This document shows positions 1-43,297 of a DNA stretch of 43,297 nucleotides, in pieces; position 1 is the stretch's first letter; each line of letters begins with the position of its first letter. The stretch spans positions 1 through 43,297 of the forward strand of contig RECD01000078.1 of NCBI GenBank assembly GCA_007694185.1, given 5' to 3'. The notes beneath the pieces were generated by a model. It was not told the DNA's origin. It did not search any database and worked only from the letters and a program-made list of their open reading frames with translations. The stretch comes from Planctomycetaceae bacterium. Lineage in GTDB: Bacteria; Planctomycetota; Planctomycetia; Pirellulales; Pirellulaceae. Position numbers and translations under genes: made by a program.

Positions 1-36
1 GCACCCGCGTGGCGTTTGCTCCGGAAAGGTCTGGTA

Positions 37-1296
37 TCAGAAGCGGAATAGCAACCGTTTGATCCAGCCCCAGACCAACAGCATCGCGCCCATCGTCAGC
101 AGGGCGAAGAGCAGCACAAAGATCGCGATCCAACCCAGTTCCACGTATTGACTGAGCGTTTGGTTCCAAACCCGCTCCCAGCCCACCACCGCCACGGCGG
201 AGCCGAGACAGAGGTAAGGCCCGAAGGGGACTCGCCGGTCGCCGGTCAGCAGGAATTGAAGCAATACGAAAGCGATCGCGACGAAAATCGACAAAAAGAA
301 GCCGGCGATCGCCGCTTGCCAGCCGAGGAACGAGCCGATCATCGCCATCAACGTCACGTCGCCAAAACCCATCGCTTCTTGACGGAGCGTCACGCTGCCG
401 ACGATCCGCACGGCCCAGACCGTACCGCCACCGACCGCCAAGCCGATCAGGGAGCTGAGCGAGCCGGCCCACGTTTCGCCACCTGATCGCCAGGCCGCCG
501 TGATCGCGAGCGAGCCGGCCAAGCCCAGCAACAGCAACCAACGCGACGACGGGCGGCGTCGGATGCCATGGATCAGGTAGCCCCAAGCACGCGCCAGGCC
601 ATGGCGAAGAACCAGGTGGCGGTCGGTGAGGGCGAAGATCCAGCCCCACCAAATGGCTAGGCCGACCAGCAAGCCGATCGGCTCTGCCCAGCCGGCGTCG
701 TAGGGCCAGGGGACGTTGAAGGTCGCCGGGGCGACCCGGATCGCGTCGCCCCAGCGGACCAGGGCCGGCAGGAAAGAATTCACCGTGATCGCCGACAGCA
801 ACAACCCCAGCAACGTTCCCGGCAGCGTGATCACGTCCGGGATCATCTGTTCGTCGAAATCGATCATGGTCGCCGCGACCAACAGCACGACGAGCAACGC
901 GTGAACGGCGAACAGCGTCCGCCCCCAGCCGACAAATTCGGCGAGTCGCTCCGGTGTCCGGAATTCCTCCGGCAGCAAGCCCCCGCCCGCGGTGTAGTAC
1001 CAGAACATCAGCGGCAGGGCCAACGCCATGCCCAGCTCGACCGCGAATGGGCGGACCCAAAATCGCGGTCCGTGCAGCACCGTTTCTCGTCGCAGGCCGA
1101 ACCATCCCCAGATCGGCAGCCGGTCGGCGAGCCGGCGAGGAGGGGCCGCGGGGTCCGGTTTGGACCAGGGGCTGATCGGCCGGGGGAAATAGGCCCAGCT
1201 GTAGATCAGGTAATTGGCGAACCCCCCGAGTATCGCGCCGCACAGCGCCAAGCCGAAGCATTGCACCACCGGCCCTATTCCGTCGATCGACTGCAT
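37..1296 (-). CDS. Prepilin peptidase-like membrane aspartic protease (A24 family)
   Basis: Polytopic membrane protein of about 419 residues with the two aspartate motifs of type IV prepilin peptidases: a D-x6-D segment in 'DFDEQMIPD' and the GxGD motif in 'MGFGDVTLMAMIGSFLGW' near the C terminus. Family members cut the leader from type IV pilin or pseudopilin precursors at the inner membrane, and many also N-methylate the new end. The N-terminal half resembles the PilD fold, but the two CxxC pairs of the methylase/zinc region are absent; only residues such as 'FANYLIYSWAYFPRP' recall the GSFLNVVIHRLP segment. It is longer than typical PilD (about 260-290 residues), with extra hydrophobic segments between the two catalytic motifs. 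ATG at 1296 is used; in-frame GTGs at 1302 and 1305 are alternatives, and no Shine-Dalgarno decides. No pilus gene is adjacent. Confidence 0.85.
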   Translation of the reverse strand: MQSIDGIGPVVQCFGLALCGAILGGFANYLIYSWAYFPRPISPWSKPDPAAPPRRLADRLPIWGWFGLRRETVLHGPRFWVRPFAVELGMALALPLMFWYYTAGGGLLPEEFRTPERLAEFVGWGRTLFAVHALLVVLLVAATMIDFDEQMIPDVITLPGTLLGLLLSAITVNSFLPALVRWGDAIRVAPATFNVPWPYDAGWAEPIGLLVGLAIWWGWIFALTDRHLVLRHGLARAWGYLIHGIRRRPSSRWLLLLGLAGSLAITAAWRSGGETWAGSLSSLIGLAVGGGTVWAVRIVGSVTLRQEAMGFGDVTLMAMIGSFLGWQAAIAGFFLSIFVAIAFVLLQFLLTGDRRVPFGPYLCLGSAVAVVGWERVWNQTLSQYVELGWIAIFVLLFALLTMGAMLLVWGWIKRLLFRF

Positions 1297-1411
1297 CAGC
1301 ACCACCGGCCGCCCATTCGTAAACCTTGATCCTCGTGTCGCGAGCGAACCGCGGGCCGCGCGACGGGGATGCGTATGGTAGCGGAATTTGACCGAGCCCG
1401 ACCCGTCCGCA

Positions 1412-2431
1412 TCAACGCTCCCGTTCGCCTGCGGGTGCCGGCAACAGTTGGATTTCCGGGGCCGTGAGCACCGGCGGTGGGTCCGGTGTCGGGGGAGCTG
1501 GTGGCGTGGCGGCGTCGAGCCGCAGCCCTTCCACCGGCTCGTCCCCGAGTGACGTCGAGCGGCTAGGAGCCCGTTCGGGGAACTCCCGCTGCAAAACGAT
1601 CGGGGCGGTCGAATCCCAGCTCTCCGACTCGACGGGAAAGCGCGACGGCAGTTGCACGTAGCGGGCCAGCCAGCGATAGGTTTCCTGAAAGCCGTTGGCG
1701 CGCGCGATCAGCACGAACCGTGGGTTTTCAGCTACCCCGGCGTAACAGCTCACCAAGTCTGCCAACGAGGCGGGGTGCTCACCACGGTCGATCGAAGCGA
1801 CAATCCGACGGGGTTGCAATTCGTCCAACCACAGGTCGCCGTCTCGCATCCGGGACAGGCTGGTGCCAAGGCGATAGGCCGCGGCGCGAAGTTGATCCGG
1901 CAATTCGGTGTCGTCCAGATGGAACCGTTTGTTGGGACCCGACAGGGAATGGCCTATGCCCGGGACCGGCGGGGGCACGGTGACGGGGTGGCCCCAGGCG
2001 ACGGGGTCGAACACCTCAGGCGACGGGGCGCGGCCACGAGGGTCGTGATAGAACGGGTCGCCCGTGGAATATCGATCGCGAAAATCATCTGCGTAGCGTT
2101 CTTCCCGGGTGCGATAACGCAACATCCGGTCCACGTCATACTCGTGTCGCTCGCGGGCCATCCGCGCCCCTTCCAGGAACGGGTCCTGCCGGGAGTGATG
2201 CCAGGCCGGCACGTTGGGAACGACTTGTACCGATGGGACCGACAAGGCAGCGGGATCGGTGCCGGCGGCCCGCGCCGCCTGGGCTGGTGACCTGGCGACG
2301 TTGCCGGAGCGATTCACGAGGGCGCCACGTGATCGGTGGAAAAACCACTGCGCCGAAGCGGCCGGGGCCAACGCCCACCCCAGCACCAAGCTCCAGGCTA
2401 AAGGGACCAACACCGACTCGATTCGGGACAT
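1412..2431 (-). CDS. Secreted protein of unknown function
   Basis: A 339-residue protein starting at ATG 2431, chosen because it places a clean signal peptide at the N terminus: basic start, hydrophobic core 'VLVPLAWSLVLGWALAP' and cleavage after 'ASA'. The frame stays open upstream to 2566, but that part is arginine-rich and not signal-like. The mature part begins with basic and proline-rich sequence, has a Tyr/Arg-rich stretch (about residues 90-125), a more globular C-terminal half ('YRLGTSLSRMRDGDLWLDELQP' region) and a proline-rich tail. I do not recognise the family; proteins of this look are common in planctomycetes. It lies downstream of the zinc-ribbon membrane protein on the same strand, separated by 212 bases, so it probably has its own promoter there. 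Confidence 0.7.
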   Translation of the reverse strand: MSRIESVLVPLAWSLVLGWALAPAASAQWFFHRSRGALVNRSGNVARSPAQAARAAGTDPAALSVPSVQVVPNVPAWHHSRQDPFLEGARMARERHEYDVDRMLRYRTREERYADDFRDRYSTGDPFYHDPRGRAPSPEVFDPVAWGHPVTVPPPVPGIGHSLSGPNKRFHLDDTELPDQLRAAAYRLGTSLSRMRDGDLWLDELQPRRIVASIDRGEHPASLADLVSCYAGVAENPRFVLIARANGFQETYRWLARYVQLPSRFPVESESWDSTAPIVLQREFPERAPSRSTSLGDEPVEGLRLDAATPPAPPTPDPPPVLTAPEIQLLPAPAGERER

Positions 2432-2643
2432 GCTCGCACGCAGGGAATGAGGACGATTCTGGCAACTACAGGCCCTTCCTTTAGAAGGACGCAACCAACA
2501 AATACCCCTAGGCTCGGCACTGGGACGCCGTTTTCTCGCTCGAAAAGCGAGGCGAGCCGCTACCAACCGGACACCAGCCGATGATTGGGAGGATTCTTAG
2601 GAAAAAGAGGGCCGGCCGCGGGGGAACTGCGTGGGATGCGGGG

Positions 2644-4899
2644 TCACTGTCCACTGAAACGGAACAGTTGGCGGGCGACAAATCGCGGGACCCGAATCAG
2701 CAGGGTATCGCCGCTTGCGGCTGCGTTCAGAGCGGTTGCGTCGGGCAGCCCGAGCGAAGTGGCCAGGCGGGCAAGCACCAACGGGGCCATCTCCTCCGGG
2801 GTGTGAAGCCAGGTGATCACCTCATAGCGGTCGTAATTCGCGTCCGATCCGACCCACCACACCGACCCGCCCGCGTCGCGGGCCTGCAACCCGGCTTCAC
2901 CGATCAGGTCGTCGAGCACCTCGCCGACCGGCAAGCCGTCCATCAACGGCATGACCAAGTCGCCCGGGGTGACTTGATGTCGTAGGGCGTCCATCCAGGC
3001 GACGGTGATCGCGATCTGGTGCTCAGCGGCGAACTCGCGAAGCAGGCCTGCCAGCGCCCGCGGCGAGGCGGTCGTCGCGCCACTGGGCGGGCCGACGACC
3101 GCCGGCCAATCGCGCAACCGGTGCGGCCGTTCGGCTTCATCGTCTGCAGCGGCTTGGGCATCGAGGTCCCAGGAGCCGACCCAGCGCGCGGTTCGCCAGC
3201 GTTCCAATCGTGGAGGGATGCCGCGTGCCAAACGGGCCGCCTCGACCACCAGCACGGCGCGGATCCAGGCCGAACGGTCCGCGGGCAAGGCGATCCGTTG
3301 CTCCTCACGAACATAATTCCAGGCGTCCTCGAGCGCCGGATCGATCGGTGTAACCTCCAGTTCCTCCGCAGCCTCGGCATCCGCAGCGACCGGTGGGGGC
3401 TCCAACATGGCATCGACCACCGGGCCAATCACGGGGCGAACCCAGTTGGCGACCGACTCGGCATCGGGTCCGAAATCGTCCAAAACCAACGCCGAAGCGC
3501 AGGCCCGCTGCAGCCGCTGGGTCGTGGCGCGAATCAGCAAGCGGTTTTCGTCTGGTTCGGCAACCAACCCGAGCGGAGCCAGGGTTTGGTCGAGCCATTG
3601 GCCGATCGGCATCCAGCCGGATGGGGTCTCGCACGGGCGAGTGACGGCGATCCCGGCGACATCGAGCGAGATCAATTCCAATTCGACCGGCACGGTCGTC
3701 AATTGCGAAACCAACAGCGTCAATTCGGCTAAGGGGACGTCCTGTTGCTGAATCGCCACCCGCATCCCCATCAACTTGGGGATGTCCAACGGGACGACTT
3801 TGGGTACCAGCGGGTTTTCCTCCACCAAATCCTCTGCGGCCCGTTCCATCGGAATCGAGTGGATGGTTGGCGGGGTGTCAAAGACCCGTGGCGGGCCGAG
3901 ACCGGCGGTGGAGGGATCGGTCAGCGGGATGAATCGCCGCAGCCCGGGAGGGAGCGCGTCGATCGATCCCGGCGTGTCAGTGGCAGCAGACGGATCGCCC
4001 CCGGCGTCAATCGGCCGCGTCACCTCCGGCATGAAATCGGATATCAAGGCATTCCCCGGGTTTGCCGGCGAATCGACAGGGCGGACCTGCGGGGTGATGG
4101 GCGGCTCGTTCTTGGACGATTCGGCCGTGGCGGCGGTGGATGCCGCCGGCAGCGGGTCCGCGGGCGGAGGCGAGTCCGGCGAGCCCGTCAGGTCAGGCGA
4201 GTCGTCTTCGGCCGGGGTTTCCACGGATGGGGTCGCGTTTTCGGACTCCGATTCAGGCTCACCGGTCGCAGGCGGCTCTGGGGCCGCGATCGACTCCACC
4301 GGATCGGGCTGGCCCGTCGCCTGAGCGACCACGGTCGGTGTGTCCCGCAGGTAAGACCTGACAAAAAAAGCGAAGGCAATCCCGCAGCCGATCAGGCCAA
4401 AGACGGCCAGTAGCACGACCAGACCGAGTTGGCTGATCCGGCGGCTCGAATCGCTTTGCCAGGCCCGATCGGGGTCGGTGGCTGAGGCGGTGGGGAGTCG
4501 GGGCGGTTCGAGATCGCCGGACGACCCTCGGCCGCCGCCGGAACGCTTGTTGGGAGGGGCGTCGAAGGGCCGCTCGGCCGTTTGGCCGGGCGCCAATTCG
4601 CCTGCATCGACGACTTCGCTTTGGGTCAACGCTTCGCTGTCGACCGCTGTGGAATCGCCCAGCCGTAGCCGGCGTCGGCCGGTGGGCGAATCGCCGCGTG
4701 GTTCGGTGCTGCTGCCAGGCTTGGGTGAGGGTGCGGACGAGTCAGCCGGTCCCGGCGGCAGGATCATGTCAGCAGGGATTTCGACCAGTCCACCGCACTT
4801 GGGGCAGGGGGCGATCGACCCGAGCCAGCGAGGATCGATTACCTTCAGCCGACTACCGCAGGTCAGACAGGTTACTGCTGGGCGATTCGTTCCGGCCAC
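2644..4899 (-). CDS. Large membrane protein with N-terminal zinc ribbon
   Basis: A 751-residue protein from a GTG start. Residues 11-35 form a zinc-ribbon-like module with two CxxC pairs (C11/C14 and C32/C35). An acidic/proline linker follows, then one membrane helix at about 155-180 ('LGLVVLLAVFGLIGCGIAF'), then a Pro/Ser/Glu-rich linker of about 150 residues and a folded C-terminal part of about 400 residues with no motif I recognise. This suggests a cytosolic zinc ribbon, one membrane pass and a large extracytoplasmic domain. It follows the Trm112-like gene after 27 bases, so the two are probably co-transcribed. The C-terminal part contains leucine-rich, amphipathic segments that could mediate protein contacts, but no enzymatic function can be assigned. 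Confidence 0.75.
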   Translation of the reverse strand: MAGTNRPAVTCLTCGSRLKVIDPRWLGSIAPCPKCGGLVEIPADMILPPGPADSSAPSPKPGSSTEPRGDSPTGRRRLRLGDSTAVDSEALTQSEVVDAGELAPGQTAERPFDAPPNKRSGGGRGSSGDLEPPRLPTASATDPDRAWQSDSSRRISQLGLVVLLAVFGLIGCGIAFAFFVRSYLRDTPTVVAQATGQPDPVESIAAPEPPATGEPESESENATPSVETPAEDDSPDLTGSPDSPPPADPLPAASTAATAESSKNEPPITPQVRPVDSPANPGNALISDFMPEVTRPIDAGGDPSAATDTPGSIDALPPGLRRFIPLTDPSTAGLGPPRVFDTPPTIHSIPMERAAEDLVEENPLVPKVVPLDIPKLMGMRVAIQQQDVPLAELTLLVSQLTTVPVELELISLDVAGIAVTRPCETPSGWMPIGQWLDQTLAPLGLVAEPDENRLLIRATTQRLQRACASALVLDDFGPDAESVANWVRPVIGPVVDAMLEPPPVAADAEAAEELEVTPIDPALEDAWNYVREEQRIALPADRSAWIRAVLVVEAARLARGIPPRLERWRTARWVGSWDLDAQAAADDEAERPHRLRDWPAVVGPPSGATTASPRALAGLLREFAAEHQIAITVAWMDALRHQVTPGDLVMPLMDGLPVGEVLDDLIGEAGLQARDAGGSVWWVGSDANYDRYEVITWLHTPEEMAPLVLARLATSLGLPDATALNAAASGDTLLIRVPRFVARQLFRFSGQ

Positions 4900-4926
4900 G
4901 CTGGCTCTCGTTGGGGGCGACGGCGA

Positions 4927-5208
4927 TCAGGCAGGTTCGCAAGGTCCGCCCGGGAAATCCTCGCCCAATTCGATCGCCTCGGAAGGGATCAGGGTCGGAA
5001 TACGATCTCGGACCGGATAGGCGCGGTGATGGTCCGCAGTCACCAACACCGACTCCAGCTTGTCATCGACCAATCCGTCGGCCCGGTCCCTCAATTGCCG
5101 CGATTCGATCCGGCGATTCAGTTCGCGGGTCAGTTCCTCCGATCCGACGGTCAAAACTTGACCATCGATCGGGCAGCGGATCAGTTGCAATAGCGCCGGG
5201 TCGATCAT
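4927..5208 (-). CDS. Trm112-like protein (YcaR/UPF0434 type)
   Basis: A 93-residue protein whose ends match the small Trm112 family: N-terminal 'MIDPALLQLIRCPIDGQ' and C-terminal 'AYPVRDRIPTLIPSEAIEL'. In eukaryotes and archaea Trm112 is a zinc-binding activator of methyltransferases; bacterial homologues are short and mostly uncharacterised. Here the middle is expanded with a charged, Arg/Glu-rich helix (about residues 27-50), and of the usual four zinc cysteines only C12 is in place; a second cysteine lies in the C-terminal tail. Zinc binding is therefore doubtful. It is the first gene of a minus-strand pair with the large zinc-ribbon membrane protein. ATG 5208 is the only good start. Confidence 0.75.
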   Translation of the reverse strand: MIDPALLQLIRCPIDGQVLTVGSEELTRELNRRIESRQLRDRADGLVDDKLESVLVTADHHRAYPVRDRIPTLIPSEAIELGEDFPGGPCEPA

Positions 5209-5565
5209 GGGATAGAGTTCGCCGAATGTGACGGGTGACGCCGGTGAGCGGCGGCGGGAGTGGTTGGGGAATCGAGAATTCTCGGACCCTTTTCTTCATC
5301 TTAGGCCCGATCACGCACCGGGAGAGGCCGAACGGCAAAAAAGAGACGGTTCGTCGTTTTTTTGGCCAGCCCCTCGCGGGTATCTGCCGAAAAGGTGGTT
5401 GAAAGGGGAGGCTGCTCTTGTCAACCGACTCCCTTTCGCAAAACGGTCGGACGACGGGTCCGGTCCGACTTTTGTGTCAGGCGTTTCGGGACGCGGCGGT
5501 CCGATCGGGAACCGTCCCGAGGCTTGGCCTAGGGGTGCCGTCCTGCAAGTCCATCGGGGGACAAC
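5209..5565. other. Divergent intergenic region
   Basis: 357 bases between the minus-strand Trm112-like gene and the plus-strand secreted protein, so promoters for both directions should lie here. I see a perfect 12-bp palindrome at 5273-5284 (CGAGAATTCTCG), a possible operator or simple chance, and no convincing paired -35/-10 boxes. No RNA gene is recognisable. Confidence 0.4.
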
Positions 5566-6417
5566 ATGTCGGGTCAATCCATCCGTAGCGTTCGGCAAGC
5601 CTGCCGAGGGGTTTTCGGTCGGGCGTTGTTGATCGGCAGCGTGCTGAGCGGCATGGTCGGGGGTGAGGCATCGGCGATCGGTGCCGAACCGGGTACGTCC
5701 ATGAGCCCCGGGGCCGGTGACGCGACGGGCTTCTACACCGACCCGGCGACCGGGATCGTCTACCGCCAAGTTCGCCGAACGGTCGATCGGCCGTTCGTCG
5801 AAACGGAGATGAAGCCGCGTGAGACGACCGTTTATCGGCCTGAAGTGGTCGTGGAAGTCCGCCCGGAAACCCGGACCGTTTATGCCCCGGTGGTCAATCA
5901 CGTTTGGGAACCGAAGGTCCGCAACCGTTGGAACCCGTTCATGCAACCGACCGTGCAGTACGAACACACCCCGAAAACGCACTGGGAAGTTCGCGAAGAG
6001 ACAATTCAACGGCAAGAAACGCGGACGCGTTGGGTCACGGAAAAGCGGCAAGACGAAGTGCCCCATCAGGTGATGAAGATCCGCCGGGAGGAGGTCGTGG
6101 AACTGGAACCGGTCGGGCGGATCACCCCCGAATCGGGATTGCGGCCGGTGGCCATGTCGGATGCCGTTGCCGCGCGGCTGCGGCCGATCGATTCGCCACT
6201 TGCGGACCCGCGGTTCACCCCCGGTCAGTTCGCCACCCAGGCCCCCGTCGCTCAGGTGGCGGCCAACCCGGCGGGCTATCCCGTCGGCAGCCGCAATCTC
6301 GACCAGATCGGGATGCGGGCAACGGACCTGCGTCCGGGGCAGCCGGTCACGCTCGGGTTGGGGGTGCCGACGACGACCGTCATCGCTCGCCAACCGGCTT
6401 TGCCGCTGTGGCGATGA
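5566..6417 (+). CDS. Secreted Tyr/Pro-motif protein
   Basis: A 283-residue protein with an N-terminal signal peptide ('GRALLIGSVLSGMVGGEASA'). The central part, about residues 60-185, is a run of irregular 8-12-residue units rich in aromatic, valine, arginine and glutamate residues, for example 'TTVYRPEVVVEVRPETRTVY', 'VWEPKVRNRW' and 'THWEVREETIQRQETRTRW'. These probably form beta strands. The C-terminal 100 residues are Ala/Pro/Gly-rich and look disordered. Such proteins recur in planctomycetes and are taken to be envelope components, but no function is known. The gene is followed after 77 bases by the ABC-2 permease on the same strand, though nothing links the two functionally. Confidence 0.75.
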   Translation: MSGQSIRSVRQACRGVFGRALLIGSVLSGMVGGEASAIGAEPGTSMSPGAGDATGFYTDPATGIVYRQVRRTVDRPFVETEMKPRETTVYRPEVVVEVRPETRTVYAPVVNHVWEPKVRNRWNPFMQPTVQYEHTPKTHWEVREETIQRQETRTRWVTEKRQDEVPHQVMKIRREEVVELEPVGRITPESGLRPVAMSDAVAARLRPIDSPLADPRFTPGQFATQAPVAQVAANPAGYPVGSRNLDQIGMRATDLRPGQPVTLGLGVPTTTVIARQPALPLWR

Positions 6418-6494
6418 TCCTGTCGGCGTTTGGCTCCTGCGGGTAACGGTGAGCCGTCTCCGGTCCGCCGATTGGGTTCCGGCCACGGCAGGGT

Positions 6495-8354
6495 ATGATA
6501 GGGGGCAATCCGTTTTGTCCCCCTAACTTTTGGCAGCTCATGCTCGGCCCGGTTTTCAACCGCGAGGCGACCGTTACCCCGAAACGTTTGCGGACATACC
6601 TGTCCCGAGCGATCTACTTGGGGGCGATGTTTGTTCTGCTGTCGACCGGTTATTTGGTTCTGGCGGGGACGCGGTCTTTGACCACGGCCAGCGACTTGGC
6701 GCGGTTTGGAGGCGGCATGTTCGGGCTGCTGGCGCCGTTGCAACTGCTCGTCTTATCGAGTCTGGCGGCGGTCGTGGCGACCAGTCAGGTGGCGCAAGAA
6801 AAAGACCGACGAACGCTGCTGTTGTTGTTGATGACCCGGATCAGCGGCGCGGAATTGGTGCTGGGCAAATGCGCCGCGAGCCTGTTGGGGCCGCTGGCGA
6901 TGCTGGCGGCGGCGCTGCCACTTTTTCTGTCGCTGACCTTGCTCGGCGGGGTTTCGGTCGGGCAAGTCGGCTGGGTCTATGCGCTCACCTTGTCCAGTGT
7001 CTTGCTGGCGGCTGCGGTCGGCACGGTCATCGGCCTGTGGCGGGAAAAGTCGTTCCAGGCGATCGCGTCCACGGTGCTGATCTTGGTGCTGTATGTCGTG
7101 ATCGCCGAGGTTTTGGTCGCGGGACGGTTCGGCGAATCGATCGCCGGCTTGGCGATTTTTCTCAGCCCGATTCGGGCGCTCCGTGATGCCCTCAGTCCGT
7201 TGACCGACCTTGCTGGCGGGCGTCTGCCGATCGTCTTGGCGTACGTCCTGGCGACGTCGTTTGCCGCGGTCGCGGTCATCGTCTGGGGGATCGCTCGGGT
7301 CCGTGTCTGGAACCCGTCGCGAGAAGTTCGTTTTCGGGCGCCCGAGCCGGAGACCGGTGAGGATCTGCGGCAATGGCGATCCTCCGCAGGCGCCGAGGAG
7401 CCCGCTGAGGCTGTGTCTTCGCAGGCCAATTGGCGGGCGCGGTCCCCCCGCCGGGTCTGGGACAATCCGGTGCTGTGGCGTGAGGTCTGCACTTGGGCGT
7501 ACGGCCGGAAGGTGATCCTGGTGCGGGCCGCGTTCCTGGCATTGTTTTGTGCGGCAGCTGCGACGGTCATTTCCAGCGTCCGCAGCGGCGATGCGTTGCG
7601 GCGGTTCGACGCGGCCGACAGCGCGCTGCCGGTAACGACCCTGCCGGTGGCGGCGATCGGGGTGATCAGTCTGGTGTTGGTCAACGCCCTGGCCGTCAAT
7701 TCGTTGACCGGTGAACGGGACGGTCTGGCTCTCGATCTGCTGTTGGTCACCGACCTGCGACCGTCCGAGTTCATTTTCGGCAAATTGCTAGGCGTGCTGT
7801 ACGTCACCAAGGAGATGATCCTGTTGCCACTCGGGTTGGTCTTTTATCTGGGATACAGTGGCGCGATGACTTGGGAGAACACGGTGTTCGTGGTTCTCGG
7901 GGCGATGGTGCTGTACGGGTTCGTATCGATGCTCGGCATTCACAGCGGATTGACCTACATCGCCGGCCGGACGGCGACTTTGGTCAGCCTGGGGACGGTG
8001 TTCTTTCTGTGCATCGGGGTTGCGATCTGCATGGTGATCATGGTCAGCTTTCGCGGCGCGTTCCAATTGCAGTTGGCGCCGTTCCTCGCGATGATTTTGG
8101 GGGGCGGGGCGGCGCTATTCGCGGCGCTGGGGTGGCGGACGCCCTCGTCGGCTATTTTTGCGGCGTCTTTCCTGTTGCCGCTGATCACCTTCTATTCCAT
8201 TACCCAGTTCTTGTTGCAGCGGGACCAGTTGTTCGTTTTCGTCACGGTCGTCGCCGGGTACGGTTTCACCACCGCCGCGATGCTGATCCCCGCTGTCAGC
8301 GAGTTCGACGTATCGCTCGACCGTGACGCGGGTGGCGGCGGAGAGGACGCGTGA
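6495..8354 (+). CDS. ABC-2 type transporter permease
   Basis: A polytopic membrane protein of 619 residues with about twelve hydrophobic segments arranged as two similar halves around a polar cytosolic linker (about residues 260-330). The start 'LGPVFNREATVTPKR' and the repeat 'NPVLWREVCTWAYGRK' fit the permease subunits of ABC-2 exporters, where a 'REL/REV' helix precedes the first membrane segment of each half; the motif 'QEKDRRTLLLLLMTRISGAE' is the typical coupling-helix region. Two fused halves in one chain are common in planctomycetes. No ATPase gene is in this window, so the substrate is unknown. ATG 6540, fifteen codons in, is an alternative start. It overlaps the next gene by four bases (GTGA), pointing to co-translation with the two CNNM-type proteins. 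Confidence 0.85.
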   Translation: MIGGNPFCPPNFWQLMLGPVFNREATVTPKRLRTYLSRAIYLGAMFVLLSTGYLVLAGTRSLTTASDLARFGGGMFGLLAPLQLLVLSSLAAVVATSQVAQEKDRRTLLLLLMTRISGAELVLGKCAASLLGPLAMLAAALPLFLSLTLLGGVSVGQVGWVYALTLSSVLLAAAVGTVIGLWREKSFQAIASTVLILVLYVVIAEVLVAGRFGESIAGLAIFLSPIRALRDALSPLTDLAGGRLPIVLAYVLATSFAAVAVIVWGIARVRVWNPSREVRFRAPEPETGEDLRQWRSSAGAEEPAEAVSSQANWRARSPRRVWDNPVLWREVCTWAYGRKVILVRAAFLALFCAAAATVISSVRSGDALRRFDAADSALPVTTLPVAAIGVISLVLVNALAVNSLTGERDGLALDLLLVTDLRPSEFIFGKLLGVLYVTKEMILLPLGLVFYLGYSGAMTWENTVFVVLGAMVLYGFVSMLGIHSGLTYIAGRTATLVSLGTVFFLCIGVAICMVIMVSFRGAFQLQLAPFLAMILGGGAALFAALGWRTPSSAIFAASFLLPLITFYSITQFLLQRDQLFVFVTVVAGYGFTTAAMLIPAVSEFDVSLDRDAGGGGEDA

Positions 8355-9394
8355 CGGCGTGGCAGATTATCCTGCCGTGGCTCCCGGCGATGGCCATCCT
8401 GTTGTTGATCAGCGGGCTGATGAGTGGCAGCGAGGCGGCGCTCTTTTCGCTTCATCGCCGTGATTTGGAGCGGATGAAAAAGTCGGGCGGGCTGGCGGCG
8501 AGGGCGGTGCAAATGCTCCGCGATCCGGAGCACCTGCTGTCGGGAATTCTGTTTTGGAATCTGCTGGTCAACCTGACCTACTTCAGCATCGTGGGGATTA
8601 TCGGGGGGCGGTTGGAGCAGACGCCGGGCGGGGCCCGGGCGGCCATCGGCTTCACGGTTGCGAACCTGCTGATCGTGATCTTCTGCAGCGAGATGGTTCC
8701 CAAGAGTCTGGCGGTGCTCGCCCCCCGACGTCTCGCGACACTCTGTACCGTGCCGCTGGGTATCGCGCTGCGGGTGGTCGACCCGATCTTGCCCGTCGTT
8801 CGGGCCGCCAACACCTTGGCCCGTCGACTGATCTGGCCAGGGTTCGAAACCGAGCCGGAAATCGATCTGGACGCGATCCGGCGGGCGATCGATTTGGGAA
8901 CGGGTGACGCGGCGCTCGCCCTCCGCGAGCAAACCGCGTTGAAAAACTTGGTCGAATTGACTGACATGCGTGCCGACCAGTGCATGCGCCCCCGCAGCAC
9001 CCTGCCGCTCTGTCGGCACCCGATCGGGCCGGACACCTTGGCCGACATCCACCGCCGCAGCCTCGGCGACGCGCAAGCCGGCTCGGCCGCACCGAGCCGT
9101 TATCTGTTGGTCATCGAGACGGGTGGGGACGACATCGTCGGTTCGCTCAACCTCGAACAGCTCCGTCCCGGACAGGCGCGGGAGGCGTCCTCGAGGGTCG
9201 AGCCCGTCTGCTACGTCCCCTGGTCGGCCAGCGTTTCGTCCGTGCTGGATCGATTGCAGAAATTGCGGCTCAGCATGGCGGTGGTGGTCAACGAGTTCGG
9301 CGACACGATCGGCGTGCTGTCGCTGGAGGACATTCTGGAACAGGTCCTCGCGGGTCGTTTCCCTTCCCCGTCGCAAACTGTGGTGACGGAATGA
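8351..9394 (+). CDS. CNNM/CorC-type DUF21 and CBS-domain membrane protein (first of a pair)
   Basis: A 347-residue protein from a GTG start overlapping the permease stop. Residues 1-165 form a DUF21 membrane domain: 'LISGLMSGSEAALFSLHRRD' is the family signature in the first helix, followed by 'LLSGILFWNLLVNLTYFS' and the 'FCSEMVPKSLAV' motif. The C-terminal part (about 200-340) is a pair of CBS domains, ending in 'VVVNEFGDTIGVLSLEDILE', which is strongly conserved. Characterised relatives (CNNM, CorC, MpfA) export or regulate magnesium and related divalent cations. The C-terminal transporter-associated domain found in longer relatives is missing. The next gene is a diverged paralogue that overlaps by four bases, so they may form a heteromer. 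Confidence 0.9.
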   Translation: MTAWQIILPWLPAMAILLLISGLMSGSEAALFSLHRRDLERMKKSGGLAARAVQMLRDPEHLLSGILFWNLLVNLTYFSIVGIIGGRLEQTPGGARAAIGFTVANLLIVIFCSEMVPKSLAVLAPRRLATLCTVPLGIALRVVDPILPVVRAANTLARRLIWPGFETEPEIDLDAIRRAIDLGTGDAALALREQTALKNLVELTDMRADQCMRPRSTLPLCRHPIGPDTLADIHRRSLGDAQAGSAAPSRYLLVIETGGDDIVGSLNLEQLRPGQAREASSRVEPVCYVPWSASVSSVLDRLQKLRLSMAVVVNEFGDTIGVLSLEDILEQVLAGRFPSPSQTVVTE

Positions 9395-10353
9395 TCTGGG
9401 CGACCCTGGCGTTGTTTCTCGTCGGCATGCTGCTGAGCGCGTTCTTCAGTGGCACCGAGACCGGGATGTATCGTGTCTCTCGCACCCGCTTGGTGCTCGA
9501 CGCCTTGGACGGTTATTGGTTGTCGCGAGGGATGGTTTGGTTGCTCAACCACCCGACGATTTTCGTTGCTACGGCGTTGGTCGGAAACAACATCGCCAAC
9601 TATCTGGTCAGCCTGTCGATCGTGATGTTGGCGTCGACTTGGGGCACCGCCCAAGGGATCGCTGCGGAAATGTTGGGCACGATCCTGATGACGCCGGTCG
9701 TATTCGTGTTCGGCGAACTGCTTCCCAAATACCTGTTCTACAACTCGCCTTATCGGTTGCTGCACAGGGCGAGACCGTTGCTGATCTTTTTCACGGTGCT
9801 GCTGGCGCCCGTGTCGCTCGTGCTCGGGATTCTCGGAAACCTGCTGCGGTTGGTGACCGGCGAGACGCCGATCCGCTTGCGACTTTCGATGCAGCGGTCG
9901 GAATTGGAGCAGGTGCTACGTCAGGGTCACGAGGCCGGGGTCTTGGCGGGGGGACAGAGACGCTTGGCCAGCAACCTGTTCGAAATCGGCAATCAGCCGG
10001 CGATCCGTTTCGGCACCCCGCCGCGTCGCTTGGCGATCGTCCAAGACCCGGTGAAGATCGAGGTGGCCACGGCGCAGGCACATTCCAAGGGGCAGAACTA
10101 CCTGCTGGTCGAACGTCGGAAGCGGATCATCGGTTTCATCTGGTTTCTCGATTTGGAAACCGACGGGCAGGTATTGGTTCGCCCGGTGATCCGTTGCTTG
10201 CAGGAGGAGCCGCACCTGGCGGTGTTGTACAAGCTTGTCGACGCGGGGGCCCAAGTCGCGTTGCTGGTCGATTCGTCCGGCCGTTTGCAGGGCGCCGTCA
10301 CCCGGCGGCAATTGCAGCGATCTTTCCTGGAAAAAAATGGCCGAGGCCTTTGA
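9391..10353 (+). CDS. CNNM/CorC-type DUF21 membrane protein (second of a pair)
   Basis: A 320-residue paralogue of the preceding gene, starting at ATG 9391 inside the ATGA overlap. The frame is open further upstream, but that part is a shadow of the first gene. The DUF21 domain is clear: 'LFLVGMLLSAFFSGTETGMY' opens it and 'FVFGELLPKYLFYNSPYRL' closes it. The cytosolic part (residues 175-320) is CBS-like but poorly conserved, and the strong EDILE-type signature of its partner is absent. The function is inferred to be divalent cation transport or its control, together with the upstream protein. Its last 23 bases overlap a terminator that serves the opposite strand. Confidence 0.88.
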   Translation: MIWATLALFLVGMLLSAFFSGTETGMYRVSRTRLVLDALDGYWLSRGMVWLLNHPTIFVATALVGNNIANYLVSLSIVMLASTWGTAQGIAAEMLGTILMTPVVFVFGELLPKYLFYNSPYRLLHRARPLLIFFTVLLAPVSLVLGILGNLLRLVTGETPIRLRLSMQRSELEQVLRQGHEAGVLAGGQRRLASNLFEIGNQPAIRFGTPPRRLAIVQDPVKIEVATAQAHSKGQNYLLVERRKRIIGFIWFLDLETDGQVLVRPVIRCLQEEPHLAVLYKLVDAGAQVALLVDSSGRLQGAVTRRQLQRSFLEKNGRGL

Positions 10354-10362
10354 GCCTTGGCC
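10331..10362 (-). terminator. Rho-independent terminator of the gntP transcript
   Basis: Reading the minus strand, GGCCAAGGC and GCCTCGGCC pair around a six-base loop (10338-10362, one G-U pair) and are followed by a T-rich run including seven Ts (10337-10331). It lies 71 bases after the GntP-family stop and inside the 3' end of the convergent CNNM-type gene. Confidence 0.75.
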
Positions 10363-10432
10363 GGGTCCGGGCCGACGCCGCAGCCCGGTATCGACGGCCT
10401 CCGAGATCGTCGGATGAGACGCTTGCCAACGG

Positions 10433-12319
10433 TCACATCAGCGGCATCAGTTGGCTGAGCAGGATCGTGATCAGCAGGCCGGATAGCCCCAGGATCGAAA
10501 GTAACGGGGTCCAACTGCGGAGCGTCTCGCCTTCGGTCAGCCCTCCCATTTTCGCGAACACCCAGAAGCCGCTGTCATTCATCCAACTGCCCATCAACGA
10601 GCCGCTGCCGATCGCCGTCGCGACGTAGACCGGATGGAAGTCGATCGTAGTGCCACTCAGGATCGCCCCCAGCATTGAGGAGGCGATGATCATCGCGACG
10701 GTACTGGAGCCTTGAGCGATCTTCAGAACCGCCGAGATCACGAAGGCGAGCAACAACAGGCCGACGCCGCTGCCGCCGCTGACGTCCGTGAACAGTCGCT
10801 CGATCGCCGGGCCGATCCCAGCGGCGGTCAGCATCGCGCCGAAGGCTCCGCCGGCCGAAGTGATCAGGATGATCACCCCGCCGCTCATCAACGCCTCTTC
10901 GACCTCGATCCCCAACTGCTGCAGGCTCAATTGCCGCACCTTCCAATAGGTCACCATCGCGACCAAAGCAGCGAGCAACAACGCGAAATTGGGATTGCTC
11001 CACATCTTCAGCCGATTGGCGAGATCTCGAGCTGGGGAATCCCACTCGTGGGCGGCGAAGAACTCGGGCAGCGCGTCTTCGAGCAGACTGCGATTCATCC
11101 GGCGTCGATCGACCGGCTTCATTCGCAACTGGTTTTCGGCCAACAGATCACGGGAAACCTGCGACAACTCGATTCCCTTGATGGCTTCGGCATCAAACAG
11201 TTTGGCATCCGACAGGACACGATCGAGCGTGTCGGCCAAGCGTTTTTGAGCTTCCTCTGCCGCGGCCGGATCGGCGGGCCACGATGTCGCGAGCAGTTCC
11301 TCACGCTGCCCGTCGCCCAACAGGCGACTGGACAAGATCCTACCGGCGGGGCTGGCCGGGTCGGCCCCTTGCATTCGCGCGATCAAGCCGGCCGGATCGG
11401 GCAGGTCGGCCGGGCGGATTGCGGCGCGGTCTTCCCGATCGGCTCGCGTCATCGCCAGCGTCCCCGACCCGATCATCAACACGGGCAGCAGTACCGGCAG
11501 CAGTGCGACGCCGAGCGACGGCAACGCCTGCACCTCGACCGGCGACTTGTTCTCGTCGCCCAGTCCGAGCGATCGCATCGGCACCGGCATCCGGTGATCG
11601 AGGGCCACCGAGAAGGCGAGCCCGATCAACGCGCTGGGCAGGGCGACCAAGACCCCGATCAGGATCATCACGCCGACTTCGACACCGAGGTTCGCACTGA
11701 CCAACAACGGGCCGGGGGTCGGCGGCACCAGCGTGTGGGTGATCGCCCCGCCGGTAGCGATGGCCAACAGGTAGCGGAGATAATGACTTTGGGTTCGGCG
11801 GTGCAGGCTGCGGGCCAGCGGCACCAACAGGTAAAACACGGTGTCAAAGAAGACCGGGATGGCGAGCAGGAAGCCGCTGGCCATCAGTCCCAGCGAGGCT
11901 TTCCGCTCCCCTGTAATCCCGACGGCCCAGCGGACGATGCGGTCGGCCGACCCGTTGTCGAGCATGCACTTGCCGATGATCGCCGCCATCGCGATCACGA
12001 TCCCGAATCCGCCGGCCGCCGTACCGAACGCGGAGACGACCGCCTCGATTCTCGCCGCCGGGTCGCCGCCGGACATCAGGCTGATCACGATCGCCGAAAT
12101 GATCAAAGCCAGGAAAGCGTGCATCCGCAAACCGATGATCATCCCCAGCACCAGCACGATGCCGACGCCCAGGGTGATCATGGCCCAACTGTCGGGTGAG
12201 AACGATTCGGTTGTGGCCTGCGCCAGCAACGCGCCTGCCGATCGGTCGAGAAGCGGATTGAGCATGAGCGACGGGCCGAGGGGGGAAGTTTCGGGGGCTG
12301 GAGCAGGGACCGTGGCCAC
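10433..12319 (-). CDS. GntP-family gluconate/organic acid:H+ symporter with a large insertion
   Basis: Inner-membrane permease of the GntP family: 'LLAIPVFFDTVFYLLVPLAR' and 'GGAITHTLVPPTPGPLLVSA' are hallmark motifs, and 'KIAQGSSTVAMIIASSML' and 'GSWMNDSGFW' match the C-terminal half. Members import gluconate or related sugar acids with protons. Usual length is about 440-450 residues; this one has 628, because roughly residues 285-445 carry a polar insertion between membrane segments, rich in Asp, Glu and Arg and predicted to be soluble. The start is GTG 12319, chosen because AGGAG lies eight to nine bases upstream; a later ATG at 12265 is possible. A clear terminator follows. No gluconate kinase or dehydratase gene is near. 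Confidence 0.9.
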   Translation of the reverse strand: MATVPAPAPETSPLGPSLMLNPLLDRSAGALLAQATTESFSPDSWAMITLGVGIVLVLGMIIGLRMHAFLALIISAIVISLMSGGDPAARIEAVVSAFGTAAGGFGIVIAMAAIIGKCMLDNGSADRIVRWAVGITGERKASLGLMASGFLLAIPVFFDTVFYLLVPLARSLHRRTQSHYLRYLLAIATGGAITHTLVPPTPGPLLVSANLGVEVGVMILIGVLVALPSALIGLAFSVALDHRMPVPMRSLGLGDENKSPVEVQALPSLGVALLPVLLPVLMIGSGTLAMTRADREDRAAIRPADLPDPAGLIARMQGADPASPAGRILSSRLLGDGQREELLATSWPADPAAAEEAQKRLADTLDRVLSDAKLFDAEAIKGIELSQVSRDLLAENQLRMKPVDRRRMNRSLLEDALPEFFAAHEWDSPARDLANRLKMWSNPNFALLLAALVAMVTYWKVRQLSLQQLGIEVEEALMSGGVIILITSAGGAFGAMLTAAGIGPAIERLFTDVSGGSGVGLLLLAFVISAVLKIAQGSSTVAMIIASSMLGAILSGTTIDFHPVYVATAIGSGSLMGSWMNDSGFWVFAKMGGLTEGETLRSWTPLLSILGLSGLLITILLSQLMPLM

Positions 12320-12394
12320 CTAGCATAACTCCTGCGCCGGGGGCTCTCCATGGCCGCAATCGCGATCAAGATGGCGCCGCGGCGATACCGGGCC

Positions 12395-12757
12395 CTAACG
12401 ATAGCGATCGAGCACCTCGGGCAACGGGTAGCTCGTCACATCGGGCTCACCTCGCTGCCGTTCCAACTCGACCAGCCTGGCATATCCGCGGCTGACCAGT
12501 TCCTGCCGGGCAGTTACAAAGGCGGGGTCGAGGGCCAGCCGATCGAAAGGGCCGCTGACGCTCACCGGCTCGAAATCGGGATGGTCGATGAATTGTGCCA
12601 GCACCGGGTTGCAGCGGATGTGCCGCTCCGCCGCGGTGTGCAAGACCTCGGGGTCGAGTTCCCCGATGACGAACCGCAGGTACAGGTCACTTTGGCTGAT
12701 CGTCTCGACGTCCTTCCCGCAGACGTCGCATCGATAACCCGCTTCGCACATCGCCAT
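12395..12757 (-). CDS. Small Cys-motif protein, unknown function
   Basis: A 120-residue soluble protein starting at ATG 12757 (ATG 12751 is the next choice). A CxxC pair at residues 10-13 ('YRCDVCGKDVETIS') and a later 'RHIRCNPVLAQFI' could form a metal site. The rest is helical and charged, with no motif I recognise. It is of a kind conserved among planctomycetes. It lies 75 bases upstream of the GntP-family start on the same strand and could be in the same transcript. The frame extends to 12802, but that extension has no start signal. Confidence 0.65.
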   Translation of the reverse strand: MAMCEAGYRCDVCGKDVETISQSDLYLRFVIGELDPEVLHTAAERHIRCNPVLAQFIDHPDFEPVSVSGPFDRLALDPAFVTARQELVSRGYARLVELERQRGEPDVTSYPLPEVLDRYR

Positions 12758-12913
12758 GATCCGAACCGTCCCGCGCAGGCGCAAAGTCAAGAAGGCCACC
12801 AACCGCTTCGGCCCAGGTTACCATCACCCTTGACGGGACACGACCGCGGCGATTGACTGGCCGCTGTCCCGCTAGGAACGGCGCCCTTTCCGAAGGTTGG
12901 AGGCATCTTGAAT

Positions 12914-14428
12914 ATGGTCGGCGAAATGAGAAAGAACCGGGTCCTGATCGCGGGGCTGTTCCACGAAACCCACACCTTCTTGAGCGAGCCGACGCCGGCG
13001 GAAGAATTTCGGTTCCTCGCGGGGGAAGAACTCTTGGCCGCCCGCGGCGATGCGTCGCCGTTGGGGGGCGTGCTCGAGTTCGCGGAACGTCAGGGCTGGC
13101 AGGTGTTGCCTGGGGTCTGGGGGATGGCGCTGCCGGGCGGGATGGTGGCGGATCAGGTCTGGGAAAGCTTTTGGTTGGCGCTCCGCGAATGCATCGCCAC
13201 GCAATCGACCGAGGGGATCGACGCGATCTATTTGGTGTTGCACGGGGCAATGGTATGTGAATCGCACACCGACGTCGAAGGCGATCTGCTGGGGCGACTG
13301 CGGGCGATGGCCGGGCTGGAGCAGGTTCCGATTTACGGCGTCCTCGACCTGCACGCGAACGTCTCACCGGCGATGATCCTTCGGTCGGACTGCTTCGTCG
13401 CCTACCGCGAGAATCCCCACTCGGATGCCCGAGAGGCGGCGGTCCGCTCGGCCGCGATGCTCAACGATCGACTCCGCGGCGGTCCGCGGCTGACCCAACG
13501 GCTCCGACAGGTCCGGATCGTCTGGCCGCCCACGGGCACGGGGTCGGCGAGCGACCCGATGCTCAGCCTGCTACGCCGGGCGCGCGAACTGGAAGCCGAA
13601 CACCCGTCGATCGCCTGCGTCAACATCCTGCCGGGGTTCGCGTTCGCTGACACCCCCGACACGGGGCTGGCGCTGACTGTGGTCGGGACCGCCGCGGCGA
13701 CCGATTTGGAGCAGGTGCTGGACGAGTTGGAGAACCTTGCTTGGCGACTTGCCCCGCTGGGAGTGCCACGCGATCTGCCGCTCGACGAAACATTGCGGGA
13801 TTGGCAATCGGCCCAACCGGAAGGGTTGACGGTCGTCGCCGAGCCCTCGGACAACATCGGCGGCGGGGCGCCGGGGGACGGCACCGGGTTGCTTCGCGGT
13901 TTGCTACGGCACGGCATTCAGGGTGCCGCGGTCTGTCTGTATGACCCGGTCGCGGTCGAGCGGACCGCCGGAGTCGCACCGGGTGAACAGATCGAATTGT
14001 CGCTCGGCGGCCGGGGCAGCCGATTGGACGCGGGGCCGCTGGAGGTGACCTGTGAGTTGGTCGACCGTCGCGACGGGCTATTCGAGCTCCAGGACAAGCA
14101 GAGTCACTTGGCGTCCGTCTCGGGCGATCGCTTCGACATGGGACAGTGCGCGATCGTCCGGCATCGCGGGGTGACGATCTTGCTGACCAGCCAGCGGACA
14201 CCCCCGATGGACCTGGGCCAATGGATCCATGTCGGACTTCGCCCTGAGTCGTTTCGGCTGATCGGGGTCAAGGCGGCGGTCGCGCATCGCCGGGCTTACG
14301 ACCCGATCGCCGCCCATCACCTGACGGTCGCGACACCGGGGCCCTGTTCGTCCGACCTGACTCAGTTCCCCTACCAGCACCTGCGACGGCCGTCCTTCCC
14401 GCTCGACCCGATTTCGACAACCGATTGA
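12914..14428 (+). CDS. M81-family metallopeptidase (MlrC-like)
   Basis: A 504-residue protein of the M81/MlrC family. The N-terminal motif 'GLFHETHTF' (residues 15-23) supplies metal-binding His and Glu, followed by 'LVLHGAM' and 'VLDLHANVS', as expected for the DUF1485 domain; the C-terminal domain (about 315 onward) begins near 'DNIGGGAPGDGTGLLR'. The founding member MlrC degrades linearised microcystin peptides, but most relatives are uncharacterised zinc hydrolases, so the substrate here is unknown. No signal peptide is seen. The start ATG 12914 lies ten bases after GGAGG; a TTG at 12908 and ATG at 12926 are possible but less well placed. It is divergent from the small Cys-motif gene. Confidence 0.9.
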   Translation: MVGEMRKNRVLIAGLFHETHTFLSEPTPAEEFRFLAGEELLAARGDASPLGGVLEFAERQGWQVLPGVWGMALPGGMVADQVWESFWLALRECIATQSTEGIDAIYLVLHGAMVCESHTDVEGDLLGRLRAMAGLEQVPIYGVLDLHANVSPAMILRSDCFVAYRENPHSDAREAAVRSAAMLNDRLRGGPRLTQRLRQVRIVWPPTGTGSASDPMLSLLRRARELEAEHPSIACVNILPGFAFADTPDTGLALTVVGTAAATDLEQVLDELENLAWRLAPLGVPRDLPLDETLRDWQSAQPEGLTVVAEPSDNIGGGAPGDGTGLLRGLLRHGIQGAAVCLYDPVAVERTAGVAPGEQIELSLGGRGSRLDAGPLEVTCELVDRRDGLFELQDKQSHLASVSGDRFDMGQCAIVRHRGVTILLTSQRTPPMDLGQWIHVGLRPESFRLIGVKAAVAHRRAYDPIAAHHLTVATPGPCSSDLTQFPYQHLRRPSFPLDPISTTD

Positions 14429-14564
14429 CCGAACGCGGTAGCCAGTGGCCCGAAAGCGGGGAATTGTCGCCGGAATCGGGCTTGCGAGCCCCCCGCGTCG
14501 CTTGGTAGCTCAACGGGACCGAGAGTGGTATCGGTTTCTAAGTCGGCAAGTGGGAGACCAGTTC

Positions 14565-14945
14565 ATGACGGTCGATAGGCTACGGCGGGTGATGTTGATC
14601 CTGATGGCGACATGCTGGGTGGGGCGTTCGGCGCGCGCTCAGTTGACCACCCCGATCGGCCAAGGCGTCGGCGGCAATCAGGTGGCGACGTTGGACCAGC
14701 AACTGATCAATCGCCTCCGCGCGACCACCGAGGATCGCCAGGCTTACATTCGGCTGGTCGTCCGCAAGACGGAAACCGGCGAGCTGGATCGTGCTCGGGT
14801 GCTGGCGATGGAACGCTTCGCCATCAAGCAAAACCCGCGATTTCCCTTCCCGTTCTTCGAGCGGGCGATGAAATTCGAGTCCGAGCGGGTCGGCGTCTTC
14901 CTGCCACCGGTTCGCTTGTTGGCCAGACCGAACGACGGCCGCTAG
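14565..14945 (+). CDS. Small secreted protein, unknown function
   Basis: A 126-residue protein with a signal peptide (Arg-rich start, then 'VMLILMATCWVG', cut near 'ARA'). ATG 14565 is chosen because the signal peptide begins there and GGGAG lies about nine bases before it; the open frame back to 14445 has no signal features. The mature part contains 'QQLINRLRATTEDRQAYIRL' and ends in basic sequence; no family is recognised. It stands between the M81 peptidase and a convergent response regulator. Confidence 0.7.
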   Translation: MTVDRLRRVMLILMATCWVGRSARAQLTTPIGQGVGGNQVATLDQQLINRLRATTEDRQAYIRLVVRKTETGELDRARVLAMERFAIKQNPRFPFPFFERAMKFESERVGVFLPPVRLLARPNDGR

Positions 14946-14978
14946 CCCTACTCAGGAGTGGGCAGGGGTGCGGCTCGG

Positions 14979-15416
14979 TCAATGGGTCTGCTCTTCCATC
15001 TCGCGGATATAAGCCCGCAAACGTTCCAGCTCATCGCTGACGCTCTTGAACCGCAACATGGTGGAGACTTTTTTCATCAGCGCCGTGCGGTTGATCGGCT
15101 TGCTCAAGAAATCGTCTGTACCGGCATTCACCGCCCGCTCGATATCGCCCAATTCGTTAAGGGCGGTGACCATCAGCACCATCACGCTGGAGGTGTTTGG
15201 GTCGTCCTTGAGTTGGCGGCAGACCTCAAAGCCGCTCAGTTTCGGCATCATCACGTCGAGCAGCACGAGATCGGGTTCGAAGGAGCGAACCTTGTCGAGC
15301 GTGTCGCGGCCATCGACTGCCGTTTCCACGTCACAATCGATCTCCGACAGGTAGGCTTCGAGCAACTCGCGGTTAGCCAAGTTGTCGTCCGCGATCAAGA
15401 TTCGATGGGTGGCCAT
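14979..15416 (-). CDS. Response regulator, receiver domain only
   Basis: A 145-residue CheY-like receiver. Acidic residues D10/D11, phosphoacceptor D54 in 'LVLLDVMMPKLSG', T84 and K106 in 'FLSKPI' are all present, so phosphorylation is expected. A short charged helix follows the receiver ('ELERLRAYIREMEE'), perhaps a dimerisation tail. There is no output domain, so it should act by protein contact or as a phosphate relay. ATG 15416 gives the normal N terminus; the frame is open further upstream without family similarity. It follows glyA on the same strand after 122 bases; no histidine kinase is in the window. Confidence 0.9.
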   Translation of the reverse strand: MATHRILIADDNLANRELLEAYLSEIDCDVETAVDGRDTLDKVRSFEPDLVLLDVMMPKLSGFEVCRQLKDDPNTSSVMVLMVTALNELGDIERAVNAGTDDFLSKPINRTALMKKVSTMLRFKSVSDELERLRAYIREMEEQTH

Positions 15417-15538
15417 GGCCGGGCGGCGTCCGATGCGGGGGCTGGGGTCCGAAGGAATTTCTGAGTAGGTATAGCCAGGGCGAGTTCGATCGCGGTTACG
15501 GAGGGCAGCGTCGCGGGCAGACGACGAGCCCCGATCGC

Positions 15539-16798
15539 TCAGGCGATCACCAGCTCCGTACGGTCCGCCGGAACGGGGAATCCCTCGCACAAATCGCGGA
15601 TTTCGCCGGCGATCCGATCCAAAACCGCTTCATCTTGGGGATGGGTCAGCGCTTCGTAGATCCAACCGCCGACCCGTTTCATTTCGTCGACTCCCATCCC
15701 CCGGGTGGTCAGTGCGGGGGTGCCGATCCGAATCCCCGACGGGTCCATCGGCTTGCGGGTGTCGAACGGGATCATGTTCATGTTGACGGTGATCCCGCAG
15801 CGGTGCAGCGTCGACTCGGCCCGCTTGCCTCCCAGGCCGACCGCCGTCACGTCGACGAGCATCAGGTGATTGTCGGTGCCGCCGCTGACCAGCGGCAAGC
15901 CGGCCGAAAGCAGCGATTCGGCGAGTGCTTTCGCGTTCGCCACGACTTGGCGGCCGTAATCCTTAAAGTCATCCCGCAAGGCTTCGCCGAAACAGACGGC
16001 CTTGCCGGCAACGACATGCATCAGCGGCCCGCCTTGAATTCCTGGAAAGACGCTGCGATTGATGTCCTTGAGCGATTCCTGACGGCACAGGATCAGTCCG
16101 CCACGAGGCCCGCGGAGCGTCTTGTGCGTGGTGGTGGTGACATAGTCGGCGCAGGGGATCGGGCTGTTGTGAACCCCCGCCGCGACCAGGCCGGCATAGT
16201 GAGCCATGTCGACCAACAACTTGGCGCCGACCTCGGCCGCGATCTCTGCGAACCGTTCGTGCGGGATCTCACGCGGGTAGGCACTCGCGCCGGCGACGAT
16301 CAGTTTCGGCTTGTGTTCTCGGGCTAATTTAGCGAGTTGATCGAAATCGAGCCGATGGCGGACCGGATCGACGCCGTAGCTGTGGAAGTCATAAAGTTGG
16401 CCGCTGATGTTCAGCTTCATGCCGTGGGTCAAATGCCCGCCTTGAGCCAAATCGAGCCCCAACACACAGTCGCCCGGTTGCAAACAGGTCAGGTAAACCG
16501 CCGTGTTCGCCTGCGAACCGCTGTGGGGTTGGACGTTGGCGGCTTCGGCGCCGAACAACCGGCATGCCCGTTCGATCGCCAGATTTTCGGCGACATCGAC
16601 GAACTCACATCCGCCGTAATAGCGTCGCCCCGGATAGCCTTCGGCATACTTATTGGTCAGCACGCTGCCGACCGCTTGCATCACCGAGTAGCTCGTGTAG
16701 TTCTCGCTGGCGATCAGCTCCAAACCGTCGCGTTGCCGCACAGCTTCAGCCTGGATCACGTCCCAAATTTCGAGGTCTTGGTGTTGCAGCGGGGTCAT
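15539..16798 (-). CDS. glyA: Serine hydroxymethyltransferase
   Basis: A 419-residue PLP enzyme that interconverts serine and glycine while loading tetrahydrofolate with a one-carbon unit; a cytosolic housekeeping function. The N-terminal '[10 protein letters not shown]', '[13 protein letters not shown]', '[10 protein letters not shown]' and the PLP lysine K226 in '[14 protein letters not shown]' are all intact. Length is normal for the bacterial enzyme. A candidate promoter lies about 110 bases upstream. No folate or glycine-cleavage genes are adjacent; a response regulator follows. Confidence 0.98.
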
Positions 16799-16908
16799 GC
16801 CGATGGTTCGATTCTCGGGGATAGGAATGGGAGCCCGTTAAGGCCGGGCAGCGGCAAATTCAAGCCTCAGACGAGCTTTGTGCGGTCATGGCGGCTCAAG
16901 ATACCGCA

Positions 16909-16937
16909 ATTGTCGACCGTGAGTCGGTTGCCGTCAA
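16909..16937 (-). promoter_or_regulatory. Candidate sigma-70 promoter of glyA
   Basis: On the minus strand TTGACG (16937-16932), a 17-base spacer and GACAAT (16914-16909) match the primary sigma consensus at five and four of six positions. The 5' leader to glyA would be about 100 bases. It was found by eye only. Confidence 0.4.
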
Positions 16938-16972
16938 TGCGATCGACTTGTCCGTTTCAAACCGCAAATTGC

Positions 16973-17001
16973 TTGCCTAATGAACAAAATGAATGCACAA
17001 T
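16973..17001 (+). promoter_or_regulatory. Candidate sigma-70 promoter of the metalloprotease gene
   Basis: TTGCCT, a 17-base A-rich spacer and CACAAT, each four of six to consensus, in the AT-rich patch about 150 bases ahead of the metalloprotease start. Confidence 0.3.
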
Positions 17002-17149
17002 CGATAAAGATTGCGTAAAGTCGACTGCCTTCCGCCTCCGCTGGCGTTGAGTACGGTCGTCCACTGAAAAGTAGAATTAGCCTGGATTTGCCGACCGCTG
17101 GTGCCTCGATCGCCTGCGTCACCTTCCTTAACTCTGGAAACCACCGCCG

Positions 17150-20128
17150 ATGAAGTCATTCACCGCGCCGCTGTTCGTCGCCATGCTGGTGGTCGGGTCG
17201 GTCGCCCGTGCCCAGGAAGATTTCCCGCCGTTGGCGGATGTGATCAAGGGCTACGAGCAAATCTCCTCTTCGGATCAGCAAAACCCGCGAGGGCTGTTCA
17301 ACGTTTGGAAGCGGGAAAAAGACGCGCAGTTGCTGTGCGAATTGCCCAAAAATTTCGCCGGCAAGCGGTACTTTGTCGCGCTCACCGTCGGCAGCGGCGA
17401 TCGCTACGCCGGGCTCCAGTCGGGCGATTGGGTAATCGAGTGGCGGCGGTACGACAAGCGGATGGCGGTGCTGGCTCCCAACCTGGACATCCGGGCCGAA
17501 GGGGAGGCGGAGGCCAAAGCGTCTGTCAAACGGTTGTTCACCGATCAAGTCCTGATGGATATCCCGATTCTTGCCATCGGCCCGACCGGTGGCCCCGTGA
17601 TCGATCTGGACCAACTGCTGATCAACAACGCCACCAAGTTCTTCGGATCCTCGGTCCGGGTCACCAACCCGCAATTGGTGTCATTGGGAGCCGCCAAGGT
17701 CTTCCCGAAGAATGTCGAGTTGGCGTTCGAGATCGTCGGCATGGGCGGCCAACTGCAGACGCTGCACTACTCTTTTAGTGAGGTGCCCAGCACCGGCACC
17801 GGATACAAGCCGCGTCTGGCTGACGAACGGGTCGGATACTTCACGACGTCGTACACCGACCTGAGCAAGTACCAAGATGACGACACGCGAGTTCGCTACA
17901 TCAACCGTTGGCACTTGCAGAAGCGCGACCCGAAGCTGAAGTTGAGCCCGCCGAAGGAACCGATCCGGTTCTACATCGAGCACACGACTCCCGTACGGTA
18001 TCGCCGCTGGGTGAAGGCCGGCGTCGAGTATTGGAACAAGGCTTTCGAACAGGTTGGCCTGATCGACGCGATCGTGGTCGAATACCAGGATGCCGACAGC
18101 GGCGTTCACATGGAAAAGGACCCGGAGGACATCCAATACAACTTCGTTCGCTGGTTGAACAACAACGTCGGGACGGCGATCGGGCCGAGCCGCGTCCACC
18201 CCGAAACCGGCGAAATCCTCGACGCCGACATCATCTTGACCGACGGTTGGATTCGGCATTTTAACTTCAATTACAACGACCTGATGCCGAAGTTGGCGAT
18301 GGAAAGTGTCGCTCCCGAAACGTTGGCGTGGCTGGGTAAGAACCCGAATTGGGATCCGCGCGTTCGATTGGCGTCGTCCGAGAACAAGAACTTCTTGCGT
18401 TCCGAGTACGCCCGGCAAGCCACCCAGCCGATGGGCGGTTTCGGCATGGCTCAAGCTGACCCGGCGCTGCTGGGCGATGACGAGTACGACGGCCTGTATG
18501 GGCAGGTCAGTCAGAAAAACGGGCTTTGCATGGCTGCTAGCGGCATGCAGCTCGATCTCGCCCTAGCCCGAATGAATTGGGCGATGGTCCTGTTGGCTGA
18601 CGAAGTCGCCGAAGAGGAAAAGGAAAAGAAGAAGAAGCAGGAAGCCGAGGAGAAGAAAAAACAAGCGGAGGATGGTGACAAGCAGGCCGCGGATGGCAAG
18701 CCCGCCGAAGCCAAGGAGGAAACGCCCAGGGATCAGCCGAAACCCGCCGAGCCGACGGTTGCCGAAAAGTCGGCCGAGCCGAAGTCGGATACGGATCTGC
18801 TGGACGGTATCCCCGAATGGTTTGTCGGCCCGCTGTTGGCAGACTTGGTCGCTCACGAAGTCGGCCACACGCTCGGGTTGCGGCACAACTTCAAGGCTTC
18901 CGCCGCAATGAAGCTGAGCGAAATCAACAGCCCGGAGGTGAAGGGGACCAAAACGATCACCGCCTCGGTGATGGATTACACCCCGATCAACTATCGCTAC
19001 GAAGCGGGTGAGATCCAAGGCGATTACGGGATGACCGACATCGGCCCCTACGATTACTGGGCGATCGAGTACGGCTACACTTTCGATGACAAGAAGTTGC
19101 CCGAGATTCTCAAGCGGTGCAGCGAACCGGAATTGCAGTATGCGACCGATGAGGACACCAGCGGCCCCGATCCGTTGGCGACCCGATATGACTTCAGCGC
19201 CGATCCGCTCGACTACGCGGAAGAGCAGATCAAGCTCGCGGCCCTCTACCGCGACCGCTTGCTGGACAAGTTCGTCCGAGATGGGCAAAGCTGGTCGCGG
19301 GCTCGACGCGGTTACGAGTTGACCCTGTCGATCCAGATGCGAGCCGTCAGCATGATGGCCAACTGGGTAGGTGGTGCCTTTGTGCATCGCGATAAGAAGG
19401 GAGACCCGGGGGATCGGCCACCGATCGAAGTCGTGCCGGCCGAACAACAACGGGCGGCACTCGAATTCGTCATCGAGACGACCTTCAAGGACGAGGCCTA
19501 CGGGTTGACCCCGGAATTGCTCGAGCGGATGTCGGTCGACAAATGGCTCGACAGCGGCGTCCGATCGTCGATCGCGTCCGAGGCGACTTGGCCGATCCAT
19601 GATCGGATCCTCGGCATGCAGGCTTCCGCACTCACCTTGTTGATGAACCCCACGACGCTCCGGCGGGTGCTCGACAACGAGATGCGGTTGCCCGCCGAGA
19701 CCGACGCGCTGACGCTGCCCGAGCTCCTCGATCGGCTCACAGCCGCAGTTTGGAACGAATTGGACAAGGAGTGCCCCGAAGGCCGCAACGATCGTCAGCC
19801 GATGATCAGCAGTTTGCGGCGGAACCTGCAACGGGAACACGCACAGCGGCTGATCGATCTGGTCCTGAAGGAGCCCTCCGACACGGCCGCTTTCAAGCCG
19901 ATCGGGACGTTGGCCAAGATGCAGTTGCGTCAGCTCAAGGCGCGGATCGGTACGACCCTCGAGACCTGCGCCGGCAAGATGGACGCCTATTCGGACGCCC
20001 ACCTGACAGAAACGCATGAACGGATCACCCGCGTGCTCGAAGCCGGTTTCTTGGCGGGCGGTCTGCCGCAGGGCGGTTCGCAGCAGATCATCCTGCTCGG
20101 GGGCGAAACGCCGGAAAACGCTCGCTGA
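17150..20128 (+). CDS. Secreted zinc-dependent metalloprotease (HExxHxxGxxH, DUF5117/DUF4953 type)
   Basis: A 992-residue protein with a signal peptide ('PLFVAMLVVGSVARA'). The zinc motif 'HEVGHTLGLRHN' is at residues 569-580, followed by the Met-turn region 'SVMDYTPINY', which is characteristic of met-zincins. The N-terminal half matches the DUF5117-like part ('FYIEHTTPVRYRRWVKAGVEYWNKAFEQ' region) and the C-terminal half the DUF4953-like part of this bacterial family. It probably acts outside the cytoplasm on proteins; the substrate is unknown. A low-complexity Lys/Glu/Ala/Pro stretch of about 60 residues (roughly 486-547) sits just before the zinc motif and looks like an inserted flexible linker. 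The gene is monocistronic, with a strong terminator 47 bases after its stop. Confidence 0.92.
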   Translation: MKSFTAPLFVAMLVVGSVARAQEDFPPLADVIKGYEQISSSDQQNPRGLFNVWKREKDAQLLCELPKNFAGKRYFVALTVGSGDRYAGLQSGDWVIEWRRYDKRMAVLAPNLDIRAEGEAEAKASVKRLFTDQVLMDIPILAIGPTGGPVIDLDQLLINNATKFFGSSVRVTNPQLVSLGAAKVFPKNVELAFEIVGMGGQLQTLHYSFSEVPSTGTGYKPRLADERVGYFTTSYTDLSKYQDDDTRVRYINRWHLQKRDPKLKLSPPKEPIRFYIEHTTPVRYRRWVKAGVEYWNKAFEQVGLIDAIVVEYQDADSGVHMEKDPEDIQYNFVRWLNNNVGTAIGPSRVHPETGEILDADIILTDGWIRHFNFNYNDLMPKLAMESVAPETLAWLGKNPNWDPRVRLASSENKNFLRSEYARQATQPMGGFGMAQADPALLGDDEYDGLYGQVSQKNGLCMAASGMQLDLALARMNWAMVLLADEVAEEEKEKKKKQEAEEKKKQAEDGDKQAADGKPAEAKEETPRDQPKPAEPTVAEKSAEPKSDTDLLDGIPEWFVGPLLADLVAHEVGHTLGLRHNFKASAAMKLSEINSPEVKGTKTITASVMDYTPINYRYEAGEIQGDYGMTDIGPYDYWAIEYGYTFDDKKLPEILKRCSEPELQYATDEDTSGPDPLATRYDFSADPLDYAEEQIKLAALYRDRLLDKFVRDGQSWSRARRGYELTLSIQMRAVSMMANWVGGAFVHRDKKGDPGDRPPIEVVPAEQQRAALEFVIETTFKDEAYGLTPELLERMSVDKWLDSGVRSSIASEATWPIHDRILGMQASALTLLMNPTTLRRVLDNEMRLPAETDALTLPELLDRLTAAVWNELDKECPEGRNDRQPMISSLRRNLQREHAQRLIDLVLKEPSDTAAFKPIGTLAKMQLRQLKARIGTTLETCAGKMDAYSDAHLTETHERITRVLEAGFLAGGLPQGGSQQIILLGGETPENAR

Positions 20129-20174
20129 TCGCGGCCCCCGGTGGCCCTCGAGTTGCTGTCCTGACAGCCTGATC

Positions 20175-20215
20175 GCCAGCCGAAGTCGTGCTCACGACTT
20201 CGGCTGGCTTTTTTT
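20175..20215 (+). terminator. Rho-independent terminator of the metalloprotease gene
   Basis: A perfect 14-bp stem (20175-20188 with 20195-20208), six-base loop and seven Ts (20209-20215). Confidence 0.92.
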
Positions 20216-20294
20216 ATGTCAGCGGTTCGCCGGGCGAGCGGGTCGAGCCGGCTGAGCCGGCGCCGTGGCAGAAAAGGCTCGGGCGAGGACCCTT

Positions 20295-21083
20295 TCACCA
20301 GATGTCCGCCTCGACGAGCTGGCGGGTGGCCTGATTGGCCCAGTCGCGGTTCGCGTGGGGACTCGCGGGACTGGGGTGGAGGATGCGGGCGATCCGCGGC
20401 GCCGCCTTTGGGTTGTTGATCACCCGCCGCAGGCAGGCTTCCGCGAAGCCGCCGACGCCGACCACCGTTTCGGGACGGAGGAGCTCGATCACCTTTGCCA
20501 AGTGTCCGTCGCAAACCGCATCGAGCGGCTGACGCTCGGCCCCCGGAAGCTTATCGGGAGTGCGGTTGCGACCGCTCGATTCCATGAAAACGAGCGGGCA
20601 GTAATTGATCACATAGTGATGTTCGAAAAAACGCTCGGCGGTGCCGAAACGGTCGCGAAACAGGCCCCACAGTCGCTTGCCGCTGACCTCGCTCCGCTGG
20701 CATGCGAAGCCGACGACCGGCCGCTTGGGGTGTTCTGGCACCGGCTTACCGATCGGGGCGTCGATTCCCATCCAGTCGCGCACCGCTTCGATTTGACCGA
20801 ACGGAACGCCGGTTTGAGCCATGCCCCATGGGCCGGGGTTCATTCCCAAGAAGAGGACTCGGACCGTTTCCGGACGGCAGAGTCGGAGGTAGGCGCGATG
20901 GGCCGGCCAGGCATAACCCAGCGGGTTGTAGACGTGCGTGATCGGCGGGCTGAAGACCAGCGAATCGACCGCTCGGGCCAATCGCTGGGCCGCCAATTCC
21001 AAGCCGCGCAGCGGCGCTTGCACGGGCCGTTTGCCGCTGAAGTCTGAAGGCGGTTCGGGTGACGGTGGCATCTCGGATCTCAT
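20295..21083 (-). CDS. SMUG1-type uracil-DNA glycosylase
   Basis: A 262-residue protein of the single-strand-selective monofunctional uracil-DNA glycosylase family, which excises uracil and oxidised pyrimidines in base excision repair. Motif 1 'GMNPGPWGMAQTGVPFG' (80-96) and the DNA-intercalating loop 'HPSPASPHAN' (236-245) are both intact, and 'NYCPL' (160-164) supplies the base-contacting Asn. The first 25 residues are Pro-rich and not conserved. The start ATG 21083 overlaps the stop of the upstream AroE-like gene (ATGA); the frame remains open to 21146. It is the last gene of a three-gene operon with a zinc-ribbon membrane protein and a degenerate AroE. Confidence 0.92.
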   Translation of the reverse strand: MRSEMPPSPEPPSDFSGKRPVQAPLRGLELAAQRLARAVDSLVFSPPITHVYNPLGYAWPAHRAYLRLCRPETVRVLFLGMNPGPWGMAQTGVPFGQIEAVRDWMGIDAPIGKPVPEHPKRPVVGFACQRSEVSGKRLWGLFRDRFGTAERFFEHHYVINYCPLVFMESSGRNRTPDKLPGAERQPLDAVCDGHLAKVIELLRPETVVGVGGFAEACLRRVINNPKAAPRIARILHPSPASPHANRDWANQATRQLVEADIW

Positions 21084-21916
21084 ATCGCCAGATACTCCTC
21101 GAGCGCCTCGGCGATCAATTCGTGGTTGGGGGTTTGGCCGGTCCAACTGCGGAGCGCGATCACCAGCCGATCGACCTCCGATTCGATCACCGTGACCGTC
21201 TGCGCAATCCCGAGATCGGGGCAGCGAAAATCAGCAGTCAGGTTGTTCGGATGGGGTAGGTCGATCAACAAGGACGCGGGATGGAGGCCGCCGCTGAGGG
21301 CGGGTCGCAGGGTCCGCAGCGGGTCTTCGACCGGCACACCCTTGGTGGCTTTCGCGGGCGATCGCGGGGTCCGGAGCAATAACAGCGGTTCGGACATTTC
21401 GGCTGGTGTGAGCTGGGATACGGGCGGGGGCAAGTCGACCGAGTGCGGCCCGCTGATCACGGCGGCAGATTCCGCATCCAGCGGGCAGGTCGCCCGCAGG
21501 GTGGTCTCAGACCTCTGTTGATACTCCCGCACCCGGCCGATGACCGTTTCGGCGAGAAAATGGCAACCGGTCCAGCAAGCCTGGCCACCGGCGGCGGGTG
21601 CTTCGAGCCGCAGTCCGTCACACCAGCCCGCCGCGGGGTGTTCGGGCGCAGCTTGTTCGTGGGCGGTCGTCGAACGCTGCCGAAGCCAGTCGGACGCTTG
21701 GCTTTGATGTGGATGGGCTATCAAGGCGCCCCGAAACCGCAACGCCTCCGTCCCACGGATGGCAGCGGCGAGCGAGTCCGGCGAAACTTCGAACGATAGG
21801 CAGAACCAGTCGAGTTTCAGATCTGCCAACGCTCGCGTGATGCAGAATTGAGCGGGATTACCGGCGATCGGAAACCCGAGCACGCAGACGACGGGTTGAG
21901 ACGGCGAGTCAAGCAT
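21080..21916 (-). CDS. Degenerate shikimate dehydrogenase homologue (AroE-like), probably non-catalytic
   Basis: A 278-residue protein with the length and ends of shikimate dehydrogenase: 'VVCVLGFPIAGNPAQFCI' corresponds to the substrate-domain start, 'FEVSPDSLAAAIRGTEALRF' to the following helix, and 'LRSWTGQTPNHELIAEAL' to the family's C-terminal helices. The key residues are lost: the SxS shikimate loop is replaced, the catalytic Lys after the 'PH' turn is Gln ('IAHPHQSQ'), the NTD motif is missing, and no GxGGxA nucleotide loop is visible. It is therefore unlikely to reduce dehydroshikimate and may bind a ligand or a partner. ATG 21916 overlaps the zinc-ribbon gene's stop by eight bases, and its own stop overlaps the SMUG1 start, so the three are translationally coupled. 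Confidence 0.7.
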   Translation of the reverse strand: MLDSPSQPVVCVLGFPIAGNPAQFCITRALADLKLDWFCLSFEVSPDSLAAAIRGTEALRFRGALIAHPHQSQASDWLRQRSTTAHEQAAPEHPAAGWCDGLRLEAPAAGGQACWTGCHFLAETVIGRVREYQQRSETTLRATCPLDAESAAVISGPHSVDLPPPVSQLTPAEMSEPLLLLRTPRSPAKATKGVPVEDPLRTLRPALSGGLHPASLLIDLPHPNNLTADFRCPDLGIAQTVTVIESEVDRLVIALRSWTGQTPNHELIAEALEEYLAI

Positions 21917-22457
21917 CGGCACGAGTCGGGCGGCCGACCACACCGATCACGGCAGCGAGGCCGGCGACGATTGCCGCGGCGAGCATTCCGAGCATCCCTT
22001 TCCGCAGCCAAGCGGAACGTTCATCTGCGATCTGGCGGTACGGGTACGGCATCGCGAGCTCTTCGCTGAACGATTCGATCTGTTGCCACTCGCGGACCAA
22101 TTGCGCGGCGGGGAGTTCCGGGTAATACGTTTCGATCTCCACGATGTGGTCGGCCGTGCTCCCGGGGACCGTGATCGCCCAGCCCCGGATCAGACAGAAA
22201 CCACCCAAGATGGCGGCGATAGCGGCGACGAAAAAGCAGGCGACAAAAGCCACTCGGCTGCCGGACAGGCTGCCGGCTTGGGAGAGCGATGCCGCGACCG
22301 CACCACTTTCCGATGCGGTCGCGTCCAGCCGACGAAGTTCACCCAACTTGGGGAGGTTGACGGTTTGCCCGCAATGCGGGCAATTCGTCTGCGACCCGGC
22401 TTGGCTGGCCGCCACGTTGAACGACGTGCCGCAGGAGGGACAGGGAAACGCTGGCAT
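21909..22457 (-). CDS. Zinc-ribbon membrane protein
   Basis: A 182-residue protein. C6/C9 ('FPCPSCG') and C26/C29 ('NCPHCGQTVNLP') form an MJ0042-like zinc ribbon. Two membrane helices follow, at about 68-92 ('VAFVACFFVAAIAAILGG') and 153-175 ('MLGMLAAAIVAGLAAVIGVVG'), with a polar segment of about 60 residues between them. Function is unknown. It is the first gene of a coupled operon with the AroE-like and SMUG1-type genes. Its ribbon resembles the one on the large protein at 2644-4899. Confidence 0.8.
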   Translation of the reverse strand: MPAFPCPSCGTSFNVAASQAGSQTNCPHCGQTVNLPKLGELRRLDATASESGAVAASLSQAGSLSGSRVAFVACFFVAAIAAILGGFCLIRGWAITVPGSTADHIVEIETYYPELPAAQLVREWQQIESFSEELAMPYPYRQIADERSAWLRKGMLGMLAAAIVAGLAAVIGVVGRPTRADA

Positions 22458-22873
22458 CGTGTTGGCTTAAAGGGTCCGAGGTTGTCGGTCAGTGGTTTCC
22501 GGAGGGCGGCGGCAACCCGTCCAAATGATCGATCAAGAAATCGCGCTGCGTCCTATTCGAACAGAAAAGCTGCGGGATGAAAGAATCGAAACCGGCGCCC
22601 CGTACGTGGCGACACCGCACGATCGCTAGGCACCCGGCGTGGGCGACGAACAGCCGCGAATCGTTTGTTTTAACCGGCTGGGGCGATCGGGCAAAGCCAG
22701 TGGAAGGCTTTCTCGGAAGAAGGTGCGAGCCCCCACGAGGATGGCGAAATGAACCAGAAATCCGTGGCGGCAATGACCGCAGAACTGGACCTGAGACCGA
22801 AAACGACTAGAATCGCAGAGGGGCAGTCGCCAACTACCCGACCCTGACCAGTCGTCGTCTGATTCGGACGACC

Positions 22874-23030
22874 ACCCGAACGGGCTCCACATCGGACTGA
22901 ATCGTCCGCATCACGCGACCGCTCAGCGACACATTCAACATCCGCAAACATTTTTGGACCAAGCTGGGACGTGGTCCAAAGTGTCGTCTGATGGTTCGGG
23001 ACCGCGAGCCAAACGGTCGGGTGAGGCGGT
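22874..23030. repeat. Long imperfect inverted repeat
   Basis: The core is a perfect 9-bp inverted repeat, TTTGGACCA (22953-22961) and TGGTCCAAA (22972-22980), with a ten-base loop. Further pairing with mismatches and bulges can be followed outward for about 15 bases, and an outer segment near 22874-22890 (CACCCGAACGG) faces a similar inverted one near 23015-23030. It could be a structured RNA or a MITE-like remnant. Confidence 0.4.
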
Positions 23031-23312
23031 GTGAGGTTGGGTCGTTAATCATCGCGTCGAGTCGAATCTCAGGATGGGGACACTCGGCGAACGTCAACCG
23101 GCGACAATTCCGTGGGTCTGCGAGTTAGAGCGTCTGCTCATCGGCTCGTGGGTGGGCCCACGGGTTTGCCAAGGGTGTCACCGCGAACAAGTCGGCCTAA
23201 CAGTAATTTTTTGCCAATTTGGCGAGGATCGTTCGGCGGTTTAGGACGCGTGGTAAACTTGGGAAGAAAGCTGCCGCTGGACTTTCACAATTGATCTGAA
23301 TCAAGCACGGTA

Positions 23313-23317
23313 AGGAG
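23313..23317 (+). promoter_or_regulatory. Ribosome-binding site deciding the sigma factor start
   Basis: AGGAG lies eight bases before TTG 23326. It would overlap the alternative GTG at 23317, so the TTG start is favoured. Confidence 0.6.
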
Positions 23318-23325
23318 TGCAGGCC

Positions 23326-24888
23326 TTGTACGAAACGCTTTTGGATGACTTCGAAGACGACTCGCTGCGTTCGGCGGACGTGGAAGACGGCTTTCGCAAG
23401 CTTCCGGTGGATGACGATGATGACGACGTCGTCGCCGTAGCCGCTGCGAGGTCGGGGGACGGCGAGGTTCAGTTGGAGAGCCCGGACGAACTGTTGTCCG
23501 GGTTTGACGACAACGAATCGTGGTCGGACGACCCGGTCCGAATGTATTTGACGCAGATGGGTGAGATCCCCCTGCTGACACGTCGCCAAGAGGTCGAGCT
23601 GGCCAAGCGGATCGAGGAGACTCGTCGCCGCTTCCGCACGAAGCTTTTGGAGAATCACTACGTCCTGTTGGAGGCGTTCAAGACGCTCCGCAAGGTGCAT
23701 CGCGGCCAGTTGCCGTTCGATCGGACGGTCCAGGTGTCGGTCACGGACCATCTCGAGAAGGAACAGATTCTCGGGCGCTTGCCTCACAACCTGCGAACGT
23801 TGGCGGTGTTGTTGCGTCGCAATCGGCATGATTGGCAGACCGCGCTCAGCAAGAACGCCTCAGAACGACGGCGAAATCAGGCCTGGCAATCGCTCGCCCG
23901 TCGTCGGCGTCGTGCCGTCCGGTTGATCGAGGAACTCGGCTTGCGGACTCAGCGGATCGAAAACCGGATCGGGCTGCTGGAAAAATTCCTGCATCGCCTG
24001 GACGAGATCGAGACCCAGATCAAGGGGTTGGGGCGTTCGAAGCAGGACGCCGAACAGCGAGCCAAGTTGCTTCACGAGCGGCGTCAGATCATGACCGCTT
24101 GCCAAGAGACCCCCACTTCTCTCCGTAACCGCGTCGGTGTGCTCAATCGGGTTTACTCCGATTACCAGCAGGCTAAGCGGGAATTGAGCGAGGGGAACCT
24201 GCGGTTGGTCGTGTCGATCGCGAAGAAGTATCGCAACCGCGGGCTGTCGTTTCTCGACCTGATCCAGGAAGGGAACGCCGGCCTGATGCGGGCGGTCGAC
24301 AAGTTCGAATACCGCCGTGGCTTCAAGTTCTGCACCTACGCGACTTGGTGGATCCGTCAAGCGATCACCCGAGCCGTGGCGGACCAGAGCCGCACGATCC
24401 GGATTCCGGTACACATGGTCGAAACGATGAGTCGCGTTCGTAACGTGGCTCGGCAGTTGCTCCAGGAACTCGGCCGTGAGCCGACGATCGAAGAGACCGC
24501 CCGGCGGGCCGACACGACCGTCGAGGAAGCGCGTCGGGTGTTGACGATGAGCCGATTTCCGATCTCTCTCGATCGGCCCGTCGGCAACAGCGAAGACAGC
24601 CAATTCGGCGACCTGCTGCCGGACGGAACGGCCGAAAGCCCGCAGATCGGTGCCGCCCAGGAGATGCTCAAAAACCGCATCACTAACGTGTTGAAAAGCC
24701 TTTCCTACCGGGAACGCGAGATCATCAAGTTGCGTTACGGTCTGGGTGATGGCTACAGCTACACGCTAGAAGAGGTCGGCCACATCTTCAAGGTGACCCG
24801 GGAGCGGATCCGTCAGATCGAGGCCAAAGCGGTTCGCAAGCTGCAACAGCCCAGCCGCAGCCAGGATCTGGTAGGCTTTCTCGACTGA
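23326..24888 (+). CDS. rpoD: Primary RNA polymerase sigma factor (sigma-70 family, RpoD/SigA)
   Basis: A 520-residue sigma factor that directs RNA polymerase to -35/-10 promoters. A very acidic N-terminal segment (poly-Asp near residue 30) stands in place of a typical region 1.1. Region 1.2 begins at '[19 protein letters not shown]', region 2 has the highly conserved '[17 protein letters not shown]' and '[18 protein letters not shown]', and region 4.2 has '[16 protein letters not shown]' ending in '[13 protein letters not shown]', as in primary sigmas. A spacer of about 200 residues separates regions 1.2 and 2, as is common in group 1 sigmas. The start is TTG 23326 by Shine-Dalgarno spacing; GTG 23317 would add three residues. 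A strong terminator follows, so it is probably monocistronic. Confidence 0.93.
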
Positions 24889-24933
24889 TCACGCGGATCT
24901 CGCGACCTTGGCGTCGCCCCGCTTCAATACGCT

Positions 24934-24977
24934 CGGCGGTGAATTCGCTTTCGTGAATTCACCGCCGTTTCGTTTTT
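24934..24977 (+). terminator. Rho-independent terminator of the sigma factor gene
   Basis: A perfect 13-bp stem (24934-24946 with 24955-24967), eight-base loop, then a T-rich tail (24968-24977). Confidence 0.9.
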
Positions 24978-25080
24978 CGGGGTGTCTCGACCCAATCGAA
25001 CCGCAGCCCGGATTGACGAACGTGGCGACGCGGGCCGGTTCGGTGCGTCCGCGTTTCCAGGCCGGCGATTCCCGGTCGGA

Positions 25081-25314
25081 TCAGCGACGAAGTGCTCGAT
25101 CTTCCGCTTGAGCCGCCTTCAGCGCCGCAGCTTCCCGCGGCAGTTTGAACTCGGGCCCAGCCGGGAAGTACTGCACGTCGTCGTGCAAGTAATAGGGACT
25201 GGGAAGCGTCTGGCCGTTCATCGAAACCTGGCATCCGCCGACCCCGCCCAGCAACCCGGCGACGCAGAGCAACAGCAAGCAAGTCGAGCGGAAGGAATAT
25301 TGACGATGGATCAT
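25081..25314 (-). CDS. Small lipoprotein, unknown function
   Basis: A 77-residue lipoprotein from ATG 25314: basic start, hydrophobic core 'CLLLLCVAGLLGGVGGC' with the lipobox cysteine at residue 28. The mature part is short, with 'SPYYLHDDVQYFPAGPEFKL' and an Ala/Lys/Glu-rich helical tail. It is of a type conserved in planctomycetes; no function is known. The frame extends to 25410 but the extension is not signal-like. Confidence 0.75.
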   Translation of the reverse strand: MIHRQYSFRSTCLLLLCVAGLLGGVGGCQVSMNGQTLPSPYYLHDDVQYFPAGPEFKLPREAAALKAAQAEDRALRR

Positions 25315-25490
25315 GTTCGGAGTCGCCTTATGCAGACCATTGCGAATTATCGGTTCTCGCGGTCCAGGCGGAGAACCATCGTTAACCGTTATCGGCGGCT
25401 CATCCCGCAAACTTTGACTCGATCGGAGGAAAAAACCGGTTCCGTACGATCGGCCGGCGTTTGCCAGGTCGAGGCGAGCGGTTGGGCGTG

Positions 25491-26285
25491 ATGCGAATTC
25501 TATTTTTGGGCGACATCGTCGGCCGCCCCGGATACGCGGCGGTCACCGAGCGGTTGTCGGAAATCCGCGATCAGGAATCGGTCGATTTCGTCATCGCCAA
25601 TGCGGAAAACGCGGCAGATGGCTCAGGATTGACCGTCCGGCAATTTCGTGGGTTGGTCGCTGCCGGCGTCGATGTGATCACCATGGGTGATCACGTTTAC
25701 CGGAAATTGGAGCTCAAGCCCGTGCTGGAGACCGATCCGCGGATCGTCAAACCGGCGAACTATCCCGAAGCTGCCCCCGGGCGTCCCTGGACGGTCGTGC
25801 GGTCGCGATCCGGCGTTCCCGTCGCGGTGCTGTCGCTGATGGGGCGAGTCTTCATGCGTCCGGTCGACTGTCCCTTTCAGGCGGCAGACCGGTATTTGGC
25901 GGAGATCCCACCCGAGGTGAAGGTCCGGATCGTTGACGTCCATGCCGAGGCGACGAGCGACAAGCAGACCCTCGCCCGTTACCTGGACGGTCGGGTGACT
26001 GCCGTGTTGGGGACGCACACGCATGTGCCGACCGCAGACGCGGGGTTGTTAGCTGGCGGCACGGCCTACCAGACGGACGTCGGCATGACCGGGCCCTACG
26101 ACGGTGTCATCGGCCGCGCCTTCGATCGGGTGCTGGCGACCACGGTTACCTTCGAACCGACGCACTTCCACGTCGCCACCGGCGATGTCCGGATTTGCGG
26201 TGCCGTGGTCGAGGTCGATCCGGAAACGGGCTTGGCAACCGCGATACGTCGCTACGAACGGGCCGAACCGGGCCCCGCCGAGTAG
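25491..26285 (+). CDS. YmdB-family metallophosphoesterase
   Basis: A 264-residue member of the YmdB/TIGR00282 family, whose Bacillus subtilis prototype hydrolyses cyclic nucleotides (including 2',3'-cAMP) and affects biofilm formation and nanotube production. Metal-site residues align well: D8 in 'LFLGDIVG', E39/N40 in 'ANAENAADG', H68, H151 in 'VDVHAEATSDK' and H176/H178 in 'GTHTHVPTADA'. The canonical Asn67 is Asp here ('ITMGDHVYR'). ATG 25491 is chosen because the family begins directly with 'MRILFLGD'. It converges on the Dabb gene with five bases between the stops. Confidence 0.92.
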   Translation: MRILFLGDIVGRPGYAAVTERLSEIRDQESVDFVIANAENAADGSGLTVRQFRGLVAAGVDVITMGDHVYRKLELKPVLETDPRIVKPANYPEAAPGRPWTVVRSRSGVPVAVLSLMGRVFMRPVDCPFQAADRYLAEIPPEVKVRIVDVHAEATSDKQTLARYLDGRVTAVLGTHTHVPTADAGLLAGGTAYQTDVGMTGPYDGVIGRAFDRVLATTVTFEPTHFHVATGDVRICGAVVEVDPETGLATAIRRYERAEPGPAE

Positions 26286-26290
26286 CGCCG

Positions 26291-26740
26291 CTACCGCTGT
26301 GCCCAGTAATCGACGACGGTCGCCTTTTCCAAGTGGGGTTTCAATACCTCAACAAACTTCTGGTGAGCGGGGTGAGGCAGGTAGGCATCGCGATCGGCTT
26401 CGCTCTTGAATGTTATCAAAAAGCAGTGCGTCAGCCCCCCGTCGAGCCCTTCGGGGCTGTTGTTCACGCCATATTCGAAATCGGCGATTTCCGAAATCTG
26501 GGACGGTAATTTTCGAAACTCGTCGACGACGTTTCGGACATCGTCCGGGCCGCTGGAGGCCTTGAATTGGAACAAAACCACATGACGCAGCATCTTGGGG
26601 GTTTCCGGCTGGGCTTGGGCTTGGCTGAAGTTTGTGGTGAGCCCCAGAACGGCCAAGGAACCGAACGCGACAAGGGCCAGGGATCGCGGGCATAAGAGTC
26701 GTTGGCGGGCGACGGTGGCAAGCTTCGGCTGACGCGTCAT
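26291..26740 (-). CDS. Secreted Dabb-family (stress-responsive A/B barrel) protein
   Basis: A 149-residue protein with an N-terminal signal peptide ('LALVAFGSLAVLGLTTNFSQAQA') followed by one Dabb domain: 'LRHVVLFQFKASSGPDDVRN', 'DFEYGVNNSPEGLDGGLTHC' and 'YLPHPAHQKFVEVLKPHL' are typical of this ferredoxin-like dimeric fold. Members have unknown or diverse roles; export of the domain is a feature often seen in planctomycetes. The Ser/Thr kinase gene ends 119 bases upstream on the same strand. Confidence 0.88.
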   Translation of the reverse strand: MTRQPKLATVARQRLLCPRSLALVAFGSLAVLGLTTNFSQAQAQPETPKMLRHVVLFQFKASSGPDDVRNVVDEFRKLPSQISEIADFEYGVNNSPEGLDGGLTHCFLITFKSEADRDAYLPHPAHQKFVEVLKPHLEKATVVDYWAQR

Positions 26741-26858
26741 GGGACGTACCTCGTGGGCAAGGGCGGGTTGGGGGAACTGACTGGCGGACGATTGCCCGGC
26801 CGGGTGTTGTTCGACCAGGCTGGGAGCAGCGGTAGGCGAGCCCTGCCGCGACCGCGGT

Positions 26859-28358
26859 TCAGCTCGATTCCAATCTCCGAAATTTCTCGGCGCCGATGAT
26901 CGACGGCAACGAACGCTGGGTTTCGGGCCGAGATTCGAGCAGCGCCTGATAGGTTCTGCGAAGTTTACCCCAAAGCTCGGTCGTCTGGGGGGAATCGGCC
27001 GGATTCAGGTCGAGCAGTTGGGCGAGCGCGGCCGCCCGAAAGAGCCGGTCGACCGCGGGGTCATCAGCGATTCTCTCGAGGATCGTCACGGCCTCCGGTT
27101 GACGCTGCAAGCGGACCAGCAGACGGGCCAACTGCAGTTCCGCCTTGATCGCGTAGGAGGCATTCGTGTCGTTGTCAGCGGCGGGAAAATGCTCGCTGAC
27201 CGCTTTCCAGCCTGCGATGTCATCCCGGCTGACGGCCGCCAAAAATTGCTGTTGGACCGTTTCCTTCGCGGGGACACGATCGGGGCGGAGCAGTCGCGGC
27301 ACGGTGTGGGGGTGTCGGGGGATCGCCACGTAGGTTCCGACGGCCACCGCGAGGATCGGGAACAGCAACCCGACAAGCCGCCGCTTACGGGCCTGGCGGC
27401 GCTGGCGGGTTTCGGCCAACATCACTTGCTGTAACCGGACGGTCGCTTCCGCGGTGCCCCCGGCAAAGGCTTCGATCGGCAACCCGGACTGATCGCCGAT
27501 CCAGCTGGACAGCTCCGCAGCCGACTCGAACCGATCTGCCGGATTTTTGGCCATCATCCGGTTGATGGCCGCCAGCAACCAAGCGGGAAATGTTGTGTTG
27601 CCGCGGAGCGTCGGCAGCGGTTTGGCGGTCTCGTTTAGGTGTTGCAGCGCGACCGCCAGCGGTTCGTCCGCATCGAACGGCGGCTGACCGGATAGCAAGA
27701 AGTAGAGCGAGCAGCCGAGTGAGTAGAGGTCGCTGCGGTGATCGACCGCTTTTCCCTGGACCTGCTCCGGGCTCATGTACCTCGGCGTTCCCATCGTCAG
27801 GCCGGCCTGCGTCAGGTCGCAGCCTCCTTCGAGCCGTGCCAGCCCGAAATCGGCGACCTTGATATCCCCATGCCGTGACTGGAGGATGTTTTCAGGCTTG
27901 ATGTCCCGATGAATGATGCCCATTCGGTGTGCGGCCATCAGCGCCAGCGTGACGGCCCGCAACACCGCGACCGCATCCTCGATCGACAGGGGCCCATGGC
28001 TTTCGACCCGTTCCCGAAGGTTCGGGCCGTCTACCAATTCCTGAGCGATGTAGTGATGGTCCCCTTCGCGGCCGACCTCGTAGACCTGCACGATGTTGGG
28101 GTGACTCAGCTTGGCGGCCGCGCGGGCTTCCCGGCGGAACCGTTCGACGTACTCGGTATCGTTGGCCAGTTTTCGGCGAAGCACCTTCAAGGCGACCTGG
28201 CGGTCGAGCGATTGGTGCAGCGCCACGTAAACGTCCGCCATGCCGCCCCGCCCCAGTCGCCTCAGCACCTGGTAGTCGCCCAGCCGCGTGCCGATCAGGT
28301 TCGCCGCGCTGGTGTCGCCGCCGCCGTCGCTGGCGGAGGTCGGGTTGGATTCGCTCAT
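26859..28358 (-). CDS. Membrane-anchored Ser/Thr protein kinase
   Basis: A 499-residue Hanks-type kinase. The glycine loop 'LGRGGMADV' (35-43), catalytic K58, HRDIKPEN (150-157), DFG (170-172) and 'GTPRYMSPEQ' are intact, so it should be active. One membrane helix at about 330-350 ('LVGLLFPILAVAVGTYVAI') leads to an extracytoplasmic part of about 145 residues made of helical, TPR-like segments. The ATG at 28358 overlaps the larE stop (ATGA), so the two are co-translated, a link that invites a functional question. It is the last of four tightly packed minus-strand genes. Confidence 0.93.
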   Translation of the reverse strand: MSESNPTSASDGGGDTSAANLIGTRLGDYQVLRRLGRGGMADVYVALHQSLDRQVALKVLRRKLANDTEYVERFRREARAAAKLSHPNIVQVYEVGREGDHHYIAQELVDGPNLRERVESHGPLSIEDAVAVLRAVTLALMAAHRMGIIHRDIKPENILQSRHGDIKVADFGLARLEGGCDLTQAGLTMGTPRYMSPEQVQGKAVDHRSDLYSLGCSLYFLLSGQPPFDADEPLAVALQHLNETAKPLPTLRGNTTFPAWLLAAINRMMAKNPADRFESAAELSSWIGDQSGLPIEAFAGGTAEATVRLQQVMLAETRQRRQARKRRLVGLLFPILAVAVGTYVAIPRHPHTVPRLLRPDRVPAKETVQQQFLAAVSRDDIAGWKAVSEHFPAADNDTNASYAIKAELQLARLLVRLQRQPEAVTILERIADDPAVDRLFRAAALAQLLDLNPADSPQTTELWGKLRRTYQALLESRPETQRSLPSIIGAEKFRRLESS

Positions 28359-29317
28359 CCGCTGCTCACTTCGGCCGTGGGTAGGGTCAGGGCAACGAGC
28401 CGATTCAGCGAGCCGCTTCGGAAGCCTTCCAAATCGACGGTGATGGCGCGAAAGCCGAGATCACGAAAGTGACTACGCAGTCGCCCGATCAACGGTTGGG
28501 CGACCAACCGCGCGATCTCTTCCTCCACGACCTCGATTCTCGCCAATTCATCCGGGTGCAATCTGACCCGCAACGGAGAAAACCCGTGCTCGCCCAGCCA
28601 GGACTCAGCCCGTTCGATCCGTTTCAACCGTTCGGGGGTCACCTCCACGCCGTAGGCAATGCGACTGGCCAGGCAGGGGGCGGCCGGCAGTTCGGCGACG
28701 GACAATCCCCACAGCGCGGCGATCGCGCGGACGTCCCGTTTGCCGATTCCCAGATCGGCCAAGGGGGTTTGAACGGCGGCCAGGCGGCCCGCCTCGATCC
28801 CCGGCCGATGGTCACCCAGGTCGTCGGCGTTGGTCCCGGATACGATCTTCACGGCGGCCGGAATTCGCGGTGATCCGACCCCGGGGAGGGCCGCGGCACT
28901 CGCCCACTCGGCGATTTTTTGCAAGCTCCCGTACAGGGCCTGTTTGCAATGAAAGCAGCGGCGCGTGTCGTTGCGAATGTAGGCTGCGTGAGTTCCCTCG
29001 TCCGTTTCGACGGTCCGATGAGCGATCCCCAATTCCACAGCTACCCGGGAGGCGATCTCGCGTTGCGAGGTCGGTACGGCGGGGCTGAGTGCCGTCACCG
29101 CGATCGGCTGACGCTCCACCGGATCATCCGCCTGTGATCGAAGGCGGTGTGCCCGAACTGCCGCAGCCGCCACAACGGCGCTGTCCACACCACCCGAAAA
29201 GGCGATCACGCACGAGCCGATCGAAACCAACTTGGCGACAAGTTGATCAGCCAGTTGCTGTACCGCCAGCCCGTACGGGCCGGCGTCCGGATCGATCACA
29301 TCGCGGGTCAAAGTCAA
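28355..29317 (-). CDS. larE: ATP-dependent sacrificial sulfur transferase LarE-like
   Basis: A 320-residue PP-loop enzyme. 'AFSGGVDSAVV' (39-49) is the ATP pyrophosphatase loop, 'RRCFHCKQALYG' (119-130) and 'GTNADDLGDHRPG' match LarE, and C215 in 'AAPCLASRIAYG' is at the place of the sacrificial cysteine (C176) of Lactobacillus LarE. That enzyme donates its cysteine sulfur to make the nickel-pincer cofactor of lactate racemase. LarB, LarC and LarA are not in the window, so it may serve another sulfur-insertion reaction or work with distant partners. The TTG at 29317 is used; TTG 29311 is better spaced from GGAAG. It overlaps the kinase start. Confidence 0.88.
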   Translation of the reverse strand: MTLTRDVIDPDAGPYGLAVQQLADQLVAKLVSIGSCVIAFSGGVDSAVVAAAAVRAHRLRSQADDPVERQPIAVTALSPAVPTSQREIASRVAVELGIAHRTVETDEGTHAAYIRNDTRRCFHCKQALYGSLQKIAEWASAAALPGVGSPRIPAAVKIVSGTNADDLGDHRPGIEAGRLAAVQTPLADLGIGKRDVRAIAALWGLSVAELPAAPCLASRIAYGVEVTPERLKRIERAESWLGEHGFSPLRVRLHPDELARIEVVEEEIARLVAQPLIGRLRSHFRDLGFRAITVDLEGFRSGSLNRLVALTLPTAEVSSG

Positions 29318-29422
29318 CGTCTTCCGAAAGAGGGAGGATCACGGCGCCCCGACCGCGACGGGCGGTGGACGTTGGCAACGACCGAGCGAACCGAGCTGGT
29401 GAAACGAATTCCAAGCAGGCCC

Positions 29423-30325
29423 TCATCCCCATCGATCGATGGAGATTCGGACGAAAAACCCAGCGTCGAGAACCCGACCCTGCTGGTCCCTCAATTCTGA
29501 CCGGCCCGATTCGCATTGCAAAGGGTTGTCCGGTTTTCTGCCAAAGGCTTTGCTCCGTAGGTAGGCGGCGATTTCAAACTGATCGGGACGCTCCCCGTGG
29601 CCGGTCACCAGCAGCGACCGGCGGGGACCGGCGAGCAATTCCAGGCAATCGTCCAGCAGCGGCCAAAGGTCCCGTTGGATCCGCCACGCCTTGCCGTTCG
29701 GGGCGTGACCGTAGGAAGGCGGGTCGAGCACAACCGACTGATAGCGGCGGCCGCGGCGAAGTTCTCGGGTGACAAAGCGGGCCGCGTCTTCCACCAGAAA
29801 TCGGATCGGGGCGGTTCCTAAACCCGATTCCTCCGCAGCACGCCGGGCCGCTTGAACACTCGGTTTGGCGGCGTCCACGTGAGTCACCTCGGCCCCCGCG
29901 GCGGCCATCGCCAAGCTGCTGCCGCCGGTATGGGCGAACAGATTCAGGCACGTCGGGACGGGACCGGTCAGCGACTCGGCAGCGTCAAGTTCACCGGTTT
30001 CCGACGCATCCCGCCGGCGGAGCCGATCGGCCAACCAAGACCACTGCGGCATCTGTTCCGGGAAACAGCCGATGTGTCCCGACGGGGCCGGGCGAAACGG
30101 CAGCCGAAACGGACCGGCATCAAGCGACAAGTTTGGCGGCCAGGCTGTCCGGAACCGCCATTGGCGTGTTTCTTGGCAGAAGAAAGCGTCCGCCTGGGCC
30201 CAAGTCTGCGGCGGCAAGCGAGGCCGTTGGCCGCTCGCCGCGGGGCTGGGTCGATCGATCCGGTATCCGTGCAGCGATTCCAGCTTGCGCCCGTTCCCGA
30301 AATCGATCAACTGGTATCCGGACAA
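29423..30325 (-). CDS. Class I SAM-dependent methyltransferase (RlmI/RlmK-like)
   Basis: A 300-residue Rossmann methyltransferase. 'CLNLFAHTGGSSLAMAAAGA' is motif I, 'THVDAAKPSVQAAR' motif II, and 'VVLDPPSYGH' is the NPPY-like catalytic motif of RlmI/RlmK-type rRNA cytosine methyltransferases. The N-terminal 130 residues ('YQLIDFGNGRKLESLHGY', then 'DRPSPAA') are a planctomycete-style substrate domain rather than a PUA domain. The substrate is probably RNA, but this is inferred. The only start near the family's N terminus is TTG 30325, two bases after the upstream lipoprotein's stop, so translation is probably coupled. Confidence 0.85.
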   Translation of the reverse strand: MSGYQLIDFGNGRKLESLHGYRIDRPSPAASGQRPRLPPQTWAQADAFFCQETRQWRFRTAWPPNLSLDAGPFRLPFRPAPSGHIGCFPEQMPQWSWLADRLRRRDASETGELDAAESLTGPVPTCLNLFAHTGGSSLAMAAAGAEVTHVDAAKPSVQAARRAAEESGLGTAPIRFLVEDAARFVTRELRRGRRYQSVVLDPPSYGHAPNGKAWRIQRDLWPLLDDCLELLAGPRRSLLVTGHGERPDQFEIAAYLRSKAFGRKPDNPLQCESGRSELRDQQGRVLDAGFFVRISIDRWG

Positions 30326-30327
30326 GG

Positions 30328-31272
30328 CTAGCGGCGGATGGTCGGCGGTTGTTTGGGTGCTGGCGCTGGGTCGCCTTCGTTGTCCTCGATTAAACCAAAC
30401 GGTTCAGCGGTGGGTAAGTCCGCCACGCTGGTGGCGTCGGCGGGCTCGTCGGCTGGCGCTTCCGGCGGTTTGCGCCGTGATGGGTAACGACCCGAGACCG
30501 GCTTGCCGTCCTTGAAGCGAACTTCGGCCGAATAATTCACGGGCGGCCTGGAGTTCACCTCCTGCCGGTTCTCGACATAGTTTGCACCCGCCTTGGCGCT
30601 GTTCCGCGCGGCCTTCGAGGAGTCGCGGATGGAACCGCCTTGGAACGGGCCGATACCCATTACCCAAGTGCTGCGCGAGGTGGCGATCGATTTCGAGATC
30701 CCCGACTGCCAAAGCGGCTCACGGGTTTCTCGGTCGTAGGCAAAAGCGGCGATCTTCGCCGCGCCCTCGCGGGCATCGCGGCGGGCGACAGCCAATTCCG
30801 GCAGGTTGCGATTGTTCATCGGCATCGGGGCGACCATGCTGGCGGCGGCTCCCAGGATGTTGTTTTCCGGGATGCCGTAGGTGACGCGGTGGTCGTCCGC
30901 CCCCATGGTGCCGATTCGGCCTTCAATGATCACGTCCGCGGTCTCCGGCTTTTCCTGCAACTTGCACCCAGCGGCGATGATTTGCTGGCGGAGGGAGCTG
31001 ATCACGTACTCCGAATTGACGAAGGTATTCGACTTGATTGTCTTGATGTAGGTGTCGTCAAAGTAGACGCTATACCCCGACAACGGCCGGAAATCGATCG
31101 CGGCGATGCTGTTGTCCACCGCGGAACTGAGCACCAATTGCTCGGTCGCGTCCTGGATGCGGGTGGTCCCGCAGCCGGACAGCAGCCCAGCCAGGAGCAG
31201 CAGCACCAGGCAAGCGATCGGGTGGGGTGTCACGGGCAGACGCGACGAAGCGGGATGGACCGGAAGCGACAT
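30328..31272 (-). CDS. Lipoprotein, unknown function
   Basis: A 314-residue lipoprotein from ATG 31272, chosen because the signal sequence begins there: 'PIACLVLLLLAGLLSGC' with lipid-attached C34. The mature domain has 'YSVYFDDTYIKTIKSNTFVN' and 'ILGAAASMVAPMPMNNRNLPE', then a Pro/Ala-rich, probably disordered tail from about residue 255. Similar planctomycete lipoproteins exist (I think under a DUF6655 label, from memory), with no known function. It heads a tight minus-strand run with the methyltransferase, LarE and the kinase. Confidence 0.75.
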   Translation of the reverse strand: MSLPVHPASSRLPVTPHPIACLVLLLLAGLLSGCGTTRIQDATEQLVLSSAVDNSIAAIDFRPLSGYSVYFDDTYIKTIKSNTFVNSEYVISSLRQQIIAAGCKLQEKPETADVIIEGRIGTMGADDHRVTYGIPENNILGAAASMVAPMPMNNRNLPELAVARRDAREGAAKIAAFAYDRETREPLWQSGISKSIATSRSTWVMGIGPFQGGSIRDSSKAARNSAKAGANYVENRQEVNSRPPVNYSAEVRFKDGKPVSGRYPSRRKPPEAPADEPADATSVADLPTAEPFGLIEDNEGDPAPAPKQPPTIRR

Positions 31273-31530
31273 ACCGGAAGGAATAACCGATCGGCCGCCT
31301 GCCCGCCAAGTCCAGATGCTCGCCATCCCATCACCCATCCGTGGGCGTCGTCCGGTAGCGGCTGCCGCGGGGGGATGCTTGGCCGGAATTGTGGGTGGTC
31401 CTACTGCCACCGCTACGCTTGGGCCAATTCAGGGGTTAAAACAACGTCGCTGCGGCCGTGCGGTTTGGGATTCGCTCGGCCTTGTCGTCATCATCCGGCT
31501 CTCATCCCCGTTCGCCACGCGTCATCGACC

Positions 31531-32649
31531 ATGAAAATTAGCTGCAATCGGGAGATCCTGGCGTCTGCCTTCCAATTGGCGGCGAGCGTTGCCCCGGCGC
31601 GATCGCCCAAGGAAATCCTGCACAACGTTCGCCTCACCGCCACCCAAGGGGCCGTGCGGTTGACCGCGACGGATACCGAGGTTGGGATTCGGTTGGAGAT
31701 CACCGAAGGTGTCGAGATCGAGGCGGAGGGGACGGCGCTGTTACCCGTTGCCCGTACCGGCGCGATTTTGCGGGAAAGTAGCGACGAAACGCTGCGGCTG
31801 GCTACGGACGATTCGGCGATCCAGATTTTCGGCAGTCGCAGTAAATTTCGCCTGCCGGGGGCCAATCCGGACGAATTCCCGCCGATCGAGGGATTCCAGG
31901 AAGAGGTTTATCACGAGATTTCCGTGCCGTTGTTTCGCGACTTGGTCAAACGTACCGTCTTCGCGACCGACGCGGAAAGCAGTCGCTACGCCTTGGGCGG
32001 TGTTTTGTTGGAAATGGATGGCGATTCGGTGACCGCGGTCGGTACCGACGGTCGGCGGTTGGCGAGGATGGAAGGCCGTGGGGTGCCGGTCGGCGACCAT
32101 AAAACGGAGGGGATGTCGACGATCGTGCCGACGCGGGCCATCACGCTGATGGAGCGGGCGGTCACCGACTCGGACGGCGTGGTCCATCTGGCCGCCCGGT
32201 CCAACGACCTGTTGTTGCGGACGCCTCGCTGCGTGATCTATTCCCGCTTGGTGGAGGGCCGCTACCCGAATTGGCGTCAGGTCTTGCCTCGCCGCGACAA
32301 CGCCGTCCAGATCGAGATGATCGTCGGCCCCCTGTTCGCCGCCCTTCGCCAGGCCTCGATCGTGACCGATCACGAGAGCCGTGGCATCGACTTCTGCTTC
32401 GGTGACGGAACCCTGCGGCTGGAGGCCAACACCGCTTCGATCGGTTCGAGCCAAGTGGAATTGCCGATTCCCTACGCCGGCGAGCCGATCACGATGAAGA
32501 TGGACCACCGGTTCGTCGCCGATTTCTGCCGCGTGCTCGAGCCGGAACAGGCTTTCCTGATCGAGATCGAAAACGAGAATTCGCCCGCCTTGATGAGCAC
32601 CGACGACGGCTATGCCTATGTGATCATGCCGATGGCGAAGGAACGTTGA
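31531..32649 (+). CDS. dnaN: DNA polymerase III beta sliding clamp
   Basis: A 372-residue beta clamp, the ring that tethers DNA polymerase III to DNA and recruits repair polymerases. The three-domain length is normal; 'EILHNVRLTA', 'LLPVARTGAILRESSDE', 'RYALGGVLLEMDGD' and the C-terminal 'DDGYAYVIMPM' are standard signatures. ATG 31531 gives the usual N terminus ('MKISCNREIL'); a much longer open frame upstream has no similarity. dnaA, recF and gyrB are not next to it, so this is not the classical dnaA-dnaN origin locus. Confidence 0.97.
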   Translation: MKISCNREILASAFQLAASVAPARSPKEILHNVRLTATQGAVRLTATDTEVGIRLEITEGVEIEAEGTALLPVARTGAILRESSDETLRLATDDSAIQIFGSRSKFRLPGANPDEFPPIEGFQEEVYHEISVPLFRDLVKRTVFATDAESSRYALGGVLLEMDGDSVTAVGTDGRRLARMEGRGVPVGDHKTEGMSTIVPTRAITLMERAVTDSDGVVHLAARSNDLLLRTPRCVIYSRLVEGRYPNWRQVLPRRDNAVQIEMIVGPLFAALRQASIVTDHESRGIDFCFGDGTLRLEANTASIGSSQVELPIPYAGEPITMKMDHRFVADFCRVLEPEQAFLIEIENENSPALMSTDDGYAYVIMPMAKER

Positions 32650-32721
32650 TGCCCTTCTGGATCGTCCGTTTGGACCGTCCGTGCGGATCGGCTCGATGTC
32701 GCGTCGTTGGTCTCTCGGGCA

Positions 32722-32751
32722 TTGCGAATCGAAGTCGCCTCGGCTTACATT
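32722..32751 (+). promoter_or_regulatory. Candidate sigma-70 promoter of the response regulator-pyrB operon
   Basis: TTGCGA, an 18-base spacer and TACATT, each four of six to consensus, 73 bases after dnaN and about 150 before the response regulator. Confidence 0.3.
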
Positions 32752-32902
32752 GTGATTCCGGTCAAAGTTTGCCGGTTCGGGCGTTGTCCAGACCCCCACT
32801 CTCGGATTTCCTGTCCCGACGCAAGTTCGCCGACCTTCCCCACCCCGGCCCTGTCCGGATCCTCCGCACCGTACCCAACCGTCGGTTTCGCCGATTGATC
32901 TC

Positions 32903-33301
32903 ATGACTGAAGCCAGCCCAGCGGGAGCCAGTGTCGCCGCCAAAAAGGTCTTGATCGTCGACGACGATTACGAGATCGTCGACTCGATCCGATACGCCTT
33001 GGAGGATCAGGGGTACCGCGTCGTCGTGGCGAGGGATGGCAACCAGGGCCTGGCGTTGGCTGAACGGGAAAACCCGGACCTGATGATCCTCGACATGATG
33101 ATGCCGAAGCGGAGCGGCTTTTTGGTCTTGGAAAAGCTCCGCCGTGTTCGGGAAGCCCCGCTGCCGGTGATCATGATCACCGGCAACGAGGGGAGCCGGC
33201 ACAAGGCTTACGCCGAGTTGCTAGGGGTCAGTGACTACATCCGCAAACCGTTCGCGATGGATCGTTTGTTGCAAGCGGTCGCCAACCTGTTGGACGGTTG
33301 A
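32903..33301 (+). CDS. Response regulator, receiver domain only
   Basis: A 132-residue receiver protein: acidic D20-D22 ('IVDDDYE'), phosphoacceptor D64 in 'LMILDMMMPKRSG', T93 and K115 in 'YIRKPF' are present. The first 14 residues are an Ala/Ser-rich tail. It has no output domain. It is unlike the receiver at 14979-15416 in detail, so the two are not recent duplicates. The DUF423 gene begins five bases after its stop, making it the first gene of the pyrB operon. Confidence 0.92.
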   Translation: MTEASPAGASVAAKKVLIVDDDYEIVDSIRYALEDQGYRVVVARDGNQGLALAERENPDLMILDMMMPKRSGFLVLEKLRRVREAPLPVIMITGNEGSRHKAYAELLGVSDYIRKPFAMDRLLQAVANLLDG

Positions 33302-33306
33302 TCGAC

Positions 33307-33819
33307 ATGGCAGGGGAACAACCGGACCGGATCGCTCCCGACCCGAGTGTCCTGACAGGCGGCCCGAGTGTACCGAGCGAAACCTTTGTCGGTCGGTCGG
33401 CTGATGCGGGCAGCGGTTGGATTGCCGTGGCCGGTTGGTCCGGTTTCTTGGCGGTCCTGGTCGGTGCGTTCGGGGCTCACGGCTTGCCGGATTTTCTCGA
33501 ATCGCGATACGACCTGGCTCCGGACTTGCTCGCCAAACGGTTGGACCAGTTCGATGTCGGTGTCCGTTACCACCTGGGGCACTCCCTGGCCCTGTTGGCT
33601 TTGGCGTTGGCCGCTTCTGGTGGGATTGTACGTGGCGGTCGGCTGACGGGTTGGGTCCTCGGGTTGTTGTTGGCGGGGATCGTGCTGTTCAGCGGAAGCT
33701 TGTATGTTCTGGTGTTGTCCGACACGCCGCGTTGGGGGGCCGTGACGCCGCTGGGGGGCGTGCTCTGGTTGGTCGCGTGGGGCCTGATCGCGACCGCCTA
33801 CCGTCGCCGGTCACCTTGA
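33307..33819 (+). CDS. DUF423-family membrane protein
   Basis: A 170-residue protein with four membrane helices after a polar N-terminal 35 residues. '[13 protein letters not shown]' and '[15 protein letters not shown]' match the DUF423 (YgdD-like) family, small inner-membrane proteins of unknown function. The ATG at 33307 is used; a TTG at 33298 overlaps the stop of the response regulator. Its own stop overlaps the pyrB ATG (TGATG), so the two are coupled. Confidence 0.88.
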
Positions 33820-34910
33820 TGCCCGACGGCCCGCTCGGCATGGCTCCTGGCCGGGTTAAGCCGCTTTCGACCAAACCGTTGACCCCGATGACGACATCCC
33901 CTGGTGAACTTTCGATCGCGTCGAGCGGTCTGCCGGAATTCTCGCCTCCCCAGCGGCCCGCAGGCTGGTGGCGACGTCACCTGTTGGACCTCGAGGGGCT
34001 GACGGCGGAAGAGATCACGATCCTGCTCGATACGGCCCAGACGCTGAAGGAATTGACGGGAGGGTGCCGTCACAAGATCCCGCTGTTGGGCGGTCGCACG
34101 CTGGCCAACCTGTTTTTCGAGAACAGCACCCGGACTCGCAACAGCTTCTCTTTGGCTGCGAAACGGTTGGGTGCCGACACGGTCGAATTTTCGAGCTCCG
34201 GCAGCAGCGTTTCCAAGGGGGAAACGTTCATCGACACCGCCAAGACGATCCAGGCGATGGGTGTCGATTGGGTCGTGACTCGGCACCCGGCACCCGGCAC
34301 CCCGCATCAGCTCGCCCGCGAGCTGGAATGTTGTGTCCTCAATGCGGGGGATGGGGCACACGAGCACCCGACTCAGGGGCTGTTGGACATGTTGACCGTT
34401 CGCCAGCATCGGGGGCGATTGGACGGTTTGACCGTCGCTTTAGTCGGAGACATCGCTCACAGCCGCACGGCCCGCAGCAACATGTGGGGGCTGCGGAAGC
34501 TGGGGGCGCACGTGATCGTCTGTGGCCCGGCGACCTTGGTCAGCCCGCGCTGGGAGGAGCTCGGGTTCGAGGTCGCTCACGACCTTGACGAGATCCTCCC
34601 CCGCTGCGACGTATTGAACCTCTTGCGGATCCAATTCGAACGGTTCGCCTCGCGGCCATTCCCCAGCGTTCACGAATACGCCAACCGCTACGCGATGAAC
34701 GGCCGCCGGATGCGGCGGTGCCGAGAAGGCATCCTGATCATGGCTCCCGGCCCGATCAACCGCGGGGTCGAGATCACGCCGGAGGTCGCCGATGGCCCCC
34801 ATTCGGTGATCTTGGAACAGGTCACCAACGGGATTGCGGTCCGCATGGCGGCGCTCTGGTTGTTGGTCGGCGGCAGGGAGCATCCCGAGGGCGGAGCAAG
34901 CGATGAGTGA
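33819..34910 (+). CDS. pyrB: Aspartate carbamoyltransferase catalytic chain
   Basis: A 363-residue enzyme that joins carbamoyl phosphate and aspartate, the first committed step of pyrimidine synthesis. '[12 protein letters not shown]' (STRTR 103-107) binds carbamoyl phosphate, 'EHPTQGLLD' (HPTQ 183-186) and '[16 protein letters not shown]' are conserved, and 'LRIQFERF' is near the usual LRxQxER. The domain itself starts near residue 53; the extra N-terminal stretch recalls the N-terminal extension of Pseudomonas-type (class A) enzymes. ATG 33819 overlaps the previous stop; ATG 33888 is a fair alternative giving 340 residues. It overlaps the pseudo-dihydroorotase by eight bases. Confidence 0.96.
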
Positions 34911-36228
34911 ACTCACACCGATCCTGATCGAAGGCGGGCGGTTGATCAGTCCGACGGACGGATTGGATCGTCCCGGCCGGTTGCTGTTGCACCGCGGGCG
35001 GATCGAGTCGATCGATCCTGCGGACGACGACCTGCCGGAATATTGCCACCGTGTCGATGCCGGCGGCTGCTTGGTCACCCCCGGCCTGGTCGATTTGGGG
35101 GCCGAGTTTCGGGAGCCCGGGCATGAGGAAGACGAGACGATCGTCACCGGCGGTGCCGCTGCCTTGGCGGGCGGTTTCACGACGGTCCTCTGCCTGGGGA
35201 ACTGCGACCCGCCGGTCGACACGCCGGCCGGGGTCGAATTGATCGCGCGGATCGCGGCCTCCGCCGCAGGGCCTCGGGTTCGTGTCATCGCCTGCCTCAG
35301 CCAAGGGCGGCGCGGTGAGCAGATGGCGGAATTGGGGCTGCTGGTGCAGGCCGGGGCGGTCGCCTTCAGCGATTCGCCACGTCCGGTCGGCAACAGCGCG
35401 CTGTTGAAACGGGCGCTCGATTATTGCCGCATGTTTGACATACCGATTTTCGACCGGCCGGTCGATCCCGATCTGGTCGACCGTGGCGTCATGCACGACG
35501 GCCGGGTGTCGTTGCGGCTCGGTTTGTCGGGCTTGCCGACCGAAGCGGAGGACTTGGCGGTCGCCCGCGACGTGCGGCTCGCCGAGGCGACCGGCGGGCG
35601 GCTCCACGTCGGCCCGATCAGCACGATGGGCAGCATCGATTTGCTCCGCTGGGTCAAATCACGCGGGATTTTCGTGACCGCGTCGGTCTGTCCCCACAAT
35701 CTCGGGCAGAGCGACGAAATGCTCGCGAGCTTCGACGCCCGATTCAAAGTTCACCCGCCCCTTCGCAGTCCCCGACACGTCGAGATGCTTTGCCAAGCCG
35801 TCGCGGACGGAACGATCGACGCGATCCAAAGCGGTCACATGCCGCGGGCCCGTGAGAAGAAAATGAACGACCTGAACCAGGCCCCGTTCGGCGCCGCGGC
35901 GCTGGAAACCGCCCTGCCGGTAGTCGCGACTCGCATGGTCCGGTCCGGAGCCATGTCTTGGTCCGATCTGATCCTCAGGATGTCGACCCGCCCGGCCCAA
36001 ATCGCGGGACTCGATGCCGGCACGTTGCGGCTCGGGGCGCCAGCCGACGTTGCGGTCATCGACCCTGAGGAAGCTTGGACGGTCGAACCGGAGCGGTTCT
36101 TCTCGAGCTGCCAGAGCAGTCCTCATGCGGGTGAAAAAGTCTGGGGAAGGGTCGTCTACACGATCGTCGGTGGCGAAATTCGCTTCACCCGCCGGCCGGC
36201 GCTCGATCACCTGGCGATTGGTAGCTGA
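34903..36228 (+). CDS. pyrX: Pseudo-dihydroorotase partner of PyrB (PyrC'/PyrX type)
   Basis: A 441-residue member of the class I dihydroorotase family that lacks the metal site. In '[14 protein letters not shown]' the usual DxHxH has become D-x-G65-x-E67. The later His ligands are also lost ('IPIFDRP' for the HxE/HAED segment, 'LHVGPIST' for HxS), and the catalytic Asp region reads '[10 protein letters not shown]'. The flanking fold is intact ('[16 protein letters not shown]', '[10 protein letters not shown]'). In Pseudomonas and relatives such PyrC' chains are needed to build the active aspartate carbamoyltransferase complex, with a true dihydroorotase elsewhere. The eight-base ATGAGTGA overlap with pyrB strongly supports this role. 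A weak terminator follows. Confidence 0.88.
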
Positions 36229-36229
36229 C

Positions 36230-36259
36230 GGTTTCCTGCGAAGGGAAACCTCCCGTTTT
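36230..36259 (+). terminator. Possible terminator after the pyrB operon
   Basis: GGTTTCC and GGAAACC (36230-36236, 36244-36250) pair around a seven-base loop and a short T-run follows at 36256-36259. Weak. Confidence 0.4.
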
Positions 36260-36428
36260 GACGGGCTGTGGATCGTCACACCGAGCGGCCGAGCGCTGGC
36301 GGTGCTTGCCACCGGTCTGTGCGGTGACCAAACTGACGGTAGGGCGGCACGACCGGAACCCATACCCATGGGTGTCCCGCTATCGACTCGGCCGGCCCAT
36401 CTGTCCCTTCCTCTATTCCCCACCGCTG

Positions 36429-37430
36429 ATGATCATGCGACCCCTCTCCCTGCTGTTGTTGTGCGGTTTGACGATCGCCGCTCTTTCGCCCACCCGAGCG
36501 GATGAGACCCCGTGGCTCGAGTTCCCCGGAAAGGCCGGCCCCGGGGCGGGCAAGCGGGTGGTTCTGGTCGCGGGTGACGAGGAGTACCGGAGCGAGGAGT
36601 GGCTGCCCCAATTGGCCAAGATTCTCTCCGAGCGCCACGGATTCGATTGCACGGTCCTGTTTTCCATCGATCCGGCTACGGGCGAAATCAACCCCAACCA
36701 AAGCGACAACATCCCTGGGTTGCATCGTTTAAAGGGGGCGGACCTGATGATCATCGCCACCCGCTTTCGAGCTTTGCCCGACGAGCAGATGGCTCACCTG
36801 GTCGACTACATCGAGGGCGGCAACCCGATCATCGGTTTGCGGACCGCAACCCACGCCTTCAACCTGCCGGCCGATTCGAAGTACGCCCGCTACAGTTGGC
36901 AGTATGGCGGCGACGACTACAAACAGGGCTTCGGGCGTCAGGTGCTTGGCGAAACCTGGATCGCGCATCATGGCAAGCATGGTTCGGAGAGCACTCGCGG
37001 GATCGTGGCGGACCCGGATCACGCGATCGCGACCGGCATCGCCGACGGCGACATCTGGGGACCGACCGATGTTTACCGCGTTCGACTGCCGCTCCCCGAA
37101 GGCTCGCATGTGATCTTCCTCGGGGCCATCCTGACCGGAATGGACGCCGCGGACGAGCCGGTGGCCGACGACCGTAACGACCCGATGATGCCATTGGGAT
37201 GGACCACCACTTACCAAGGGGCCAGGGTCTTCACTTCGACCATGGGCGCCGCGACCGACTTCACCAACGAAGGTGTGCGGCGGATGATCGTCAACGCGAC
37301 CTATTGGTGCGTCGGACTGGAAGACGGCATCCGGGCGGACCTGGCGGTTGATCTGGTCGGCGACTTCCAGGCGACGGACTTCGGGTTCAACCGATTCGTC
37401 AAAGGCAAACGGCCCGCGGATTACCGCTGA
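36429..37430 (+). CDS. Secreted ThuA-like domain protein
   Basis: A 333-residue protein with a signal peptide ('PLSLLLLCGLTIAALSPTRA'). ATG 36429 is used; ATG 36435 gives the same signal. The mature part carries a ThuA-like (glutamine-amidotransferase-like) fold: 'KRVVLVAGDEEYRSEEWLPQ', 'LSERHGFDCTVLFSID', 'MAHLVDYIEGGNPIIGLRTA' and the 'VFTSTMGAATDFTNEGVRRM' end are typical. Such exported proteins are very common in planctomycetes and are linked to carbohydrate breakdown; the reaction is unknown. It precedes moaD on the same strand by 23 bases without an obvious functional link. Confidence 0.88.
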   Translation: MIMRPLSLLLLCGLTIAALSPTRADETPWLEFPGKAGPGAGKRVVLVAGDEEYRSEEWLPQLAKILSERHGFDCTVLFSIDPATGEINPNQSDNIPGLHRLKGADLMIIATRFRALPDEQMAHLVDYIEGGNPIIGLRTATHAFNLPADSKYARYSWQYGGDDYKQGFGRQVLGETWIAHHGKHGSESTRGIVADPDHAIATGIADGDIWGPTDVYRVRLPLPEGSHVIFLGAILTGMDAADEPVADDRNDPMMPLGWTTTYQGARVFTSTMGAATDFTNEGVRRMIVNATYWCVGLEDGIRADLAVDLVGDFQATDFGFNRFVKGKRPADYR

Positions 37431-37453
37431 GCCTCGCCCGTTTTGGAAAAACT

Positions 37454-37699
37454 ATGAATTGCCAGGTGCTGTTGTTTGCCGCTGCCCGCGATTTGGCAAA
37501 TTCGGAGCGGATCGATGTGGAGGTGCCGCCTCCGGTGACCGCGGCGGCAGTGCTGGACGGGCTCGGCCGTCAAGTCCCGCGGTTGTTGCCGCTATTGCCG
37601 GCCTGTCGCTTGGCGGTCGATCAGGCCTTCGTGCCGGCTGACTTTCCGGTCTCAGCCGGCTCGGAATTGGCGTTGATTCCCCCGGTCAGCGGCGGTTAA
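37454..37699 (+). CDS. moaD: Molybdopterin synthase small subunit
   Basis: An 81-residue ubiquitin-like protein ending in 'LIPPVSGG'. The terminal Gly-Gly is adenylated by MoeB and thiocarboxylated, and it then donates sulfur to precursor Z in molybdopterin synthase. 'VLLFAAARDLANS' at the start and length are normal. It is followed after 12 bases by moaE, its enzyme partner, and then by a cysteine desulfurase that could supply the sulfur. Confidence 0.93.
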   Translation: MNCQVLLFAAARDLANSERIDVEVPPPVTAAAVLDGLGRQVPRLLPLLPACRLAVDQAFVPADFPVSAGSELALIPPVSGG

Positions 37700-37711
37700 T
37701 TCGGTGATCGG

Positions 37712-38167
37712 ATGACTCCAGAGTCCAACCCTATTTTGATCGGTTCCCAACGGGTGAGGGTCGAGTTGATCGACAGACCGATCGACCGGCGGCCGCTGAG
37801 CGATTTCATTCGCGACCCCGATACGGGGGCCCAGGCGTGGTTCGAGGGAGTGACGCGGCGGATGACCGGTTCCCAGCAAACCGATCGGCTCGAATACGAA
37901 GCCTTCACACCGATGGCAACGCGGCAGTTGCAGGAATTGGCTGCTCAGGCGATGGACGCCTTTTCGTTGACCGCCGTCGCGATCACCCATCGGTTGGGAG
38001 TTGTACCGATCGGCGAAGCCAGCATCCTGATCGGCTGTTCCGCCGCCCATCGCAAGGGGCCCCTTGCCGCCCTGCCCTGGCTGATGGATCAGATCAAGGC
38101 CGATGTGGCGATCTGGAAGCGGGAACATTTTGCAGGCGGTCAATCGCAATGGGTCCACCCGCAGTGA
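37712..38167 (+). CDS. moaE: Molybdopterin synthase catalytic subunit
   Basis: A 151-residue protein of the MoaE family, which binds two MoaD tails and converts cyclic pyranopterin monophosphate to molybdopterin. 'GAQAWFEGVTRRMTGSQQT', 'YEAFTPMATRQL', 'VAITHRLGVVPIGEASILI' and the active-site lysines of 'IKADVAIWKREHF' are clear. Its stop overlaps the start of the cysteine desulfurase gene (GTGA), so the two are probably co-translated. Confidence 0.94.
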   Translation: MTPESNPILIGSQRVRVELIDRPIDRRPLSDFIRDPDTGAQAWFEGVTRRMTGSQQTDRLEYEAFTPMATRQLQELAAQAMDAFSLTAVAITHRLGVVPIGEASILIGCSAAHRKGPLAALPWLMDQIKADVAIWKREHFAGGQSQWVHPQ

Positions 38168-39333
38168 ACCGAAGTCCCCTCCCACCCGTTTACCTCGACC
38201 ATGCCGCCACCGGTTGGCCAAAACCTGAGGTCGTCTACCGGGCGATGGACCACTACGCCCGTGAAATCGGCGTGGCCGCCGGCCGTGGGGCCTACGCGCG
38301 AGGGGGCGAAGCTGATCGGGTGGTCGCGTCCTGCCGACGCCGATTGGCTCGCCTGATCCAGGCTCCTGACCCTCGCAACGTGGCGTTCTTTTCGAATGGC
38401 ACCACCGCGCTCAACGCCGCCATCTTCGGCTTTGTCCGGCCGGGCGACCATGTCGTCACCACGGCGATCGAGCACAACAGCGTGCTGAGGCCGCTGGAGC
38501 AATTAAGGACTCGATCGGGGGTCACGGTCGATGTCGTCCCCTGTGATGACCAAGGCCAGGTCGATTCGCAGGCGATTCTCGATCGGGTTCGAACCGACAC
38601 CCGGCTGGTCGCCATTTCCCATGCGTCCAATGTCACCGGGGCGATCCAGCCGATCGAGACGCTGGGTAAAGCGTTGCGCGGTACCGGCACGTGCCTGCTG
38701 TGTGACGCCGCTCAGACACTCGGCTACCTCCCGATCGACGTGGTCGCCAGCGGCATCGATCTGCTCGCCGCGCCGGGCCACAAAGGGGCCTGTGGGCCGC
38801 TGGGAACGGGGCTGCTGTGGGTTTCCGACGCTGCGCTGACCCGATTGGAGCCGACGGCCTTTGGCGGCACCGGGCTGAACTCCGAGTCGCTCGCGATGCC
38901 CGCGACGATGCCGAACCGTCTGGAAGCGGGCAACCTGAACGTCACCGCCCTAGCCGGTTGGGACGCCGGCTTGACCTGGTTGGCTGATGTCGACCTTGCC
39001 GAACGGGCGGCCGCAGGAAAACGGCTCGCGGGACGATTGCGCCAGGCCGTTGAGGGGCTGCCGGGCGTACGAGCGATCGGGGCGAAGGAGTTGCCGATCC
39101 TCAGCCTCACGTTTGCCCATGCCGACGTCGGACTGGTCGCTTCCCTGCTCGATAGCGAATTCGGCATCGAGGTCCGTTCGGGGTGGCACTGCGCCCCGCT
39201 AATCCATGGTTTTCTGAAGAGCTTGCCCCATGGTACGCTGCGGGTCAGCGGCGGGCATTCGACCGCCTTCGAGGAACTGGCCCGGTTGGGCGAGGCGCTG
39301 GGCCAGATCGTCGAGGAGGTAAGTCTCACCTAG
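38164..39333 (+). CDS. Cysteine desulfurase-like enzyme (SufS/CsdA class)
   Basis: A 389-residue class V PLP enzyme. H104 stacks on PLP, D181 and Q184 contact it ('CDAAQTLGYLPID'), K207 in 'APGHKGACG' is the Schiff-base lysine, and C343 in 'RSGWHCAPLIH' is the persulfide cysteine of the SufS group. It should release sulfur from cysteine. The start is GTG 38164, which forms a GTGA overlap with moaE and gives the family N terminus 'PVYLDHAATGWPKPE'; ATG 38149 is an alternative. The neighbours suggest that it feeds sulfur to MoaD, an inference. No sufBCD genes are adjacent. Confidence 0.9.
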   Translation: MNRSPLPPVYLDHAATGWPKPEVVYRAMDHYAREIGVAAGRGAYARGGEADRVVASCRRRLARLIQAPDPRNVAFFSNGTTALNAAIFGFVRPGDHVVTTAIEHNSVLRPLEQLRTRSGVTVDVVPCDDQGQVDSQAILDRVRTDTRLVAISHASNVTGAIQPIETLGKALRGTGTCLLCDAAQTLGYLPIDVVASGIDLLAAPGHKGACGPLGTGLLWVSDAALTRLEPTAFGGTGLNSESLAMPATMPNRLEAGNLNVTALAGWDAGLTWLADVDLAERAAAGKRLAGRLRQAVEGLPGVRAIGAKELPILSLTFAHADVGLVASLLDSEFGIEVRSGWHCAPLIHGFLKSLPHGTLRVSGGHSTAFEELARLGEALGQIVEEVSLT

Positions 39334-39519
39334 ACATCGCCGAAGCCCGTTCGCCATGTTCCGCTGCGACGTGGCGTTTGGGGATCGCCCGACAGGTCTC
39401 CGGGGCATCCTTACCACAGGGCCCGCCGGAGCCGAGGGTGTCCTGCCGCAAGGATGCCGAAACGGGCCGCTGCCGAACGGTATCGCTCCGACATTTCGCC
39501 TTACAGGTCACTCGCTCCC

Positions 39520-39936
39520 ATGCCCAAAACGCCCTGGTATCGCGACGGATTGAGGTTCGAATGCACCGGCTGCGGCGATTGCTGCGGCGGGGCTCCCGGG
39601 TTCGTTTGGGTGGACGAGCGGGAGATCACTGAACTGGCCGCCGTGCTGGCGATTCCGGTCGAGGAGTTCGAGAGTCGATTCGTGCGACAGGTGGACGATC
39701 AGAAAAGCTTGGTCGAATACCCCGACGGGGACTGCATTTTTCTCGACCCGCAAACCCGCAAATGCACCGTCTATTCGGCGCGCCCGATTCAGTGTCGCAC
39801 CTGGCCGTTTTGGGACAGCACCCTGGAAACCAAGCGGGATTGGGACGCGACCTGCCGGGTCTGTCCGGGCAGCGGCCGCGGGCGGCTCTATTCCCTTGAC
39901 GAGATCGAGATCCAGAGAAAATCACGAGCCGTCTAA
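39520..39936 (+). CDS. YkgJ-family Cys-cluster protein
   Basis: A 138-residue protein with the CxxCxxCC motif at residues 15-22 ('FECTGCGDCCGGAPG'), and two further cysteine positions in 'KCTVYSARPIQCRTWPFW'. The family (PF03692) probably binds zinc or an iron-sulfur cluster; its function is not established. ATG 39520 starts the recognisable domain; a longer frame upstream is not conserved. It follows the cysteine desulfurase on the same strand after about 190 bases. Confidence 0.88.
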   Translation: MPKTPWYRDGLRFECTGCGDCCGGAPGFVWVDEREITELAAVLAIPVEEFESRFVRQVDDQKSLVEYPDGDCIFLDPQTRKCTVYSARPIQCRTWPFWDSTLETKRDWDATCRVCPGSGRGRLYSLDEIEIQRKSRAV

Positions 39937-40025
39937 AGTTTGACGATCCTGCCGACGATAACGATTGCAGGACTTCATCCTGCCGGCCCAAACGGGTACC
40001 GGTGGGGGTGGGCCGCTGCACGAGC

Positions 40026-40054
40026 TTGACACCGAAACGCGACCGGCCTAGATT
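40026..40054 (+). promoter_or_regulatory. Strong candidate sigma-70 promoter of the HU gene
   Basis: TTGACA (perfect -35), a 17-base spacer and TAGATT (four of six). The leader to the TTG start would be about 70 bases. Confidence 0.65.
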
Positions 40055-40118
40055 GAATCTTCCTAAGTCATTGATAAGCAATGGTTTAAGATGATTTGTC
40101 TGGGTGAAAAACGGTTTC

Positions 40119-40125
40119 GGGAGGG
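40119..40125 (+). promoter_or_regulatory. Ribosome-binding site deciding the HU start
   Basis: GGGAGGG lies six bases before TTG 40132, which marks this TTG as the start. Confidence 0.75.
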
Positions 40126-40131
40126 CAAGAT

Positions 40132-40497
40132 TTGACCAAGAAAGACATCGTCCGGATCGTTTCTGAGGAGTTGGGGCTGACCCAGCAACAGACCAAAGCG
40201 GTGGTTCAGCGAACGTTTGATGCGATCATCGAGTGGCTGGCCAACGAAGAGCGGATCGAACTCAGGAATTTCGGCGTTTTTGAAGTCAGGCAGCGGGCCG
40301 CCAGAACGGCCAGGAATCCCCGTACCAACGAGCGAGTCGAGGTGCCCGGAAGGAAGGTCGTTGTGTTCAAGCCGGGTAAGGAGATGGAAATCATGGTCAA
40401 TCAGCCGCGATCGCTGAACCAGCATTCACCTCTGTTTCCGCTTGGTTGGGGGGCGAAGGGCCGCACCGGTTCGTCGTCCGCGGGAAGTCCGGAATAA
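40132..40497 (+). CDS. HU/IHF-family DNA-binding protein
   Basis: A 121-residue histone-like protein. '[20 protein letters not shown]' is the HU helical N terminus and '[20 protein letters not shown]' plus '[16 protein letters not shown]' form the body and the DNA-bending arm. Residues 92-121 are a C-terminal extension beyond the usual 90-95 residues, Ser/Gly-rich and perhaps disordered. The start is TTG 40132, with a strong ribosome-binding site six bases away. The upstream promoter is among the best in the window, as expected for an abundant protein. Confidence 0.94.
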
Positions 40498-40612
40498 GCG
40501 ACTTGAGTTAGGAAAAACCGTAGGCTCGCAAGCGAGCTGACGATTCGGCGATTCGCGTCCACCAAATATTCAGCCCGAGCATCCCACGCAACCGTTCACG
40601 GAGGAACTCGCG

Positions 40613-40831
40613 ATGCGTCGCGTCCTGCAACTTACTCTGCTCGCCGTTTGTCTTTCCACTTCGGTCGGGTGCTTCGTTCCGATCTACTCCGCTCGCCCCG
40701 AACGGCGTGTGCAACAATTGCTGTTCACCAGTGAGGACTTGCGGATGATCGTCGACGAGTGGGAGCGCTTTTGGTTCCTCGATTCGCCGAGCCACCTGAC
40801 GCCACTGCGAACGCACGGCGGCATCATCTAG
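40613..40831 (+). CDS. Small lipoprotein, unknown function
   Basis: A 72-residue lipoprotein: 'LQLTLLAVCLSTSVGC' with the lipobox cysteine at residue 20. GGAGG lies about ten bases before the ATG. The mature part has 'QQLLFTSEDLRMIVDEWERF' and is probably helical. It is a small envelope protein of a kind often seen in planctomycetes, with no known function. It is the last core-like gene before the relic island. Confidence 0.75.
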   Translation: MRRVLQLTLLAVCLSTSVGCFVPIYSARPERRVQQLLFTSEDLRMIVDEWERFWFLDSPSHLTPLRTHGGII

Positions 40832-41025
40832 TACTCCGTTGATGGCCTCGAACGCTGACCGAAATCGGCGGCGTCGAGGCGGAGCCACATCGCATTGGAA
40901 CCGGGTGCGCCAGCGTCCGCTCCTCCGCCCGATATCAACCTAGGCCCCACGCGAATCGGCGGACCTTGAGGCTTTGGGGGCATTCCTGCCGACATTTGCC
41001 GATGAGGTGGGTGAGGGGCCGCATC

Positions 41026-41330
41026 TTGGTGTGGTACGCCGTCAAGTACGAACCCGGCCCCGAACTCCGCGACACCGAGCAGGTGCCGCTACTGGAGCCT
41101 GGAGGGATCGAGGCCTTCTCGGACCGGGAGGTGCTGCGGCACGCGTCGGACGCCTGGTACGAGCCCGATAGCGTCAAGATCGGCTACGAATCAGCTTCAC
41201 ACGCTACTATTACAAGCCCAAACCGATTCGGCTCCTCAAGGAAATCCGGGCCGACATCCTGGCGGTGGAGCGCGAGCCGGAAGGGTTGCTGAGCGAGATC
41301 ATCGGCATGACCGGTGAGTCCAAGCCATAG
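41026..41330 (+). pseudogene. C-terminal remnant of a type I DNA methyltransferase (HsdM-like)
   Basis: About 100 codons matching the C terminus of HsdM-type N6-adenine methylases: 'PELRDTEQVPLLEPGGIEAF', 'REVLRHASDAW', 'KIGYE' and, after a frameshift, 'ISFTRYYYKPKPIRLLKEIR' and 'EPEGLLSEIIG', ending at TAG 41328. The frame changes by one base around 41188-41192; one more A in the AA pair would restore it. The catalytic domain and the GxG and NPPF motifs are absent. HsdM modifies DNA in type I restriction; this piece is certainly non-functional. It is followed by a fic remnant, as in intact type I loci. Confidence 0.75.
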
Positions 41331-41417
41331 TCAAGGCAGGGCATCGCATGGACGCAAACCGATTCCATATTCAAGGCAGCCTTGAATAAGGAGCGGGCTT
41401 CGAGCCATATTCAAGGC
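41325..41417. repeat. Three 13-bp direct repeats at an exact 40-bp period
   Basis: CCATAKTCAAGGC occurs at 41325-41337, 41365-41377 and 41405-41417 (the first copy has G for T at one position). The middle copy is followed by its inverse, giving an almost perfect palindrome at 41369-41387. The intervening bases differ from one another. Confidence 0.7.
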
Positions 41418-41450
41418 TGCGATTAGTATGGGGAAGCTCGGTTCGAAGAT

Positions 41451-41732
41451 ATGAAGGCCACCATGACCCGCAGTCCAGAGGAGCGACGATCCGCAAGTTG
41501 CGTCAGGGCAGGCAGATACGTCAATCAGTCGACGGGATATCGGGCGTTCATCCCAAAACCGCTGCCGCCGGACACGCCGGTGCGGGTCGACGGCGAGCTG
41601 CAGGTGCTGCTGTCTCGAGCCGATCGGGCGCTGGGTCGCCTGGACGGTTCCATCCAGACGCTGCCGACCCGAGGTCGTGCGGGTGGCTCAGCCCACCGGC
41701 TGGCTCCCGCACCGCGGGTGGATCGCCCGTAG
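41451..41732 (+). pseudogene. N-terminal remnant of a Fic-family protein
   Basis: Residues 21-72 of the 93-codon frame match the N-terminal domain that precedes the Fic (AMP-transferase) domain: 'GRYVNQSTGYRAFIPKPLPP', 'VRVDGELQVLLSRADRALG' and 'RLDGSIQTLP'. After about position 41666 the similarity stops and the rest is antisense sequence of the STAS-like gene. The HPFxxGNGR Fic motif is missing, so the piece cannot AMPylate. Full-length relatives have about 370 residues and often sit beside hsdM in type I restriction loci, which explains the neighbouring remnant. Confidence 0.8.
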
Positions 41733-41983
41733 GACGGTGTGCCGGTTCTCGCCGGTGAGTTCCTTCACCGACACGTTTTCGGCAAAAACTCGTGGCCACG
41801 GTTTTGGACAAGAACGGCAAAAAACTCGTCCGCAAAAGTGTCGCTGATCGATTGGACAACCGAGAAGTCGATTTGGACCGGCTCGTTTGCGGCTTCCACA
41901 CGTCGGCGCAGCGCCCCCGCTGACTGCCGCGACGATAAAAACATCCCCAGCTCCGTTGCAACGTGGATTGTGTACGTGTTCAT
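41688..41983 (-). pseudogene. Frameshifted STAS-like (DUF4325) protein gene
   Basis: From ATG 41983 the frame reads 'YTIHVATELGMFLSSRQSAG', then 'VQIDFSVVQSISDTFADEFF', the core signature of STAS-like DUF4325 domains, and stops early at 41765. A one-base shift in the A5 run at 41784-41788 (T5 on the coding strand) moves into a second frame with 'FAENVSVKELTGENRHTVLR', the expected family end, stopping at 41688. The restored protein would have about 98 residues, normal for the family. This is either a recent pseudogene or a homopolymer sequencing error. The family often pairs with ATPase or regulatory proteins; its function is not well known. Confidence 0.6.
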
Positions 41984-42099
41984 AACCCCAGCCTCTTCGC
42001 CAACGACTCGAATTGATCTGAGCTCGTAGCCGCCTCGCTGCGCTCAAAGGCGACTTCGCGGCCGGTGCAGTGACCGGCTAAACTGGTAGAAGGCGTCAT
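41980..42099 (-). CDS. Possible 39-residue small protein upstream of the STAS-like gene
   Basis: A short frame from ATG 42099 to TGA 41980, ending in 'DQFESLAKRLGL'. Its stop overlaps the STAS-like start (ATGA), and this coupling is the main support. There is no family similarity that I recognise and no clear ribosome-binding site. It may also be the end of a lost longer gene. Confidence 0.25.
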   Translation of the reverse strand: MTPSTSLAGHCTGREVAFERSEAATSSDQFESLAKRLGL

Positions 42100-42153
42100 C
42101 CGTTGACGCAATCGAAACGACGCCACTGAAACGATGCCACGCCAGTTACTGCC

Positions 42154-42432
42154 ATGAGCACCCAGATCCAGCTGACGCTGACCGAGACGCCCGACGTGTG
42201 TGGCGGTCGGCTACGGGTTGCAGGGACACGAGTCACCGTCAATCAGATCGCCTGGCTCTACAAGCAGGGCGAACCGCCGGAAGAGATTGCTCAACACTTT
42301 CCGCAGCTACACCTGGCGCAGATTTACGCTGCCTTGGCTCACTATCACGCCAACCGCGAGCAGGTCGAAGAAGCATTGGAAGCCGAGAGAAGTGCGGCTG
42401 AAAAACTGCGGGCCGAGTTTCAAGGGCAATGA
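42154..42432 (+). CDS. DUF433-family antitoxin-like protein
   Basis: A 92-residue protein of the DUF433 family: 'PDVCGGRLRVAGTRVTVNQI' and 'GEPPEEIAQHFPQLHLAQIY' are its hallmarks, a winged-helix-like DNA-binding fold. A Glu/Ala-rich helix at the end (about 70-92) probably binds the partner. DUF433 proteins are taken to be antitoxins or regulators for PIN-like toxins. It overlaps the DUF5615 gene by four bases (ATGA), as toxin-antitoxin operons do. It looks intact, unlike the genes around it. Confidence 0.88.
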   Translation: MSTQIQLTLTETPDVCGGRLRVAGTRVTVNQIAWLYKQGEPPEEIAQHFPQLHLAQIYAALAHYHANREQVEEALEAERSAAEKLRAEFQGQ

Positions 42433-42788
42433 ATCGCATCGAAAGCGCCCGGCTGTACGTCGATGAAGATGCGATGAATCACCGCGTCATTACCGGATTG
42501 CGAGCGAGGAATCATGACGTCTTGACGGCTCTGGAGGGAGGAGCTGTCGGCGACGACGATGCGCACCAGTTGCGTTTCGCGACGGCCCAAGGTCGAGTGC
42601 TGTACACGTTCAATGTTGGGGATTTTTGCCGACTTCACGCGGCCTTTTTGGCAAGCGGTGAACGGCATGCGGGGATCATCGTGAGCGTTAGGCAAGGCTA
42701 TTCGGTCGGAGAGCAGGTCAAACGACTATCAGCGCTTCTCAACGCGATTTCCAGCGATGAGTTTCGCGATCGGCTCGAGTTTCTTTGA
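42429..42788 (+). CDS. DUF5615-family PIN-like toxin
   Basis: A 119-residue PIN-like protein: 'LYVDEDAMNHRVITGLRARN' carries the first acidic residues, 'EGGAVGDDDAHQLRFATAQG' the central acidic cluster and 'VLYTFNVGDFCRLH' the last motif, together forming the likely metal-dependent nuclease site. All expected acidic residues seem present. Proteins of this kind are predicted RNases, held by the DUF433 partner encoded just upstream. Its stop lies eight bases from the stop of the convergent DUF4391 gene. Confidence 0.88.
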   Translation: MNRIESARLYVDEDAMNHRVITGLRARNHDVLTALEGGAVGDDDAHQLRFATAQGRVLYTFNVGDFCRLHAAFLASGERHAGIIVSVRQGYSVGEQVKRLSALLNAISSDEFRDRLEFL

Positions 42789-42796
42789 GTACAGAC

Positions 42797-43297
42797 TCAC
42801 ATCCGCTCCTTGGTGGCGGCGATTGCCTGCTCGATCCGTTTGATTTTGAGATTCAGCTCGACCTGACGGGCTACTTGCTTTTCCTTCGAGGCCTGGGATC
42901 GCAACTGAGCGATCTGCCGGGTCAGTCGGGCATGGATGTTCAACGCTTCGCGTCGAGCCCGTGCCGCATCGCCCCGCACCACTCCAACACGGCCCGATGA
43001 TTTGCGACGCCTGCAACGCTTCGACACACTCGACCCAGCCCTGGTATAGGACGAATAGATCCGTCCGCGGCTGGGGCGTTAGCCGGAAGTCTCGCGGTAT
43101 TGCGGGCTCGGCGCCGAACAATTCCTGAGACTGAATGACTGCCCCGTCGATGACCATCCGCCCTGCTTCATTCCGTGCGTTCCGCTTGTGAGCGACCGAG
43201 TGGTCAATCGCCTTGTCGCCCTGGGTGGCCTGCAGAAGCGGGTAGCGTTGCGAGGGGTGCAACCCAAGGTGATCCAAAGCGTGACGCGACACTCGAC
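42797..43297 (-). pseudogene. Frameshifted DUF4391-family gene, 5' end outside the window
   Basis: The C-terminal part of a DUF4391 protein is encoded in two frames. From the window edge one frame gives 'LGLHPSQRYPLLQATQGDKA', 'NEAGRMVIDGAVIQSQELFG' and 'ECVEALQASQIIG'. At the CCC run 42993-42995 (GGG on the coding strand) one base too many shifts the frame, and the second frame continues with 'DAARARREALNIHARL' and 'KEKQVARQVELNLKIKRIEQ', which is the family's conserved end. DUF4391 genes commonly accompany restriction-type helicase and methylase genes. The neighbours to the right cannot be seen. It is disrupted as it stands; a sequencing error remains possible. Confidence 0.65.

Follow-up and report, generated by a model that had tools for sequence, protein, structure and literature searches.

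Gene duplication yields pseudoenzymes as a general class, and the case described here resembles that class in that a dead paralogue is retained while a related enzyme is still present in active form. The protein belongs to the shikimate dehydrogenase family and can be compared with two described members. With canonical AroE (TIGR00507; PDB 1wxd, 1nyt and 1nvt) it has in common the whole predicted fold, at a Z score of about 20, and a weak sequence match in the N-domain; the catalytic Lys/Asp, glycine loop and S-x-S motif of AroE are all missing from it. The 5-ketofructose reductase (KFR) of Gluconobacter (PDB 7cok/7col) shares an NPT motif in place of S-x-S with the Pirellulales paralogue that we call AroE2, and it groups with AroE2 with 100/100 support. 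However, KFR keeps the Lys and NTDG that our protein has lost, and the EE(F/Y)L tail of AroE2 is absent from the aligned part of KFR and from six KFR-like Pirellulales proteins. One KFR is described as active on 5-ketofructose, and another bacterium's putative shikimate dehydrogenase, similar to that KFR, as inactive (PMC7954740). Literature searches on shikimate dehydrogenase with pseudoenzymes or planctomycetes listed no paper on a pseudoenzyme of this family. The gene beside ours encodes an ordinary SMUG1 uracil-DNA glycosylase with both active-site motifs, comparable to that of Geobacter metallireducens (PDB 5h93); the oddity lies in the adjoining gene. In the Brig1 study, SMUG1 serves as a laboratory control and Planctomycetota appear among the Brig1 homologues (PMC11078745). 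We put at roughly two in three the probability that the adjoining gene encodes a selected pseudoenzyme derived from AroE2, which is folded, does not carry out hydride transfer and has both of its ends kept by selection.

Three overlapping genes and a predicted AroE-like fold

The locus lies in a 43,297-nucleotide stretch of DNA from a Planctomycetaceae bacterium (contig RECD01000078.1), referred to here as the window. The original prediction placed an operon of a zinc-ribbon protein, a dead AroE homologue and SMUG1 at positions 21080-22457. The list of open reading frames and direct reading of the sequence give three overlapping minus-strand frames for these proteins (Table 1), and both translational overlaps are confirmed, including the ATGA that couples the AroE-like gene to SMUG1; the interval itself needs correction, since SMUG1 (21083-20295) falls outside it. 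A longer, 287-aa AroE-like frame with a GTG start runs from 21943, but the ATG is common to the genus and the start motif M-x-D/E-S-P is conserved within it. The SMUG1 protein matches Geobacter SMUG1 with E = 4.3e-81 and PF03167 with 38.2 bits (cut-off 24.3). Several zinc-ribbon models match the 182-aa protein, all below their cut-offs (19.5 bits against 20.9 for TIGR02098, MJ0042-type, with the CxxC pairs present), and its hydrophobic stretches, read by eye, are probably membrane-spanning.

Table 1. Coordinates of features of the three-gene locus, in positions of the window.
Feature	Positions	Strand	Basis
SMUG1 uracil-DNA glycosylase	20295..21083	-	GMNPG and HPSP intact; homology to Geobacter metallireducens SMUG1
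AroE2 pseudoenzyme (favoured reading), 278 aa, ATG start	21080..21916	-	Open reading frame, PF08501, AlphaFold2 model, genus-conserved start
4-nt overlap of AroE2 stop and SMUG1 start, ATGA	21080..21083	-	Direct reading
C-terminal EALEEYLAI, the AroE2 C-terminal motif	21083..21109	-	Kept in active-looking and dead members
Gln71 codon at the catalytic Lys position	21704..21706	-	Alignments; codon read directly
GFPIAGNPAQF, the AroE2 signature loop (GxPxAGNPxQ) replacing the shikimate-binding S-x-S	21845..21877	-	Alignments
8-nt overlap of zinc-ribbon stop and AroE2 start, ATGCTTGA	21909..21916	-	Direct reading
Zinc-ribbon (CxxC...CxxC) protein, 182 aa, two hydrophobic stretches	21909..22457	-	Sub-cut-off zinc-ribbon models

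The flanking DNA was also inspected. A plus-strand frame at 17150-20128 (HEVGHTLGLRHN; metalloprotease-like by eye) is followed at 20176-20215 by a perfect 15-bp inverted repeat (CCAGCCGAAGTCGTG / CACGACTTCGGCTGG) and then a run of T, which together likely form an intrinsic terminator facing the SMUG1 end. At the other end, a gap of ∼860 bases without an obvious gene (22458-23316) separates the zinc-ribbon gene from a divergent frame at 23317-24888, sigma-factor-like by eye, which shows 96.8% identity to its counterpart in genome G003.

For the AroE-like protein, Pfam Shikimate_dh_N (PF08501) matched residues 22-96 of the 287-aa frame with E = 3.1e-5 and 24.6 bits (cut-off 27), and in the genome search the same model reached 27.3 bits, just above the cut-off. 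NCBIfam aroE gave 15.4 bits (cut-off 200.2), and the C-terminal half had no significant Pfam match. An AlphaFold2 model built from 70 family sequences (pLDDT 87.2, pTM 0.88) had Thermus AroE 1wxd as its best structural match (Z 20.7 over 229 residues, 3.0 Å), and the best 50 rows of a Foldseek search were all chains of the shikimate dehydrogenase family. Since the 70-sequence alignment contains intact enzymes, the model was repeated with eight degenerate sequences only, giving pLDDT 80.0, pTM 0.83 and Z 20.2 to 1wxd over 231 residues. Both models match AroE, and the predicted fold is therefore independent of the intact relatives in the alignment; the protein is modelled over its full length as a two-domain AroE-like fold. 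Structure prediction and fold search thus bear out the AroE assignment originally made, and a fold outside the AroE family, named beforehand as the contrary outcome, is rejected on two predicted models from different alignments.

Ancestry and active site of the AroE-like protein

Sequence comparisons place the parent of this protein in the Pirellulales paralogue AroE2, on the KFR branch of the shikimate dehydrogenase family, and not in canonical AroE. AroE2 is marked by GxPxAGNPxQ in place of S-x-S, even with Lys and Asp present, and by a C-terminal EE(F/Y)L, both of which the window protein carries in our alignments. N-domain profiles, which differ in depth (24 intact AroE2, 6 KFR-like and up to 50 AroDE sequences), score it at 78.5, 54.6 and 14.1 bits respectively, AroE2 leading AroDE by 64 bits. 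All 24 degenerate proteins score best on the AroE2 profile, and a canonical control (G015b) prefers the AroDE profile, with 70.7 bits versus 55.1 on AroE2. Among solved structures, KFR 7cok comes nearest to an intact AroE2 (L111; E 6.5e-85), ahead of AroE 1nvt at 7.1e-56. A 42-row tree splits AroE2, KFR and the KFR-like proteins from canonical AroE with support of 100/100; its canonical side holds 13 AroDE domains, AroE 1nvt and one canonical Pirellulales AroE, with no dead rows, and the dead proteins were placed by profile scores and not by this tree. Another tree, with a single AroDE row and many long branches, nested canonical AroE within the KFR group. The match of L111 to 7cok, the 100/100 split and the profiles all indicate the KFR branch and do not support the descent from shikimate dehydrogenase itself that was first proposed. 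The relation of intact AroE2 to 5-ketofructose reduction is one of homology, and the activity is only putative.

Aligned to its intact relatives, the window protein has Gln71 at the position of the catalytic Lys (PHK to PHQ) and HFLA in place of NTDG, with the catalytic Asp gone. It has no GAGG nucleotide-binding glycine loop, of which one Gly is kept in 92% of the dead clade described below but not here; the Gln of MLVNQ is replaced by Arg and the Asn of AVNC by Asp. With Lys, Asp and glycine loop all substituted or lost, the claim of a dead active site stands. Having lost the catalytic Lys/Asp pair and its dinucleotide loop, the protein should be unable to transfer hydride. The missing shikimate-binding serines had also been taken as a sign of death; their absence is real (AGNPAQ occupies the site), but we rejected it as such a mark, since intact AroE2 proteins with both catalytic residues lack both serines too.

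The survey for a second, intact aroE that had been suggested found one on contig C138, an AroD-AroE fusion with TIPHK, NTD, GAGG and S-x-S intact, which rules out that AroE2 is the genome's only aroE, now broken. The fusion is probably the pathway shikimate dehydrogenase in these genomes, and with it present the aromatic pathway does not need AroE2.

Distribution and gene neighbourhood of AroE2

We found AroE2 matches in 52 of 60 genomes (the window's own and 59 relatives of the order); the eight genomes without one indicate that the gene is dispensable. Of 119 genomes drawn from the phylum, six besides our own gave matches, and all six fall outside the order; comparison of the two surveys indicates that the family is concentrated in the order. 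Both catalytic residues are kept in 28 of the 52 matches, Lys only in 2, Asp only in 3 and neither in 19. AroE2 proper, which leaves out G008 and G019 (grouping with KFR) and G037 and G056 (unplaced), is present in 48 of the 52 genomes, and 24 of these keep both residues while 24 have lost one or both; the G045 sequence, though cut off by a contig end, is counted. On an independent AroDE tree of 55 rows (without G003, G020, G046, G058 and G011) there were at least seven changes of state among 47 genomes, with loss and gain not distinguished. The dead clade that includes the window's genus comprises 12 rows (support 99/97); all 11 AroE2-bearing rows lack Lys and Asp, and the twelfth (G034) has no AroE2 match. 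Its proteins range from 266 to about 370 aa, with a very variable middle. AroE2 is dead too in G003, which belongs to the same genus and lies outside the tree, and dead copies are carried by the Roseimaritima records L091 and L093 and by the single-contig genomes G010, G015 and G032.

A second large degenerate group, with GCPAAGNP or GCPAAGDP, has lost the catalytic Lys and kept TDG (L110, L114, L115, L117, L128, L129, L148, L149, L153, L159, L162 and L163). Four of its records (L110, L114, L128 and L149) bear the title Candidatus Kuenenia, apparently in error, since they share neighbours with Planctomycetaceae records. Locus set A2 comprised 69 of 80 loci, with L098, L102, L112, L113, L114, L127, L137, L147, L149, L157 and L164 left out as near copies, truncated, garbled, ambiguous or C-terminus-only matches. 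The search for viral copies returned two pattern matches, neither of them a relative.

SMUG1 occurs in 12 of the 60 genomes, and in seven of these AroE2 lies beside or near it (7/52 AroE2-bearing genomes, three genera): the five genomes of the window's genus, G015 and G017, the last with one membrane-protein frame between the two genes. The other adverse outcome named beforehand, a gene order unique to this genome, thus did not occur either. The zinc-ribbon gene, on the other hand, adjoins AroE2 only in the window genome (G000) and G003; in G001 and G004 two frames come between them, one for a coiled-coil protein and one, on the opposite strand, for a membrane protein, and G002 has no zinc-ribbon homologue at E 0.001. 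Because the neighbours differ in this way across G000-G004, G015 and G017, we conclude that the link of AroE2 to SMUG1 is older than the genus and that the zinc-ribbon gene joined them recently and is no obligatory neighbour. The three genes therefore do not form a conserved operon.

This neighbourhood, together with the ATGA overlap and the intactness of SMUG1 itself, could be read to mean that AroE2 is an accessory of SMUG1, its AroE-like body binding the glycosylase or an abasic-site intermediate in base-excision repair. We consider this unlikely. SMUG1 lies elsewhere in five genomes (G010, G014, G019, G027 and G032), and the catalytic residues of AroE2 have been lost in 13 genomes without a SMUG1 match, so that the loss is not tied to SMUG1. 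The neighbourhood may also be a single event inherited by one clade. Among 47 genomes, dead AroE2 is found with SMUG1 in 10 and without it in 12, and intact AroE2 with SMUG1 in 1 and without it in 24; the raw Fisher test gives p 0.0012, which shared ancestry may explain, and an independent-pairs test had only 2 supported pairs, SMUG1 mostly not differing. We did not accept the association of dead AroE2 with SMUG1 on this basis, and gene order is the one argument for the proposed role linked to DNA repair. A link of the locus to defence systems was likewise rejected, since PADLOC had no model for AroE2 or SMUG1 and gave one weak zinc-ribbon match (E 0.034).

Other neighbours of AroE2 were recorded as well. 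The dethiobiotin synthase gene bioD lies directly 3' of AroE2 in 5 of the 52 genomes (G006, G009, G038, G042 and G059) and within about 5 kb in 9, adding G030, G048, G049 and G057, beside intact and dead AroE2 alike (for example L104:5995-7538). The arrangement probably reflects an ancient connection with biotin genes; the window's clade has bioD at another place. A class I methyltransferase that is not a clear BioC (L104:5066-5884) lies within 5 kb in 34 of 122 loci, and in 32 of the 34 it is upstream on the same strand. Another frame, which encodes a membrane protein and runs divergently from AroE2 (L027:4819-6072 and L028:2291-3409), has weak homologues in G015 and G017. The antisense overlap of its long N-terminal part with the AroE2 start means that its true start is probably further in and that the match may partly be antisense AroE2. 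Directly after AroE2 we observed a membrane-like protein at L029:7930-8694 (G032), L035:3866-4735 (G017) and L093:7040-7786 (Roseimaritima sediminicola); the two scanned copies, from G032 and G017, had no Pfam match.

Selection on the two ends and a possible role of the protein

Within the window's genus, one close pair (G001/G004) gave an AroE2 dN/dS of 0.238 overall, with 0.064 (95% bootstrap 0.020-0.141) for the N-domain (residues 1-82), 0.382 (0.258-0.542) for the middle and 0.086 (0.024-0.216) for the C-terminus; the corresponding values for AroDE, SMUG1 and the zinc-ribbon gene were 0.038, 0.101 and 0.155. In a wider set that passed filters on identity, dS and length (24 intact and 31 dead pairs), whose pairs share sequences and are not independent (G001/G004 recur as L087/L088), the N-domain was slower than the middle in most pairs, intact ones included. 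Since the N-domain is slow in intact AroE2 too, the contrast is partly inherited from the normal constraint on the enzyme. Nonetheless, strong purifying selection on the N-domain has outlasted the loss of the catalytic residues. For columns conserved in at least 95% of intact AroE2, retention across 12 dead-clade sequences is 0.56 in the N-domain (30 columns), 0.19 in the Rossmann part (48) and 0.47 in the C-terminus (16). Loop residues Gly, Asn, Pro and Gln, like EEY in the tail, persist in 83-100% of the dead clade; for the pair of Glu in the C-terminal motif the figures are 83% and 100%.

These data bear on the possibility that AroE2 is a redundant enzyme in slow decay, its work done by AroDE and its frame a relic. 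Such decay would fit the repeated changes of state of the catalytic residues, the variable length and middle of the proteins, the genomes without a match and the intact AroDE. However, the pair G001/G004 has dN/dS far below 1 at both ends, the frame is open in each of the 11 dead-clade rows that have AroE2 and in G003, and the C-terminal Glu residues persist. No AroE2 frame is broken in the five genomes of the genus, and dN/dS in the one pair is not near 1, unlike what a pseudogene would show. A selected pseudoenzyme is thus most likely, and a relic, already disfavoured, is improbable. That AroE2 is still an enzyme, with a changed chemistry through other residues, seems to us very improbable: the fold is kept, the signature loop sits by homology at the ancestral substrate site, and the Asp for Asn and Arg for Gln are constant in the five genus genomes, but Lys, Asp, Asn, Gln and glycine loop are all substituted, congeners differ from one another at the Lys and Asp positions, and the Rossmann part retains so few of the enzyme's conserved residues.

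In the selected pseudoenzyme that we favour, what selection holds is the N-terminal domain, which carries the GxPxAGNPxQ loop, and, at the C-terminus, the helix that ends in EEYL. Together these two ends may provide a surface that binds a partner protein or small ligand and that the active ancestor would already have used, and the former Rossmann domain may now be a loose spacer. The most likely role would be that of a non-catalytic binding module co-expressed with SMUG1, and SMUG1 could be the binding partner. Co-translation would keep AroE2 and SMUG1 in step, which is not by itself proof of joint action. A bolder proposal, to which we give little credence, is that AroE2 always had a second, non-catalytic job, carried by the GNPxQ loop and EE(F/Y)L helix, and in the window's clade has now become an obligate partner of SMUG1 in base-excision repair. 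If true, the second job would explain why Pirellulales keep AroE2 after repeated losses of its catalytic residues.

The family also carries a warning for annotation, in that an intact AroE2 (L111) passes the NCBI aroE cut-off with 247.2 bits against 200.2. Half of the AroE2 genes in this sample (24/48) have lost one or both catalytic residues and are kept all the same, which provides a natural series from active-looking enzyme to pseudoenzyme within the order and opens to experiment the question of which functions other than catalysis a metabolic dehydrogenase can have.
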